Origin: Oceanicoccus sp. KOV_DT_Chl
Lineage (GTDB): Bacteria > Pseudomonadota > Gammaproteobacteria > Pseudomonadales > Dasaniaceae
DNA length: 64,000 nt
Reading direction: 5' to 3'
Assembly: GCF_900120175.1 (NCBI RefSeq)
Contig: NZ_FQLF01000002.1
Coordinates: 248,001 to 312,000 of the forward strand
The position numbers and the translations under genes were made by a program. Shown here piece after piece: positions 1-64,000 of the stretch. How positions within the stretch are numbered: the stretch's first letter is position 1; each line of letters begins with the position of its first letter. The notes beneath the pieces were generated by a model, which searched no databases, had not been told where the DNA came from, and worked only from the letters and a program-made list of their open reading frames with translations.

Positions 1-138
1 GAAAATATCGCCAACCCTTAGTTCAGGCCCACTTTAAATCCATCGACTCAATATTATCGCAAGGTATGACGCCCACCTCCATATAGAAACCCTGGCTATC
101 AATGTTCCCCATAATAAATCCAGAACCGGAGCGTTAAA

Positions 139-1188
139 ATGAAAGAAATCGCTGACGACACCGAACAAGCGACGAGACCTTTAACTGCGGGATTTTCTCT
201 AAGAGAAAAAGCTCGCCGTGAAGCACGCCCTACCGAGGGGAAAATGGCACTCTATAAATCGGAGCATGGTTTTAATGAAATCATGGACTGGTATGAGGGT
301 TTGGTAGATAAAATCAACATCCCTTTTAACTCCCGGTTTGTAAATACCCGTTTCGGCCGTACTCACATGCTAGTTTGTGGTGCTGAAGATGCCACACCGC
401 TGATTCTGGTTCAGGCGGCTGCAGGCAGTGCGCCGTTATGGCGCAACCAACTACCGGCTTTTGCCAAACACTTTCGAGTCTATGCACTGGATACCGTGGG
501 CCAACCCGGGCTAAGTGACCCAACCCCACCTTCCTATCTAAACAACGATTATGTCGATTGGCTTACAGATGTCATCGACGACCTGCATATCGAAAAGGCC
601 CATTTTATCGGCGTCAGCGCCGGCGGCTGGCAAGTAATGCAAATGGCTATTCAAAAGCCAGAGCGCGTTAACAAGTTGATCATGCTTAGCCCTATGGGTA
701 TTTCCCATGCGCGCTTACCAATAAAAATATGGCTCACCAAGGTCTTGCGAAAAAGCAAAGACGTCGATTCATTAGAAAAGGATTTAACTGCAAAATCTGT
801 AACATCTAAAAGCCCCGGAGGCTCCTTTGGTACCTTCGACCGACAACTCGCCAGAGCGATGGCGCTATGTACTCGTCACTTTCGATTAGACCGCTCCCTG
901 GGCGTATATGGTGAGAACAGTAATAAAATCAGTTTCATTAAAGCGTTAAAAGTGTTGCGAAAGTTCTTTTTATCCGAGCCCAAGTCCTTGCTACGTAAAA
1001 TGCAAAGTGAGGCACTGGTGGTATTTGGTGAGCACGAAGTATTATATAACCCTTACAAAGTTGCCAAGCGTGCAGAAAAACTAATGCCCAATACCCGCGC
1101 CGAGGTGTTAAGCGGTGCCGGCCACGCCGTAATTTATGATCAGGTTGAACAAGCTAATACCATGATTGTGGACTTTTTAAATAAATAG
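139..1188 (+). CDS. alpha/beta hydrolase
   Basis: Serine hydrolase of the alpha/beta fold; substrate unknown. The 349-residue product has a nucleophile elbow GVSAGG (Ser near residue 160) and a C-terminal GAGHAVIYD segment supplying the catalytic His. The strand-3 loop, usually HG, reads VQAAAGSAPLW, so the oxyanion loop is atypical. The segment FGRTHMLVCGAEDATPLILV resembles the YbfK/YdjP-type carboxylesterases of Bacillus. The start is uncertain. ATG 139 has CCGGAG about 8 nt upstream. ATG 244 (residue 36) follows GAGGGG at 235-240 and would drop a charged N-terminal stretch unlike the family core. No signal peptide is seen. The following gene is on the same strand 110 nt away. Fold assignment is firm; function is open. 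Confidence 0.85.
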   Translation: MKEIADDTEQATRPLTAGFSLREKARREARPTEGKMALYKSEHGFNEIMDWYEGLVDKINIPFNSRFVNTRFGRTHMLVCGAEDATPLILVQAAAGSAPLWRNQLPAFAKHFRVYALDTVGQPGLSDPTPPSYLNNDYVDWLTDVIDDLHIEKAHFIGVSAGGWQVMQMAIQKPERVNKLIMLSPMGISHARLPIKIWLTKVLRKSKDVDSLEKDLTAKSVTSKSPGGSFGTFDRQLARAMALCTRHFRLDRSLGVYGENSNKISFIKALKVLRKFFLSEPKSLLRKMQSEALVVFGEHEVLYNPYKVAKRAEKLMPNTRAEVLSGAGHAVIYDQVEQANTMIVDFLNK

Positions 1189-1298
1189 TATGGTTCACTC
1201 TTATGCAATAATCAGAAACCACACAGCCCTATCAATACTGGCTGATGCTAGTGGTACTATTACTCGACCAATAAAAAAAATAATAATTGGAGTTTATT

Positions 1299-1934
1299 AT
1301 GTTCAAGAACCTGACTTTTCTCTTGCTGTTATTTCTTCACTCACTAATGACGTCTGCAGGCGGTCACAAAGAAATACTGCCTATTGTAAAAATCGACATT
1401 GACCCACAAGTAGAAGCCGAAGTCACCGCCGTTATTCATGAAACTGCAAAGCGCTGGAGTTCCCAGCAGTTTTCTTCAGTGCTTGAGTTATGGGATCCCA
1501 ATGAACCCTACCCAACTTATTTGGGCGAAGAGCAAGCACAATGGTTTGTCGGTTGGGATCGTTTAAAAGCTTATTTGGATCCCGCCAGGCCTAACCCCGC
1601 AGTTGAGGCTATTCGTCAGGAAATGTTTGACGTGCAAGTGAAACAAATAGCACCTGATTTGGCGATTGCGTTTTTCTACATGCACTTTGAAATGAAAATA
1701 ATTAAAGCCAAGCCCTTTGGCGAGGATATTCGCGCCAGTGCGGTTTTAAGAAAAACTGATAAGGGCTGGAAATACATTCACTGGGCCAAATCGCCCAAAA
1801 ACCCGAAAGTCTATATAGAAGATTTGTTCGAGCAAGATGTTGAGCCCGGCTGGGATGAGTTTTATCAGCAAGCGCAAAAAAACAAAAAAGCTTACTGGAA
1901 GAAAAAACGGGAACTAAAAAAACAACAGAAATAA
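1299..1934 (+). CDS. exported SnoaL-like (NTF2-fold) protein
   Basis: Small secreted protein of unknown function, 211 residues. The start at ATG 1299 is chosen because TTGGAG lies just upstream and because it gives a clean signal peptide (MFKNLTFLLLLFLHSLMTSAG). The mature part begins with a helix containing ETAKRWSSQQFSSVLELWD and continues with alternating strands ending in LRKTDKGWKYIHWAKS, the pattern of SnoaL/NTF2-like domains that bind small ligands or act as polyketide cyclases or isomerases. The last 30 residues are very rich in Lys and Gln. It ends 5 nt before the stop of the convergent glycosyltransferase gene. No catalytic residues can be assigned from sequence alone. Confidence 0.7.
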   Translation: MFKNLTFLLLLFLHSLMTSAGGHKEILPIVKIDIDPQVEAEVTAVIHETAKRWSSQQFSSVLELWDPNEPYPTYLGEEQAQWFVGWDRLKAYLDPARPNPAVEAIRQEMFDVQVKQIAPDLAIAFFYMHFEMKIIKAKPFGEDIRASAVLRKTDKGWKYIHWAKSPKNPKVYIEDLFEQDVEPGWDEFYQQAQKNKKAYWKKKRELKKQQK

Positions 1935-1939
1935 CGCCA

Positions 1940-3064
1940 TCACTTAGTAGAACCCTGCTCCTTCAGTAACCCGGAGAATAATTGCTTATATACCGGAATT
2001 AATGAAGACAGCAGCAGGGGTTCCAAAGCGGGCGGCTCAGGCAAACACTGCTGCTGCTTCAGCGCAATTAATTCTAGCAAGCGGCTAACCAGGGCCTCTG
2101 CCTCTTTGGCTGGCGCATCCACATCGGACAGATAAAGATAATCTGAGCTAAACCACTCCGTATAGCACAATCGGTCAGGCACGAGAGGAATACAACCCGC
2201 TGCCACCGCTTCCAATACTGACAACCCCTGAAAATCATGCACCGCTGTGGACAAGACTACATCCGCCGCCGCCAAACAACGGCCATACTCTGCAGGTTCC
2301 TCAATATAGCCCCAGTGTTTCAGCGCAATTGATTGCTGTTGCTCCAGTAAAGTTTTTAATTCAGCCATCGCTGCAGGTTGCTGCCGGAACTGTTGACCGA
2401 CAATATGCAAATCCACATTTGCTTGCCGTGAAACCAATAACTTAACCGCCGACAATAACCGATCAGGGCCTTTGTCGTATTCCCATCGGTGATTCCACAG
2501 CACCTGTAATCGCTGATTGGGTATACGCTCAGCCAGGGGTGACACTGCACGAATAGGTACCGGTATTATCTGGCTGCGCGCGGTTAATTGCTGAACCAAC
2601 CCCGCAGGAACTTGATCGGGCATTTTCGCTAACAATTGGCCCGCGCCAATTAAAAAGGTATCGCGATTATAAGCACTGTTAAAAACGATCGTATCGGCAG
2701 CCAGCGCGGTGTATATATTCAACATCCTGGGTTCAATCGATGCAAACTGTTGTTCATTCGCCGGGTAGGCGAACTGATTTTCATGGAAATAGACAATAGT
2801 CGGTATAGCTGCCAAGTGCGGGACAAACCCTCGCAACGCAGACAAATCCACCATCGACGTCGCTAACACCAAATCGTACTCACCCTCTAACACCTGGCGC
2901 TGACCAAAAGCCCAGGACAAACTATTACCACGCAAGCGCCAACTAAAATATCGCGGCGGCAGTGCCAACACCGTCCACTCTATATCAACAAACGCTGCCA
3001 TCAATGTTTGGTACCAGCGGCGATGACTTTCGGCATCGTAGGCTGACAGCAACAATATTTTCAT
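1940..3064 (-). CDS. tRNA-queuosine alpha-mannosyltransferase-like glycosyltransferase (GTDC1/DUF3524 family)
   Basis: GT-B fold glycosyltransferase, 374 residues. It resembles animal GTDC1, identified as QTMAN, which adds mannose to queuosine at position 34 of tRNA-Asp. The N-terminal MKILLLSAYDAESHRRW, the YFHENQFAYP block (near residue 92), NHRWEYDKGPD (near 190) and STAVHDFQGLSVLEA (near 275) line up with GTDC1 blocks YFHENQ..YP, HRWEHDK and STA.HEF.G..MLEA. The N-terminal half is the DUF3524 domain and the C-terminal half a glycosyltransferase family-1 domain with the E-x7-E-like sugar-nucleotide site. Family membership is strong. The tRNA substrate is inferred from the eukaryotic enzyme; another acceptor is possible. 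The gene is divergent from the enoyl-CoA hydratase, with a 96 nt gap. Confidence 0.8.
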   Translation of the reverse strand: MKILLLSAYDAESHRRWYQTLMAAFVDIEWTVLALPPRYFSWRLRGNSLSWAFGQRQVLEGEYDLVLATSMVDLSALRGFVPHLAAIPTIVYFHENQFAYPANEQQFASIEPRMLNIYTALAADTIVFNSAYNRDTFLIGAGQLLAKMPDQVPAGLVQQLTARSQIIPVPIRAVSPLAERIPNQRLQVLWNHRWEYDKGPDRLLSAVKLLVSRQANVDLHIVGQQFRQQPAAMAELKTLLEQQQSIALKHWGYIEEPAEYGRCLAAADVVLSTAVHDFQGLSVLEAVAAGCIPLVPDRLCYTEWFSSDYLYLSDVDAPAKEAEALVSRLLELIALKQQQCLPEPPALEPLLLSSLIPVYKQLFSGLLKEQGSTK

Positions 3065-3160
3065 CTTTACCCTTCTTAAATAGCACTCTGTTGACGCTCA
3101 GAAGTCACTCCTCTAAGCTCAGCGACCAATTTATTCATTCTATATCACAGGACCCCTAGC

Positions 3161-3952
3161 ATGAGCGACTTTGAAACCCTGATCTTCGAGAAAAAAGACG
3201 GCGTTGCCAAAATCACCTTAAACCGCCCTGATGCAGCCAATGGTATCAACCTCACGCTAGCGAAAGAGCTGATGGCAGTGGCTAGCGATTGTAATGATGA
3301 TCATTCAGTGCGTGCTGTGCTCATCACCGGCAATGGCAAATTATTCTGTGCCGGTGGTGATCTGAAAAGTATTGGCGCAGCCGAAGGCTCAATGAGCGGG
3401 CTACTGAAAGAAATCACTTTTTATCTGCATGGCGCTCTTAGTCGCCTGGCACGAATGAATGCACCCGTTATTATCGCGGTTAATGGTACTGCAGCAGGTG
3501 CAGGTTTCAGTTTAGCGGTTGCGGGTGACTATGTTCTAGCCGCTGAATCAGCAAAATTCACCATGGCTTATACTGCTGCTGGTTTAACACCTGATGGTAG
3601 CGCCAGCTACTATCTACCGCGCTTAATTGGTATGCGCAAAACGCAGGATCTGATGCTGACCAATCGTCGACTGACCGCGCAGGAAGCGATGGAATGGGGC
3701 GCAATTAATCAAGTCGTTGCCGATGACCAACTGCAAGCGGAAGCTCAGGCTTTAGCTGAAAAATTTGCCAATGGCCCAACCCAGGCGTTTGGCGTAGTCA
3801 AAAAATTATTACATTGCACGTTTAATAATGGACTCGAAACCCAGCTCGAACTTGAAGGCGCCGGCATCGCAGCCATGAGTACTTTGGCCGACGGCCAGGA
3901 GGGGATCACTGCGTTTTCTGAAAAGCGCGCACCGGTTTTTACTGGTAAGTAA
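3161..3952 (+). CDS. enoyl-CoA hydratase/isomerase family protein
   Basis: Crotonase-fold enzyme of 263 residues acting on acyl-CoA thioesters in the cytoplasm. The two oxyanion-hole loops are visible: CAGGDLKS (near residue 65) and GTAAGAGFSLAVAGDY (near 110-125). At the position of the second catalytic Glu of hydratases the sequence is LTPDGSASYYLPRLIG, with Asp. This is typical of PaaG-like isomerases and other non-hydratase crotonases, so an isomerase is at least as likely as a 2-enoyl-CoA hydratase. It is first in a plus-strand run of oxidoreductases but separated from the next gene by 206 nt and a candidate terminator. Confidence 0.88.
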   Translation: MSDFETLIFEKKDGVAKITLNRPDAANGINLTLAKELMAVASDCNDDHSVRAVLITGNGKLFCAGGDLKSIGAAEGSMSGLLKEITFYLHGALSRLARMNAPVIIAVNGTAAGAGFSLAVAGDYVLAAESAKFTMAYTAAGLTPDGSASYYLPRLIGMRKTQDLMLTNRRLTAQEAMEWGAINQVVADDQLQAEAQALAEKFANGPTQAFGVVKKLLHCTFNNGLETQLELEGAGIAAMSTLADGQEGITAFSEKRAPVFTGK

Positions 3953-4015
3953 CCACTACATTAGCGGTATCCATTCCGGCTGCCGCCATGCTTCCTACTT
4001 GTTTGATTCCACCCT

Positions 4016-4039
4016 AACCTACCCCTTATAGCGTAGGTT
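4016..4039 (+). terminator. possible intrinsic terminator after the enoyl-CoA hydratase gene
   Basis: Inverted repeat with 7-base arms AACCTAC (4016-4022) and GTAGGTT (4033-4039) around a 10-base loop, followed by TTCTTACC. It lies 64 nt after the stop of the upstream gene. The stem is short and the T-tract imperfect, so this is tentative. Confidence 0.35.
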
Positions 4040-4158
4040 TTCTTACCATTTTGTCACTTCAGACCTCTCTAGCCCTCTCCCTGTATGCAAGCGCAAGCAG
4101 TTCCTCTAAAGTAGCCTTGATGTTAATTGTTTGCTCAATAAAAAAATAGGGTTAGCCC

Positions 4159-6318
4159 ATGAACAATAACAAAACCGTTAAAACCTTCTGCAAAATATGC
4201 TCTGCCTATTGCGGCATTGAAGTCGATGTTGCCGACGAAAAAATTCTCGCTATTCGCGGTGATCAATCCCACCCTATGAGCAAGGGCTATACCTGTGTCA
4301 AAGGTCGACAATGGGCGTCCCAATATCATAATGACAATCGCTTATTGAGCGCCCACAGCCGGGCTAGCCGCGATCAGGACTTTAGCCCGCTTGGTAACGA
4401 ACAGGCGCTGGACGAAATAGCCGACAAACTCAACAACATCATCGACAAACACGGCCCGCGAGCTGTCGCTATTTATCGCGGTAATGGTTTGTCGGTCAGC
4501 TCTAATGGCAACCAAGTGGCACAAGCCTGGCTGGCTGGTATCGGTTCAGAAATGGACTTTAGCAGTATGACTCTAGACCAACCGTCTAAAATTATTGCGG
4601 TCAGTAGACACGGCGTATGGGGCGGTGGCGCCCACGGTTTTGCTGGCGCCGATGTCTGTATGCTGATTGGTAATAACCCTATTATTTCAGCCTTGAATAT
4701 GACCGGCGCACCACCGGGCTGGAACCCAACCGCACTCAAGGAAGAAAAAAAACGCGGCCTGAAATTAATTGTGATTGACCCAAGACGCACCGAGACTGCG
4801 GAGCATGCGGATATTTATTTGCCTGTTCGGCCGGGTGAGGATGCCGCTCTACTCGCAGGCATGGTACGCATCATTATCGAGGAAGAATTGTACGACAAAG
4901 AATTTGTTGATGCCGAAACCGAAGGCTTTACCGGGTTAAAAGCCGCAGTAGAAAGCTATACGCTCGATTACGTCGCCGCCCGCTGTGATTTACCAGCAGA
5001 TGACATTGCCGCAGCTGCACGATTATTTGCCAACTGCAAAAGAGGTACTGCCAGCTCAGGCACCGGCCCGGACATGGCCAGCTTCCCGCATTTGTCCGAG
5101 CATCTAATTCTAGCCCTGAATACTCTATGTGGTCGCTGGAATCGGCAAGGCGATCCGGTATCAGCACCCAATTTATTACTACCCAATATTGCCCCTCCCG
5201 CGCAAACGTTGCCCGCAGAATTTTTACCCGCCATGTTAAACCCGGCAATGGATACCAAAACTTCGCGCATTCGGGGTATCAAGCAAGTCTTTCAGGAAAT
5301 GCCCACGCCCGTTGCCGCTGAAGAAATTTTGCTGCCCGGAGAAGGTCAGGTAAAAGCACTGATTGTGATTGGTGGCAACCCGGTTATGTCATGGCCAGAT
5401 CAACAGAAAACACTGCAAGCATTAGCCGCTTTGGATTTATTAGTGTGTATTGATATTGGACATACAGCCACCACCAAACACGCAGACTATTTACTCCCCG
5501 CTGCGCATGCATTTGAACGCGATGGCCTAGCCGAATTTACCGACCGCCTTTATGACAAACCGTTTGGCCAATACAGTAAGCCAGTGCTCAAACCGCAAGG
5601 TAACGTACAAGAAGAGTGGCGATACCTGGCCGGTTTAGCGAAGCGATTGGGTACTAAAATTGAGCTCGCCGGCGGCCCAATTGATGTTGATAATGCGCAA
5701 TTAGAAACGATTGATATTCTGGAACTCATGTTTCCTAACGATTTAGTCAAGGTGACGATCAGAGAACTGGCCAAACACGAAGGCGGTAAACTCTATGAAG
5801 AGTTTGCGAACATCAAAGTGGCAGCACCTTATGAGGGGATGGACGCTAAATTAAAGCTATTGCCAGCAGAAGTTGCGCAGGACTTAATCGACCTGTACGC
5901 CACTCCAACCTACGCTGAAGGTCAATATGGTAGCGATGGTAGCTATACCCACTTGCTGACGGTACGGCGAGTAAAGCATGTTTATAATTCCTCCTGTCAT
6001 GACTTCCCGAAAAACCCGCCGGGCAACCCAGCCTACCTGCACCCGGATGATATCAGCGCGCTGGGGCTCAGCAGCGGCCAGATGGTCAAGCTTCAATCAG
6101 AAACTGCAGATATTAAAGTCTTGCTTGAAGCCGATAGCTCCTTGCGCCGAGGGATTGTGTCTATGTCTCACTGCTTTGGTGGCGACCCAACCGGTGTTGA
6201 AGATATTGCGCAATTTGGAGCCAGTGCCAGCAAACTTGTTGCCGTGGACAAAGATTTTGACCCGCTTATGGGGATGCCGAAAATGACGGGTTTTCCGGTA
6301 AAACTAGCCGCGCTTTAA
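4159..6318 (+). CDS. molybdopterin-dependent oxidoreductase (formate dehydrogenase-like large subunit)
   Basis: Mo/W-bis-MGD oxidoreductase of the DMSO reductase superfamily, 719 residues. Cys11, Cys14, Cys18 and Cys46 form the N-terminal [4Fe-4S] motif C-x2-C-x3-C-x27-C. Cofactor-binding blocks follow: LIGNNP (near 172), IVIDPRRTETAEHADIYLPV (near 210), and the C-terminal molydopterin-dinucleotide-binding domain (HPDDISALGLSSGQMVKLQS, near 625). No Tat signal is seen, so it is probably cytoplasmic. The usual Sec/Cys metal ligand position falls in SSMTLDQPSK (Asp140), so it is unlikely to be a standard formate dehydrogenase. No small Fe-S or membrane subunit gene is adjacent. The surrounding CoA and NADP enzymes suggest a catabolic redox step, but the substrate is unknown. 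Confidence 0.88.
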   Translation: MNNNKTVKTFCKICSAYCGIEVDVADEKILAIRGDQSHPMSKGYTCVKGRQWASQYHNDNRLLSAHSRASRDQDFSPLGNEQALDEIADKLNNIIDKHGPRAVAIYRGNGLSVSSNGNQVAQAWLAGIGSEMDFSSMTLDQPSKIIAVSRHGVWGGGAHGFAGADVCMLIGNNPIISALNMTGAPPGWNPTALKEEKKRGLKLIVIDPRRTETAEHADIYLPVRPGEDAALLAGMVRIIIEEELYDKEFVDAETEGFTGLKAAVESYTLDYVAARCDLPADDIAAAARLFANCKRGTASSGTGPDMASFPHLSEHLILALNTLCGRWNRQGDPVSAPNLLLPNIAPPAQTLPAEFLPAMLNPAMDTKTSRIRGIKQVFQEMPTPVAAEEILLPGEGQVKALIVIGGNPVMSWPDQQKTLQALAALDLLVCIDIGHTATTKHADYLLPAAHAFERDGLAEFTDRLYDKPFGQYSKPVLKPQGNVQEEWRYLAGLAKRLGTKIELAGGPIDVDNAQLETIDILELMFPNDLVKVTIRELAKHEGGKLYEEFANIKVAAPYEGMDAKLKLLPAEVAQDLIDLYATPTYAEGQYGSDGSYTHLLTVRRVKHVYNSSCHDFPKNPPGNPAYLHPDDISALGLSSGQMVKLQSETADIKVLLEADSSLRRGIVSMSHCFGGDPTGVEDIAQFGASASKLVAVDKDFDPLMGMPKMTGFPVKLAAL

Positions 6319-6428
6319 ACCTGACGCGCTAGTACTGACCCGCCTTGGAATCACAACCACGCAGCGGGGTAAAATGACGATCCTGTCATAAGCAGCGCCT
6401 GCGAATTCACTCAGCTTTATCATCGTGC

Positions 6429-6472
6429 TAGCCTTGCCGCGCAATGCGTAAACCGGTTTACTCACAAGGCTA
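6429..6472 (+). promoter_or_regulatory. nested inverted repeat overlapping the ribosome-binding site of the MDR gene
   Basis: A perfect 14-base palindrome GTAAACCGGTTTAC (6448-6461) lies inside 8-base arms TAGCCTTG (6429-6436) and CAAGGCTA (6465-6472). The right arm contains the AAGG that serves as Shine-Dalgarno for ATG 6479. In RNA the outer stem would hide the ribosome-binding site; in DNA the palindrome could be an operator. Both readings are inference; the symmetry itself is visible. Confidence 0.5.
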
Positions 6473-6478
6473 ACACTC

Positions 6479-7516
6479 ATGACAGCAAGCAACGCCCAGT
6501 GGCTATTAAGACGCCGCCCTCAAGGTATGGTCACACTCGACGACTTTGAATATAAAGAATCCCCTATGCCCAGTGCAGACTTAGCGGCTGGCGATGTGCT
6601 GGTTAAAAACCTGTACCTCAGTTTTGATCCTGCTATGCGCGGCTGGATGGATGATGCTCCCAGTTATTTACCCCCTGTTGCCATTGGTGAACCGATGCGC
6701 GCCAGTGCCGTGGGCCAAGTTATTGCTTCAGAAAATACAGCAATGCCAGTGGGTTCATTAGTCCAGGGCATGTTTGGCTGGCAACAATATGCTGTCTCTA
6801 AAAGCAGCGATTTATTTCCGGCGATGGCACTGCCAGAAGGCACACCGCCTACCATGCCGCTATCCATTTTTGGCGGCACCAGCCTCACCGCCTACTTTGG
6901 TTTACTGGACGTGGGACAATTGCAAGCGGGTGATACCGTACTGGTATCCGGCGCCGCTGGCGCAACAGGCTCAGCCGCCGCGCAAATGGCGAAATTAAAA
7001 AACTGTACGGTCATAGGTATCGCTGGCGGTGAAGAAAAATGCCAGTGGTTGCGCGACGAATGCAAACTGGATGCGGTTATTGATTACAAGAGTGAAAACA
7101 TCGAACAGCGCATCGGTGAAATTTGTCGGCAACTGGACTGCGAGGGTATCAATGTTTTTTATGACAATGTCGGCGGCGACACCCTGGAAGCCGGCATCGA
7201 ACATATGGCCAAAAAAGGTCGCATCGTGCTGTGCGGACAAATCTCAGCTTACAATGATGAACAGCCACAACCCGGCCCGAAAAATCTGATGAAATTAGTC
7301 GTCAACAGCATCCGCATGGAAGGTTTTGTGATGATTGATTTTATGGATCGTATCGATGAAGCGATGAACGACATTGTGACCTGGGTGCTGGAAGGAAAAA
7401 TTGCCTATCGAGAAGATATCCAGGAAGGGTTCGATAATATCCCCGCGACCTTTTTCCGTTTATTTGCTGGTCAGAATACCGGCAAGCAATTACTGAAAAT
7501 CGCCGATCCCGAATAA
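6479..7516 (+). CDS. NADP-dependent oxidoreductase, MDR family (leukotriene B4 12-hydroxydehydrogenase-like)
   Basis: Zinc-independent medium-chain reductase of 345 residues that reduces C=C bonds of alpha,beta-unsaturated carbonyls with NADPH. The N-terminal GroES-like part contains LSFDPAMRGWM, typical of the CurA/YncB/PTGR group. The Rossmann part has VLVSGAAGATGSAAAQ (near 150-165), and FYDNVGGDTLEAGIEHM is another family block. The zinc ligands of true alcohol dehydrogenases are absent. The start is ATG 6479, with AAGG 9 nt upstream lying inside a hairpin arm. Only 34 nt separate it from the SDR gene, so the two are probably co-transcribed. Confidence 0.9.
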   Translation: MTASNAQWLLRRRPQGMVTLDDFEYKESPMPSADLAAGDVLVKNLYLSFDPAMRGWMDDAPSYLPPVAIGEPMRASAVGQVIASENTAMPVGSLVQGMFGWQQYAVSKSSDLFPAMALPEGTPPTMPLSIFGGTSLTAYFGLLDVGQLQAGDTVLVSGAAGATGSAAAQMAKLKNCTVIGIAGGEEKCQWLRDECKLDAVIDYKSENIEQRIGEICRQLDCEGINVFYDNVGGDTLEAGIEHMAKKGRIVLCGQISAYNDEQPQPGPKNLMKLVVNSIRMEGFVMIDFMDRIDEAMNDIVTWVLEGKIAYREDIQEGFDNIPATFFRLFAGQNTGKQLLKIADPE

Positions 7517-7550
7517 CGTTTTTAACAAGTATAAATAACGAGTAAAAAAC

Positions 7551-8414
7551 ATGAAAACATTTAACAACAAAGTCGCTGTTATTACCGGTGCTGCCAGCGG
7601 TATCGGTTTAGGCCTGGCACGCCATGCCGCCAAACTGGGCATGAAGTTGGTTATTGTCGATATTGAAGAGCTACCACTTACTAACGCCCAGCGCGAACTT
7701 GAAGCATTAGGGGTAGAAGTACTCGCCATGAAAACCGATGTTTCCGATGCTGAGCAAATGGACCAGCTGGCTAACGAAACCATTAAGCGGTTTGGCACAG
7801 TCCATCTGCTATTTAATAATGCCGGGGTTGGTGGCGGCGGTGCTATTTGGGAATTGGATACCGATTATTGGGAATGGGTACTGGGAGTTAATCTTTGGGG
7901 GGTTATTCATGGCATTCGCACCTTTACCAAACACATGGTGGCACAAAAGGAAGGCCATATTATCAATACAGCGTCTATCGCCGGTTTGATGTCTGCACCG
8001 AGCACAGGACCTTATACTGTATCCAAACACGCTGTGGTCGGTTTATCCGAAACATTATTTGGCGACCTTAGGAATGCCGAAGCCAATGTTGGCGTCTCTG
8101 TACTTTGCCCGGCCTTTGTTGATACCAAGATCTATGCTGCCGAGCGCAACCGTCCCATGGATGATGCGCTAAAAAATGATCCCGCCCGCATAGCCGAGCA
8201 ACAAGCCATTGAAACAATGGCTGCCGACTTTTTCAGCACCACCCTGTCCCCGGAAGCGGTTGCCGAACAGGTATTTAAAGCGATTGTAGAGGGTGACTTT
8301 TATATTCTTACTCACCCCAAGGGTTCAAAAGTACAAATCGAAAAACGCATGCACAGTATTTTGCAGAACGGGCACCCCACTGCAACCGGGCCGGAAGATT
8401 TCCCGCTGGAATAA
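7551..8414 (+). CDS. short-chain dehydrogenase/reductase
   Basis: Classical SDR with an extended C-terminus (287 residues). The nucleotide-binding motif TGAASGIGLGLA is at residues 11-22, VDIEE follows strand 2 and suggests NAD rather than NADP, NNAG is near residue 90 and the catalytic Tyr/Lys lie in YTVSK (near 156-160). The long tail (TMAADFFSTTLSPEAVAEQV and onward) resembles SDRs acting on bulky or lipid-like alcohols. It follows the MDR reductase and is followed by a strong hairpin at 8491-8510, so the two genes probably form one unit. The substrate cannot be named. Confidence 0.9.
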   Translation: MKTFNNKVAVITGAASGIGLGLARHAAKLGMKLVIVDIEELPLTNAQRELEALGVEVLAMKTDVSDAEQMDQLANETIKRFGTVHLLFNNAGVGGGGAIWELDTDYWEWVLGVNLWGVIHGIRTFTKHMVAQKEGHIINTASIAGLMSAPSTGPYTVSKHAVVGLSETLFGDLRNAEANVGVSVLCPAFVDTKIYAAERNRPMDDALKNDPARIAEQQAIETMAADFFSTTLSPEAVAEQVFKAIVEGDFYILTHPKGSKVQIEKRMHSILQNGHPTATGPEDFPLE

Positions 8415-8490
8415 ATGTCGCCTGCAAGCATGTACTGCAGCGCATTCAACAAGTAGCATATCGCCCTGATATTAGACCGATAACTGTGAG

Positions 8491-8510
8491 ATTCCCGCTG
8501 CTGCGGGAAT
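8491..8510 (+). terminator. strong hairpin between the SDR and glyoxalase-like genes
   Basis: Arms ATTCCCGC (8491-8498) and GCGGGAAT (8503-8510) pair perfectly over 8 bp around a TGCT loop. Only TTT follows, so release may be weak. It lies 77 nt after the SDR stop and 21 nt before the next start, so it could also modulate read-through into that gene. Confidence 0.55.
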
Positions 8511-8531
8511 TTACCGCCAAGGAAATTGAGC

Positions 8532-8972
8532 ATGCGCTATTTGCACACCATGGTTCGCGTCAGCAACCTTGAACAATCATTAAATTTTTACTGCAATCAA
8601 TTAGGTTTGGTTGAAGCCGACCGTTGGGACAATGAAGCTGGTCGCTTTACGCTGGTATTTCTGGTTGCCCCTGAAGATACTGACAGTTTTGATGCTAACA
8701 AAGCGCCCGCATTGGAGCTCACCTGGAACTGGGATGAATCAGGTTATACCGGCGGCCGCAACTTCGGCCACCTCGCCTTCAGAGTCGAAAATATTTATGA
8801 CACCTGCCAAAAATTAATGGATAGCGGCGTTACCATCAACCGCCCTCCTCGCTGTGGCCATATGGCATTTGTAAGATCACCGGATAATATTTCAATTGAG
8901 TTACTGCAACAAGATGGCTCACTTGAACCGATGGAGCCCTGGCTGTCTATGCCCAATACGGGTGAATGGTAA
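8532..8972 (+). CDS. glyoxalase I-like protein (VOC family)
   Basis: Probable lactoylglutathione lyase or close VOC relative, 146 residues. From ATG 8532 (AAGGAAA at 8519-8525 gives correct spacing) the metal ligands are His5, Glu62, His80 and Glu123. These match the four-ligand set of E. coli GloA (His5, Glu56, His74, Glu122) in order, with an insertion between the first two. Two beta-alpha-beta-beta-beta modules are visible ([17 protein letters not shown] and [18 protein letters not shown]). Glyoxalase I detoxifies methylglyoxal with glutathione. Other VOC enzymes share the fold, but the full ligand set makes glyoxalase I the best call. Confidence 0.85.
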
Positions 8973-9165
8973 GTAAAAAACCACCCCCAAACTTGATTTG
9001 CACAAGCCGATAAACCATTGCAACAATCAGCGGGTGACGAAGTAAATAGGCTATTGTTTAAGCGAAATAGTAACGCTAACCGTACGTCATAGAGGGGTGA
9101 CAATAAATCATCAACCCCTCCACTGCTTTATGTAACTGTCAGACGTCTAGTTGAACTTTTTTCTG

Positions 9166-11247
9166 TTAAAACGAATAACCCACCGATAATCTAACAGTCC
9201 GAGGTTCGATCACGTGATAGTGGATATCTTCCACGGCCTGCGTTTCGCCAGCTAACTGGGATTCATAAAAGTAATCAATATCGTGATCGTTGCTATCGAG
9301 CAGGTTTAAGAGGTCAGCTTTAACTGTCCAGTTAGAGAGCTGTCGAGCAATGCGAAGATTAACCACTGTGCTGGAATCTGATTTGACCGAAGCATCTTCA
9401 ATCAATGGGCGTTCGCCAAAATAGCGTACCCGTAGGCTACCAAACCATCCAGAGGGTAATTCAGCACTGATGCCGGCCTGTATGACGTGCTCAACAGCAC
9501 CCGGGATGTGGTTGCCTTCGGGAGCATCATCGGTGAATTCTGCATCGGTCCAGGCGTATTCAACATCCAGGGTTAAGGCTTCTGTGAGATTGTAGTAGGC
9601 GGTGACTTCAACACCCTGTCGCTCGGACTTCCGGCTGGCCTCGGTATTACCGGCATCACCTACAAAGAGTAGCTCGCTATCCAGGTTTAATTGCCACAGG
9701 GCAATGGAGGTGTTGAGTTTTTCCATCCAATAGCCGCGCAGCCCAAGCTCGTAGCCTAATGAGCCCACTAAAGGATCTACACCTGAAACGGAACTACCAT
9801 CCAAAGGGTCAACCGTAATAGTCGTGCCGCGAGCATCGTTAGAGTGAAAACCCTGGCCTACAGAACCATAAATTTCCCAGGCATTGTCCAGCGTATAAAT
9901 TAAGCTACCTTTGACTGAGATAATATCGTCGTCAGCGGTTCCACTGTTTGGCTCAAGGTTGACGCCGTAATTGTTGATGCCGATATCACTCGTCACATCG
10001 AAGTCATAATAGTCGTAGCGCGCACCCACTATCGAGCGCAGTTTGTCGGTCAACTTAAGCTGATTTTCCCAGTAAATTCCAGCGCTAAATTCATCGGCGG
10101 TGTCCTTGCGGATAGTGCCTGTACGTTGTCGCTCAGTCGTGCGATAAAGCCCTACTTCATCGATTTGATCGTAGCGCAATTCGGTACCAATTCGGTTTGT
10201 CATCGGTTTTCCAGCGAAGGAACCTTCAAATTGATAGGAGGCCTGGCCACCATAAATCCAGCGTTTGTCGACCTGTTCAAACTGATCGCCATTAATTGGA
10301 TCATCAAGAAAGTAAGTGAAATTTGACCATAGCTGTAGGTCATATTGTGTGGCATACGCTGATACCTGAAACTGATCTCCTCGCCAGGATGTGCTGAGGC
10401 TGTTGCGACTGGATTCACCACCGGCGGTATCGTCTATGGAGCCCAGTTCGTCAATTAAACCATTGCTAACTGCTCGAGTCGGAATTTGGTCGGCGCTATT
10501 CCAGCTGTTGTCATAGCCCATCAGGGTAATATCAAACAAGCCTTCATTAACCATTTGGCTGTACTTCAGTAGAAGGTTGGTTTTTTTCAGATCTTCATCG
10601 ATATCGGTCCACGGGCCATCATATTGATTAACTTCCAGTGCATAGAGTAAATCTCCCTGGTCAATTTTTACACTATCCATCGTTACTAGCCTGCCGTAAC
10701 CATCTTCACCGAGAGTGACTTCAATCAAACCCTTATCTAACCGGTTGAGTGTTTTGATAGATGCGCTGCCAGCACCGCTAAAGTCGCCAACATCAGCATA
10801 GTAAGCGCCTTTTTTATAGGTGATTTTCTCCACCAGTTCGGGAATCAGTGGGTTAAGGTCGGTGTAACCCTGACCGTGTCCGTGGGTGCGCATATTCAAA
10901 GGCATACCATCAACAAACGTAGCAAAGTCGGTACCGTGATCCAGATTAAATCCCCGTAGATAATATTGATTAGCCTTGCCAGTGCCACTGTGTTGCGTGA
11001 CTACCATGCCTGGCACCATTTCCAGCACCTCACCAGTGCGCAATAGCGGTCTTAGTGCAATTTCATGTTGTCCAATGACACCCTGTGAAGCGGAAATAGC
11101 ATCGCCCACCAGGTTTATTTTTCGGCCCTCAATGAGCATTGTTTCCAGTGTCTGGGCTACAGATGTTTGTGGTAGAGCCAATTGTGCTGATAAAATACCG
11201 GCCGTCCAAAGAATGTGCCTATGCTTTACTGATATCGCTTTAAACAT
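9166..11247 (-). CDS. TonB-dependent outer-membrane receptor
   Basis: Outer-membrane active transporter, 693 residues, with a signal peptide ending near residue 31 (TSVAQ). The plug domain follows (EVLEMVPGMVVTQHSGTG and YYLRGFNLDHGTDFATFVDGMPLN, near 75-120) and then a beta-barrel ending in the C-terminal Phe of VRLSVGYSF. The His-rich motif RTHGHGQGYTDLN in the plug recurs in one subfamily of proteobacterial receptors and could bind a metal or complex; the substrate is not known. Divergent and 125 nt away is a BlaI/BlaR1-type pair, suggesting control of this receptor by a proteolysed repressor. Confidence 0.92.
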   Translation of the reverse strand: MFKAISVKHRHILWTAGILSAQLALPQTSVAQTLETMLIEGRKINLVGDAISASQGVIGQHEIALRPLLRTGEVLEMVPGMVVTQHSGTGKANQYYLRGFNLDHGTDFATFVDGMPLNMRTHGHGQGYTDLNPLIPELVEKITYKKGAYYADVGDFSGAGSASIKTLNRLDKGLIEVTLGEDGYGRLVTMDSVKIDQGDLLYALEVNQYDGPWTDIDEDLKKTNLLLKYSQMVNEGLFDITLMGYDNSWNSADQIPTRAVSNGLIDELGSIDDTAGGESSRNSLSTSWRGDQFQVSAYATQYDLQLWSNFTYFLDDPINGDQFEQVDKRWIYGGQASYQFEGSFAGKPMTNRIGTELRYDQIDEVGLYRTTERQRTGTIRKDTADEFSAGIYWENQLKLTDKLRSIVGARYDYYDFDVTSDIGINNYGVNLEPNSGTADDDIISVKGSLIYTLDNAWEIYGSVGQGFHSNDARGTTITVDPLDGSSVSGVDPLVGSLGYELGLRGYWMEKLNTSIALWQLNLDSELLFVGDAGNTEASRKSERQGVEVTAYYNLTEALTLDVEYAWTDAEFTDDAPEGNHIPGAVEHVIQAGISAELPSGWFGSLRVRYFGERPLIEDASVKSDSSTVVNLRIARQLSNWTVKADLLNLLDSNDHDIDYFYESQLAGETQAVEDIHYHVIEPRTVRLSVGYSF

Positions 11248-11281
11248 TTTTCACCTTTTATTGTCGTGATGAGTGTGGCTT

Positions 11282-11306
11282 ACATGCCATGTGACGGGTT
11301 TGACCC
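11282..11306. promoter_or_regulatory. candidate BlaI-type operators in the receptor/repressor divergent region
   Basis: Two adjacent perfect dyads lie between the divergent genes: ACATGCCATGT (11282-11292) and GGGTTTGACCC (11296-11306). BlaI/MecI/CopY repressors bind dyads with an ACA...TGT core, which the first matches. Assignment to this repressor is inference from position and core sequence. Confidence 0.45.
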
Positions 11307-11372
11307 ATATAGCCTAATCCTGCGTATTTATAGCAACAGTTATCAACATCGATAAGAGGTCGGTTTTAAATT

Positions 11373-11807
11373 ATGAATAAATTGAAGGCGATACCAGGTT
11401 GGCTGGGCCTGTTAAAAAAATTCAGTAATACCCCGGCACTGGGCGAGCGTGAGCTATCAGTGCTGGAGGTGTTATGGTCCGGGCCTTCTTGTTCCGCTCA
11501 ACAGGTGCTGGAAAGCATGCCCGATGCCGGCATTAGCCTTAGCACCGTACAAAGTACGCTGGAACGCTTGCACAGGAAAAAATTACTCAGCCGAACAAAA
11601 AACATCAGAACGTATTTTTATCAGCCGTTAATTACTCGAGAACAGATTATCAGCTCACTGCTTAGTGATATCACTCGCGAAATAGCAGGCGGGGATATGG
11701 CACCCATGATTTCCGGTTTTAAGGCTTTTATGGGAGAGGAATTACCGCTAAAAGATAGCCCGGTTGATCCTCATGTTGTTGAAGCTGACCGTGATCCTGA
11801 TGCTTGA
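11373..11807 (+). CDS. BlaI/MecI/CopY family transcriptional repressor
   Basis: Winged-helix repressor of 144 residues. LGERELSVLEVLWSGPSCSAQQVL and ISLSTVQSTLERLHRKKLL give the penicillinase-repressor helix-turn-helix, followed by a dimerisation tail. In the Bla/Mec systems the repressor is cut after its membrane partner senses a ligand. Here that partner (BlaR1-like) overlaps its 3' end by 8 nt. No beta-lactamase gene is next to it, and the divergent neighbour is a TonB receptor, so the regulated target is more likely the receptor than antibiotic resistance. AAGAGGT lies 12 nt before the start, a long spacing. Confidence 0.88.
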   Translation: MNKLKAIPGWLGLLKKFSNTPALGERELSVLEVLWSGPSCSAQQVLESMPDAGISLSTVQSTLERLHRKKLLSRTKNIRTYFYQPLITREQIISSLLSDITREIAGGDMAPMISGFKAFMGEELPLKDSPVDPHVVEADRDPDA

Positions 11808-12756
11808 GCTATTTCTATCCAGTGGACTTGATCTTATTATTACCTGGCTTGTTGTTACGGTCATCGCTTCTTTTCTAGCGGCAATTATTTACCCTCTATT
11901 TAAAAAACTAGTGCGGCTTAATGGTTCGCAGACTCAGCCATCGACTTTATTTGTCTATGGTATTCTTCCCCCCTTGGCGGCCGTATTGGTTGTGGTTATG
12001 CTAGCGCATCCCGATTTATCCAGTCGATTAGTTCCAGAGCACTGCCATCCTGATACCTGCGCGCCACATTTACCCGAAATTGTTTTTTCATCCGAGGTCG
12101 GGCTGACGTTGGTAACATTAAGCTTATTGACATTATTGGCGATCATTCTTTTAGTTAAATTCAGTTTAAGTAAATCCAACCGACTGTTACAGATGCTTAA
12201 TAGGCTGTCCGAGAATAGCCCTGATATCAATTATCGCGTGATTGATAGTCCTGAAATGTTAGCTTGGTGTGCCGGTATCTGGCAGCCCAATATTTATCTA
12301 TCGCGTGGTTTGGTCGAAGCGTTAACCAGGCAGCAATTACAGGTTGTAGTGGTGCATGAATTAATACATATTGCCCGCCGGGACAATTTAAAAAAGTTTA
12401 TGCTTCGATATACAACACTATTTTGGCTGCCCAAGTTACGCGCGTCTTTTCTATCTGATTTTAGCGAACATACAGAGCAGGCTTGTGAATATATCACCGC
12501 CACCAAGTTTAATGACCCAGCCCTAGTTGCCAAGGTGATGCAACGGGTATGTGAAAAAGCAGATAACCACGGTTCCAAAACAGCGGGATTTTTTGAAGAG
12601 AAAAAGCTGGCGATAAATCATATGTCACTTTCCTCTAACCATGAAGTGGCACGCATTAATCTTTGGAGCTGGTTGTTTGTTGTTACTTTCTGGATGCTGC
12701 AAATAATCTTATTGACCGGCATAACCCATCTTGGTTTTGAGTGGGCAACCGGTTGA
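11800..12756 (+). CDS. BlaR1-like M56 family membrane metallopeptidase
   Basis: Polytopic zinc protease, about 318 residues from ATG 11800. This start overlaps the repressor stop (ATGCTTGA), a usual arrangement for translational coupling; an in-frame ATG at 11773 is an alternative. Membrane segments are visible near residues 10-30, 50-70, 100-120 and at the C-terminus (LWSWLFVVTFWMLQIILL). The zinc site is HELIH with the downstream EQACEY segment. The large extracellular penicillin-binding sensor of true BlaR1 is missing, since the protein ends after the last membrane helix. It probably senses something else, or a partner, and relays to the BlaI-type repressor. Confidence 0.85.
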   Translation: MLELFLSSGLDLIITWLVVTVIASFLAAIIYPLFKKLVRLNGSQTQPSTLFVYGILPPLAAVLVVVMLAHPDLSSRLVPEHCHPDTCAPHLPEIVFSSEVGLTLVTLSLLTLLAIILLVKFSLSKSNRLLQMLNRLSENSPDINYRVIDSPEMLAWCAGIWQPNIYLSRGLVEALTRQQLQVVVVHELIHIARRDNLKKFMLRYTTLFWLPKLRASFLSDFSEHTEQACEYITATKFNDPALVAKVMQRVCEKADNHGSKTAGFFEEKKLAINHMSLSSNHEVARINLWSWLFVVTFWMLQIILLTGITHLGFEWATG

Positions 12757-13092
12757 TGGTCTGCAATACCGACTGCTAAAACATCCCCCTACTTTACCGT
12801 GAGTAAACTCACTATAATTTTTCGTTGCCTTTTACATTCCAGCAGGCATCCAAGTTGCTATACCTCCAGCAAACCCGATGGTCTCGATTATCAGCTGTCT
12901 ACAGGTCAACAAATAACTCCATTAACAATGGTTTGCATGTTGATCGTGCAAACAGCACAATATACTCGCCCCCAGTAGCCAGAGAGTAGCAAGTGATTTT
13001 TATAAACCCATATTCCTTCGTCCTGGTAATTATGCGAACGCAGTCTATTCACTTACCCCCAATTAACTTTTAACCTCGGCGATTACGATTGT
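12757..13092. other. intergenic region with one small palindrome
   Basis: No gene is seen in these 336 bases. A perfect dyad GTGAGTAAACTCAC (12799-12812) followed by TATAATTTTT lies 43 nt after the protease stop and may be a weak terminator or a protein-binding site. The rest is AT-rich and must hold the promoter of the next gene, but no convincing -35/-10 pair could be picked. Confidence 0.4.
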
Positions 13093-14703
13093 ATGATAGT
13101 GCCTATGAAAAAATTCATCCTTGCTGCAAACACCGGGCTACTAGCGTTAACTATAATTTTTTCTCCTCTGCTGTTTGCAGAAGCAACAAACACCATGGCC
13201 GCTGTGGCTGAAAAAACCTCGCAGCCAGAATCAAAACAAAGCAATACCCCTACTAAAAAAGCTGTTATTTCAACCGAAAAGCAATCACCATCCAGTAGTC
13301 CGGAAGCCGTAAATCAAACCACGCAGGTGACATTAGCCACAAACGATACGCCTAGCCAGACAAACAACACTGAGACCGGACAGCCATTGCTCACTGAAGA
13401 GCAGGCAAGCCCCGAAAACCCACCTAGCCATCAAGCAAAAAACATTGATTTAAAAGAAGTCATTGATGCGCCAGCGGCAGTCTTATTTCCAAGCAGCCCC
13501 GATGACATTAGCGATGATCTGGTCGAAGACAACAGCAACAGTGCCGAAATGGCTAACGGCCCTAAAGTGGTATTGAGTGCAGAAGCGAAAGCAACCACAC
13601 CCAATTATGTACGTCACCTGCTTGATGTAGATATTCCACCAGGCACGACCACTCGTGTTAACTGGAGCCCCTCCCGTTCGTTCGCAGGTATAGCAGTAGA
13701 TACACCGGTGCTGGTAGTTAACGGCGCTATGGACGGTCCTACATTGTGTCTAACGGCAGCGGTACATGGCGACGAGCTAAACGGCATTGAAATGGTACGC
13801 CGTATACTCTACAACCTGGATCCCAACCAATTGCACGGCATGGTGGTAGGTGTACCAATTGTAAATTTGCTCGGATTTTCACGAAATTCACGTTACCTCC
13901 CCGACCGCCGCGATCTCAACCGTTATTTTCCAGGTAACCCCACCGGATCTGTAGCAGCACGCTTAGCGCATACTTTTTTTAACGATGTAGTTAAACACTG
14001 TAATGCACTGGTAGATTTGCACACTGGCTCATTTTATCGCACTAACATTACCCAATTACGCGCCAACTTAAACGTGCCAGCAGTTGCCGAATTCGCTGAA
14101 TTATTTGGCGATATTCCAGTACTGAATACCGTAGGAAACCACAATTCCTTGCGAGCCGCTGCGGTACGCGCAGGGATTCCCACAGTAACGCTTGAAGCCG
14201 GCGAACCCATGCGCATGCAGACCGAAGTGGTTGAAGAAGGCGTGATCGCTATTAAAACATTGCTTGAAAAAAACGGCATGTACCCAAGCTTTAGCTTGTG
14301 GGCCAAACCCAGCCCGGCGTTTTATCGCTCTGCTTGGTTGCGTGCCAATGCATCAGGAATTTTATTTAGCAGTGTCGCACTAGGGGAAAATGTCAAAAAA
14401 GGCGATATTCTAGGCCAGGTTATCAACCCCATCAGCAATGAAAAAACACCCATTATTTCCCGCTATCAAGGCCGGGTGTTAGGGATGGCGCTGGATCAAT
14501 TCGTACTGCCAGGTTTTGCCGCTTACCACATTGGCATTCGCGAGCGTGACGCTAAAAAGCTTATCGAAACGCCAACAACAATTATCAATGGACAACTGGA
14601 TACTGAAGAACCAAATGATCATGACAGCGACTCACTCGATAACATTAACAAACCCGAAAAAAATGGCGTGATTACCAATATAGATGAAGGTTTTGATGAT
14701 TGA
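13093..14703 (+). CDS. exported succinylglutamate desuccinylase/aspartoacylase-family protein
   Basis: Predicted zinc carboxypeptidase-like hydrolase or amidase of 536 residues. A signal peptide (MKKFILAANTGLLALTIIF from the second Met, 13105) is followed by about 120 residues of Ser/Thr/Gln/Glu-rich low-complexity sequence. The catalytic domain (about 165-490) has the zinc ligands His and Glu in AAVHGDELNGIEMVRR, the RxxNRYFPG block and a third ligand His in DLHTG. The catalytic Glu is probably in VTLEAGEP. A biotinyl-lipoyl-like tail (GENVKKGDILGQV) is usual for this family, and the C-terminus is acidic. Neither ATG 13093 nor 13105 has a clear Shine-Dalgarno. It converges on the glycogen operon. 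The substrate is unknown; the periplasmic location is inferred. Confidence 0.82.
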   Translation: MIVPMKKFILAANTGLLALTIIFSPLLFAEATNTMAAVAEKTSQPESKQSNTPTKKAVISTEKQSPSSSPEAVNQTTQVTLATNDTPSQTNNTETGQPLLTEEQASPENPPSHQAKNIDLKEVIDAPAAVLFPSSPDDISDDLVEDNSNSAEMANGPKVVLSAEAKATTPNYVRHLLDVDIPPGTTTRVNWSPSRSFAGIAVDTPVLVVNGAMDGPTLCLTAAVHGDELNGIEMVRRILYNLDPNQLHGMVVGVPIVNLLGFSRNSRYLPDRRDLNRYFPGNPTGSVAARLAHTFFNDVVKHCNALVDLHTGSFYRTNITQLRANLNVPAVAEFAELFGDIPVLNTVGNHNSLRAAAVRAGIPTVTLEAGEPMRMQTEVVEEGVIAIKTLLEKNGMYPSFSLWAKPSPAFYRSAWLRANASGILFSSVALGENVKKGDILGQVINPISNEKTPIISRYQGRVLGMALDQFVLPGFAAYHIGIRERDAKKLIETPTTIINGQLDTEEPNDHDSDSLDNINKPEKNGVITNIDEGFDD

Positions 14704-14749
14704 GGGCAATCAGTTTACCAATAACAATTAAGTCATGCTTACTCACAAC

Positions 14750-16305
14750 TTAAATGCTTTGTTGATAAAGTTTTTTCACATACAGCTCCACACTCGCGGA
14801 CCAATCAAACCGACTTTTTTTCGCCCCCAAGGCGATCTTCTGCCAGACTTTTGGCTTATCATTCAACAACTGTAACGCCCCATCTACACACTGCAGCAAT
14901 TGGCTGCCCTGCTCAACCAGGTCGTCACCGCTAAAAGTAAAACCATTTTTATTATTCACAATGGTGTTTGCCAGCCCCCCTACCGCATGAGCAATACAGG
15001 GCTGTCCTGCGCGCATCGCCAGCATTTGACTAATACCACAGGGCTCAAAAGAGCTCGGCATTAAAAACAAATCGCCCAACTGATAGAGTTGTTCAGATAA
15101 ACGCTCACCGTAAAGATTTAAAAAAAGAAAATTACTGTAACTGCCTGCCAATTCTAAAAACTCTTTCTCGATTGCAGCATTACCTGTACCCAATATAATT
15201 AGCCGGGCATTTTTGGCTGCAAGCCGGTTCAACAACTCAGCCAATAGACACTTCCCTTGATAATCTTGCCGTAATAATAAAACCTTTTGGTCTGTAAGCC
15301 GACCAATACTGGTTAATAACGGTCCCGAATGTTGCGCCCAGGTTTCAAGCCGCCGCAAGGCAATATAATCAACTGAACGCAGCTGGCTATACTTACCGAT
15401 TGATTGCATTACGGCACTCTCTGCGGCGGCACAAAAACCTTCCAGCGATTGAGTATTAGCTGTTTCATCCGGATAATCACAGCCATTAAGAATGCCTACC
15501 AAACGCCCCTGCTGCTGCGCGCACTGCAAATCATACTCCAGCCCTCACCACCAAAAAAACCTAGCTCATGATCACTGGCCAGCAGGATTTCTTCCGCATA
15601 GCGAGGAGAAACCACATGCACCCGGTCAACCAGATTTAAACCCGCCCGCATAGGATTAATACAATGCCTTGCCGCAGGGTCACAAATTAATTCGCCATCA
15701 TAGGCAATATGGGGAAACCACGTTTCGAATGCTGACTCATCATGCCGCAACGGGCGAGTACCCTGTAACGCTAAATTATGAATAGTAAAAACGGCATGCA
15801 ACGATTGCAGCGATTGATAATCCGGATTAAATGCAATTAATACTGCGACTAAAGCTGTGTGCCAATCGTGCAAGTGCAACACATCCGGGCTGGCAATATG
15901 TGCTGCCACTAAACACTGGGCAACCCCTGCCGAGAATAAAGCAAATTTGGTCGCATCTGTTGAGAAGGGACGATCAGCAGGGTCATCACAATAAATTTTG
16001 CCTGCACCCGCCACTGTAAATAATGGATGTTGCAATAAAAACTGCCTGACACCTGGTTGAGGTGTCAACGGCAGCCACTCATATAACTCAACCGTTTCCA
16101 AGTGGCCAGCAAAAGGCACCTGTAAGCTTGTTAGATGTTTAGCCGAATCAAGCAGCCCCGGTAAATCATAGGCTGGCACCAATACGTCTACAGCATGGCC
16201 TTGCTTGCACAAAGCCTTAGGCACATCGCGCACAACATCGGCGACCCCCCCCACCTTCATACCAGTTATTGCATCATTTTCAGCGGCAACCATTAATATC
16301 CGCAT
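14750..16305 (-). pseudogene. glgA: glycogen synthase, broken by one frameshift as assembled
   Basis: ADP-glucose-dependent starch/glycogen synthase (GT5). The first frame carries MRILMVAAEND, the ADP-glucose-binding KVGGVADVV (residue 17 onward) and LHLHDWHTALV. The second frame carries GRLVGILNGCDYPDE, FLMPSSFEPCGISQML and VGGLANTIV. The frames join at the GGG run corresponding to 15542-15544: one extra G gives GEGLEYDLQCAQQQGRLVGI, which matches the family. The repaired length is about 518 residues, normal for GlgA. It is the last gene of the operon, 22 nt after glgC. No other damage is visible, so an assembly error is the likeliest cause. Confidence 0.9.
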
Positions 16306-16327
16306 GTTTTATTATTTCCTTAGCAAT

Positions 16328-17616
16328 TTATGCAGCGGCATGTTGTTTTTTCTTTTCCTGTAAATTGGCAATCATTTCTCTGGTTACCAGTACTATGCCT
16401 TTTTCAGTAATTCGAAAACCGTTGTCTGCGTCTTGCTTGCCATCATAGCCTATTCGTAAACCATCGGGGATATCTACGCTGCGATCGATTATTGCACGCT
16501 TGATATGACAGCGTTGCCCCACTTTAACGCCAGGCAGTAATACCGATTCTTCAATCACGCTGTACTCCCGCACAGTGACCTTGGAGAATAACAATGATTT
16601 TCGAATCGATGCCCAGAAATAATACAACCACCCGCAACGGTTGAGTCTACAGCCATACCTCGGCGACCGTCATCATCATTGAATACAAATTTTGCCGGAG
16701 CATATTGCTCCTGATACGTCCATATCGGCCAGTTCTCATCGTATAAATCCAGCTCAGGCTCCGGCGATACCAGATCTATATTCGCCTCCCAAAAAGAATC
16801 CAAAGTTCCCACATCACGCCAATAGGATTGTCTACCAGCTTCAGGGTCACGAAAAGGAAAGGCCTGGACTTTATGATCTTTAATTATCGACGGAATAATA
16901 TCATTACCAAAATCGCGACCGGACTCCTCACGCTGCGAATCTACTTTTAACTGCTCGGTTAAAAATTCAGTGTTAAAGATGTAATTACCCATTGATGCCA
17001 ATGTCATACCTGGCATACCTGGAATTTCATCGGGTTGTTCAGGCTTTTCAACAAAGCGGGTGACGCGGCTATCTTCATCTACTGTCATCACACCGAATCG
17101 ACCAGCTGCTTCTGCTACCGGTATTTCTATACAACACACAGTCATATCAGCACCTGACTCAACATGTTTTGCCAGCATCGCGCCATAGTCCATACGGTAG
17201 ACATGATCACCTGACAAAATCATCACATACTTGGGTAAATCATGGCTGATGATATCAATATTTTGAAACACTGCATCAGCAGTACCGGTATACCATTCAT
17301 CACTATGACGCTGGGACGCAGGCAAAATTTCCACCGACTCGCCTAACTCCCGTTTGAAATGTCCCCATGCACGATTCACATGACGAATCAGCGAATGCGA
17401 TTTATATTGCGTTGCAATACCAACACGCCGCACGCCTGAGTTAATACAGTTTGATAGCGGAAAATCTATAATACGAAATTTACCGCCAAAATAAACTGCT
17501 GGTTTTGCTCGCCACTCCGTTAACTCTTTTAGACGACTACCACGCCCACCCGCCAGAATAATGGCGTAAGTATCTTTGGTCAGATTACTAATATAACGAT
17601 CCTGAGGTCTAAGCAT
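16328..17616 (-). pseudogene. glgC: glucose-1-phosphate adenylyltransferase, broken by one frameshift as assembled
   Basis: Makes ADP-glucose from ATP and glucose-1-phosphate, the committed step of glycogen synthesis. The N-terminal nucleotide-binding loop is [16 protein letters not shown], followed by [19 protein letters not shown], the catalytic [10 protein letters not shown] and FVEKP. The C-terminal left-handed beta-helix (VLLPGVKVGQRC, IVLVTREM) is in another frame. The frames join at the GGG run at 16612-16614: adding one G gives [17 protein letters not shown], as in other GlgC proteins. The repaired length is about 429 residues (E. coli 431). The start at 17616 is preferred because CGGAG lies about 8 nt upstream. 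Allosteric regulation is expected from the family, not shown here. Confidence 0.92.
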
Positions 17617-17652
17617 GGCAATAACTCCGGTCAACATTCATTGACGATTCAA

Positions 17653-20121
17653 TTATAAATTCCAAATATTTTCGCTGTATTCACGAATAGTTCGATCACT
17701 GGAAAAAGGACCACTGGCAGCGGTATTAAGGATGCTCATTGACGTCCATTGGCTTTGATCGAGATACACCTGATCAACGCGCTGCTGCGCCTCGATATAA
17801 CTGGCAAAGTCATACGCTGTCAGCCAAGGGTCTGTGGGACTGCGGATGGCATCAATTATGGGTTGAAAAATACCCGGCTCAAATAAATTAAAATGACCAC
17901 TTTCAATCAATCGCAGCACTTCCTTTAACTCAGGGTCTGAAGCTATTGTTTGATTCGGTGAGTAGTCTGAGAAAATATCATCGAGCTGCTCGATACGCGC
18001 CCCAAAGAGAAAGAAATTTTCCTGACCTACTGCCTCCAGCATTTCAACATTAGCACCATCCAGGGTGCCAATAGTCAAACCTCCATTCATCATAAACTTC
18101 ATATTACCGGTACCCGATGCTTCCTTACCGGCTGTTGAAATTTGCTCCGACAAATCAGTGCCTGGACAAATTTTCTCCATCGCAGTGACGTTGTAGTTAG
18201 GGAAAAATACAACGCGCAAATAGGGCTTCACGGCTGCATCTGCATTAATGGTTGCCGCCACATTGGAAATGAGCTTGATAATGGTTTTAGCCATAAAATA
18301 ACCGGGCGCAGCTTTACCACCTATCAGCACACAGCGCGGTACCATATTGTCAGTATCACCTAAGCGAATACGCTCATAGCGATGAATGACATGCAGGATG
18401 TTGAGTAACTGGCGTTTGTATTCATGAATACGCTTAACCTGCACATCGAATAACATCGCCGGATCAAATTCGACTCCCGTCGCCTCTTTTACCAATAAAG
18501 CCAAGCGCTGCTTGTTTTTAAACTTCGCCGCTTGCCACTGCTGCTGAAATTTTTCGTCAGCATGAAAAGGGGCTAATTGATTTATTTTACTAAAGTCAGA
18601 GACCCACTCAGTGCCAATTTTTTCACTAATCAGCTGCGTGAGAATTGGATTACAGTGATGCAACCAGCGCCTGGGAGTGACTCCGTTAGTTTTATTATTA
18701 AATTTTTCCGGCCACAGTTGATCAAAGTGATTAAATAATCCTTCTCGTAATAATCGGGTATGTAACTCTGCAACACCATTGACAGAAAAGCTGCCGACAA
18801 TAGCCAGGTGCGCCATACGGACCTGAGGCACATCCCCTTCTTCAATAATTGACATCGCCGCTTGCTTATCAACATCTCCCGGCCACTTCATTGCCACTTG
18901 CTGTAAAAAGCGTGCATTAATTTCATAAATTATTTCTAACAAGCGCGGCAACAACTTTGCAAACAACCAAACCGGCCACTTTTCCAAGGCTTCGGGCAGC
19001 AAGGTATGATTGGTATAGGCCATTGTGGCGGTAGTGATATTCCATGCAGGCTGCCATGACATACCATACTCATCCATCAGTAAGCGCATCAATTCAGCAA
19101 CAGCAATACTGGGATGGGTATCGTTTAACTGAAAAACGTGTAGCTCACTGAAATAGGTAAAATCCTCGCCATAACGCTCCACCCATTGCACTAAAATATC
19201 CTGCAAGGTTGCTGAGCTTAAAAAATATTGCTGCCGTAAACGTAACTCTTTACCATTTTCACTGCTGTCATTGGGGTATAACACCATAGTGATTTGTTCT
19301 GCTAAATTTTTCTGTGCAACCGCTTCACTATAACTACCAGCATTAAATTCTGATAAATTAAATTCATCAGTGGCTTCTGATTTCCATAAGCGCAAGGTGT
19401 TGACAATATTGTTTCTAAAGCCGGGCACGGGAATATCATAGGGCACTGCCAGCACATCACGGGTATCTACCCACTGATGATGTTGACGACCGTTTTTATC
19501 TTCATACACCTCTACCCGACCAAAAAACTTAATCCGTCGACAATCATCCGGCGCTTTAATTTCCCAGGGATAATCTTCACGTAACCAGTTGTCTGGCTGC
19601 TCAATCTGGTGGCCGTTATCAATCGACTGATTGAACATGCCATATTCATAGCGGATACCATAACCCGTCACTGGCAAACCCAGGCTGGCACAACTATCCA
19701 TAAAACAAGCGGCCAATCGACCTAAACCGCCATTCCCCAAACCCGCGTCATGCTCCGCAGCCTCAACCTCTTCCAGCTCACAACAATATTGCTCTAATGC
19801 TTCACGCACCCGGTCTTCCAGATCCAAATTTAACATGGCGTTATTCAACGAACGCCCCATTAAAAATTCCAGCGACATATAAGCCACTTGCCGATGCGAC
19901 TGACTGCGATGATCATCTCGACTGGCCCGCCAGCGGCCAATCAATTGATCCCGAATACTCAGCACCAGTGCCTGATACAAATAACTTCGGGAAGTCCCAA
20001 CTTTATCTCTACCCAAGGTGTAATAAAAATGACGCGTCAGGTCATCCTTGAACGTTTCTTCATTGATTGCAGGGCCATCATCCCGTCGAATCACTTCACA
20101 AAACGAAGCTTTATCATTCAT
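17653..20121 (-). CDS. glgP: glycogen/starch phosphorylase
   Basis: Releases glucose-1-phosphate from alpha-1,4-glucan ends using pyridoxal phosphate (GT35). The product is about 822 residues, normal for the family. Visible blocks are YMSLEFLMGRSLNNAMLNL (near 80), GLGNGGLGRLAACFMDS (near 110), the NDTHPSIAVAELMRLL block (near 335) and the PLP-lysine motif EASGTGNMKFMMNGG (near 660). ATG 20121 is chosen because it overlaps the glgX stop by 8 nt (ATGAATGA) and has GAGGG upstream; a GTG at 20136 is less likely. It is the fifth gene of the glycogen operon, 36 nt before glgC. Confidence 0.96.
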   Translation of the reverse strand: MNDKASFCEVIRRDDGPAINEETFKDDLTRHFYYTLGRDKVGTSRSYLYQALVLSIRDQLIGRWRASRDDHRSQSHRQVAYMSLEFLMGRSLNNAMLNLDLEDRVREALEQYCCELEEVEAAEHDAGLGNGGLGRLAACFMDSCASLGLPVTGYGIRYEYGMFNQSIDNGHQIEQPDNWLREDYPWEIKAPDDCRRIKFFGRVEVYEDKNGRQHHQWVDTRDVLAVPYDIPVPGFRNNIVNTLRLWKSEATDEFNLSEFNAGSYSEAVAQKNLAEQITMVLYPNDSSENGKELRLRQQYFLSSATLQDILVQWVERYGEDFTYFSELHVFQLNDTHPSIAVAELMRLLMDEYGMSWQPAWNITTATMAYTNHTLLPEALEKWPVWLFAKLLPRLLEIIYEINARFLQQVAMKWPGDVDKQAAMSIIEEGDVPQVRMAHLAIVGSFSVNGVAELHTRLLREGLFNHFDQLWPEKFNNKTNGVTPRRWLHHCNPILTQLISEKIGTEWVSDFSKINQLAPFHADEKFQQQWQAAKFKNKQRLALLVKEATGVEFDPAMLFDVQVKRIHEYKRQLLNILHVIHRYERIRLGDTDNMVPRCVLIGGKAAPGYFMAKTIIKLISNVAATINADAAVKPYLRVVFFPNYNVTAMEKICPGTDLSEQISTAGKEASGTGNMKFMMNGGLTIGTLDGANVEMLEAVGQENFFLFGARIEQLDDIFSDYSPNQTIASDPELKEVLRLIESGHFNLFEPGIFQPIIDAIRSPTDPWLTAYDFASYIEAQQRVDQVYLDQSQWTSMSILNTAASGPFSSDRTIREYSENIWNL

Positions 20122-22192
20122 TCGCTGTACCCTCACTGAAGTTTGCAGTTAACACCCAGGCAGATTGCGCATCTATCGACCAGAGACTGTTGGTTTGGTC
20201 TATCGTTTGAACACTGTTTTCGGCTACGGTGGATAAGAGTACCGTCCATTGATTAGCTGTTGGCAATCGTACTGCAACCGTTTCGGTATGCGCATTGAAC
20301 AAACAAAGTAATTGCTGTGACTGGCCACTATCACACACCCAATAACCTAAAAATAAATTACTGTGGGCAAACCAATCAGCTTTTTGCATAGGCTCCCCCT
20401 GCCGATTCAACCAGCTGATACGGTAAGGTGTATTACCTTCATGAATAAAATCAGGATGCCGTAAACCTGGAAATTGCTGCCTAATACTAATCAGCTGACT
20501 AATAAAATCTCGTAAATCCGTATGCGGCGCTTGTTGCCCGGTCCAATCCATCCAATTACACTCATTATCCTGACAATAAGCATTATTATTGCCGCCTTGA
20601 CTATGGCCTATTTCATCGCCACCGCGAATCATCGGTACACCCTGTGACAACATTAATGTCAGCAACAGATTCTTTTGCTGCTTAAGCCTGAGGGCATTGA
20701 TCGCTGGATCATCGGTTATACCTTCCTCGCCATAATTAGCTGAAAAGTTTTCTGCATGACCATCGCGGTTATCTTCACCATTTTGCAAATTATGTTTCTG
20801 CTCATAGCTCACCAGGTCACGCAATGAAAAACCATCGTGGCTGGTAACATAATTAATACTGGAAAATGGACTGCGGCCATTATGTTCAAAAATATCACTG
20901 GAGCCATGCACACGGCGAGCAAACTCTGGTAGCAAGCCTAAATCTCCGCGCCAGAATCTGCGTACTACATCGCGATAGCGATCATTCCACTCGCTCCACG
21001 GAATTGGAAAAGCTCCCAATTGATAACCACCAGGACCAATATCCCAAGGCTCGGCTATGAGTTTCATTTGACTCAATACCGGGTCTTGCAAAATGGCTTG
21101 AAAAAAACCGCTGGTGGTAGAAAACCCCTCGGGCTCACGGCCTAATATTGGCGCTAAATCAAATCGAAAACCGTCAACGCCCATGACTTGTACCCAGTAG
21201 CGCAGACTATCCATAACCATTTGCAAGCAACGTGGATGATTTAAATCCAGTGTATTGCCACAACCGGTATCATTGATGTAATAACGCGGCTGCTGTGATT
21301 GCAATCGGTAATAGCTGAGATTATCGATGCCGCGCCAACTTAATAACGGCCCCAATCGATCAGCTTCGGCAGTATGGTTATAAACCACATCGATAATCAC
21401 CTCGATGTGGTGCCGATGAAAACTGGCCACCATTTGTTGAAACTCACTAATTTCACCCGTTGCTAAATAGTCACCATGGGGAGTAAAAAAATTAAGCGTG
21501 TTATATCCCCAGTAATTACTTAAACCTTTTTCCTCTAGCCCCGCTTCGCTAATAAATTGCTGTACCGGCAGCAATTCCAGAGTGGTCACTCCTAATTGCT
21601 TTAAATGATCAATAAATGCCGGTTGACAGAGACCGGCAAACGTACCGCGTAACGCATCGGGAATATCCGGGTGTAAGCGGGTTGCACCTTTTACATGGCA
21701 TTCATAAATAACCGTTTCTGACCAGGGAATCTCCGGCCTTAGTGCTTGATACGGTGTCATTGCAACCACTTCGGCTTTAGGAATAAAGGCCGCGTTGTCC
21801 TGTCTGTTTTCAAAATTATCTTCTTCCCGATGACCTATCAAATAGGGAAACTGTTCAGCAGACCACTTAAAATCACCCACCAGTTTTTTAGCATAAGGAT
21901 CAATTAATAATTTTTGGCTGATATAGCGCAAACCCTGGGACGGTTGATAAGCACCGACAACGCGATAGCCATACACCTGCCCAGGCCGACAATGTTGTAG
22001 ATAACCATGCCAAATCTGATTGCTGCGGGCAGGTAATTCAAACCTGGCAATTTCTTTAAGCCCTGCTGAATCAAATAAACACAGTTCAATTTTTTCAGCA
22101 TGGGCAGAAAACAATGCAAAATTAACCCCGTGCTGATCGGGCGTGCTACCTAAAGGAAAAGGACGACCTGCGCTCAGTTTAAAAGCAGACAT
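20114..22192 (-). CDS. glgX: glycogen debranching enzyme
   Basis: GH13 isoamylase-type enzyme that cuts alpha-1,6 branches of phosphorylase limit dextrin; about 692 residues. A CBM48 N-terminal domain (GVNFALFSAHAEKIELCLFD) precedes the TIM barrel with VIIDVVYNHTAE, the nucleophile Asp in VDGFRFDLAPILGR, the acid Glu in LIAEPWDIG and the transition-state Asp in VTSHDGF. ATG 22192 shares one base with the glgB stop (TGATG) and has TTGGGGAG upstream, so it is preferred over TTG 22207. Translational coupling along the operon is likely. Confidence 0.95.
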   Translation of the reverse strand: MSAFKLSAGRPFPLGSTPDQHGVNFALFSAHAEKIELCLFDSAGLKEIARFELPARSNQIWHGYLQHCRPGQVYGYRVVGAYQPSQGLRYISQKLLIDPYAKKLVGDFKWSAEQFPYLIGHREEDNFENRQDNAAFIPKAEVVAMTPYQALRPEIPWSETVIYECHVKGATRLHPDIPDALRGTFAGLCQPAFIDHLKQLGVTTLELLPVQQFISEAGLEEKGLSNYWGYNTLNFFTPHGDYLATGEISEFQQMVASFHRHHIEVIIDVVYNHTAEADRLGPLLSWRGIDNLSYYRLQSQQPRYYINDTGCGNTLDLNHPRCLQMVMDSLRYWVQVMGVDGFRFDLAPILGREPEGFSTTSGFFQAILQDPVLSQMKLIAEPWDIGPGGYQLGAFPIPWSEWNDRYRDVVRRFWRGDLGLLPEFARRVHGSSDIFEHNGRSPFSSINYVTSHDGFSLRDLVSYEQKHNLQNGEDNRDGHAENFSANYGEEGITDDPAINALRLKQQKNLLLTLMLSQGVPMIRGGDEIGHSQGGNNNAYCQDNECNWMDWTGQQAPHTDLRDFISQLISIRQQFPGLRHPDFIHEGNTPYRISWLNRQGEPMQKADWFAHSNLFLGYWVCDSGQSQQLLCLFNAHTETVAVRLPTANQWTVLLSTVAENSVQTIDQTNSLWSIDAQSAWVLTANFSEGTANE

Positions 22193-24408
22193 CAACACGC
22201 TCCCCAAGCAAACATCACCGTTGCTAACGGCGCCAGTTCAATATTAATACTGCAGGGCAAACCATGGCTGGCCAGTGGCTCACTGGTCACTTGCTCCACA
22301 ACGGCACTACCCGAGCCGCCATAACATTGTTTATCACTATTAAATACTTGGCGATAACTGCCTTCAAATTCAACACCCAAGCGAAAGCCCGAATACGTCG
22401 CAGGCGTCATATTGACTACCACCACTACCGCGCGCTGCTTATCCTTACTATAACGAATAAAACTGAACACACTTTGATTGGCATTGCCGCTATCTATCCA
22501 GCGAAAACCTTGCTGATCACAATCCAGCTGATACAAAGCAGGTTCAGCTCGATAAAGCTGATTTAAATCCTTGACCAATTGTTGCAAACCCTGATGATGG
22601 CTTTCGCCAAGCAAATGCCAGTCAAGACTCTGGTCGTGATTCCATTCACTCCACTGACCAAATTCACAACCCATGAATAATAATTTTTTGCCGGGGTGTG
22701 CCCACATAAATCCATAATAGGCACGTAGGTTGGCAAATTTTTGCCAGTCATCCCCGGGCATTTTATTAAGCATTGAACCCTTACCGTGCACGACCTCATC
22801 ATGACTGATCGGTAAAATATAATTTTCACTGAATGCATACACCATCGAAAACGTTAATTGGTGGTGGTGATGGCTGCGATACAGCGGATCACGCTGCATG
22901 TAGGATAGGCTGTCGTTCATCCAGCCCATATTCCATTTATAACCGAAGCCCAAACCGCCCTGATCCACATAAGCAGTGACACCTGGCCAGGCGGTAGATT
23001 CTTCAGCCACCATCATCACACCGGGATGTGAGTGATAGCATTTAGCATTGACCGATTGCAGCAAGGAAATAGCATCAAGATTTTCACGACCACCGTGCTG
23101 ATTAGGCAACCATTCTCCTTCCTTACGGCTATAGTCCAGATATAACATCGACGCGACCGCATCGACGCGCAGGCCATCCAAACCACATTCATCCAACCAG
23201 TAGTTAGCGCTGGATAATAAAAAGCTACGGACTTCATTGCGACCATAATTATAAATATGGGTATTCCAGTCAGGATGAAAACCCAAACGAGTATCCGCAT
23301 GCTCATATAAATGGCTGCCATCAAAGCGCGCCAACCCATACGCATCGGAGGGGAAATGCCCCGGCACCCAATCCAGTAACACGCCAATTCCAGCTTGATG
23401 AAATTGCGCTACCAGGAAAGCAAAATCGTTAGCATCGCCAAAGCGTGAAGTCGGTGTAAATAACCCTACCGGCTGATAACCCCAGGAGCCATCAAAGGGA
23501 TATTCAGACAGGGGCATGAATTGCACATGGGTAAAACCCATGTCTGCCACGTATGGCACCAACTCCTCCGCCATCTGCCGATAACTCAGATAGCTGTGTG
23601 GATCGACGCTATTACGCCGCCATGATCCCGCATGCACCTCATAAATTGAAATTGGTTGATCCACTTGATTGATTTGGTCACGGCGCGCTAACCATTTTTG
23701 ATCAACGGTTGGTGATTGCGATTTAAATAATATTGCCGCCGTTTGCGGTGGACGCTGCATTGCTGCTGCAAACGGATCCGCCTTTTCCATCCGTTCACCG
23801 GTAATACTGACGATAGAAAATTTATAACACTGCCCCGCTTGTAGTGCTGGAATAAATAATTCCCACAAACCCGACGCGGGATGTTTGCGCATAATATGGC
23901 AGCAAGGATCCCAATGATTAAAATCCCCAACCACAGAGACACAGCGTGCATTGGGAGCCCAAAGACAAAACCGTACCCCATCCACAGTTTGCTGCTGAGT
24001 AAACTGAGCCCCCAAATGGCGATAAGCCTGCTGCAAATTCCCTTCATTGAATAAATAAACAGCGGCCTCATCCAACCCGGATAGAAAGCGATAAGGATCA
24101 ACAAGCTCTACACTCGTACTTTCATATTCAATATGTAACAGGTATTCAGCATCAAAGTCTTTTGCAGAAATGCTAGCGATAAATAATGCGGAATCTGCAA
24201 CACGCTCAGCGTTGACAACGCCGTTTACCGACGTCACGCTAACGCGTACAGCTGAGGGTAAATAGCAGCGCACTTGATATTCACCCTGCGCATTTAAATG
24301 TGGGCCAAGAAAGCTGAACACATCCTCAAAACACGCTTGTTCTAACGCCGCAAGAGAAGCTTGATAAGGCATAGGTATCATTTCCGTTGACGGATTAGGT
24401 GTCAGCAT
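22192..24408 (-). CDS. glgB: 1,4-alpha-glucan branching enzyme
   Basis: Forms alpha-1,6 branches in glycogen (GH13), 738 residues. An N-terminal carbohydrate-binding module is followed by a CBM48 domain (GVRFCLWAPNARCVSVVGDF, near 145) and the catalytic barrel with the YEVHAGSW block (near 250), the Asp in LDGLRVDAVASMLYLD, the Glu in MVAEESTAWPG and the HD of PISHDEVVHGKGSM. The start overlaps the malQ stop by 7 nt (ATGCTGA) and the end shares a base with the glgX start. Confidence 0.97.
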   Translation of the reverse strand: MLTPNPSTEMIPMPYQASLAALEQACFEDVFSFLGPHLNAQGEYQVRCYLPSAVRVSVTSVNGVVNAERVADSALFIASISAKDFDAEYLLHIEYESTSVELVDPYRFLSGLDEAAVYLFNEGNLQQAYRHLGAQFTQQQTVDGVRFCLWAPNARCVSVVGDFNHWDPCCHIMRKHPASGLWELFIPALQAGQCYKFSIVSITGERMEKADPFAAAMQRPPQTAAILFKSQSPTVDQKWLARRDQINQVDQPISIYEVHAGSWRRNSVDPHSYLSYRQMAEELVPYVADMGFTHVQFMPLSEYPFDGSWGYQPVGLFTPTSRFGDANDFAFLVAQFHQAGIGVLLDWVPGHFPSDAYGLARFDGSHLYEHADTRLGFHPDWNTHIYNYGRNEVRSFLLSSANYWLDECGLDGLRVDAVASMLYLDYSRKEGEWLPNQHGGRENLDAISLLQSVNAKCYHSHPGVMMVAEESTAWPGVTAYVDQGGLGFGYKWNMGWMNDSLSYMQRDPLYRSHHHHQLTFSMVYAFSENYILPISHDEVVHGKGSMLNKMPGDDWQKFANLRAYYGFMWAHPGKKLLFMGCEFGQWSEWNHDQSLDWHLLGESHHQGLQQLVKDLNQLYRAEPALYQLDCDQQGFRWIDSGNANQSVFSFIRYSKDKQRAVVVVVNMTPATYSGFRLGVEFEGSYRQVFNSDKQCYGGSGSAVVEQVTSEPLASHGLPCSINIELAPLATVMFAWGAC

Positions 24409-26495
24409 GGGCTTTGCCGCGCTTGTTGTAAACTAGCCCAAAAAACCTGATCGGATAATAGCTCAGGTAGGGTGAGAGATAGTCGACGACGCCAGTTAGG
24501 ATATTGTTTATCCGTGCCAGGAATATTTACAGGCGCAGGCTCGGCATCCAGATCCTCCAACTGCACTGCAAACAAACTTACCGGTGACCCAGCCAACTTT
24601 ACTGCCAGTTGTTTAAATAGTTGCTGTGCTGACTGCGGCTCACTCACTACTGCCTGACTGTGATCAGCAGCGCCCAGCCAGCGCAACAAAGCGTCTTTAT
24701 CGCGCTTGCGTTGTTGCAAGGCAGCTTGATAATCCTGTTCATCAGTAAATAAATTCAGCGTTTGCCGCAAGCGTAAATCATCAGTTTGCCACCAACAGGC
24801 AAACGGTGGTACATCATGGTTAGCTATCATCATTAAGGCGCGGGGGGTTATATGTGATAACGGCCTAAACTCACCCTGATGATCCTGTTCAAAATAAAAT
24901 AATAGATTCGAGTAAAGTTGCCCGGCAGCCATGCCTTCTTTTACTTGTTCTGGAACGATACCCAAATCCTCTCCAATCACCACACAGCGATTGAGTACAC
25001 TTTCCAATTTTAAAATTTCCATTAATTCGGCAAATGGATAATAAACATAGCATCCATTGACTTCACCATCGGCCGCTGTGCCACTCGTTGGCTGATTTTC
25101 CAAACACCACCACAAGCGCAATAAACCCATGACATGATCAATTCGTAAGGCACCGCAATCACGCATATTAGATGCGACTAACTGCATAAAATGCTGGTAG
25201 TTATCCGCTTTAAGTTGCAGCGGATCAATTGGCGGCAAGCCCCAATTTTGACCCTGCGGGCCTAGCGGGTCAGGCGGAGCACCAATACTGGCACTGGTCA
25301 CAAACAGTGCAGCATGACGCGCGACTTCACTGCCATCGCCAGTGCAGCCTACAGCAAGATCACGTATCAAACCCAGCTGCATCCCACTGGCTATTGCTGA
25401 CGCCTGTACATGCGCTAATTGTTGATGCGCTATCCATTGCAAATAAAACGTAAACTCCGGCATGTTATCCGTAGCCGCCATTGCGCCTGGCAGGCACTGA
25501 CTCAACCAATCCGCGTGAGTGCTTAAGCGCGCGTGATGCAGGTCACAAAAAGTATTAAATTCTGATTCCCGAACAGAGCCGGAGCCTAACTCCTGCGCAC
25601 AAAAATGTTCAAACATCAGGCCAAACAATGCATATTTAAGCTTCACAACTGCACTGTAATCAATCCAGTCGGCGCTGCGTAGCTGCTTTAACTGCTGCTT
25701 AAAAGCTTGCGTCTTTAGATGAGCGTTTACAGCAGCACTAGCAGTAAAATCGACTACATCATCAGGAAAAATATACACCGGATTCAATAAAAACCGATCA
25801 CTGGGGCTGTAGGGACTAGCCCGTTCCGGCTCATGCGGAAACAGTGCATGCAGTGGATTAAGCATCACAAAATTAGCGCCGGCACTGCCCGCTCTGCGTA
25901 CCAACTCGGTCAAATCCCGAAAATCACCAATGCCATAATTGTCATCGCTTCGCACACTATAAAGCTGCGTTGAAAGCCCCCAAAATCGCTGGTCCAAGTA
26001 GGGGTTATAAGCTTGATCCGGGCTAACAATCAGTAAAGCTTCAGCAGATTCACCATTCACTTCAATGCGGTAACGATAATAAGCTGGCGCTAACGCATTG
26101 AGCGACCAACTGCGCTCAATATAAAGCTCTGAGCCAATTTGATAACGCCCGGTTTCTTGCTGCAAGCTCGCGTCAACTTCACCCTTGACCACCAGATCAT
26201 CGCCAGCAAATATTGACCAGTGCACCATTGCCGGTTGCTGGGACTGAGCTAAGCGGATTAGTAACTTTGGTGCTGAAGCCCTGACAAATACCGTGGCAGG
26301 TAATAAATCCTGCCAGGGTTTGGCATCCAGTAAGAAATTACTATTAGCTATAGCAGCAGCATCTTTGATGTCATGACCACAAGCGGCTAGCACTGACTTA
26401 CGGGTTGAGTCAGCTATCCGACATAAGTTGCCACTATAGTCACGGTAATCAAGCGCAACGCCTTGCAAATACATCAATTGCTCAATTGCAGTCAT
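24402..26495 (-). CDS. malQ: 4-alpha-glucanotransferase (amylomaltase)
   Basis: GH77 disproportionating enzyme, 697 residues, which transfers maltodextrin segments and produces glucose or longer chains for phosphorylase. The barrel begins near residue 170 (WGLSTQLYSVRSDDNYGIGD). Catalytic blocks are the Asp in LRIDHVMGLLRLWW (near 450), the Glu in VIGEDLGIVPEQVK (near 505) and the HD of ANHDVPPFACWW. The roughly 165-residue N-terminal extension is the form found in bacterial MalQ proteins such as E. coli. Grouping with glgB/X/P shows a role in glycogen turnover rather than maltose uptake; no mal transport genes are in the window. Confidence 0.95.
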   Translation of the reverse strand: MTAIEQLMYLQGVALDYRDYSGNLCRIADSTRKSVLAACGHDIKDAAAIANSNFLLDAKPWQDLLPATVFVRASAPKLLIRLAQSQQPAMVHWSIFAGDDLVVKGEVDASLQQETGRYQIGSELYIERSWSLNALAPAYYRYRIEVNGESAEALLIVSPDQAYNPYLDQRFWGLSTQLYSVRSDDNYGIGDFRDLTELVRRAGSAGANFVMLNPLHALFPHEPERASPYSPSDRFLLNPVYIFPDDVVDFTASAAVNAHLKTQAFKQQLKQLRSADWIDYSAVVKLKYALFGLMFEHFCAQELGSGSVRESEFNTFCDLHHARLSTHADWLSQCLPGAMAATDNMPEFTFYLQWIAHQQLAHVQASAIASGMQLGLIRDLAVGCTGDGSEVARHAALFVTSASIGAPPDPLGPQGQNWGLPPIDPLQLKADNYQHFMQLVASNMRDCGALRIDHVMGLLRLWWCLENQPTSGTAADGEVNGCYVYYPFAELMEILKLESVLNRCVVIGEDLGIVPEQVKEGMAAGQLYSNLLFYFEQDHQGEFRPLSHITPRALMMIANHDVPPFACWWQTDDLRLRQTLNLFTDEQDYQAALQQRKRDKDALLRWLGAADHSQAVVSEPQSAQQLFKQLAVKLAGSPVSLFAVQLEDLDAEPAPVNIPGTDKQYPNWRRRLSLTLPELLSDQVFWASLQQARQSPC

Positions 26496-26514
26496 CGCTG
26501 CTTAGCCTCTAGGT

Positions 26515-26817
26515 TTACCTGGCAACCTGCGTATAAACAACACTGTTGTCAGTGCCAAAATTATTAGGTATATACGCATCGGCCTGATAATCATTTTCCC
26601 ACTCACTGTCATTTAATAAGTAGCGAAAATAAAAAACTTCGTCTTTTGGTAATTTAACTTTTGCCCTGAACACTTTATCCTTTCGGCTAAAGCTCATATC
26701 CAATGGCTGCCAGTCATTAAAATCGGCTACCAAACTAACGGATTCAATATCTGCTCTTGAAAATTCAAACGTCACTTCAGTTTGATCTTTGGACTTGATA
26801 AATTTCTTTTTCAACAT
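26515..26817 (-). CDS. small stand-alone glycogen-binding (CBM48-like) protein
   Basis: A single carbohydrate-binding module of 100 residues with no catalytic domain. VSLVADFNDWQPLDMSF and VFYFRYLLNDSEWENDYQADAYIPN form the isoamylase-N/AMPK-beta type fold, in which the Trp residues bind alpha-glucan. The last part (NFGTDNSVVYTQ) matches the usual end of these modules. GGGAG lies about 7 nt before the ATG. It is first in the operon, 19 nt before malQ. By analogy it may bind glycogen and recruit or regulate the enzymes; that role is inference. Confidence 0.85.
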   Translation of the reverse strand: MLKKKFIKSKDQTEVTFEFSRADIESVSLVADFNDWQPLDMSFSRKDKVFRAKVKLPKDEVFYFRYLLNDSEWENDYQADAYIPNNFGTDNSVVYTQVAR

Positions 26818-27262
26818 GAGGCTGCTCCCGGACTAATGTAATGATATATAAATGAACCTATTGCCATTTTTAGAGCACGACTTCTGAATCATACTGAGTG
26901 GATCACGAATTGGGCAGATCCGCCAAGCACTATATCGGGGCACAGCAACAGCATTTCGCTACAAAAAAGAGCTAAAATATGCAGCCACCTTATTTCACGT
27001 GACTCATTAATGAACACAGCAAAAGTAGAGCCATGTTTCAGTATTACACTGAAATAATTTTTCCCACAGCCACTCTTAGCCATCGACATCTAAAGCATGA
27101 AGAGCAATAGTCGCATTGCTTAAAGGTAAGTTATTGATTTTTTATATAAACGTTAGAATAGCAGTGCGCTGGCAACCATTTCGCAACCGGGACTGCCAAC
27201 AATAAGCTAGCTGGATGAACAGCCTGACTGAAATTATTGATATCGACAAAAGGATCTATCAA
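26818..27262. other. intergenic region upstream of the glycogen operon
   Basis: These 445 bases hold no convincing gene and should contain the operon promoter on the minus strand. A hairpin with arms TTTCAGT (27036-27042) and ACTGAAA (27048-27054), followed by TAATTTTT on the plus strand, is visible. No plus-strand gene precedes it, so its role is unclear. A short minus-strand open frame (26889-27089) has no recognisable protein features. Confidence 0.35.
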
Positions 27263-28240
27263 CTAGAGTAAGTAGCTGCCATTTTTCCCTGCTTCTTTTA
27301 CCCGGTACATTGCCGAGTCAGCAAGATTCAATAACACTTCTGCGGTTAACTCAGCTTCGTGTTTAACGTCAGGAAAACACACCACACCAACCGAGCAAGT
27401 AAGCTCTAGCGTTTGTTGCTCAATTACCATTGGCTCAGTGCAATGCTGCAATAGGTGATCAGCTATTTGTTGAGCATGGGTTTCATCCACACTTGCTAGC
27501 AAGATACAGAATTCATCACCTCCCAGTCGGGCCGCCGTATCCGACGAGCGTACAATGCTAGTGAGGCGATCAGAAAATTCGACCAATAAAGCGTCACCGA
27601 CTTTATGCCCATATTGATCATTAATGATTTTAAAGTTATCCAAATCGATATACAGCAACGCCCATCGCACCTCTATTCTTCCGGCTAAGGCGATCGCCTG
27701 ATCGATACGGTCTACCAATACCGACCGGCCCCACAAACCGGTTAGGGCATCGTGATGCGCAAGATGCATAAGCTTGGAGAAAATAAAATTATTATTGACG
27801 GCGTAACGAATAGCCCTTTCAAGGTTACTCGCACTGAGTTCAGACTTAGGTAAATAATCTATACAGCCAGCATAGATAGCCTGTTGATCAACATCAATAG
27901 AGTTTTGTTGGGAGACTAAAATAATTGGAAAATCAATTTCTTTTGAACCCAGCATCCCAAACAAAGCCAGGCCTTGCTGGTTACCCATATTGTAATCCAG
28001 CAAGGCGACATCATAATCATGCATCAAGATAAGCTCTTCAGCACGCTCAAGGCTAATCGCATGATCAACCGTGTATTGGGTATAATCAACTCGCAATAAA
28101 TAACGTTTGAGAATTTCGATATCCTGCTCATTGTCATCAATAATCAACACTCGCAAATGCGCATGCAAGGTAGCTCGAATACCATTGGGCCTGAAAATCG
28201 AGGGCTGCTTTTTACTTAATTTATTATCAAAGTCTGTCAT
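27263..28240 (-). CDS. response regulator with diguanylate cyclase output (REC-GGDEF)
   Basis: Two-component output protein of 325 residues that should make c-di-GMP when phosphorylated. The receiver domain (about 29-150) has the acidic pair Asp35/Asp36, the phosphoacceptor Asp82 in LLDYNMG and Lys132 in LPKSEL. The GGDEF domain (about 165-325) is intact: metal Asp in YIDLDNFK, GGDEF at 240-244 and the product-inhibition RxxD at 231-234. It is divergent from the ethylene-receptor-like gene and kinase across 224 nt, making it the likely partner of that kinase, though this is not proven. Active catalysis and feedback inhibition are predicted from the motifs. Confidence 0.93.
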   Translation of the reverse strand: MTDFDNKLSKKQPSIFRPNGIRATLHAHLRVLIIDDNEQDIEILKRYLLRVDYTQYTVDHAISLERAEELILMHDYDVALLDYNMGNQQGLALFGMLGSKEIDFPIILVSQQNSIDVDQQAIYAGCIDYLPKSELSASNLERAIRYAVNNNFIFSKLMHLAHHDALTGLWGRSVLVDRIDQAIALAGRIEVRWALLYIDLDNFKIINDQYGHKVGDALLVEFSDRLTSIVRSSDTAARLGGDEFCILLASVDETHAQQIADHLLQHCTEPMVIEQQTLELTCSVGVVCFPDVKHEAELTAEVLLNLADSAMYRVKEAGKNGSYLL

Positions 28241-28464
28241 TTACTTTTTGCTACCTCATTAAAGTAACGGTCAAAAGCTCAAACTTATTCCACAAGACTA
28301 GCCAATATCAGTATAAGCATTAATTCGCTTTAGGTCACACCCCGGCTAACGCTTCTTTCTTCTGTAAACTATTACTTACTTAGCAATTATGTATCAACGT
28401 ACTATGCTTATTAGCGGTAACACACCATAGCGGCACCGCCGTGAAAGGACAAGAGGATAACCCC

Positions 28465-29031
28465 ATGTTGCAATGGCTCAATGACTTATCCAACCCTGCA
28501 TTTATGCCTCACGGCCATTGCTATTTGTGGAGGCCCGATATCCTGGGGACGCACGTCATCTCCGACCTCAGCATTGCCATGGCCTACTATGCCATCCCTG
28601 CCGTACTGGCGATTGTGCTATATAAACGACGCCAAAACATCCCCTACCCGGAAGTATTAGCGCTTTTTGTAGCCTTCATCTTTCTTTGTGGCACTACGCA
28701 TCTGATCAATATTTATGTGACATGGTTCCCAGCCTACGAAATACAAGGCTGGGTCAAAGCACTGACTGCTGTAGTGTCTGTCGCCACAGCCTTAACCCTA
28801 ATCCCTAAGCTGCCCGCGCTATTAAATCTGCCAGGGCTCAAACAAGCTTATGAGGAAAGCCAGCAAGCACTACAATTACTCAACGAAAAAAATCAACAGA
28901 TGGAAACGATGTATGCCAATGTCATGGAACGGGAAAACCGCCTTCTGGAGCTAAAAGAAGAAGTCAATAAATTACTGGAAGCACAAGGCGAAACACCTAA
29001 ATACTTGCAAACCCCAGGCACGGCTCCATGA
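28465..29031 (+). CDS. ethylene-receptor-like three-helix membrane sensor
   Basis: Membrane protein of 188 residues resembling the N-terminal ethylene-binding domain of plant ETR1. Three helices lie at about 33-53, 63-85 and 95-115. The ETR1 ligand and copper-site residues are kept in register: Asp34 (ETR1 Asp25), Tyr41 (Tyr32), Ile44-Pro45 (Ile35-Pro36), Cys75 (Cys65) and His79 (His69). Near-identical stretches are LCGTTHLIN versus LCGATHLIN and LTAVVSVATALTLIP versus LTAVVSCATALMLVH. A coiled coil (about 120-165) and the tail ELKEEVNKLLEAQGETPKY follow; there is no kinase domain. ATG 28465 has AAGAGG about 9 nt upstream and is preferred over GTG 28441. The stop overlaps the next start (ATGA). 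Fold and site are clear; ethylene as ligand is inferred. Confidence 0.85.
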   Translation: MLQWLNDLSNPAFMPHGHCYLWRPDILGTHVISDLSIAMAYYAIPAVLAIVLYKRRQNIPYPEVLALFVAFIFLCGTTHLINIYVTWFPAYEIQGWVKALTAVVSVATALTLIPKLPALLNLPGLKQAYEESQQALQLLNEKNQQMETMYANVMERENRLLELKEEVNKLLEAQGETPKYLQTPGTAP

Positions 29032-31175
29032 GACTTCTGCAATTATTATTATGTGTACTGCTATTGGTCATAGCGATTACTTATAACTATACCCACCGGC
29101 AAAACAACCTGACGGCGGTTCAAACAATATCGTCGCTAAATGAAGTCCTTGGCAATCGCGGCCGTCTCCGTAACAGCATGGTCAATGCCTATGCTTCACA
29201 TCTTGAAAGAGAACGCCAAGGAATAAAGGCCCCTTTTATCTTTACTATTCAGGCCAATCATCTCCCCCTTTCTTACGGGCTATCTGATCCACAACACGAA
29301 CTTTGGCCGCAAGCAAAAGAAATCCTCCGTCAAAATGCCCGCTTGCAATCCATCTTAAAGACTCTGGAAATTAAAATACAGCAACAACATTCCGACCAAG
29401 CCTCAGTGGACATTAAAAAAACAATTGATGAGGCCATTGAGGTTATAGATCACTTGCAGCAGCTAGATATAGAAAAAACCCAGTTGCTTGTTAACTTTTT
29501 ACTACAACAACAAACCCGGGGATTACTAATAAATGCAGGACTAATCGTCCCTGCACTGTTGTTACTGTTCTGGTTTAGTTTTACCCGACAAAAAAATGCT
29601 CTCAATCATAGCAACGAGCTAAATAAAGCGCTGAACAACAAGCAATCCGAACTCGTTAAAGCCCAGAAAATAATGACCAGCATTCTGGAAGACACCAGAA
29701 TCGAAAAAGAACTAGCGGTTAAACTTGCCAAGCAAAACGAATTACTTGCAAAAATGGTCGCTGAGGCTTCTGATGCCATGTTACAACTCGCCCCTGACGG
29801 TAAAGTACTAATTAAGAATCATGCAGCGGAGAAATTATTTAATTTGAAGAACAACAATAACCCAGACCTCAATATCAAATCATTTTTTACCCCTGATCAA
29901 GCTATCGATATTCAGGATACGTTAACCTCTACTATCAAACACCATCAAGCTATATCAACGACTATAAATGGCGATACTCTCGGCCGATTAACTAGAGAAA
30001 AATACCTGTTAAATTTTTCACCAATGAGTGGCGAAAAGGCCAATAGCAATAGTATCTCGCTAATTATCCACAACACTACGGCACAATATGAAGAACAGGA
30101 AAATTTAACCTTATTGATTAATCAGGCACCCATCGCACTGATTGTTGCCGATGAAGACGGGAACATAACCTTTGCCAACGCTCAAGCCGACCAGCTATTT
30201 GGCTATCAACCTGAACAACTCCAGCAACTCAAAATTGAAGCTCTCGTTCCCGATAACGTAAAATCCCAGCACCCGAAAAATCGACTCAACTTTCGCAAAA
30301 ACCCCGCCGCTCGTGCAATGGGAGAAGGTAGAGATTTAAAAGGACTACGAAAAAATGGCACCGAAATCCCGATAGAAATAGGTCTGAGTCCCTTAACAAC
30401 AGCAACTGGAAATTATGTTGTCGCGTCTATAATAGACATTACGGAAAGACGTAATGCGCAGAGTAAGCTCGAAACACTCAATGAACAGCTAGCCACTAAA
30501 AATAAGGAACAAAAAGCTTTTTGCTATAGTTTGTCGCATGATTTCAAAGCATCGATCAGACGGATAGACCAGTGGACCCAATTACTGGAAGACGATTTAA
30601 AACATCGGGCAAGCCTAAACGAAAAAGATGCAGAAACCTTCGACGCAATCGCCACCAACATCGATCAAATTAATAATCTCGTGGAGAATTTGTATCAGCT
30701 ACTGTATGCAGAAGCCGATGACCAGCTCCCCCAACCCGTTGACCTGAATCGTATATTGCAAAGAATAGAACAAGTAATGCGCAGCTATCCTGAGAGAGAA
30801 TTTGATATACAAGCTGCCCCCCTTCCTACTATCACCGGCAATGAAGCACAGCTACTAATACTGTTCCAGAACATTCTCAGTAATGCTATCAAACACAATG
30901 ATAACGTAGTCCCCACAATCACAATCACCGCCGAATTGGATCGCAACACGTCAACTCAGCGAATTATTTTTAGCGATAATGGACCTGGTATTGAAGACGA
31001 GTGGATTGAAAGAATTTTTGAGCCCTTTTTCCGCGCTGAAAAAAGCCATTACAATGGTGGCACCGGCTTGGGGCTCAGTATTTGCACGCGCGTTATGGAT
31101 TGGCATGGAGGCTCGATCAAGGTCAAAAGCCAAATAGGAAACGGCAGCCAGTTTATTCTTAATTTTCCTGCGTAA
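29028..31175 (+). CDS. PAS-domain sensor histidine kinase
   Basis: Membrane histidine kinase of 715 residues. Membrane helices at about 4-20 and 167-186 enclose a helical periplasmic region. A coiled coil and two PAS domains follow (about 240-355, and about 360-475 with FANAQADQLFGYQPEQL). The H-box is SLSHDFKASIRRID (near 500), the N-box ILFQNILSNAIKHN and the G-boxes SDNGPGIED and GGTGLGLS. The H-box resembles the phytochrome/HWE-adjacent type (SHD.KAS) rather than SHE.RTP. The start overlaps the stop of the ethylene-receptor-like gene by 4 nt, so the two are made together and probably act as one sensor. The REC-GGDEF protein across the divergent promoter is the likely target. Confidence 0.92.
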   Translation: MRLLQLLLCVLLLVIAITYNYTHRQNNLTAVQTISSLNEVLGNRGRLRNSMVNAYASHLERERQGIKAPFIFTIQANHLPLSYGLSDPQHELWPQAKEILRQNARLQSILKTLEIKIQQQHSDQASVDIKKTIDEAIEVIDHLQQLDIEKTQLLVNFLLQQQTRGLLINAGLIVPALLLLFWFSFTRQKNALNHSNELNKALNNKQSELVKAQKIMTSILEDTRIEKELAVKLAKQNELLAKMVAEASDAMLQLAPDGKVLIKNHAAEKLFNLKNNNNPDLNIKSFFTPDQAIDIQDTLTSTIKHHQAISTTINGDTLGRLTREKYLLNFSPMSGEKANSNSISLIIHNTTAQYEEQENLTLLINQAPIALIVADEDGNITFANAQADQLFGYQPEQLQQLKIEALVPDNVKSQHPKNRLNFRKNPAARAMGEGRDLKGLRKNGTEIPIEIGLSPLTTATGNYVVASIIDITERRNAQSKLETLNEQLATKNKEQKAFCYSLSHDFKASIRRIDQWTQLLEDDLKHRASLNEKDAETFDAIATNIDQINNLVENLYQLLYAEADDQLPQPVDLNRILQRIEQVMRSYPEREFDIQAAPLPTITGNEAQLLILFQNILSNAIKHNDNVVPTITITAELDRNTSTQRIIFSDNGPGIEDEWIERIFEPFFRAEKSHYNGGTGLGLSICTRVMDWHGGSIKVKSQIGNGSQFILNFPA

Positions 31176-31211
31176 TCAACCATCGCCAAATACAGAAGTT
31201 AGATATATAAA

Positions 31212-32159
31212 CTATGGCCTGCCATCATCTTCGGCTTCATCACCTTCCTTCACTGGTAACATAAGATCTTCTTTAGAAATCCCTAGCAGCAATAAAATAT
31301 TGGCAGCAACGTAGATGGATGAATAAGTCCCTACCATCACACCGACAATTAACGCACTGGAAAAGCCATGGATTAATTCGCCACCAAAGATAAATAAAGC
31401 TACCAGCACCAATAAGGTGGTCAATGAGGTTACCAACGTACGACCCAGCGTTTCGCTCAAAGAAGTATTAATGACTGACACGGGATCTGCCTTGCGAATT
31501 TTACGAAAGTTTTCGCGAATCCTATCCGACACCACGATGGTATCGTTCAAAGAATACCCCACTACGGCCAAAATTGCGGCCAGCACTGTTAAATCAAAGT
31601 CTAATTGGAAAAAGGAAAACACCCCTAATGTAATAAGCACATCGTGCACAAGGGCCGAAACAGCTCCTACTGAAAACTTAAGCTGGAAGCGGAAAGTGAT
31701 ATACAGCATCACCATCCCTAAAGCCATTAGCATTGCTAAACCGCCCTGCTCTTTCAGTTCGTCTCCCACCTGCGGGCCGACAAACTCGACCCTGCGCAAA
31801 TCAAGATCGCCTGCAAAGTCTTGCTGTAACGTAGCAATTAATTCAGCACCCAAGGTGTCGCTGTAACCTGCAGGCAATCGTACTAAAATTTCGGTATCTG
31901 AACCAAACTGCACCACTACAGCATTGTTATAACCGGCATCGGCTATGGTTTTCCTAATATTAGTTAATGGCTCGGGAACGCTGTAACCCACTTCAACCAG
32001 AGTGCCTCCGGTAAAATCCAAACCAAAATTCAAACCCTTGGTTGCGAGTGAAGCTATCGAGCCAATCATTAACAGCAAAGAAAATAAGGCTGCAATTTTA
32101 CGCTGCCCCATGAAGTTAATGATTTTCGTGGTTGGCTGTGTATCTTGTTCGTTAGTCAT
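31212..32159 (-). CDS. secF: protein translocase subunit SecF
   Basis: Inner-membrane component of the Sec accessory complex that uses the proton gradient to help export; 315 residues. GLNFGLDFTGGTLVEVGYS is the family signature after the first membrane helix, and further helices carry DVLITLGVFSFF and VVGYSLNDTIVVSDRIRENF. The C-terminus is acidic. It follows secD by 24 nt on the same strand and is surely co-transcribed with it. Confidence 0.97.
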   Translation of the reverse strand: MTNEQDTQPTTKIINFMGQRKIAALFSLLLMIGSIASLATKGLNFGLDFTGGTLVEVGYSVPEPLTNIRKTIADAGYNNAVVVQFGSDTEILVRLPAGYSDTLGAELIATLQQDFAGDLDLRRVEFVGPQVGDELKEQGGLAMLMALGMVMLYITFRFQLKFSVGAVSALVHDVLITLGVFSFFQLDFDLTVLAAILAVVGYSLNDTIVVSDRIRENFRKIRKADPVSVINTSLSETLGRTLVTSLTTLLVLVALFIFGGELIHGFSSALIVGVMVGTYSSIYVAANILLLLGISKEDLMLPVKEGDEAEDDGRP

Positions 32160-32183
32160 AAGCTGCTTCGTTTTACCGATGAA

Positions 32184-34052
32184 TTAAATAGAAAGCTTGG
32201 TAATTTTTCGGCCACCGTAGACCAAATTAATCATTGCCCGTGAGCCGACAATAGCGGTAAACATGGACGTTAAAATCCCTAAACCGAGAGTCACGGCAAA
32301 ACCTCTTACCGGACCAGCACCAACTGCATACAAGATAAGGGCTACTAACAAGGTTGTTATGTTGGCATCCATAATGGTGACAAAAGCTCGGTCATAACCC
32401 GCATTTATCGCTTGCTGCGGCGACATCCGATTTTTCAATTCTTCTTTTATTCGGGAGAAAATAAGCACATTGGCATCTACCGCCATACCCACTGTTAATA
32501 CGATCCCTGCGATACCAGGCATGGTGAGCGTTGCCGATAAAATCGACATCAAGGCGATCAGCAAAATCATATTAGCCGCCAAACCAGTCACCGCTGCAAC
32601 ACCGAACAACCGGTAGTAAAACACCATAAATACTGCGACCAAGGCTAAGCCTAGCTGTACTGATATCACCCCAAGCCGTATATTTTCTGCGCCCAATGAT
32701 GGCCCTACCGTGCGCTCTTCAACAAAATCGATAGGCGCAGCCAGTGCACCGGCGCGTAATAACAGCGCCAACTCCGAGGCTTCAGCGGGATTGTCCAAAC
32801 CGGTAATACGAAAGCGTACACCCAGCGCATCCTGAATCGTGGCTAAGCTAATGATTCGCTCTTCATTGTAAGGCACTTTAATAGCGACTTCTTCGCCGTC
32901 AGCATTGGTTTCGTAGCGGGTACGACTTTTACGCTCAATAAATAACACCCCTAAACGCCGCTGGATATTATTGCGTGTCACCCGGTGCATTAACGCACCA
33001 CCATCGCTATCCAAATTAATATTAACCTGTGGCTGACTACTCTGGGCGTCAAAACCAGCGGATGCGCCGGCCACACTTTCACCGGTAATTACGATATCCC
33101 GTTCTAAAAAGGCCGTATTCTGACCGCGATCAGGATTGCGGAATTTAAATTCTTCTTTAGCCGAGTTAGGTGCATCAAACTTGGCTTCCAAACGAAACTC
33201 CAGATTTGCTGTTTTACCTAAAATTCGTTTTGCCTCGGCGGTATCCTGAATACCAGGCAACTCAACTACAATACGATTGCGACCTTGACGCTGCACTAAA
33301 GGTTCAGCCACACCTAATTCATTCACTCGGTTACGCAGGGTCGTCAAGTTTTGACCAACGGCATAATCTTCTATTTCTTTAGCCGTGAAGTCCGCCAACG
33401 TTAAATACAGATAAAAACCATCTTCAGCGTCAACTTCTTCACGCACCAGCTCTCCGTACTCAGAACGAATTTTACTTTTTGCTGCAGCACGCAACTCGCT
33501 GGTTTTAAACTTACCAGCTATACGGCCGTCATCCTGAAGTTTAATAAAACCGCGAATCTTATCTTCTCGTAATACCCGCTTGATACCATTGGTATAAACG
33601 TCCATACGTTTTGCAACCGCTGACGCAGTATCCACTTCTAACAAAAAGTGCACGCCACCACTCAAATCCAGACCTAACTTCATTGGTTCGGCACCCCATG
33701 CCTGCAACCATTCAGGCGTGGTTGACGCTAGATTTAGCGCCACAATGTAACCATCACCTAAAGCTCGCTGAATAATTTTTTGCGCTGGTAATTGCTGCTC
33801 ACGATCCTTTAGTCGAATCAGTCCGCTGCTGCCTTTTTCGCCTATCTCTGCCCCAAAAAACTCAATATTGGCTTCAGTCAGCGCATCACCCAAAATATCC
33901 AGGGCTTTTTCGTCGATGATCATGGCGCTGTTTTCACCTGAGATCTGCACAGCGGGATCAGGGGCATACAAATTGGGCGCAGCATAGATAAAACCGATAC
34001 TGATAATAAACAGCACCAAAAGGTATTTCCAAAGAGGGTATTGATTCAACAT
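32184..34052 (-). CDS. secD: protein translocase subunit SecD
   Basis: Partner of SecF, 622 residues, usual for gammaproteobacteria. After an N-terminal membrane helix (WKYLLVLFIISIGFIYAAP) comes the large periplasmic part with MKLGLDLSGGVHFLLEVD, the P1 head and ELPGIQDTAEAKRILG, then the membrane block with TVGPSLGAENIRLG, GMAVDANVLIFSRIKEEL and GPVRGFAVTLGLGILTSMFTA. The gene usually sits after queA-tgt-yajC; here it is preceded by purL and a 194 nt gap, with no yajC in view. Confidence 0.97.
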   Translation of the reverse strand: MLNQYPLWKYLLVLFIISIGFIYAAPNLYAPDPAVQISGENSAMIIDEKALDILGDALTEANIEFFGAEIGEKGSSGLIRLKDREQQLPAQKIIQRALGDGYIVALNLASTTPEWLQAWGAEPMKLGLDLSGGVHFLLEVDTASAVAKRMDVYTNGIKRVLREDKIRGFIKLQDDGRIAGKFKTSELRAAAKSKIRSEYGELVREEVDAEDGFYLYLTLADFTAKEIEDYAVGQNLTTLRNRVNELGVAEPLVQRQGRNRIVVELPGIQDTAEAKRILGKTANLEFRLEAKFDAPNSAKEEFKFRNPDRGQNTAFLERDIVITGESVAGASAGFDAQSSQPQVNINLDSDGGALMHRVTRNNIQRRLGVLFIERKSRTRYETNADGEEVAIKVPYNEERIISLATIQDALGVRFRITGLDNPAEASELALLLRAGALAAPIDFVEERTVGPSLGAENIRLGVISVQLGLALVAVFMVFYYRLFGVAAVTGLAANMILLIALMSILSATLTMPGIAGIVLTVGMAVDANVLIFSRIKEELKNRMSPQQAINAGYDRAFVTIMDANITTLLVALILYAVGAGPVRGFAVTLGLGILTSMFTAIVGSRAMINLVYGGRKITKLSI

Positions 34053-34137
34053 AGAGATTCCGTCAGATTCTATCTAAAGTTCTTTAGCTATGATGCAAGG
34101 ATTAACTAGTACACCACTGAATAATTACTGCTGTTTT

Positions 34138-34199
34138 ATTGACCACTTATTGCAGCTGGGCATTATATAGTATTTAACTCACCGTTATATGTGGTCAAT
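34138..34199. repeat. widely spaced inverted repeat between purL and secD
   Basis: Perfect 9-base arms ATTGACCAC (34138-34146) and GTGGTCAAT (34191-34199) are separated by 44 AT-rich bases. This could be paired operator half-sites upstream of secDF or a long RNA stem after purL. No T-tract adjoins it, so a simple terminator is unlikely. Confidence 0.4.
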
Positions 34200-34246
34200 T
34201 GCCAAAAATACAATGCATCCGCTGTTATTTGTTTGACTGCACGTTA

Positions 34247-37200
34247 TTAACCCAGCCAATGACGACCATTACGGAATAATCGCATCCAGGCACCATCCTC
34301 GGCCCAACCTTCAGGCTGCCAGGAATTCTGTACCGCCCTAAATACCCGCTCGGGGTGCGGCATCATGATAGTGACACGGCCATCGGCGCTACTGACGCCA
34401 CTGATACCCGCTGGCGAACCATTAGGATTAGCCGGATATTGTTCGGTAATGTGCAAATGATTATCGATGTATTGCAATGCCACCTTGCCACTATCAGCCA
34501 TAGCCTGCTGGTGTGCAGCGTCAGTAAACTCAGCACGGCCTTCACCATGAGCAATAGCCACCGGCATATGTGAGCCCGCCATTCCCTGAAAAAGGATAGA
34601 CGGAGACTCCGGCACTTGCACCAGCGCAACCCGCGCTTCAAATTGCTCGGACAAATTGCGCACAAATCGCGGCCAATGCTCAGCACCAGGTATTAACGAT
34701 TTTAGATTCGACATCATCTGGCAGCCGTTACACACACCTAAGCTAAAGGTATCTTCACGCTGGAAATACTGTTGGAATTGATCCCGCGCGCGACTATTAA
34801 ACAAAATCGTTTTTGCCCAACCTTCACCCGCTCCCAGAACATCACCATAGGAAAAACCGCCACAGGCAGCCAAGGCTTTAAATTGATCCAGTTCCACCCG
34901 ACCAGCGAGAATATCACTCATATGGACATCGACAGCATCAAAACCCGCGCGATCAAAAGCCGCGGCCATTTCCAGCTGACCATTAACCCCCTGCTCACGT
35001 AAAATCGCCGCACGGGGACGAGCACCTTTATTAATCATTGGCGCAGCGATATCTTCGTTTTGATCAAAGCTCAGCTGTACCGACAAGCCGGGATTATCTG
35101 CCAGCAAGCCATCAAACTCTTGCTGTGCGCACTCAGGGTTATCGCGCAAGGCCTGGATGCGATAACTGGTTTCACTCCACATGCGCTGATAATAACTGCG
35201 ATCATTCTCTAACAATAACGTTGTGCCGTTAACGATACGAACTTTATCATCGTGATTTACCGAACCAATGGCAGTCACCGCCGCCGCTAAACCATGCTCG
35301 GCAAATACAGCCATCACCGCCGCGTTATCGCTGCTGCGAATCTGAATAGCCGCGCCTAATTCTTCACTGAACAAAACGGCAATAGCATCAGCACCTAGCT
35401 CACCAATATTGATATCAATACCGCAGTGACCAGCAAAGCTCATTTCCATCAAGGTGGCTAATAAACCACCATCAGAGCGGTCGTGATAGGCCAGTAATTT
35501 TTCTTCTTCCAGCAATTGTTGAATGGCATTGAAAAAACCTTTCAATACTTCCGGACTATCAACATCGGCTGCTTGATTACCAATTTGGTTGTACACCTGC
35601 GCCAAACAGCTCGCGCCGATCCGGTTTTGACCGAAGCCCAAATCCACTAACAGAATATCCGAGTTACCCTGATCTTCACGCAACTGCGGGGTTACCGTTT
35701 TACGTACATCCTGAACCGGAGCAAAGGCGGTGATAATTAAAGACATCGGTGCAGTCACCGATTTATCTTTGCCATTCTCCTGCCAGGCCGTGCGCATCGA
35801 CATGGAATCTTTACCCACTGGAATAGTGATACCCAACGCGGGACACAACTCCATACCTACCGCCTTGACCGTATCATAAAGCTTCTCGTCCTCGCCCTCA
35901 TGCCCCGCCGCACACATCCAGTTAGCGGATAAACGCACATCAGATAATTTTGCAATTCGACTGGCCGCAATATTCGTCAGCGCCTCAGCCACGGCCATGC
36001 GACCTGAAGCCGGCGCATCAATCAAAGCCATCGGGGTGCGTTCGCCCATCGCCATCGCTTCACCGCAATAGGAATCATAGGCCACGGTAGTGACGGCACA
36101 ATCAGCAACAGGTACCTGCCAGGGTCCCACCATCTGATCACGGGTCACCATTCCGGTGATTGAGCGATCACCAATGGTAATCAAAAAGTTTTTACTGGCG
36201 ACGGTGGGCAGTTGCAAAATACGCTCTACTGCATCGTTTAATTCGATTCTTGCGGTTTTAAATGGCGGTTTATTATATTTTTTACGCTCGATGTCACGGT
36301 GCATTTTTGGTGGTTTACCAAACAACACCGACATAGGTAAATCCACAGGATTATTTTCGAAATGACTGTCACCCAAGCGCAGATGTTTTTCATCCGTGGC
36401 TTCACCGACAACCGCAAAAGGACAACGCTCACGTTCACAAATAGCGGTAAACATTGCCAGATCTTCTGGTTTCACCGCTAACACATAACGCTCTTGGGAT
36501 TCGTTACACCAAATTGCCAATGGCGACATACCAGGTTCATCATTAGGCACATTACGTAACTCAAAATTACCGCCACGGTTACCGTCTTTTACCAGCTCAG
36601 GAAACGCGTTAGATAAACCACCGGCACCGACATCGTGAATAAAGGCGATTGGGTTGTGATCACTCATCGCCCAACAGCGGTCAATCACTTCCTGACAGCG
36701 GCGCTCCATCTCGGGATTTTGTCGCTGCACCGAAGCAAAATCCAGATCTTCGCTGGAGCTTCCCGATGTCATGCTGGACGCGGCCCCGCCCCCCAAACCA
36801 ATCAACATGGCAGGGCCACCCAAAGCAATCAAGTGACAACCGGCCGCAAATTCCGGCTTGTCGACATGTTCGGCTTTGATGTTGCCATAACCACCCGCAA
36901 TCATAATCGGCTTGTGGTAACCACGACGTTCGATACCCGCAGCGCCATTCAGCGTTTCTTCATAGGTACGAAAATAACCATTCAAATTGGGACGACCAAA
37001 TTCATTATTAAAAGCGGCACCACCAATGGGGCCCTCAATCATAATATCCAGCGCAGTAACAATACGGTCGGGTTTGCCGTAATTTAATTCCCAGGGGTGG
37101 TGATAGCCATCAATCTGTAAGTTGGATACGGAAAAACCAGTAAGACCGACTTTCGGTTTCGAGCCACGACCCACTGCGCCTTCATCACGAATTTCTCCAC

Positions 37201-38143
37201 CAGAGCCCGTGCCTGCACCTGAAAAAGGCGATATCGCAGTGGGATGGTTATGCGTTTCTACCTTCATCAGTAAATGAATATCTTCCTGATGATAACGGTA
37301 AGTGTGGCTTTCCGGATCCGGGTAAAAACGACCAGCGTGGCTACCTGTAACCACGGCCGCATTGTCAGAGTAAGCCGACAACACGCCTTCACCACCCAGC
37401 TCATGCGTATTGCGAATCATTTTAAATAAAGAATGGGATTGTTCTTCGCCATCGATGGTCCAGCTGGCATTAAAAATTTTATGGCGACAGTGCTCAGAAT
37501 TAGCCTGCGCAAACATCATCAATTCAACATCGGAGGGATTCCGCCCAAGGTCGGTAAAACTTGTCACCAGATAATCAATTTCATCTTCTGCCAGCGCTAA
37601 ACCCAGCTCCGTGTTGGCATCGACCAAGGCCGCGCGTCCGCCCGATAATATATCTACCAGCGTCATGGGTGCCGGTTGTTCGTGACGAAATAGCTGCTCG
37701 GCCGCCGCCATATCCGTTAACACCATTTCGACCATGCGATCGTGGATAGCGCCAATAATCGTCTGTTGCTGTTCCCCGGTTAGCGGCTTATCGGCACTAA
37801 CGTAGTAGGCCACCCCGCGCTCAATACGATTAATCAATGTCAGACCCGCATTATGCGCAATATCTGTCGCTTTGCTGGACCAGGGCGATATCGTGCCGGC
37901 CCTGGGTACCACTAACAACAACTCACCGCTGGCATCAACCGCCTCAGCTTTGGGGCCATATTGCAGTAACTGCTCTAATACTTGCTGTTGCTCTTCAGAT
38001 AATTCAGCCCCTGACTGCAGCTCGGAAAAATGCACAAACTCCGCCGCGATTGCGGTTAAATCAGAAATTGATGTTTGCAGGGAGGAAAGCAACTTTTGCA
38101 ACCGGAAATCAGACAGCGCCGGTGCGCCACGGGTAATTAGCAT
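34247..38143 (-). CDS. purL: phosphoribosylformylglycinamidine synthase
   Basis: Fourth step of purine synthesis: converts FGAR to FGAM using glutamine and ATP. At 1298 residues it is the large single-chain form of proteobacteria. The synthetase half contains [16 protein letters not shown] and [19 protein letters not shown] (near 290), then [21 protein letters not shown]. The C-terminal glutaminase domain has the nucleophile Cys in [13 protein letters not shown] and the His/Glu of [10 protein letters not shown]. It is divergent from mltF with the broken hydrolase in between; the purL-mltF pair also occurs in E. coli. Confidence 0.98.
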
Positions 38144-38241
38144 TTTACTAAAGAGCCTTTTGAGAAAGGGTTAGATACATAGGTGGTAACAAGGCCGTTA
38201 TTCTACTGGAAGTTGACCGCAGACTTAAGCCCGCAGCCGTT

Positions 38242-39457
38242 TTAATTTGCCGTATCCGGCGGTTCAATGCCACGGATGATGGTATTCACCAGGCGCGCAT
38301 TGTCCCAACCGGGTTTTAGTGCCTGATATCCGGCAAATGGCCCCAGCCTGACGACTACCAAATCATGTTCAACGGAGACATAAACCCGCTGCCCGCTATA
38401 GCCCAACAATAAAAAAGGTCGTCTACGGCAAAGGCCTCTGATTGCCAATATTCATATGCGCCGGGTTTATCGGCTATCTTTTGGTCTGCAAACGCTTTTA
38501 AGTCTTTCCCCAGCCATGTGAAATACCCATAACTGCTATTCAATGTGGATGGCGTCAGCATAGCTGTGATCCAATCACGAGGAATAATCTGCTTGCCATT
38601 GAGCTCACCGCCATTTTTCATCAACAGACCGATCCGCGCCCAATCCTGAGCAGGTGCCAATAAACAACAGGCCGTCATTGCCAAGCCCTGCTCATGATCC
38701 AACCATACTTGCGCCGCTTGTCCGCCCATCGGCTGCCATAATTTTTCTTGTAGATAATCCCGGTAACGCATGCCGGTAGCACGCTCCAATAGCAACCCTA
38801 ATAATTGCGCATTGATATCGTTGTAATCATATGTTGCTTGCGGTTGCCAGCGCTGCACGGTGGTCAGCGCCACTCGCTCACGATCACCCGCGAACAAAAA
38901 CCGGAAGGCACTCTTGCCCGCAAACGGGTTGAGGCTAAAAGGATATTGCTCCAGACCACTGCTCATGGTCAATAAATCACGGATAGTGATAGCACCACGG
39001 GAGTCAGCTGCCCACTCGGGAAAATAACGCACCACCTTATCGTCGACCGAGCCAATCGCACCGTCAGCAATAGCGACACCTACTAGCAATGCCACCACTG
39101 TTTTATGCATGGACTGCGACTGCGTTAAACGATCACTATCCCAGCCCTCGTTATACCACTCGCGCTGAATTTGACCCGATGTATGACCAGCAAAGCAAAG
39201 GAATCAAATTCCCTGGCATACGCTTGCGCCTGATCCAACGCCCCCGCCGCAATCGTGCTCTGTTTCGCCTCCGGGATAATAAATGGCTCAGTACTGGCGA
39301 CCGTCTCAACCGGTTTATAATTCATATACGCGGGATCCAAATGCGTCACCAGATCCCACCAGCGCCGCCAGAATATGGGGTCTTGCCAATAACTCACATT
39401 TAAATGAACAAAAATCAGCAATAGTGCAGCGATAAAAACACGTTTTATAATTGTCAT
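38242..39457 (-). pseudogene. beta-lactamase-family serine hydrolase, two frameshifts as assembled
   Basis: Penicillin-binding/beta-lactamase fold hydrolase resembling 6-aminohexanoate-dimer hydrolase-type proteins. Three frames join into one protein of about 405 residues: a membrane anchor (FIAALLLIFVHLNVSYW), LLVIHRGQIQREWYNEG, the SxxK motif SMHKTVV, YDYNDINAQLLG with the catalytic Tyr, and a tail ending DDLFLLLGYSGQRVYV and onward. The breaks are at the CCC run 39175-39177 (adding one G on the coding strand) and the A6 run 38411-38416 (adding one T). Each repair restores expected family sequence with no other stop. It is probably a functional periplasmic hydrolase in the organism; substrate unknown. 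Confidence 0.82.
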
Positions 39458-39541
39458 TTTGAGAAGAATTTCGCCATTATTTACAAGAAGTCAGATGGCA
39501 CAGCATATAGAATTAAGCTTCGCGAACCAACTCAGGTAACC

Positions 39542-40981
39542 ATGCAAAGCATCCGCCAATTAATACCCCTTAGCCTTCTACTCCCGGTACTGTTACTGGC
39601 GCTTCTGGCTGGCTGCACAAAAACCGATCAAGCTCAACCCATCAAACAAAGCGGCAGCTTAAAAGTGATCACTCGCAACGGCCCTACCACTTACTTCGAA
39701 GATCGTAGCGGTCCTACCGGATTTGAATTTGAACTGGCCCATTTATTTGCCGATTATTTGGATGTGGAATTGGAACTGACTGTTGCCCATAGCCTTGAAG
39801 ATATTTTTACCGCACTCGAAAATAATGAAGCTCACCTGGCTGCTGCCGGTCTCACTGTCACCGCAGAGCGGTTAAAGCGATTAAATTTTTCCCCTGGTTA
39901 TATGGAGGTAAAACAATACGTCCTTTATCGCGCCGATCAGATTAAACCGCGCAGCATTAATGATTTAGTTGGGAAAAAAATTACCATCATGGCCAATAGC
40001 AGCCACGATGAAATCCTGCAGACAGCACAGCTACAGTACCCGGATTTACATTGGCGCAGCGCTACCGATGTTGAAACTATCGACTTACTGGAACTACTAG
40101 CTGACGCCGAAATTGACTACACCATTCTCGACTCCAATGAATATCTAGCCAACCGTGGGTTTTATCCACGCTTAAAAATTGGCTTTGAAATTGGAGAGCC
40201 GGGACAACTTGCCTGGGCTATTCCCGGTAACAACATTACGCCAGGGCTCAATCAGCAACTGGAAAAGTTTTTTGAAAAAATAACTAAAGATGGCAGGCTT
40301 AGGCATCTGGAAGAGCGTTTCTATGCCCACAGCAAACAAGTGGATACCATTGGTTCTCTCACCTTTAGCCAAGCAATGGAAAGACGACTTCCCAAATACC
40401 GCGATTTAATTCAACAAGTGGCAGAGGAATACCATATTGACTGGCGTCTATTGGCCGCCATTAGCTATCAGGAATCCTATTGGAACCCAAAAGCAAGATC
40501 GCCGACCGGCGTGCGTGGCATTATGATGCTAACACTGCCCACCGCCAAAGAAATGGGGATCAAAAACCGGCTCGATGCCGAACAAAGTCTTCGTGGTGGC
40601 GCCCGCTATTTTAATAAAATTCACAACCGAATCCCTGACCGAGTGGCGGAACCGGATCGTAGCTGGTTTGCACTGGCTGCATACAATGTAGGATTGGGGC
40701 ATTTGGAAGATGCAAGAATCATCACCCAACAACGCGGTGGCGATGCCGACAAATGGGCTGATGTAAAAGACAGTTTGCCGCTGCTAAGAAAGCGCAGCTG
40801 GTATAAAAATACCAAATATGGCTACGCCAGAGGAGATGAACCGGTGGGCTATGTTCATAACATTCGGCATTATTATAATTTACTAACCTGGGTAGACAGG
40901 TCTAAAGCCAGAACCCCACCACCGCAACAAGTTGAACAGTATCTACCGGAAAGTTTGCGCCAAAATTTTCAAGCGCTGTAA
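39542..40981 (+). CDS. mltF: membrane-bound lytic murein transglycosylase F
   Basis: Outer-membrane lipoprotein that cuts peptidoglycan to 1,6-anhydromuropeptides; 479 residues. A lipobox (LLALLAGC, near residue 28) is followed by a solute-binding-protein-3-like domain (about 40-265; GFEFELAHLFADYLDVELE) and an SLT domain (about 290-440) with the catalytic Glu in AAISYQESYWNP and the AAYNVGLGHLEDA motif. Its place next to purL matches E. coli, supporting the name. Confidence 0.96.
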   Translation: MQSIRQLIPLSLLLPVLLLALLAGCTKTDQAQPIKQSGSLKVITRNGPTTYFEDRSGPTGFEFELAHLFADYLDVELELTVAHSLEDIFTALENNEAHLAAAGLTVTAERLKRLNFSPGYMEVKQYVLYRADQIKPRSINDLVGKKITIMANSSHDEILQTAQLQYPDLHWRSATDVETIDLLELLADAEIDYTILDSNEYLANRGFYPRLKIGFEIGEPGQLAWAIPGNNITPGLNQQLEKFFEKITKDGRLRHLEERFYAHSKQVDTIGSLTFSQAMERRLPKYRDLIQQVAEEYHIDWRLLAAISYQESYWNPKARSPTGVRGIMMLTLPTAKEMGIKNRLDAEQSLRGGARYFNKIHNRIPDRVAEPDRSWFALAAYNVGLGHLEDARIITQQRGGDADKWADVKDSLPLLRKRSWYKNTKYGYARGDEPVGYVHNIRHYYNLLTWVDRSKARTPPPQQVEQYLPESLRQNFQAL

Positions 40982-40990
40982 AAACATCTA

Positions 40991-41404
40991 TCAGGAAGGA
41001 CTGCGTGCAAATCGCGGTATAGCATCTTCTATCTGTACCCAAGGTTGCGCGCTGTCACACCAAAAATGCATAGTAGGTTTAAGCCAGGAGTGATCATCCA
41101 GAGTACCGGCTTTTATTATTTCGAGATCCGGCGCACTCTCTACAATTGATAAAAGCGGAGAACCGCAGTTGCGGCAAAATTGCCGACGCACAACGCCGCC
41201 ACTCTCGCCCTTGTCCATATATTCAGCAACATTGTCTTTACCCTCAAAAACAACCGACTTCGCAGGCACACCAATGATGATAGAAAAAGCCGTTCCCGAT
41301 TGGCGCTGACAATTGCGGCAATGGCATACCGCCGTCATAATGGGCTCAGCAGCACAGTGATATTTAACCTGCCCGCATAAGCAGGCACCTGTCATTTTTG
41401 ACAT
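40991..41404 (-). CDS. GFA family (glutathione-dependent formaldehyde-activating-like) protein
   Basis: Zinc-binding protein of 137 residues (DUF636/GFA fold). The zinc ligands are visible as CLCGQVKY, CHCRNCQRQSG and FCRNCGSPL, seven cysteines in the usual spacing. Family members bind glutathione adducts; few have known function, so formaldehyde handling should not be assumed. It converges with mltF at a 9 nt gap and lies downstream of the carotenoid oxygenase on the same strand, 51 nt away, so the two may be co-transcribed. Confidence 0.88.
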   Translation of the reverse strand: MSKMTGACLCGQVKYHCAAEPIMTAVCHCRNCQRQSGTAFSIIIGVPAKSVVFEGKDNVAEYMDKGESGGVVRRQFCRNCGSPLLSIVESAPDLEIIKAGTLDDHSWLKPTMHFWCDSAQPWVQIEDAIPRFARSPS

Positions 41405-41455
41405 AGGAACTCCTTTAACACTATATACACAGTAAATGGTAGCAATCGACAGCCA

Positions 41456-42892
41456 CTAAAGCGTCATTCCATTCATCCAGTTGGCATGAAAACCATTTGG
41501 AACCCGCACCGGAATACTAATTTTTGCTAGCGGCCCCCGCGTTAAATCACCAGCACTTAAAATTGATAAATAAGCACCTTCTTCAGGACTATTGACATAA
41601 CACATCAAATAACCATCTTCTTCCTTCGCACTATCAGGGCTGGGAACATGCACAGGCTCACCCGCATTTGCACCCACGCCATAATCCCATAACTGAGAAT
41701 GGCCACTATCCATATCGTAGGCTATGGTAGCGTTATAACCATGATTGGGATCGTCAGCCCAACTTTGGGTAGACGCAGCCGCAAAACCATAACGATAGGA
41801 CTGACCGCAACGACGGCTATCCGCCCGGGGAAATTCACAATAGGTTGTCCCCAATTTTTCATCACTTAACGTCTGTGTCTTTAAGTTCAGAGTCAGTCGG
41901 TGCATATTGCGCATTTGTGCTTCCACACCTGTTCCCAAATCATTAGACACCGGCATGCTGTCCATCCAGACATAATCGATATACAAGTTCTCGCCACTTT
42001 GAAAACCATTGCAAAAATGCCAGCTAAAAAAAGTGGGGGCCTCGAACCATAGCGGCTCGCCCGCTTCGCGGTGAACTACAAAAATACGGGTCGCTCTATC
42101 GGCCTCCCAAACAAAAGGATTTTCACCTCTCATTGCCGCTTCAATATCCGGAAATGCAGGCGCAAAAAAGCCGACAATATAATCGCCGCAAATTTGCATA
42201 TCGTGAATCATTGCCCGCCGGTGCATACCATGAATGGGTATTGAGCGTTTATGACGACCGGATTTATCAAAAATCTGTACGGTAAAATACGGTGCAGAAA
42301 ACGTTTGAGTATTGGAAATAAGATCGCCGTTTCGACTGCAAATTTTAGGATGTGCAGTGAGTCCGTCACCTGCTTGCAACAAACCATCATAGTCGTATTC
42401 ACCGACAGTTGTTAAATCACTATTCAATAGATGAGGAAAGCCGGCCTCGAATAGCGCAAATAATTTATCACCGTGAAAAAGCACATTGGTATTTGCCGGA
42501 TTTTTCAGCGGGTTAGGCGAGCCACCCGCAGCAATGACCTCTTTATCAATGAGATGCGGTTTGCCGTGGCTGCCCCAACATGCGCGTTGAAATTGCGCCT
42601 CTATTTTAAACGATTGGGTCTGCACCCAACGGTTACGATAATGAACCCGACCATCTTTGATATAAATAGCATGAATCATTCCGTCCCCGTCAACAGGGTA
42701 GACATAATGATCGGGCTGCCATGCGACATTGGGGCCATTGCGCATAAAGGCCCCGGTGATATTAGCAGGGATGGTTCCTTCTACACGAAGCTCCCCTTCG
42801 CCCTCATTTAAAGTCGACTCTTCTAACACTGGCGCATAGTTTCCCTGTAAATAAGGAAACCGCAGCAAATCCATTTCAGGGCGGGTCGTCAT
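41456..42892 (-). CDS. carotenoid oxygenase family protein (carotenoid/stilbene cleavage)
   Basis: Non-haem iron dioxygenase of the RPE65/lignostilbene dioxygenase family, about 478 residues. The seven-bladed propeller carries four His iron ligands, seen in LTAHPKICSRNG, RRAMIHDMQI, FFSWHFCNGFQ and PNGFHANWM. The N-terminal block IPANITGAFMRNGPNVAW is the family signature. ATG 42892 has CGGAG upstream and is preferred over TTG 42898. It lies downstream of a TonB receptor on the same strand, which may import its substrate (apocarotenoid or stilbenoid); that is inference. An overlapping hairpin and promoter are described at 42923-42966. Confidence 0.9.
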   Translation of the reverse strand: MTTRPEMDLLRFPYLQGNYAPVLEESTLNEGEGELRVEGTIPANITGAFMRNGPNVAWQPDHYVYPVDGDGMIHAIYIKDGRVHYRNRWVQTQSFKIEAQFQRACWGSHGKPHLIDKEVIAAGGSPNPLKNPANTNVLFHGDKLFALFEAGFPHLLNSDLTTVGEYDYDGLLQAGDGLTAHPKICSRNGDLISNTQTFSAPYFTVQIFDKSGRHKRSIPIHGMHRRAMIHDMQICGDYIVGFFAPAFPDIEAAMRGENPFVWEADRATRIFVVHREAGEPLWFEAPTFFSWHFCNGFQSGENLYIDYVWMDSMPVSNDLGTGVEAQMRNMHRLTLNLKTQTLSDEKLGTTYCEFPRADSRRCGQSYRYGFAAASTQSWADDPNHGYNATIAYDMDSGHSQLWDYGVGANAGEPVHVPSPDSAKEEDGYLMCYVNSPEEGAYLSILSAGDLTRGPLAKISIPVRVPNGFHANWMNGMTL

Positions 42893-42922
42893 CAGCAAAA
42901 TGCTCCGTATTGAATTTGATTT

Positions 42923-42951
42923 AATATCTAGAAAAAGTTACCGCCTATCAA
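42923..42951 (-). promoter_or_regulatory. candidate sigma-70 promoter of the carotenoid oxygenase gene
   Basis: On the minus strand TTGATA (42951-42946) and GATATT (42928-42923) are separated by exactly 17 bases, 31 nt before the ATG. The -35 hexamer lies inside the strong dyad at 42937-42966, so a protein or RNA structure at that dyad could control this promoter. Confidence 0.45.
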
Positions 42952-42966
42952 TTGATGGGCGGTAAC
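42932..42966 (-). terminator. intrinsic terminator (or operator) between the TonB receptor and carotenoid oxygenase genes
   Basis: Arms GTTACCGCC (42937-42945) and GGCGGTAAC (42958-42966) are perfect 9-base complements. The inner ATCAATTGAT (42947-42956) is also self-complementary, giving a 30-base near-perfect dyad. On the minus strand it is followed by TTTTT (42936-42932), the form of an intrinsic terminator for the receptor transcript. Because it overlaps a candidate promoter it may instead, or also, be an operator. Confidence 0.7.
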
Positions 42967-43124
42967 AAGAGAAACCTCTCGCGAGGTGAGAAATAAAAAC
43001 GCGGCGATAGCAGCAGCGTGTATTTAACAAACCGGTTAAGTTCTAGCGGGACACCAGTAGTGACAAAAAACATCTGACGCCCTGATTGAAACTTATGCGG
43101 TTAAAAATATTAACCACACCCTCA

Positions 43125-45431
43125 CTAGAACTCGTAGGTTAACTCTACACCGTAGTTACGCGGAGCATTGTACTGACCAAAATGAGTAAACCCAGGGATG
43201 ATAACTACCCGCGCATAACGCTCATCGGTTAAATTACGTCCATAAATACTTAACTTATAGTTTTCCTTGAACCTTAAATCAGCACTCGCATTGTGTATGC
43301 CTTGCGAATCCACTTTACCTAAAGGGTGATTTCTAAATACCGTTTGGTACTCATCAGCCCAGCGGTAGTTATAGTGAAGACCCAATTCGCCAACGCTCAC
43401 ATCTGTCACATAATCTGCGCCAACAGCAATCGTTTTTTCGGGGGCATTACGAAGTTGTAAACCGGAATTATCAGTGGCAATACCATCACCACTGATATCA
43501 GCGACAAAATCGGAATACTCACTATCGAGATAACCGACATTCATATAGACACCTAAGCCGCTGCTCACCTGTGCCGTCAACTCCAACTCAAGACCTTGTA
43601 TTTCAACATCCGAGGCATTACGCACAACCGTATTAGCCGATAACTGCTCCTGGATAAGAACTTCTTCCTGCTTATCTTTGTAGTCACTCATGAAGGCAGT
43701 AACATTTAAACGTAAACGCTTATCGAGCCACTCACTTTTCATACCCAGTTCAATAGTCTCAACTGTTTCCGGGTCAAAAGCGTTACCATCAACCTGTGTC
43801 GAACGGGCAAAATAACCGCCACTCTTAAAGCCTTTTGCATAAGAACCAAAGAACATCAGATCATCGGTTAAGGTGTATTGCAACGCTACTCGCGGAGAGA
43901 ATTCCTGCCAATCGTCTTTAAATGTCTGCACCTCACCATCCGCAAAAAACAAGTTCACTAAGGGCTGCGAAGCGGACACCCACCCTGCATTACCGGCGGC
44001 ATACGTTTTTTCCTCGTCGGTGTAACGACCACCCAAATTCAATGTCAACTGATCAGTTAACTTCCAATCCAGACTGGCAAATGCAGAATATGCTGTATTG
44101 GTACCTTTATTATTGAGTGTCTGTGTCACATCACCAGGTGGCAGTGGTGCCCAACCGGGGAAACCAATTTGCGGGATAGGTGACATACCATCAGCACCAA
44201 AAAGAAACTCTTCGCCAGCACCAAAGCCAAGGTCAATCGGAATATAGAACCACATATCGAAGCCGGTTTGGGTCTGCTTATATTCTGAATCCCAGTAGTA
44301 CAACCCCGCCGTTACATTCATATTGTCATTGATATTGCCATTGATACGAAACTCCTGACTGAATTGTTCATACTCACTGGCACTCAATATATAAAGAAAC
44401 TCCACGCTACTGGAGTCATACTCTAAACGTGCATCCTCTTCGCGATCAACGGTCCCGGTAATCGAGGTTAGCTGCCAATCACCAATCAACCAGTTCATCG
44501 TTAAGCTGACAAAATCATTAGTCACTTCTGCACTGTTAGGTGCATTCATTGAACTATTATCTTCGCCGCTGTTTGGGTCGGTACCGAAACAAACTGCGCC
44601 ACCAGAAAGTAAACAAGGCACTGTCGTAGCATCATTGAAATTTGACCAGGCACCCCAGTCAGAATCATCTTCGATACGCTCAACGGTAAGAGCAACATTA
44701 AAGCTATCGGTAATATCAAAAGCCACAGTGGCACCTAGCTGCTGAAAATCAACGACACCAACATCCGTATCAGCCACGTCATTTTCCATATAGCCGTCAT
44801 GCTCGGACTTATTGGCATACAGTTTTAGACCACCCGTATCTGTGAGCGGGGTGTTAATTACCGCTTTAATTTCCTGCTTGTCCCAATCACCTACTCCCAG
44901 CTGTACCTTACCGCCAAACTCTTTAGTAGGTGCGGTACGAATGACATTGATCGCACCACCAATCGTATTTTTGCCAAATAAGGTACCCTGTGGCCCGCGC
45001 AATACTTCAATACGCTCAATATCAAAATTATTCAGAATCTGGCCCGCAGCGGTACCGATATAAACACCATCCAGAATCACGCCAACGGGTGGATCAAGAC
45101 TCTTATCCGGCTCCTGAAAACTGATACCCCGAATTGAAATAGACGCAGAAGTACTGGCTGGAGTCGAATCTATCGATACATTAGGCACAAAGTTCTGCAA
45201 ATCTTTCAGGTTTTGCACGGCTGAATTCTGCAACTGCCTGCCAATCGCGGTTACGGTAACCGGTACATCCTGCAAGGATTCCTGTCGTTTTCGAGCGGTA
45301 ACAATCACCTCTTCTAACTGAATTTGTTGTTCCTGAGCCTGAACAGCGAGCGGCACAGAGGCAACAGGCAGTGCAGCAGCACAGGCTAGAGCCAGAGTTT
45401 TAAGTTTGAATAATGGATTAGAGTTTTTCAT
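43125..45431 (-). CDS. TonB-dependent outer-membrane receptor
   Basis: Receptor of about 768 residues from ATG 45431, giving a clean signal peptide (MKNSNPLFKLKTLALACAAA to VQAQ). ATG 45446 is a close alternative; the open frame further upstream is not a believable export signal. A TonB-box-like EEVIVTARKR is followed by the plug (SISIRGISFQEPDKSLDPPV, IERIEVLRGPQGTLFGKNTIGG) and a barrel ending in NYGVELTYEF. It resembles receptors of sphingomonad and marine gammaproteobacterial type for hydrophobic or aromatic compounds rather than siderophores. A divergent TetR gene and a downstream carotenoid oxygenase suggest uptake of the oxygenase substrate. Confidence 0.92.
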   Translation of the reverse strand: MKNSNPLFKLKTLALACAAALPVASVPLAVQAQEQQIQLEEVIVTARKRQESLQDVPVTVTAIGRQLQNSAVQNLKDLQNFVPNVSIDSTPASTSASISIRGISFQEPDKSLDPPVGVILDGVYIGTAAGQILNNFDIERIEVLRGPQGTLFGKNTIGGAINVIRTAPTKEFGGKVQLGVGDWDKQEIKAVINTPLTDTGGLKLYANKSEHDGYMENDVADTDVGVVDFQQLGATVAFDITDSFNVALTVERIEDDSDWGAWSNFNDATTVPCLLSGGAVCFGTDPNSGEDNSSMNAPNSAEVTNDFVSLTMNWLIGDWQLTSITGTVDREEDARLEYDSSSVEFLYILSASEYEQFSQEFRINGNINDNMNVTAGLYYWDSEYKQTQTGFDMWFYIPIDLGFGAGEEFLFGADGMSPIPQIGFPGWAPLPPGDVTQTLNNKGTNTAYSAFASLDWKLTDQLTLNLGGRYTDEEKTYAAGNAGWVSASQPLVNLFFADGEVQTFKDDWQEFSPRVALQYTLTDDLMFFGSYAKGFKSGGYFARSTQVDGNAFDPETVETIELGMKSEWLDKRLRLNVTAFMSDYKDKQEEVLIQEQLSANTVVRNASDVEIQGLELELTAQVSSGLGVYMNVGYLDSEYSDFVADISGDGIATDNSGLQLRNAPEKTIAVGADYVTDVSVGELGLHYNYRWADEYQTVFRNHPLGKVDSQGIHNASADLRFKENYKLSIYGRNLTDERYARVVIIPGFTHFGQYNAPRNYGVELTYEF

Positions 45432-45585
45432 TTTTAGTTTTCTCATACCTCTTATTGAACCGACTGAATAGCAGAAATGCAGAGCTTTATTTGCATCGCT
45501 GCCCTTATTTTTGTAAAGACTTAACAGCAGAAAACAGAGTCTAAACCGAATAAAAAAAATATAAACAGTCATGGCGGTTTTTTTT

Positions 45586-45599
45586 AGCCATTTCTGGCT
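45586..45599. promoter_or_regulatory. dyad in the receptor/TetR divergent region, possible operator
   Basis: AGCCA (45586-45590) and TGGCT (45595-45599) form a dyad around TTTC, flanked on both sides by T-runs on the plus strand. It sits between the divergent receptor and TetR genes, where a TetR operator is expected. It also resembles a terminator, but no plus-strand gene reads into it. Confidence 0.3.
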
Positions 45600-45682
45600 T
45601 TTTTGACTGGGCATCGCCTTTCCGGTACCCTCGCGGCGGACTCCAGCAGACAATTATTCGCCATTAGAAGGAACGTGACCCA

Positions 45683-46381
45683 ATGTCACCCACAAAAGTA
45701 ATGCCAGACGAGAGCCCCGAGATCGCGCTAAATTGGCAAGCACAAAAAAGCGCTTTAACCAGAGATCGAATCCTGGACGCGACTATCAGCGGCTTTATTA
45801 AACTCGGGTATAACAAGCTCTCTACCACTCAAGTCGCAGATATGGCTGGCATATCACGGGGCGCAATGCGTCACCACTTCGATTCTAAAAAAGAGCTGAT
45901 TCAAGCAGCCATTGAGTATCTGCATCAAAAATTACTAGAGGAGTATCTGGAGAATATTTCGCTTATCCCTGAAGCACTTCACGGTAGCGGCCGGGCGCTT
46001 ATTCGTGCGCGGCTCGATGCCTTTTGGAATTATCTTAATAGTGACCTCAATCTGGTCTACCAAGAACTTACCATGACCGCCAGAACTGACCCTGAACTTA
46101 AGGACTCACTGGACAGATCAATCAAAAATTTTGATCAGATAGGTCGCCAATCGGTATTACGCTTATTCAGTGATTGGGAAGGAAAAGGTGAACGGCTATT
46201 TTTTATCATCGATACAAGCCGGGTAGTACTGGAAGGGCTGATTCGGGTGCAATGGCAAACTGCAGCTAATCGAGAGCAATTTATTGAACGCCAATTGCAT
46301 TATCTGACGCTCTGCATAGAACAAATCGTCAACGATGATGGCAACACGGAAATATCCCAATTTTTTAACGAATCAGAATAA
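45683..46381 (+). CDS. TetR/AcrR family transcriptional regulator
   Basis: One-component repressor of 232 residues. The N-terminal helix-turn-helix is RDRILDATISGFIKLGYNKL then TTQVADMAGISRGAMRHHF, followed by the linker DSKKELIQAAIEYL; the C-terminal ligand domain is all-helical and unassigned. It is divergent from the TonB receptor and probably controls it and itself. The inducer may be the compound the receptor imports; that is inference. Confidence 0.92.
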   Translation: MSPTKVMPDESPEIALNWQAQKSALTRDRILDATISGFIKLGYNKLSTTQVADMAGISRGAMRHHFDSKKELIQAAIEYLHQKLLEEYLENISLIPEALHGSGRALIRARLDAFWNYLNSDLNLVYQELTMTARTDPELKDSLDRSIKNFDQIGRQSVLRLFSDWEGKGERLFFIIDTSRVVLEGLIRVQWQTAANREQFIERQLHYLTLCIEQIVNDDGNTEISQFFNESE

Positions 46382-46447
46382 TCAAAGCTCTATAACAATT
46401 TTAGGCTTCGCCCTTTAAGTAGCCCATAATTACTGTGTATTTCAGGA

Positions 46448-47344
46448 TCACCACGCCGGTAACTCTTCAATAGTTTTTAACCATTGCTCCAACTCATCCA
46501 GCAAATGCTGCTGTTGTTTTTCAGACAAACTTTGCTGAAAGGCAATGGCCAAATCTATGCCGTGATTCATATTGTCAGTAGACACCTGCTGGTACTCCGC
46601 ACTCCATAAGCTTTGTGGCTCAACGAACAGCTGATGTATTTGCTGAGAAAATCCAGGCTCCGCCCTCGAGTTTAATGCCTGCATAAACTTTGTATTCCAG
46701 CGTTTTCTGCTTTCGAGCCAAAGCTCGCTTCCCGATACCTGCTGTTCCCAAGTTGCTATCATCCCCAACTGTTCTTTGCTGAGCTTTCCTAACATACTCG
46801 TAGCAAACTTTTTAACAGATTTAATCCTGCGACTGGATTGCTGGTCCGCACTCTCTTGTAAATATTTCTTTTCCAGCTTTTCGACCGCCGATGCTAAATT
46901 CTTCTCAACGTCCAACACTTGTTTATCACTTAAACTGGACAGCAAGGCCACCGCATCTGGCTGCACTCTGGTTAGTAACTGCGTGAACAGCACCTCTGTT
47001 TGGTCAACGCGCTGTACCAACAGCTCTCTAACCAGGGGTTGCTGTACATCCTCATGTAACTGTCGCAGCAAACCCGCATACTGTGGCACTAGCTCAGCGT
47101 GATGCCAGGCCAATAGCACCTGTACGCGCTGATCAAAATCCACCTGCTGCGACCTATCCCAGTCCACGTAATCATCCACTGACCAAGCTACGACCCAATC
47201 AAGAAAACGGTAAGACGCTTTAGCTGTGCAAGAAGTGACAAATATCGACGCTAACAACACCAAGCTGAGAACTTGAATACGCTTGGCTATTGGCGAACTG
47301 ACGACTGCAGTCAAGCGGGAAAAAACAGAGTGTATAAAGGCCAT
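46448..47344 (-). CDS. DUF6279 family lipoprotein
   Basis: Predicted lipoprotein of 298 residues, function unknown. A hydrophobic segment ending in the lipobox FVTSC (Cys near residue 39) is followed by the conserved start RFLDWVVAWSVDDYVDWDRSQQ. The rest is helical and rich in Gln, Leu and Glu (LSEKQQQHLLDELEQWLKTI). The family is widespread in gammaproteobacteria without a known role. It sits upstream of no obvious operon partner; the next minus-strand gene begins over 60 nt further on. Confidence 0.8.
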   Translation of the reverse strand: MAFIHSVFSRLTAVVSSPIAKRIQVLSLVLLASIFVTSCTAKASYRFLDWVVAWSVDDYVDWDRSQQVDFDQRVQVLLAWHHAELVPQYAGLLRQLHEDVQQPLVRELLVQRVDQTEVLFTQLLTRVQPDAVALLSSLSDKQVLDVEKNLASAVEKLEKKYLQESADQQSSRRIKSVKKFATSMLGKLSKEQLGMIATWEQQVSGSELWLESRKRWNTKFMQALNSRAEPGFSQQIHQLFVEPQSLWSAEYQQVSTDNMNHGIDLAIAFQQSLSEKQQQHLLDELEQWLKTIEELPAW

Positions 47345-47408
47345 AACAGATCTCTATAGAGTTACTAATTGCCACTCTTTTACGTACAGAAATCAAAAGT
47401 AGATGTGA

Positions 47409-47849
47409 TTATTTCACCAATAAAACAGCTTTGACAGAGGCGTCAACCAATTGGGCATCAATATAACCGATCATATTGGGATTTTGCGAAACTAATAACT
47501 TCACCTCACTATTATCCATAATAGACATTGGTGGCTCACCCTGACCAGTGAAAACTTGCCGCGCCCAATAGGCTTTTAACTGTGAAGCTGATTTATTGGC
47601 GGCGAGCCGATAAAACTCATCCCGCACCGAGCTTCCCGCTTGCTGATCCAGGGGAATTAATCGAGTACCATTGCGCAACTGCCGCGTCTTACCAAGAAAA
47701 ACATCAATCGCTTCACGCTGCGTGATAGCCGTCACAGCCGAGTCAGGGTGCACAATGACAGCAACATCAGCCATCAATGTGGAACAAGCAAATAATAAAA
47801 TCAAACCGAACAATGTTGTTTGCCGAGGGTGAAATTTAAATAACATCAT
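47409..47849 (-). CDS. phosphate-binding-like periplasmic protein (short PstS-type domain)
   Basis: Exported protein of about 146 residues with half of a type-2 periplasmic binding fold. A signal peptide (FGLILLFACSTLMA) is followed by VAVIVHPDSAVTAITQREAIDVFLGKTRQL, IPLDQQAGSSVRDEFYRL and NPNMIGYIDAQLVD, blocks found in short PstS-like proteins. The start is placed at ATG 47849 or 47846 just after a run of eight G on the coding strand. It begins 11 nt after the porin stop, so the two are almost surely co-transcribed. A role in phosphate or anion sensing is possible but not shown. Confidence 0.82.
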   Translation of the reverse strand: MMLFKFHPRQTTLFGLILLFACSTLMADVAVIVHPDSAVTAITQREAIDVFLGKTRQLRNGTRLIPLDQQAGSSVRDEFYRLAANKSASQLKAYWARQVFTGQGEPPMSIMDNSEVKLLVSQNPNMIGYIDAQLVDASVKAVLLVK

Positions 47850-47859
47850 TTCCCCCCCC

Positions 47860-49265
47860 TTAAAACACAGCGTCAATTAAAAAGGTGTACACATCTACCG
47901 CATCAAAACTCTCACCACTAACGAAAGCGTCAGGACTTTCAAAGGGCCCCGACGTGCCTTTAAAATCATAAAAGTGATTCCACTCCAACTTCGCTGCAAT
48001 ACCCGGGGTGATATCATAACGCAAACCGACAAAATTCAATTTGTAATCTCGGTCTTTTACCCGGGCAAATAAATTATCCGGGGCAGAGCATCTTTATAAT
48101 ACTCGCGACCATAACCGCCGTAAGGCATCCATTTATCGAAACGATGACCAAGCGTCAATACCCCCAACACTTCATCACCGATAAAATTTCCTTCACTGAC
48201 GTCCTGAACTGAAACTTCCAGAATCGCTAACCAATCGCCATCGTCATAGGCAGCCCCATAAGTGTAATAATCGATATTTTCTGACAACTGTCCCTCAAAA
48301 AATATCGAGTCTCCAGTAGTGACGGTTGAACCCGGCACCAGGGCGTCGGTATCAATAACACCAAAATTACCCCCTAGACGATTAAAATCCTGCTGCTTGA
48401 AACTCGCCGTAGTGCGTAGATGGGTATAAGCAAGGCGAAAAGTCCAATCCTGCCAGTAAGTTGTCCAGTTAAGCCCTAGTACATCATCACCTTCAACTTT
48501 TGCATCTAAATTGACACTCTTTTCTTCAAAGGCATAACCACCATAGTAAGCCGAAACCCGGTGATTCATTTGACCATCGTTAAAGCGATAAGTGACATCA
48601 AATCCATCGTAATCACTGATTTCGGTAATATAAAGACTCAGTGGCGGTCGCACCCATGGATAGGTATACCCCACATCCAAAGATTCTGAAAAAAGGTAAA
48701 TGGGCAACCGCATACGACCAGCACGCACTTCCCAATGTTGATCAAGCTCGTACGCTAAATAGGCCCAGCCAATATCGGCATCCCAGCCATCCCAGCCATT
48801 GGCCACAATTTGAGTCACCACTTTAGCCTGATCATTGATGCGAAAATTCATTTGCACACCAAGCACTGCATCCGACTCAAAATCAGAACCCATATTAAAA
48901 TCATATGGCCGATGCTTTAAGCCCCCACTTTCATCATTAGTGGTGAAACCTGCAGACAAAAAACCATTGATTTTAATTCGGTCACGGTCCTGACCAGCAG
49001 ATTGTTCAAATCGATCCATACGTCTGGCGACTTCAAGCTTGCTTTTTTCGTTGGCAGTAATGCGCTGTTCAATCAGCGGAGAGGAAGGATCTATACCTTG
49101 TTGCTTAAGCAGTGATTCAACCTGCTCAAGCTTTTTTCTGAGGGTATTATTTTCTTGTTCAAGCTGCAGAAAGCGACGCTCGATGTCTTCATCAGTCAAC
49201 GCATTCGCTGATGAATTAACCGCCAACACCATTGCAATTGCGAAGAGCCTTAAGACTCTATGCAT
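47860..49265 (-). pseudogene. outer-membrane porin-like protein, one frameshift as assembled
   Basis: Predicted barrel protein with a signal peptide (MHRVLRLFAIAMVLAVNSSANA), a coiled coil (LEQENNTLRKKLEQVESLL, near 30-55) that may trimerise, and amphipathic strands (VGYTYPWVRPPLSLYITEIS and others). The long frame stops early at 48057, but adding one base in the CCCC run (coding strand of 48080-48083) continues as LPPDNLFARVKDRDYKLNFV and onward to an aromatic C-terminus LIDAVF at 47860, the proper end of a barrel. The repaired length is 468 residues. ATG 49265 has GGGGGA 5-6 nt upstream. It is followed by the phosphate-binding-like gene. Confidence 0.82.
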
Positions 49266-49404
49266 GTATTCCCCCAAGCTATCTATTTTTATAATTTTGA
49301 TAAAAAACCGGCGACCAACAATTGAACATTAGGCACCTCTTTTCGCCGAAACTATGCCCCATCTAGAGTTGATATGCAATGGTTTTGTGACAGCTGCCTC
49401 AGGG

Positions 49405-52400
49405 CTAGGCGTTAGCAATAAGTTCTATGCGCCCCCCCTGTTTTCGATCATATTTTTTTACCGGTGTGTTCACCACCTCCGCTAACGGCAGGGCATTAAC
49501 CGCGGCCTCAATTCGTTCCGCAGGCACTGGACCATAAACAGTTGAACGCTGTCGATATTGACGACCAGCCAGAGCTATTAAGCGCTGCATTTCCACTGGC
49601 GAACACTCCTGACCGTGATCAGCACCCGCTGCACGCGTGATAGTCTCATTCATCAAAGTACCGCCTAGATCATTAGCGCCGGCCTGTAAACACGAGACAA
49701 TTCCCTGCTCCCCCATTTTCACCCAGGAGGTTTGAATATTCTGAATAAAAGGAGACAACACCAACCGCGCGACTGCATGCATCAAAATAGCTTCACGGAA
49801 AGTAGGGCCTTTGCGCGCCCTACCCTTGAGATACAGCGGCGCCTCCATATGCACAAATGGCAGTGGTACAAACTCGGTGAAACCGCTGGTTTTTTGCTGC
49901 AATTCGCGCAGCTGTAATAAATGCCGGGCCCAATGAGGTAACTTTTCAATATGGCCATACATAATAGTGGCGGTGGTTTTAAACCCTTGTTCATGAGCAT
50001 CAGTCATTACCGATAACCACTGCCCGGTATTGATCTTATCCGGACACAAATCCGCTCGAACTTCATCATCCAAAATTTCAGCAGCGGTGCCCGGCAAAGA
50101 ATTCAAACCGGCTTGCTTTAATTGCTGCAAAAATTCTGCCACAGAAATCTTTAAGGTGGCGGCACCCTGCCATACTTCCAACGGAGAAAATGCATGTACA
50201 TGCATATCCGGCGTTACAGTTTTAACTGCATGTAAAATATCGATATACGTTGCACCAGTATATTCAGGATGAATCCCACCCTGCATACATACTTCTGTAG
50301 CTCCGCGCTGCCAAGCCTCAACACAGCGGCGTTCGATTTCCTGATGCCCTAAATCATAAGGGCGCCCGCGTAAATTTTCGCTGAGCTTACCTTTTGAAAA
50401 CGCACAAAACTGGCACTTGAAATAGCAAATATTGGTGTAATTAATATTGCGGGTGACCACGTACGAAACGGTATCGCCATTCAACTGCTGACGGAATTGA
50501 TCAGCTTGTTGACACACATAAGAAAAATCTTCACCGCGAGCCTGAAACAACCGCACCACATCCGCCTCTGTTAACGCCTCACTGGCCCGGGCACGCGCAA
50601 CAATTTGTTTGATTTCTGCGGATACATGATTAAGTGTGGATGCGGATAATTGCTCGACAATTTCTGCTGGTGGCGCAATGACCTCCCCCGGTGACCAGTC
50701 ATCAACTCGAGGAAAACCTTCGGTATCAATCATCTGCAAAACTGCCGTCTGCAGAGCAGAATCCAGCCAGCGCTTGCCTTCAATGGCGTAAGCCGGATAA
50801 ATCGTTAACCGCTCATGCAGATATTTGCCACTGACTGCCGTTTCTTTTGCTAACTGTTCAAGGTGCGGCCAAGGTGCTTCCGGGTTCACATAATCAGGGG
50901 TAATTGGCGATACGCCACCCCAGTCATTAATACCTGAGTAAACCAGTTTCGGCAGCACTCCGGGGCTTAAGTTAGGTGGCGCCTGAATACTCATGTCCGG
51001 CCCAAAAATAATTCGGGTTACCGCAATAGTCCACAGTAATTCATTGAGATCAGGCTCCGGTGCCTGCGACATTTTGGTATTGTCCTTGGCGCGAAAATTT
51101 TGCACGATAATTTCTTGCAAATGACCATACTGGTGATGCAAATCGCGCAATGCCAATAATGATTCAATACGTTCACGCCGGGTTTCACCGATGCCAATTA
51201 AAATACCTGAAGTAAAAGGTACATTTGCCACTCCTGCGCGCGCGATCGTTTGCAAACGTACCGCCGGGTCTTTGTCAGGCGAACCATAATGCGGCATACC
51301 TTTTTCGCATAAGCGGCTAGATGCGGACTCCAGCATAATTCCCATAGAGGCCGATACTGGCCGCAGCTTGGCGATTTCCTCTTCTGTCATGCAGCCAGCA
51401 TTGATATGGGGCAACACGCCAGTTTCTTCAAACACAATTTTGGCGACATGAGCGACATAATCCAGCGTCGAGTCAAAACCCATTTCCGCCAAAGCATTAC
51501 GTGCCGCACTGTAACGCAGCTCAGGCTTCTCACCCAAGGTGAATAGCGCTTCCTTACACCCTTGCTCGGCACCTGCTCTGACTGAAGCCAATACGTCTTC
51601 AACCTTCATATACGGCGATGGAATATGTTTTGGTGTTTGCGCAAAAGTACAATAGTGACAAACATCACGACATAAATGAGTTAACGGAATAAAGACTTTT
51701 CGCGAATAAGTCACAACATTGCGGAACCCTTGGTCGCGTATAGCACTGGCTGCAGTCATTAACTGCTGAGTAGTTTCTTCGCCAGCAAACATGTCATCTG
51801 CCAATGACAACGCTTGCTGATTAGTCAACATCGTACCAGCATGGACCTGGTTCAATAACGCAGTCATATTTTTATTTTCAGCCGTTGAAATATTAGTGGC
51901 AGTCATCATTGCGATAACTCGATTAGCGATGCCACTTTCTTGCAGATAACGCAGCGTATGTTTTGTTTTATCGGTTTCCTGACAGAGTAAAATCAGATCT
52001 TCAGGGTTATCAATATCAGCTGCTGCTCCCGTTAACGTCAGGATATTAACAGCCATTTTTTTTTGCTGTGCTTGCTCGCAATGTTTTTGAAAACTGTAGG
52101 CGCCATATTGGAAGTTCAACGCCGCCGGCGGAGACACGATAAGACAATTACTCCCCTCTTTTACCGTATCGGGGGCAATAGTCATACAGGGAGATAACGA
52201 CGCCTGATGTTGATCAATTAACTGCTGTATTTCGGTGGCATTAATTAGCGGCAAATCACCGTGAATAACTAACAAGGAATCAACGCCCTGCTGCTGTATT
52301 TTACCAGCAGCCGCATCCGTCACCGCAGACAAACCTTTAGTATTATCTGCCGACGCCAGCAGCGAACTTTCATCCCAGCAGCTGACACCGTAATGCTCTG

Positions 52401-52590
52401 CCAACAATTCCGCACTGGGATCATCAGAGACAATAACCACATGATCAATAGCCGGATGAACGGACAATACATCCAGCACATCCTCCACCATAGTGTGAAA
52501 TAAATGTCTACGCTCGTGTGCTGCCAGCACACCGGATAAGCGCTGCTTGGCGTTAACAAAATCTTTTAATGGCAATAAGGCCCACAACAT
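49405..52590 (-). CDS. CofC-CofG-CofH three-domain fusion (F420: guanylyltransferase plus FO synthase)
   Basis: Coenzyme F420 enzyme of 1061 residues. Residues 1-205 are CofC/FbiD, which activates phospholactate (or PEP or 3-phosphoglycerate) with GTP: LLPLKDFVNAKQRLSGVL and LLVIHGDLPLI. After a linker, CofG (about 285-620) has the radical-SAM cysteines 307, 311 and 314 (CRDVCHYC). CofH (about 690-1050) has its own cluster at 722, 726 and 729 (CYFKCQFC). CofG and CofH together make FO from a tyrosine and a pyrimidine; their fusion is known as FbiC, but the extra CofC is unusual. ATG 52590 shares one base with the cofD stop (TAATG), so they are translated together. Domain calls are firm; the CofC substrate is unknown. 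Confidence 0.93.
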   Translation of the reverse strand: MLWALLPLKDFVNAKQRLSGVLAAHERRHLFHTMVEDVLDVLSVHPAIDHVVIVSDDPSAELLAEHYGVSCWDESSLLASADNTKGLSAVTDAAAGKIQQQGVDSLLVIHGDLPLINATEIQQLIDQHQASLSPCMTIAPDTVKEGSNCLIVSPPAALNFQYGAYSFQKHCEQAQQKKMAVNILTLTGAAADIDNPEDLILLCQETDKTKHTLRYLQESGIANRVIAMMTATNISTAENKNMTALLNQVHAGTMLTNQQALSLADDMFAGEETTQQLMTAASAIRDQGFRNVVTYSRKVFIPLTHLCRDVCHYCTFAQTPKHIPSPYMKVEDVLASVRAGAEQGCKEALFTLGEKPELRYSAARNALAEMGFDSTLDYVAHVAKIVFEETGVLPHINAGCMTEEEIAKLRPVSASMGIMLESASSRLCEKGMPHYGSPDKDPAVRLQTIARAGVANVPFTSGILIGIGETRRERIESLLALRDLHHQYGHLQEIIVQNFRAKDNTKMSQAPEPDLNELLWTIAVTRIIFGPDMSIQAPPNLSPGVLPKLVYSGINDWGGVSPITPDYVNPEAPWPHLEQLAKETAVSGKYLHERLTIYPAYAIEGKRWLDSALQTAVLQMIDTEGFPRVDDWSPGEVIAPPAEIVEQLSASTLNHVSAEIKQIVARARASEALTEADVVRLFQARGEDFSYVCQQADQFRQQLNGDTVSYVVTRNINYTNICYFKCQFCAFSKGKLSENLRGRPYDLGHQEIERRCVEAWQRGATEVCMQGGIHPEYTGATYIDILHAVKTVTPDMHVHAFSPLEVWQGAATLKISVAEFLQQLKQAGLNSLPGTAAEILDDEVRADLCPDKINTGQWLSVMTDAHEQGFKTTATIMYGHIEKLPHWARHLLQLRELQQKTSGFTEFVPLPFVHMEAPLYLKGRARKGPTFREAILMHAVARLVLSPFIQNIQTSWVKMGEQGIVSCLQAGANDLGGTLMNETITRAAGADHGQECSPVEMQRLIALAGRQYRQRSTVYGPVPAERIEAAVNALPLAEVVNTPVKKYDRKQGGRIELIANA

Positions 52591-53585
52591 TAGTGTTTTC
52601 CAGCAATAGAGTCAGTGAATAATTGATCAGCAAAGGATAGCACTGCTGTTGCCAGATCAATACGATCGTCCAATGTTTTCATAATGGTCGGCACCACTTT
52701 AGTGGCTAAGCCCAATTGATCAATCTCTGTCTGTAACGATTGATCCGATTGATCGAGTACAAAACCATCCAGCAAATCACCATAATAAGCGGCAACCGCC
52801 GTAGCAGTCGCAGGTATTGCGAGCTCTGTCATCATTTTTGCAGCCGGACCTTTTATCGCTAAACCCGCCACAATCGGCGAAACAGCAATCACCGGTGCAG
52901 CACTGGCCTTCATTGCAGCACGCACCTGTGGCAACTGCAACATGGGGTCGACACTGACAAAAGGGTTGGAGGGACAAATAATAATCGCCGCCAGATCCTC
53001 GCTCTGCAATAAATCCAACCACTGCGGCTGTGGCTGTGCGCTGTCAATCCCCGCAAAATAAAAACCCTGCACCGCTGGCCGGCATTGCTCGCGGACAAAA
53101 TATTCCTGAAATGCCAACTCACCGCCTGCCGTTTTCACCCGGGTGCGTACCGGGTCGTCAGTCATCGGCAATAGCGTGTGCTTAACCCCCAAACGATGAC
53201 ATAAATACGTGGTCACTGAGGATAAACTTTCCCCCGCGGCCAGTTGTTGGCTGCGCACCAGGTGCGTCGCTAAATCACGATCACCCAAGCGAAACCAGGT
53301 ATCACCACCTAATGCACTCATAGCATCCATAGCCTGCCAACTTTCGTTGGCCAAACCCCAACCCAACTCCTTGTTATTTAAGTCAGCGAGGGTGTACATC
53401 ACTGTATCCAGATCAGGAGAAATAGTTAATCCCAAATGAGTAAAATCATCAGCGGTATTAGCAACAATAGTTAATTGCTCGGGAGCTAATACCTTGGCCA
53501 AGCCAAGTGCTAATTTGGCGCCACCAACACCACCAGACAGAGCCAATATTTTTTTCGGCTTATCGATATTGTTAGATTTATTCAT
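52590..53585 (-). CDS. cofD: 2-phospho-L-lactate transferase (F420-0 synthesis)
   Basis: Joins the activated phospholactyl (or PEP) group to FO, giving F420-0 or dehydro-F420-0; about 331 residues. The N-terminal ILALSGGVGGAKLALGL and TIVANTADDFTHLGLTISPDLDT are the FO/GDP-binding signature of CofD/FbiA, and the later block AIIICPSNPFVSVDPML fits the family. ATG 53585 is preferred over GTG 53600. The stop overlaps the fused cofC-cofGH start by one base. It lies 82 nt after cofE. Confidence 0.94.
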   Translation of the reverse strand: MNKSNNIDKPKKILALSGGVGGAKLALGLAKVLAPEQLTIVANTADDFTHLGLTISPDLDTVMYTLADLNNKELGWGLANESWQAMDAMSALGGDTWFRLGDRDLATHLVRSQQLAAGESLSSVTTYLCHRLGVKHTLLPMTDDPVRTRVKTAGGELAFQEYFVREQCRPAVQGFYFAGIDSAQPQPQWLDLLQSEDLAAIIICPSNPFVSVDPMLQLPQVRAAMKASAAPVIAVSPIVAGLAIKGPAAKMMTELAIPATATAVAAYYGDLLDGFVLDQSDQSLQTEIDQLGLATKVVPTIMKTLDDRIDLATAVLSFADQLFTDSIAGKH

Positions 53586-53667
53586 TACTGGAGGCACCAC
53601 GTTGCTAGCTATTATTATTGCGTTATCTGTTTACAGCGATAGTAAAAAATTAGTCCGCCTTTGATCG

Positions 53668-54432
53668 TTAGCGAAAAAGGTCTTTCGATTTTTCACGAAT
53701 CAAACTGCTTGAACCGGTTTCAGCCGAACGTAGATTAGCACCACGAATTAACACGACTGGACAGCCCTCTGCAGCCTGCCCCATCAAAAAAGAAGCCGCT
53801 GCAGCCAACTCATCGGCCACTGCGACTTCTGTCACTTCTAATACTTTTTTAAATAGATCCTGGTCACCCACCATGTCAACCAAGGGTTCAAAACCGGCGG
53901 TACCAATCGCCATGCCGACAGTACCATTGCGCCAGGCACGGCCCGCACTGTCATTGATAATGACAAACGTCGAGCGGCCTGTTTGGGCTTTAATTTGTGC
54001 GCGCAGTTGCTGTGCGCTCTTGTCAGAATCCAGAGGCAATAATAAGACCCGGGGATTGTCTGGATTAGATTCAATATTGGACTTATCAATACCGGCATTA
54101 GCATGAACATAGCCAAGCCGATGCTCAACCACAACCACGCCGGGGCGCTGTCGAACAACTTCATTGGATTCGGATAATATTAACTCGATAATGCGGGGAT
54201 CTTTATCCACTTGCTGTGCCAACACGATAGCTTCTTCGCTTGGGCTTACCTGATTCAGATAGCCATAGCGGTTTTCTGCTTTGGACACAATTTTTTGCGC
54301 TAATACCAACACATCATTGTCTTGTAACGACAAGCCCGCACGCGTTAGTGAAAGCAGTATCTGCTCCAGCAAATTATCCCCGGGCTCAACCATGGGGAAA
54401 TCCGGTAGCGCTGTTAACGTCATTGAATTCAT
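53668..54432 (-). CDS. cofE: coenzyme F420-0:L-glutamate ligase
   Basis: Adds glutamate residues to F420-0 using GTP; 254 residues, the single-domain CofE without the nitroreductase-like part of mycobacterial FbiB. Conserved blocks are LVLAQKIVSKAENRY (near 42-56), GYVHANAGIDKSN (near 108), INDSAGRAWRNGTVGMAIG (near 160) and VADELAAAASFLMGQ (near 205). Without the FbiB C-terminal domain, a dehydro-F420 made from PEP would lack its usual reductase; this favours a non-PEP precursor, though only indirectly. It sits between the reductase gene and cofD. Confidence 0.94.
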   Translation of the reverse strand: MNSMTLTALPDFPMVEPGDNLLEQILLSLTRAGLSLQDNDVLVLAQKIVSKAENRYGYLNQVSPSEEAIVLAQQVDKDPRIIELILSESNEVVRQRPGVVVVEHRLGYVHANAGIDKSNIESNPDNPRVLLLPLDSDKSAQQLRAQIKAQTGRSTFVIINDSAGRAWRNGTVGMAIGTAGFEPLVDMVGDQDLFKKVLEVTEVAVADELAAAASFLMGQAAEGCPVVLIRGANLRSAETGSSSLIREKSKDLFR

Positions 54433-54467
54433 ATCACGACAAATTTAAAGCAGAAGTCAGAATAACA

Positions 54468-55151
54468 TTACGCCTTGTCATCCAAACCAGTAATACTGAT
54501 ACCGGCATGACAACCGTATTGCTTGTTGATAAAAATCAGCACCGAGGTTAATGCCTCTGTCGCCGCCGAGTTTGCAATGCTGCCGCCATGAAAACCGCGC
54601 ATGCCTGCAGCTTCAACTAACTCAATCACTTTAGCGCGTGCATCTTTTTTATCACCGCAGACGATCACATCACAACTCAGACCCTGGCCTTCTTGCAAAT
54701 GATGGGCGGCGACATTCTGAAACGCTGAAACAACTTGAACGTCCTCACCTAAAATCTGCTGGGCAATTTGACCGGCAGAACCCTGCTCGGGCAGTTGCAC
54801 CCGCGCGACCTTGGGCGGTACCAGCGGCACAGTGACATCAATTAAAATTTTGCCTTTTAGCGCCTCTTTCACTAATTCGAGGGTACCCGTTTGATGCGCA
54901 AAGGGCACCGTCATTGCGCAAATGTCCGCCGCTTCAGCAGCCGCCAAATTTTCCATCGCCCGCACATTAACGCCGTCGATGCCACGCGCCTGCATGACCG
55001 CCTTCAAATCTGCGGCTGCTGCCACGGCTTTATCTTCAGTGCGCGAGCCGATAATGACTTGATAGCCTGCCTGCGCCCAGCGCCGTGCCAAACCGGTACC
55101 TAAATCACCGGTACCTCCCAAAATTGCAATAACCGCTAAAGAATCACTCAT
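54468..55151 (-). CDS. npdG: NADPH-dependent F420 reductase
   Basis: Transfers hydride between NADPH and F420, supplying F420H2; 227 residues. The Rossmann motif AILGGTGDLGTGLARRWAQAG is followed by IIGSRTEDKA, which has the Ser-Arg-Thr that binds the NADP phosphate, and IDVTVPLVPP and FQNVAAHHL of the Fno family. ATG 55151 gives exactly this start; the open frame to 55352 is longer by 67 residues without family likeness. It is the first gene of the F420 group, divergent from an SDR, so reduced F420 is probably made and used in this cell. Confidence 0.92.
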   Translation of the reverse strand: MSDSLAVIAILGGTGDLGTGLARRWAQAGYQVIIGSRTEDKAVAAAADLKAVMQARGIDGVNVRAMENLAAAEAADICAMTVPFAHQTGTLELVKEALKGKILIDVTVPLVPPKVARVQLPEQGSAGQIAQQILGEDVQVVSAFQNVAAHHLQEGQGLSCDVIVCGDKKDARAKVIELVEAAGMRGFHGGSIANSAATEALTSVLIFINKQYGCHAGISITGLDDKA

Positions 55152-55401
55152 AACTAATAAAATCTCTCTCTTAGAACAAACCGCTCGATCATTAAACGGG
55201 GACACGTCAGTAGCAGCAATAGCCAAAACAGCCAACACTGACAACATTTCAGGCCAGCGGCATTGTGCAGCAAAGCCCAACGACTGTGAAGGCTTATACT
55301 GACTTAAACATCGGTAATCTCGTCCATTTAAACCATGCTTTTTGACGCTCAAACTCTATAATAAAGGCCTTTAGAATGTTGCAACGTACAAAAGGTAAAT
55401 T

Positions 55402-56178
55402 ATGGATAAGCAATTGGATTTCAGCGGCAAAGTCGTCATCGTCACTGGTGGCGGCAAAGGTGTTGGCAAAGGTATTAGCCAGCGCTTTCTCGCCGCCGGT
55501 GCCGATGTCATTATTTGCGGGCGTAATGCCCCAGAAGAGCTACCCCAAGCCGGTAACAAACAGGCCATCTTTACCACAGTGGACGTCAAAGACGTAGAGC
55601 AAATACAGGCCTGTGTCGATTTCGCTGTTGAGAAGTTTGGTCGGCTGGATGTATTAGTGAACAACGCCGGTGGGGCGCCAATGACCGATGCCGCGACCGC
55701 TTCCCCACGCTTCTCGGAATCTATTATCCGCCTCAACTTGCTTGCGCCGCTGAACTTTTGCCAGGCCGCCAATGCAGTCATGCAGCAGCAAGCCGAGGGC
55801 GGAACTATCGTCAATATCGCCAGTGTCAGTGCTATCCGCCCCTCGCCTGGCACTGCAGCATACGGTGCCGCCAAAGCCGGCCTCGTCAACTTAGCCACAT
55901 CCTTAGCAGTGGAGTGGGCACCCAAAGTCCGGATCAATAGTGTGATTGCCGGGCTGATTCGTACCGAGCAATCCCATCTGCATTATGGTGATGAAGACGG
56001 TATCGCAGCGGTAGGTGACACTATCCCTCTGGGACGGATGGCCGAGCCCAAAGACATTGGTGATGCCTGCCTGTTCTTATCCAGCTCACTATCAAGCTAT
56101 ATCAGTGGTTCAACCGTTACCGTACATGGTGGCGGCGAAAAACCGGCATTTTTGGATGCGGCTAACACTGACAAGTAA
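55402..56178 (+). CDS. short-chain dehydrogenase/reductase
   Basis: Classical SDR of 258 residues. The cofactor motif is TGGGKGVGKGI (near 15-25), NNAGG is near 90, and the catalytic Ser, Tyr and Lys lie in NIASVSAIRPSPGTAAYGAAK. GRN after strand 2 suggests NADP. AAAGG lies upstream of the ATG. The gene is divergent from the F420 reductase and 33 nt ahead of the PQQ dehydrogenase, so it is co-transcribed with that. The role in an alcohol- or sugar-oxidising route is inferred; the substrate is unknown. Confidence 0.9.
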   Translation: MDKQLDFSGKVVIVTGGGKGVGKGISQRFLAAGADVIICGRNAPEELPQAGNKQAIFTTVDVKDVEQIQACVDFAVEKFGRLDVLVNNAGGAPMTDAATASPRFSESIIRLNLLAPLNFCQAANAVMQQQAEGGTIVNIASVSAIRPSPGTAAYGAAKAGLVNLATSLAVEWAPKVRINSVIAGLIRTEQSHLHYGDEDGIAAVGDTIPLGRMAEPKDIGDACLFLSSSLSSYISGSTVTVHGGGEKPAFLDAANTDK

Positions 56179-56211
56179 GCCATTGTCATTTTTACACCCC
56201 AAGGAATACCT

Positions 56212-58170
56212 ATGCGTATCGCTGTATCATTACTGCTACTCACTTTTATGCTTATAAGTGGCTGTCGCATCAGCAGCAATCCGGTCATTGATTTCGATGG
56301 CCCCACTGCCGAGTGGTCATCCTTTGGAGGCAATGAACAAGCCAACCGCTATTCGCCGTTGAATCAAATCGATCTCAATAACGTCGATCAACTAACACTG
56401 GCGTGGAGCCATAACTCGGGAGACTTCGCCGACGGCTCTGGCGAATGGGCGTTCACCTCGATGCAAGTCACCCCGATTGTCACTAACAACACACTCTACT
56501 ACTGCACGCCCTTTGGCCGGGTATTTGCACTAGACCCTATCAGCGGCGAGGAACTCTGGGTATTTGACCCCAAAGTGCAGAATAAAAAAGGCGGCTACTA
56601 CCCCGCCGTGTGTCGTGGCGTCTCCTACTGGCAAGCAGAATCCGCTAGCGACCAAGCCTGCAGTAAGCGTATCGTCTACGGCACCCGTGATGCCGAGTTG
56701 ATCGCTCTCGATGCCGATAGCGGCAAGCCCTGTGCGGGTTTTGGCAATCAAGGGCGGGTGGCTTTACGGGAGGGGATCAGCCAGTCAGAACCCTGGGAGT
56801 ATTACCCGACCTCCCCCCCCATTGTGATGAACGACACCGTAGTGATAGGTGCGCTGGTGCCCGACAATAATCGCACCGATGCCCCCAGTGGCGTCGTCCG
56901 CGCCTTTGATATCCGCAGTGGTAGTTTGCGCTGGGCCTGGGAGCCGGTCAGTGAAAACTACAAACAGCGCCACCGTCAAACCGATGGCAGCGTCGAATAT
57001 CTACAGGGGACGCCGAATGTGTGGGCGCCAATGTCTGGGGATTATCAGCGCGGACTGATATACGTCCCCACCGGCAATCCCTCCCCCGATCTTTACGGCG
57101 GCCATCGCGATGGTATTGATGAGTTTGGCTCATCGGTGGTAGCTCTGGATATTACTAACGGCAAACGGGTATGGAATTTCCAAACCGTCCATCACGACTT
57201 ATGGGATTATGATGTTGCATCGCAACCGGTCTTGTTTCAGCTACCTGGCGTCGCTGAGGGCAAAGCTGGCGTTCTACAACCCACAAAAATGGGTCATATC
57301 TTTTTATTAGACCGCGAAACCGGAGAGCCACTCTATCCGGTAGAAGAACGACCTGTTCCGCAAAATGGCGTCCCCGGTGAACAACTCTCCGCCACTCAAC
57401 CCTTCCCAACGCACCCTAAACCACTGCATTTACCCGCTCAACTGAACCACGACAATGTCAGTAATATCGTATGGTTTGATCAACAATCGTGTCGGGAAGA
57501 GTTAAGCAAGTACCGCTCTGAGGGCCTGTTTACACCCCCCAGCTTTGAAGGCAGCGTGCTGTACCCGTCAACTGTGGGCGGCATTAATTGGGGCAGCGTC
57601 TCCGTCGACGCCGAAAATGGACTGATGTTTGTCAATCAAATGCACATGGCCGCCGTGGTACAAATGATCAAGCGTGAAGAGTTTGATGCCCGCAACCCGC
57701 AAACCAAATACCCCGACGAATATTTTGCAATGACCGGCACCCCCTATGGCGCCAAGCGCTTTCCCTTGATGTCCAGTTTGGGGACGCCCTGCAACCCAAG
57801 ACCCTGGGGCTCGTTTGCTGCAGTCGATTTGAAGAGTGGCGAGGTCATTTGGCGAGTACCGCTAGGCACTACCCGGGATCTAGCGCCCTTCCCACTCTGG
57901 TTTAATTGGGGTACGCCAAACATCGGAGGTTCGGTCACGACTGCAGGAGGGTTAGTGTTTATCGGGGCGACAGCGGATAAATATTTCCGCGCATTTAATA
58001 CCAAAACCGGTGAGGAAGTTTGGAAATACCGTATACCCACCACTGCCAACGCCAACCCATTAACCTATCGAATCAACAAGGATGGCAAACAATATGTGGT
58101 GGTCGCTGCGGGAGGACATGGCTGGTCAAAACCGGGAGACTGGCTACTGGCCTTTGCACTGCCTGATTAA
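56212..58170 (+). CDS. PQQ-dependent dehydrogenase lipoprotein (glucose/quinate/shikimate type)
   Basis: Periplasmic quinoprotein of 652 residues. The lipobox MLISGC (Cys near 18) replaces the membrane helices of the classic glucose dehydrogenase. The propeller shows WSSFGGNEQANRYSPLNQI (near 40), GRVFALDPISGEELWVFD (near 105), YPTSPPIVMNDTVVIGA, WNFQTVHHDLWDYDVASQP (near 320) and the C-terminal INKDGKQYVVVAAGGHG, all typical of the family. Electrons would pass to quinone or a cytochrome. No pqq biosynthesis genes are in the window, so PQQ must be made elsewhere or imported. AAGGA precedes the start. It follows the SDR gene. Confidence 0.92.
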   Translation: MRIAVSLLLLTFMLISGCRISSNPVIDFDGPTAEWSSFGGNEQANRYSPLNQIDLNNVDQLTLAWSHNSGDFADGSGEWAFTSMQVTPIVTNNTLYYCTPFGRVFALDPISGEELWVFDPKVQNKKGGYYPAVCRGVSYWQAESASDQACSKRIVYGTRDAELIALDADSGKPCAGFGNQGRVALREGISQSEPWEYYPTSPPIVMNDTVVIGALVPDNNRTDAPSGVVRAFDIRSGSLRWAWEPVSENYKQRHRQTDGSVEYLQGTPNVWAPMSGDYQRGLIYVPTGNPSPDLYGGHRDGIDEFGSSVVALDITNGKRVWNFQTVHHDLWDYDVASQPVLFQLPGVAEGKAGVLQPTKMGHIFLLDRETGEPLYPVEERPVPQNGVPGEQLSATQPFPTHPKPLHLPAQLNHDNVSNIVWFDQQSCREELSKYRSEGLFTPPSFEGSVLYPSTVGGINWGSVSVDAENGLMFVNQMHMAAVVQMIKREEFDARNPQTKYPDEYFAMTGTPYGAKRFPLMSSLGTPCNPRPWGSFAAVDLKSGEVIWRVPLGTTRDLAPFPLWFNWGTPNIGGSVTTAGGLVFIGATADKYFRAFNTKTGEEVWKYRIPTTANANPLTYRINKDGKQYVVVAAGGHGWSKPGDWLLAFALPD

Positions 58171-58213
58171 CTGCCGCTAGCGAATGAGTATATCTATAAA
58201 AAAACCAAAAGCC

Positions 58214-60577
58214 TTAAAGCAGCCCTTTGGTGAAATCGACAATCACAGCTTCCAGATCACTCACCTTAACCGGTTTGGCAATAAATCCGTCCATACCTAC
58301 TTCAGCGCAGACTTGAGCTTCACCTTCCATGGCGTTTGCAGTTAACGCGACAATCGGGATATGGACACTGCCATTTTCGATACTGCGAATTTCACGGGTA
58401 GCCTGATAGCCATCTTTTATTGGCATATGGCAATCCATAAAAATCAAATCATATTTTGATTGCTGCCACATGCTCACCGCCTCTGCGCCATCTACAGCGA
58501 TATCGACATTACAGCCCAGCCTTTCTAACATACGCACCGCCACCTTTTGATTAACCAAATTATCTTCGGCCAATAAAATACTCACTTGTCCACTGGTGCG
58601 AGAGACTGTGCTCTCTTGTGGGCGGGTAAAGGTATAGGGCGTTATAAAAGCCTCACTGTCTTTGGACTGCTGTTGGCGGTTAATATGTTGTAAGGTCTTC
58701 AACAATTGCGACTCTCTAACCGGCCGGGTTAAGTAACCTGTGTACCCAGCCTCTTCAACCAATTTAGCTTTATCACCACCGGAACTCACCGCCATAAAGA
58801 TCAGTGATAAACCTGCTAGTGCCGGATTCTGTCGAATGCTCTTCGCCAAATCGAGGCCACTATCAAAGCCGACAACTTCATCAACAATCATCACCTCAAA
58901 AGGTTGGGATTGCTGAATCGCCTGCTCAACTGCAGCTAGCGCTTCATCAGGCGCCTCTACAGAGAGCACATCCATTCCCCAACGACGGCACCAGTCGCTG
59001 GTTAACTGATAACGTCCAGTAACATCACCGACAACCAATACGCGTAAATTAGTCGCTTGATCTGCCACTACCACAGGTAACTGTGCAGCCGGCGTTAATG
59101 GTAACTCCAGTACCAACGTGAAAACCGATCCCTTTCCTTCACGACTTTCTACTTCCAAACGGCCATTCATCAACTTCGCCAGCAGTGACGAAATACTCAG
59201 ACCAAGGCCTGTACCACCGTATTTACGCGTCGTCGAACTATCAGCCTGAGCAAATTCCTCAAACACATAATCCAGTTTCGATTGTGAAATACCGATACCA
59301 GTATCTTCCACCGCAAAACGATATTCACATACACCAGCTTTTAATTGACGCGCCGATACATCAACCATCACGCCACCAGTGGAGGTAAATTTAATCGCAT
59401 TGCTAATAAAATTGGTGAGGACCTGACGAATTCTACCAGGATCACCTTTAACATATTCTTCAACACCTTCGGCGAAGCGTAACTGCAAAAAAATATTTTT
59501 CTCTACAGCTTTTAGCTTCATCGACTCGACCATGCCCTCAAGCACTGTCCTGAGATTAAATGGAATCAACTCCAGATCCATTTTACCCGCTTCAATTTTT
59601 GAAAAGTCCAAAATATCATTAATAATGCCCAGCAAGGCATCGGCAGAACTTTGAATAGTATCGGTACTATCGCGCTGTTCTTCATCTAGTTCCGTACCGG
59701 CCAATAATGAGGCCATACCGATAACGCCATTCAATGGCGTTCGAATCTCATGACTCATTGCAGCTAAAAACTGGGACTTGGAGCGTGCCGCAGCTTCCGC
59801 TCGCTCCATTGCAATCGTCAGTTCGGCAGTACGCTCTTTTACTCGCTGCTCCAATAAATCTCTGGAATTGGCCAGCTCGCGGTCACGATCCTGCACCTGT
59901 TGCAACATGGTATTAAAAACATTCGTTAATTGACCGATATCATCATCATTGATTACCGGCGCACGAACGCCATAATCACCTCGGTCGGACACTTGTTGGG
60001 CGCTAGCTGATAGCGCTTGAATAGGATCGGTAATACTGCGCTGAACGCGATGCGCGAGAAATACGGCTAACAACATCGCAAGGAGGCCAACCCCCATATC
60101 CAGCAAAAAGACCTCTACTAACAAGGCGTAAGACTCAGACATATCGTAGCGCAAAAAAATCATGCCGATATTGTCGCCATCGAGAATGATAGCCTGATAC
60201 AAATCTACATGGTCACCTTCAAAATAATATCCCTCAGGCCTAACCTCCGGCGCTTCCAAACCAGGCTCACCAACATAGCTGGCAAACAATTCGCCACTAT
60301 CACTATAGATAGCTGCGACCACAATACCGGTGACTACTTCCAGGGATTTTAAAGACTCACGAGCGCTAAATGGCTCATCAAAAACGATAGCCGCAGTATT
60401 ATTACTGCCGATCACTTTGGAGTGGCTATCCATTAGACTAACGACTTCACTTTGCTGATTGAGGTAGTCGTTATACATGCCCGCTATGGTAACAACTATA
60501 ACGGCAAGACCGGTCGCCAACAGGATCAATTGATTCAGCTTAGCTGCTACCGTGCGCTGATTTCCCCAAATATTCAT
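58214..60577 (-). CDS. BarA-like hybrid sensor histidine kinase/response regulator
   Basis: Membrane sensor of 787 residues. An N-terminal helix (about 15-33), a periplasmic loop and a second helix (about 155-175) are followed by HAMP, a coiled coil, HisKA with [19 protein letters not shown], and the ATPase with [21 protein letters not shown] and [10 protein letters not shown] first receiver-like domain (about 510-630; [12 protein letters not shown]) has lost the acidic pair. The second (about 660-785) is complete, with AEDN and the phosphoacceptor Asp in [12 protein letters not shown]. No separate phosphotransfer domain is present, so a partner HPt protein is expected elsewhere. It converges with the PQQ dehydrogenase. 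Confidence 0.94.
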
Positions 60578-60895
60578 TTACTGCGAATACTCCGATTCGA
60601 GATGTTGAACTTCCAAGTAAGACACATGCTTATTATATGACGCAACAAAGTATAGTCTATCAGGGTTTATTTCCACTTAAATTAGGTATTTACCCTAGTG
60701 TTGTGCCTCAGCCGGAAGCACTATGCTACCACTAGCGACCATCCCCCACTTAAAGCGACCCTCCGCCCCCTTAAATAGCAGTAAATGGTATTTTTTATCC
60801 ACTCTAGTACAGAATTTTGACTACTATAGAACTAGGCGGTATGAATTTAAAACAGAAATTCTAACAACCCCAGAATGAGAGATAGAATCCAAAGC
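60578..60895. other. intergenic region between divergent signalling genes
   Basis: These 318 bases separate the divergent hybrid kinase and the DUF1631-GGDEF-EAL gene. Apart from the candidate promoter at 60817-60845 nothing distinctive is seen; the kinase promoter must also be here. Confidence 0.4.
60817..60845 (+). promoter_or_regulatory. candidate sigma-70 promoter of the DUF1631-GGDEF-EAL gene
   Basis: TTGACT (60817-60822) and TATGAA (60840-60845) are separated by exactly 17 bases, about 50 nt before the start. The -35 matches consensus at five of six and the -10 at four of six positions. Confidence 0.5.
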
Positions 60896-63800
60896 ATGGA
60901 AACACCAATAAAGCCCCATTTCAACACTATTGTCGATGAGTTAAATGATATTACGCTGACTCAAATTGCCAATCTCTTCGAGCAGTTCTTGCGAGAGGCT
61001 GACAATCAACTCTTCCAATTGGCCGAGGTCGCCGACAATAACGAGCATCAAAACCAATTATTTGAAGCCAAAGCCATGATACGCCAGCATGGCGAACAAA
61101 TTCGAACCAAGTACTGCACGCTTTTGGAGCAACGTCTAAGCGGCAATACAACTGCGCAACCGGCTACCAAGACAGCAGAAATCCACGAAAGTATGCAACT
61201 GGTTGATCTGAAAGAATTCGAAGACTGGCTGTCAGCAGAAACCATTATTCGCAGAGCCAATTCACGCTATTACAAAGGTGTTAGCTGTTTGGAACAGCGT
61301 TATAGTCAATTGGTTAACCAAGACATCTGCGGCGAAGCGCTGCCTTTTAGTATTGATAATATCTGTCACGCAATGCAGGACACTTTCAGGGACTTAACAC
61401 TGTCACCAGAAGTACAACCGATCTTATACCGCTTATTCGATCACGCTATCATCAATCAGCTAGATGACCTATATGACACGTTAAACAGCCGCCTGAAAAG
61501 CCGCGGTATTTTACCCAATATCGAATCTCAAGTACTGCGCGAGCGCAAACCAATAGCTAAAGATAACAACGCATCATTTAACGGGCAGTTACCGGCCCAG
61601 CAAAAAGCTGCTAACTCGCCCGCAATTCTTGATGCGGCCCAGAATGTACTCGCACTATTGAGGCAATCTAACCCTGAGGTAAATGTCAGCAATACAGGCA
61701 ATGTAGTTCCGGCCAGTATTAACGACATTATTAATCAGCTAAACACATTGCAAACTGATAACAACGCCATTGAAAATGTTGGTGCCAACGTATCACTCAG
61801 CGAATGGCTAGAACAACAAAGCCAATTAGTACTCGACCATCAAAGCCGGGATTTAATGACGTTAACCGACTCAATATTTCAAACGCTTAACGAGTATCCA
61901 CAAATATCCGAAGCACTCACCAATCAAATAAAACGCTTGCAAATACCTATCGCTAAAGCAACTTTGTTAGACCACAGTATTTTATCCAACAATCAGCACC
62001 CCGTTCACGCCCTGCTCAATCAATTAATTGAGCTATGTGTAAATAGCGATATGCCTAACCAAACCTTAGAGAAAAAATTTGATACTGCCATTAGCAATAT
62101 CACTACAAACTTCCAGCAAGACCCGTCCGTATTCACTCAAACACTGGAAGACCTATCCGGCATTGCAAGCCAGCAACACAATGCCAGTGAACGCAATACC
62201 ATGCGCATCGCTCAAACCTATGAAGGGCGGCAGCGTGTAAAACAAGCACAAGAAGCCGTTGATCGTGAAATCCAGCGCAGAATCTCACCGCCACAGGCGC
62301 CGGAAGTCGTGCTTAAACTCATCGACAATGGCTGGCGTGAACTATTAAAACTCACTTACCTCAGGTCCGGTCAGGACAGCGACCTCTGGCACGAGCAGCT
62401 CGCTACGCTTGACCAATTATTACTGTGGATTAGCGACATCAATAGTGATGAAAATTTATCACAATCTACCATCCAGCGTGATTTAGAAGCAGATTCATTC
62501 GCCGACCTGATCAATCAGCAATTGCAGGATATATTCCCTGGTGACTACCGTTTTCAGGATACCGTTGAACACATTTGTGACACCCTTAAAGGCGAACGTC
62601 CAGCCACAATGGTGACACTCAAAGAAGCTTTAAGCAGCGAACGTAATAGCCATGAATTGCAAAAGGAATTAGAAGCCGCAAACCCGCAACTTAACCGCTG
62701 GTTTAAGCGGGCAAAGAACCTTAAAGCTGGCGACGAGTTTTCCTATTTAGGCGATGCAAGCGGCCAGCGCAACATAAAACTGGCATGGGTAAGCGACAAT
62801 CGCCAGCACTTTGTATTTGTTAATAACCGCGGACAAAAAGTGCTGGATTATGACCTGGTAGATCTGGCCAATGAAATGTCAAAAGGGCTGTCGCCAGTGA
62901 CTGAAAAATCTGAATGGCCATTAGTCGAACGCAGTTTATATTCCACTGTACAGGAAGCCTACCAGCAACTTGCCTTTAAAAGCAGCCATGATGAACTTAC
63001 CAACCTTCTCAGCCGCAAAGAGTGTGAAAAAATATTAGGCAACACATTGCTTGATGCCAAAAGTAAAAGTGAAAGTCACTGCTTGCTTTATATCGATATT
63101 GATAAGTTTTCTCTCACAAACAATCTTCATGGTCACGTAGCTGGCGACCAACTCATTATAGATACCAGCAAAGTTATTGAAGAATGCGCACCAGAAAATT
63201 CTATAGTTGCAAGAATGGCAGGCAATGAATTTGTAATGCTATTACAACACCGGGATACACAGGACTCACATCGTATCGCTGATGAAATTCGTAAGACAGT
63301 AGCCAATCACAACTTCGGCTGGCAAAAACATAACATAAACTTCACTATCAGCATTGGCCTTAAAGCCATCAATAAGTACACCGAAAATGTTGTCGACTTA
63401 TTACGCAACGCGGTCTCAGCCTGCCAGGTAGCCAAAGACAATGGTGGCAACCGTATTCACGATTCCAGTGAAGATAAAGAACTTCATAGCCGACGTGAAA
63501 AGCTATTAGCCTGGATCGATAAACTTAACAGCGTACTGAGCAGCGATAAATTAGTTCTTCGCGGTCAAAAAATTTGCCCACTTAATGACCGCGAGGCTGA
63601 ACCTCATTATGAAATATTAATTGCACTAAAAGATGATAATGGCGAATTGATTTCACCGGTCGAATTTATTGAAGCGGCCGAATGCTACAACCGTATGCAG
63701 AAGGTAGATCGCTGGGTAATAGAAAACACATTCCTATGGCTACAACAATTAGCACTGGCTAATCAGGATGCCCCTGCAGTATCAATTAATTTATCCGGAA

Positions 63801-64000
63801 ATAGTCTCAACGACGACCAATTCCTGGACTTTATTCTGGAACAGTTTGCGCAATACAAAATCCCTACCACCAAAATTTGTTTTGAAGTGACCGAAACGGC
63901 AACCATCAACAACCTCACAGAAGCCGCTGATTTTATTCGCGAAATAAAACGTGTTGGCTGTAAATTTTCGCTAGATGATTTTGGTAGTGGCAATGCATCT
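60896..64000 (+). CDS. DUF1631-GGDEF-EAL protein, partial at window end
   Basis: Large c-di-GMP protein, 1035 residues in view and cut by the window end. The first 650 residues are helical DUF1631 sequence (TLTQIANLFEQFLREADNQL; SPPQAPEVVLKLIDNGWREL near 460), which accompanies PilZ- or GGDEF-type domains. A GGDEF domain (about 700-860) follows with YIDIDKFSLTNNL, but the signature is AGNEF (775-779) and no RxxD precedes it, so it is probably catalytically dead. The EAL domain (from about 900) keeps Glu906 in YEILI, SINLSGNSL, FEVTETATI and DDFG near 1027, so phosphodiesterase activity is likely. ATG 60896 is used; ATG 60875 is in frame too. Neither has a good Shine-Dalgarno. Confidence 0.88.
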   Translation, partial: METPIKPHFNTIVDELNDITLTQIANLFEQFLREADNQLFQLAEVADNNEHQNQLFEAKAMIRQHGEQIRTKYCTLLEQRLSGNTTAQPATKTAEIHESMQLVDLKEFEDWLSAETIIRRANSRYYKGVSCLEQRYSQLVNQDICGEALPFSIDNICHAMQDTFRDLTLSPEVQPILYRLFDHAIINQLDDLYDTLNSRLKSRGILPNIESQVLRERKPIAKDNNASFNGQLPAQQKAANSPAILDAAQNVLALLRQSNPEVNVSNTGNVVPASINDIINQLNTLQTDNNAIENVGANVSLSEWLEQQSQLVLDHQSRDLMTLTDSIFQTLNEYPQISEALTNQIKRLQIPIAKATLLDHSILSNNQHPVHALLNQLIELCVNSDMPNQTLEKKFDTAISNITTNFQQDPSVFTQTLEDLSGIASQQHNASERNTMRIAQTYEGRQRVKQAQEAVDREIQRRISPPQAPEVVLKLIDNGWRELLKLTYLRSGQDSDLWHEQLATLDQLLLWISDINSDENLSQSTIQRDLEADSFADLINQQLQDIFPGDYRFQDTVEHICDTLKGERPATMVTLKEALSSERNSHELQKELEAANPQLNRWFKRAKNLKAGDEFSYLGDASGQRNIKLAWVSDNRQHFVFVNNRGQKVLDYDLVDLANEMSKGLSPVTEKSEWPLVERSLYSTVQEAYQQLAFKSSHDELTNLLSRKECEKILGNTLLDAKSKSESHCLLYIDIDKFSLTNNLHGHVAGDQLIIDTSKVIEECAPENSIVARMAGNEFVMLLQHRDTQDSHRIADEIRKTVANHNFGWQKHNINFTISIGLKAINKYTENVVDLLRNAVSACQVAKDNGGNRIHDSSEDKELHSRREKLLAWIDKLNSVLSSDKLVLRGQKICPLNDREAEPHYEILIALKDDNGELISPVEFIEAAECYNRMQKVDRWVIENTFLWLQQLALANQDAPAVSINLSGNSLNDDQFLDFILEQFAQYKIPTTKICFEVTETATINNLTEAADFIREIKRVGCKFSLDDFGSGNAS

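Follow-up and report, generated by a model that had tools for sequence, protein, structure and literature searches.

Two adjoining genes of Oceanicoccus sp. KOV_DT_Chl, located in the window (the whole stretch of 64,000 nucleotides that was analysed), encode a stand-alone ethylene-binding-domain (EBD) protein and a membrane histidine kinase. We consider the pair, with a probability of about 0.62, to be a two-protein ethylene receptor, in which a Cu(I)-ethylene sensor would act on the kinase in trans through a C-terminal tail of the sensor and a box in the kinase linker, probably feeding a receiver-GGDEF protein. The split arrangement of binding domain and kinase is conserved in relatives. The ethylene-binding domain itself is known; what is new here is the 33-residue tail carried by split EBDs and the box in their partner kinases. 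To our knowledge, the relay of ethylene binding from the three membrane helices to the kinase is still open, and a natural two-piece receptor allows the binding domain and the kinase to be made, mixed, and mutated apart.

Sensor and kinase in overlapping genes

The features of the locus are compiled in Table 1. The EBD open reading frame (ORF) starts with ATG and is preceded by AGAGG 8 nt upstream, and an alternative GTG start at 28441 would give a product of 196 aa. The protein is the sole ETR1_N match at E ≤ 0.001 in the 4.83-Mb genome, and the profile search proposed in the first-pass annotation returned 114.3 bits for PF25487 against a cut-off of 27, which bears out the ETR1-type membrane domain recognized there. 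Seven residues needed for ethylene binding served as the criterion for the binding site, and all seven are kept in the alignment: D34, Y41, I44, and P45 on helix 1, and I72, C75, and H79 on helix 2. The same annotation had placed Asp34, Tyr41, Ile44-Pro45, Cys75, and His79 at the ETR1 site, and each of these is present; I72 and additionally K98, located on helix 3, had gone unnamed. Among the corresponding residues of ETR1, Y32, I35, P36, and I62 are presumably needed for ethylene binding. The other three, D25, C65, and H69, are named as needed in the available text of one study (PMC11819568). The set D-Y-I-P-I-C-H is complete at the seven positions in 77 of 98 aligned EBD ORFs, that of the window included, and C75 and H79 are kept in 95/98 and 97/98 aligned domains, respectively.

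Table 1. Features of the proposed split receptor locus (positions of the window; aa numbering of the respective protein).
Feature	Positions	Strand	Evidence
Divergent receiver-GGDEF protein, 325 aa, candidate output	27263..28240	-	PF00072 E 4e-16; PF00990 E 1e-44; neighbour count
Divergent intergenic region, 224 bp	28241..28464	.	ORF positions; promoter-like matches 9 vs 6.6 +/- 2.8 in shuffles
Stand-alone EBD protein, 188 aa, ETR1_N	28465..29031	+	PF25487 E 3.2e-33; seven site residues; AlphaFold2 pLDDT 90.5
Three membrane helices, aa 24-54, 62-87, and 91-120	28534..28824	+	AlphaFold2 model; hydropathy; residues from alignment
Long helix past the membrane domain, aa 123-173	28831..28983	+	AlphaFold2 model
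Conserved C-terminal tail, aa 149-180, core RENRLLELKEEVNKLLEAQGETPKY	28909..29004	+	Alignment and profile of tail
4-nt overlap (ATGA) of EBD and kinase genes	29028..29031	+	ORF positions; spacing of -4 also in L024 and L034
Membrane PAS histidine kinase, 715 aa	29028..31175	+	Pfam
Kinase TM1 (aa 1-19), inter-TM region, TM2 (aa 165-183)	29028..29576	+	Hydropathy; low-confidence model
Kinase linker box, aa 204-238, core SILED at 29679-29693	29637..29741	+	Pattern and profile comparison of partner kinases
Two PAS regions, aa 244-309 and 363-476	29757..30455	+	Pfam
HisKA with H504 (SHDFK)	30516..30701	+	PF00512 E 2.5e-4, below cut-off; H504 invariant in 12-row alignment
HATPase_c	30840..31169	+	Pfam E 5e-24; N615, N619, D650, G652, and G654 invariant in 12-row alignment

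Hydropathy and the AlphaFold2 model, which was built from 63 aligned rows and is of high mean confidence, agree on three membrane helices. C75 and H79 lie at positions i and i+4 on helix 2 of the model; the expectation that the Cys and His face a shared site is thus weakly favoured, as judged from helix positions. A sequence search of solved structures with the EBD gave one insignificant match at E ≤ 1 (0.75), and a Foldseek comparison of the model with the PDB gave 149 matches at E ≤ 10 and zero at E ≤ 0.001. The protein had also been described as ending after a coiled coil. The coiled coil stands and the plain ending does not, since the last ~33 residues form the conserved tail.

The downstream gene was confirmed to encode a separate kinase with its own membrane region, as the first-pass annotation had claimed, given its own ORF, two hydrophobic segments (TM1 and TM2), and the ATGA shared with the EBD gene. 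The domain order is TM1, TM2, two PAS regions, a weak HisKA, and HATPase_c, and the core motifs of a histidine kinase are present in the form of H504 and the N- and G-box residues, all invariant in the 12-row alignment. The structure model of the kinase is poor (pLDDT 66, with most of the first 250 residues below 70). As for the flanks, a promoter and terminator scan of the intergenic stretch yielded matches within the spread of the shuffles, and secF is conserved in all ten family genomes, that of the window included. A tblastn search (E ≤ 1e-8) of five stretches from relatives, one of which is only 2.4 kb long, recovered only secD and secF; the pair, the receiver-GGDEF gene, and the glg-side genes all went unmatched, so that these stretches offer no clean empty site.

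Split loci, tail, and linker box

Genome contigs were scanned for relatives, of which 230 were found and the best 80 kept. In 12 of these 80 (L024-L031, L033, L034, L038, and L103; EBD genes of 133-253 aa as called), an intact stand-alone EBD gene is directly followed by a histidine kinase gene. Together with the window and L011, they constitute the set of 14 split loci, L035 being cut by a contig end, and the spacing between the EBD and kinase genes ranges from -4 to 124 nt across all 14. The eight top matches among the best 80 are all split, partly because the query itself is split. Nine split rows (the window and L024-L031) form one branch with SH-aLRT supports of 96 and 97 in two EBD trees, which are quick trees of few columns, four long rows being left out of one of them. 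A constraint that keeps all 13 tailed rows in one group is not rejected (p-AU 0.82) and scores above the free quick tree, and the free EBD trees require several changes between split and fused states. The two-protein arrangement proposed in the first-pass annotation is therefore retained, as the split is kept in 14 loci, nine of them in one supported clade.

The same annotation had considered such a sensor unusual in a gammaproteobacterium, which does not hold for the domain and does hold for the split. Whole-genome surveys of overlapping samples put ETR1_N over the cut-off in 45/390 genomes at the level of the order, 12/369 at that of the class, and 28/398 at that of the phylum; the domain is thus not rare in the order, the split alone being unusual. 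Matches over the cut-off in frames no longer than 215 aa are confined, among the listed open frames of the order, to the window, G489 (L234, with the same genes as L030 of Marinagarivorans algicola), and G512 (L235). In the class they are confined to G293 (L011) and G070 (L238, an EBD with altered site residues), and in the phylum to a short piece in G983. The EBD of G512 is 164 aa long, carries no tail, and has no kinase directly downstream in a genome that is 84% complete; it is probably a broken fused gene. ETR1_N is absent from all six same-genus genomes searched, which points to a patchy distribution of the split system.

The 33-residue tail closes 13 of the 14 split EBDs, the exception being L103. 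The consensus is roughly RExRIxELKxEVNxLxxxLGxxxxY, and R8, E9, E18, N20, L22, and Y32 are invariant in an alignment of 12 rows, from which L026, nearly identical to L025, was omitted. In the ORFs of L001-L157, the tail profile (at least 15 bits) matched none of the fused EBD proteins. Its matches were the 13 split EBDs and a single further protein, which is PAS-like and encoded in L022 ahead of a fused EBD kinase. The tail of the window protein scores 52 bits and ends 8 aa from the C-terminus, within the 60 aa applied as the limit, and it is the only copy in the genome. Counting that genome, the tail was recovered from 5 of 143 class genomes (E ≤ 0.01) and 42 of 299 phylum genomes (E ≤ 0.001). 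A weak tail match in L161, refetched as L165, gave nothing over 15 bits with the tail profile, and a sequence search of solved structures with the tail returned two insignificant matches at E ≤ 10.

The partner kinases carry a box described by the pattern [SN][IVLM][LMA]xD, sites of which were counted N-terminal of the kinase core. All 13 kinases partnered with EBD tails have exactly one site within the first 300 residues, a count that is no independent test because the pattern was written after these 13 kinases, that of the window among them, had been seen. The window kinase, lying downstream of its sensor and carrying the box, has the composition of a tail-and-box split sensor, being one of the 13 that define the box. 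The box is further present in 18 of 21 kinases partnered with other tail proteins and in 9/9 tail-fused kinases, as compared with 5 of 114 EBD-fused kinases (where the five sites have other contexts and two fall within the EBD) and 1 of 54 other kinases of the same loci; the latter group includes the kinase of L103, which has no box and whose sensor has no tail. Fisher tests gave p values of 4.5e-14 for EBD partners versus EBD-fused kinases, 5.5e-13 for EBD partners versus other kinases, and 2.5e-13 for other tail partners versus other kinases, all of which overstate the association because related rows are treated as independent. When sites anywhere in the protein are counted, the contrast is weaker (14/115 EBD-fused kinases and 36/90 remaining kinases, partners included). 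The other tail partners without a box are those of L199, L206, and L022, and the nearest kinase of L022 is EBD-fused and 813 bp away, and may therefore be no partner.

Clustering at 45% core identity places the EBD partners in seven clusters, all with the box, and the other tail partners also in seven, four with the box, one of which holds 12 of the 18 box-positive other partners (13 rows with one duplicate). EBD partners and other partners never fall in the same cluster, and the box is accordingly common to distinct kinases. The region before the kinase core has a median length of 557 aa in other tail partners versus 206.5 aa in other kinases, a difference that favours chance box sites in the former. 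The box profile of the EBD partners scores only approximately 10-20 bits on non-EBD partners, where its match frequently overlaps the coiled coil at the kinase core, and below 8 bits in 9/9 tail-fused kinases, so that the agreement of these kinases is one of the short pattern. By hydropathy, 10 of the 13 partner kinases have two TM segments (the first doubled in L028), L011 has three, and L033 and L038 have one each. A common N-terminal region across all partner kinases is thus not supported by hydropathy, and with N-terminal regions that differ, the box is what these kinases share.

Outside the EBD family, 21 tail-ending proteins (L163, L164, and L196-L214) were examined in larger surrounding stretches; they were chosen by hand from the listed places and not at random, with internal-tail proteins excluded and L171 lying at a contig end. 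Eighteen of the 21 are from genomes outside the class of the window. A histidine kinase is the next gene in 13 and follows one intervening gene in seven, so that no more than one gene separates 20 of these 21 kinase-less sensors from a kinase. The intervening gene encodes a periplasmic binding protein in L202 and L211 (the two tested with Pfam), resembles one by inspection in four more loci, and encodes a 389-aa protein in L204. The tail-ending protein of L163 has no adjoining kinase, and the genes following it are read as KaiC-like and KaiB-like. Furthermore, 14 of the loci L167-L195 have their last tail copy inside the protein, in the order PAS, tail, often a further domain (presumably PocR), and then the box and the kinase where the stretch reaches it, the stretches of L170 and L172 stopping shortly past the box.

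It is possible, at somewhat short of an even chance, that the tail and box are a general connector for coupling in trans, with the ethylene receptor as one cartridge of a modular split-kinase system, a reading drawn from association. Such a connector would cover ethylene domains, multi-PAS proteins, and sensors grouped with periplasmic binding proteins, each plugging into a neighbouring kinase. If real, it would predict partners for many kinase-less sensors and would be a ready part for engineered ones.

Proposed signalling route and competing readings

The divergent neighbour of the pair, a candidate output that the first-pass annotation had passed over, has both its receiver and GGDEF domains over the Pfam cut-off. 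Genes of this type are found no more than 5 kb away in 8 of 14 split loci versus 5 of 66 fused loci (p 9e-5), a count that includes loci with short flanks and draws four of its eight positive split loci from Colwelliaceae. In L215, a larger stretch around L011, the order is that of the window, namely a divergent receiver-GGDEF gene, the EBD, the kinase, and then a receiver. L025, the only Colwellia locus run on Pfam, encodes a receiver-GGDEF-EAL protein. Compared with nine family relatives, the receiver-GGDEF protein of the window has no match at E ≤ 1e-40 in eight and one at 34% identity in the ninth. In the texts available, ethylene is reported to raise biofilm formation and phototaxis in Synechocystis and GeiEtr2 of Geitlerinema is grouped with a gene that carries a diguanylate cyclase domain (PMC6682694), and ethylene is reported to lower biofilm formation in A. 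brasilense (PMC11819568); a c-di-GMP output would fit these observations. The assignment of the receiver-GGDEF protein as the output of the kinase is tentative.

In the proposed mechanism, C75 and H79, supported by D34 and K98, would hold Cu(I), and ethylene would bind there, shifting the membrane helices and the long helix behind them. The conserved tail of this helix would then engage the linker box of the kinase, located after TM2 and ahead of the first PAS region, and alter autophosphorylation at H504, the kinase combining the EBD input with that of its own membrane and PAS domains. The phosphate would most likely pass to the divergent receiver-GGDEF protein, and ethylene would in this manner tune c-di-GMP.

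Coupling of the EBD protein to the window kinase is likely. A kinase with its own membrane and PAS domains could work alone, and the two proteins might then be mere neighbours, the EBD protein acting with another kinase or by itself; this is improbable in view of genes that overlap or lie within 124 nt of each other in 14/14 split loci and of the association between tail and box. An ordinary fused receptor kinase separated by frameshift, assembly error, or decay, of which the tailless EBD of L235 may be an instance, is close to ruled out for the window: its kinase has a start codon, TM1, and inter-TM region of its own, and the split is common to nine genomes on a single branch. Frameshift or assembly error as the origin of the window split was rejected because the split recurs in 14 loci. 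The EBD protein likely binds Cu(I) and ethylene, the ligand being one that we infer. Another ligand within the same two-protein architecture, such as copper, another olefin, or a Cu(I)-binding small molecule, is unlikely: the conservation of C75 and H79 says little about the final ligand, and the case for ethylene consists here of homology and site residues, but all seven ethylene-binding residues are kept and 52 of 124 residues are identical to the ethylene-binding domain of AzoEtr1.

The chance that contact between tail and box is the coupling route is about even. The two motifs may instead never touch, being halves of an older continuous linker that were left by splitting or are not yet joined, with the pair using another interface. 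In fused proteins the tail does precede the box, either immediately or with another domain in between, and the kinase comes last, and descent from a common tail-box linker would produce the same co-occurrence; moreover, most box-bearing non-EBD partners (12/18) belong to one cluster. Against this reading, which we regard as rather doubtful, both motifs are kept after the split, in kinases with differing N-terminal regions, and conservation of the tail at an exposed C-terminus suggests a use.

Comparison with known systems

In the available portions of the sources, GeiEtr1 and 2, AzoEtr1, SynEtr1, and plant ETR1/ERS combine binding domain and kinase in a single chain (PMC6682694, PMC11819568), and bacterial proteins with the ethylene domain are described as having a wide range of output domains (PMC7700396). 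A literature search that mostly covered titles and abstract openings, and scarcely subscription journals and preprints, found neither a split ethylene receptor nor the tail. The closest comparison is AzoEtr1 of A. brasilense (EBD-PAS-HK, 525 aa), the sequence of which was recovered from a plasmid of strain Sp7, starting at the published primer. It has the same binding domain, with the identity given above, its seven site residues and K98 align with those of the window protein, and its output is likewise a histidine kinase. By contrast, AzoEtr1 is a single protein in which the tail and box were not found, and the available text places a response regulator without a recognized output domain just downstream (PMC11819568). 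Residues 1-130 of AzoEtr1, made alone, are reported there to bind ethylene, and the domain can thus bind without its kinase (PMC11819568).

SynEtr1 (slr1212, Synechocystis) and the plant ETR1/ERS receptors similarly link an N-terminal ethylene domain of three helices to histidine kinase signalling, although in one chain according to the available text (PMC6682694), whereas the window has two chains and a kinase that carries a further membrane region. The single-chain EBD-GGDEF proteins (L005/L237 and L236) link the same domain to a diguanylate cyclase domain, but by direct fusion and without a kinase, and L005/L237 (G009) comes from the window's own family. The kinase-less sensors of L164 and L196-L214 resemble the EBD protein in having the tail at the extreme C-terminus, a kinase next (13) or next but one (7), and the box in 18 of the 20 nearby kinases; they differ in that PAS or other regions replace the EBD and in that 18 of the 20 lie outside the window's class. 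With two ORFs overlapping by 4 nt in place of one polypeptide, the EBD and kinase pair is not a member of the single-chain type represented by ETR1, SynEtr1, and AzoEtr1, but may work like a single-chain receptor kinase.

Neighbourhood of split receptors

The window receptor locus, in which the ETR1-type ethylene-binding domain (EBD) and its histidine kinase are separate proteins, is flanked by the four genes read by inspection in the table. In five stretches from relatives searched by tblastn, glgB, malQ, and the small GlgB-like gene were not found beside secDF. In five Colwelliaceae loci (L025-L029), genes for one receiver, one receiver-kinase, and an additional kinase are clustered immediately upstream of the split receptor, and a receiver-GGDEF gene accompanies the cluster in four of the five.

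Coordinates of features in the window and in other loci
Feature	Sequence	Position
glgX, glgB, malQ, small GlgB-like protein gene	window	20114-26817
Tailless EBD and kinase pair	L103	4983-6824
ETR1_N-like membrane protein, 138 aa	L238 (also L017)	6805-7221
Tail-ending PAS protein, 1178 aa, and adjoining genes	L163	3847-9177
EBD-GGDEF fusion	L005	1435-2376
EBD-GGDEF fusion	L236	4647-5627
EBD-GGDEF fusion	L237	4690-5631

Distribution of the C-terminal tail

The tail, a conserved C-terminal motif of split EBDs, also ends the PAS protein of L163, which is adjoined by genes read as KaiC-like and KaiB-like and by a PAS-GGDEF protein gene; no kinase gene lies next to it at this locus. Six loci (L202, L203, and L211-L214) hold three-gene sets of a tail-ending PAS protein, a periplasmic binding protein (Pfam-assigned in L202 and L211 only), and a kinase bearing the box, a short linker motif of partner kinases. 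By inspection, L211-L214 also carry what look like genes of a corrinoid methyltransferase-type system and a partly cut-off metal-transporting ATPase gene. The 133-aa EBD of L103 ends directly past helix 3, without the tail, and the adjoining kinase has three hydrophobic segments and no box; this pair possibly represents a separate origin of the split.

Short and fused EBD proteins

The ETR1_N-like protein of L238 scores 40.6 bits against the Pfam ETR1_N profile, above the cut-off, and retains Cys and His in the EBD alignment, with Ala instead of Asp. Its gene's neighbours look, by inspection, like a prophage, and a search of 50,697 phage records gave no match to it at E <= 1e-3. In two Legionella loci (L044 and L048), the EBD is fused to a hybrid kinase in a protein of 835 aa. 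In further proteins of 313-326 aa (L005/L237 and L236), the first of them from a genome of the window's own family (G009), the EBD is joined directly to a GGDEF domain, an architecture that would be a one-protein ethylene-to-c-di-GMP design.
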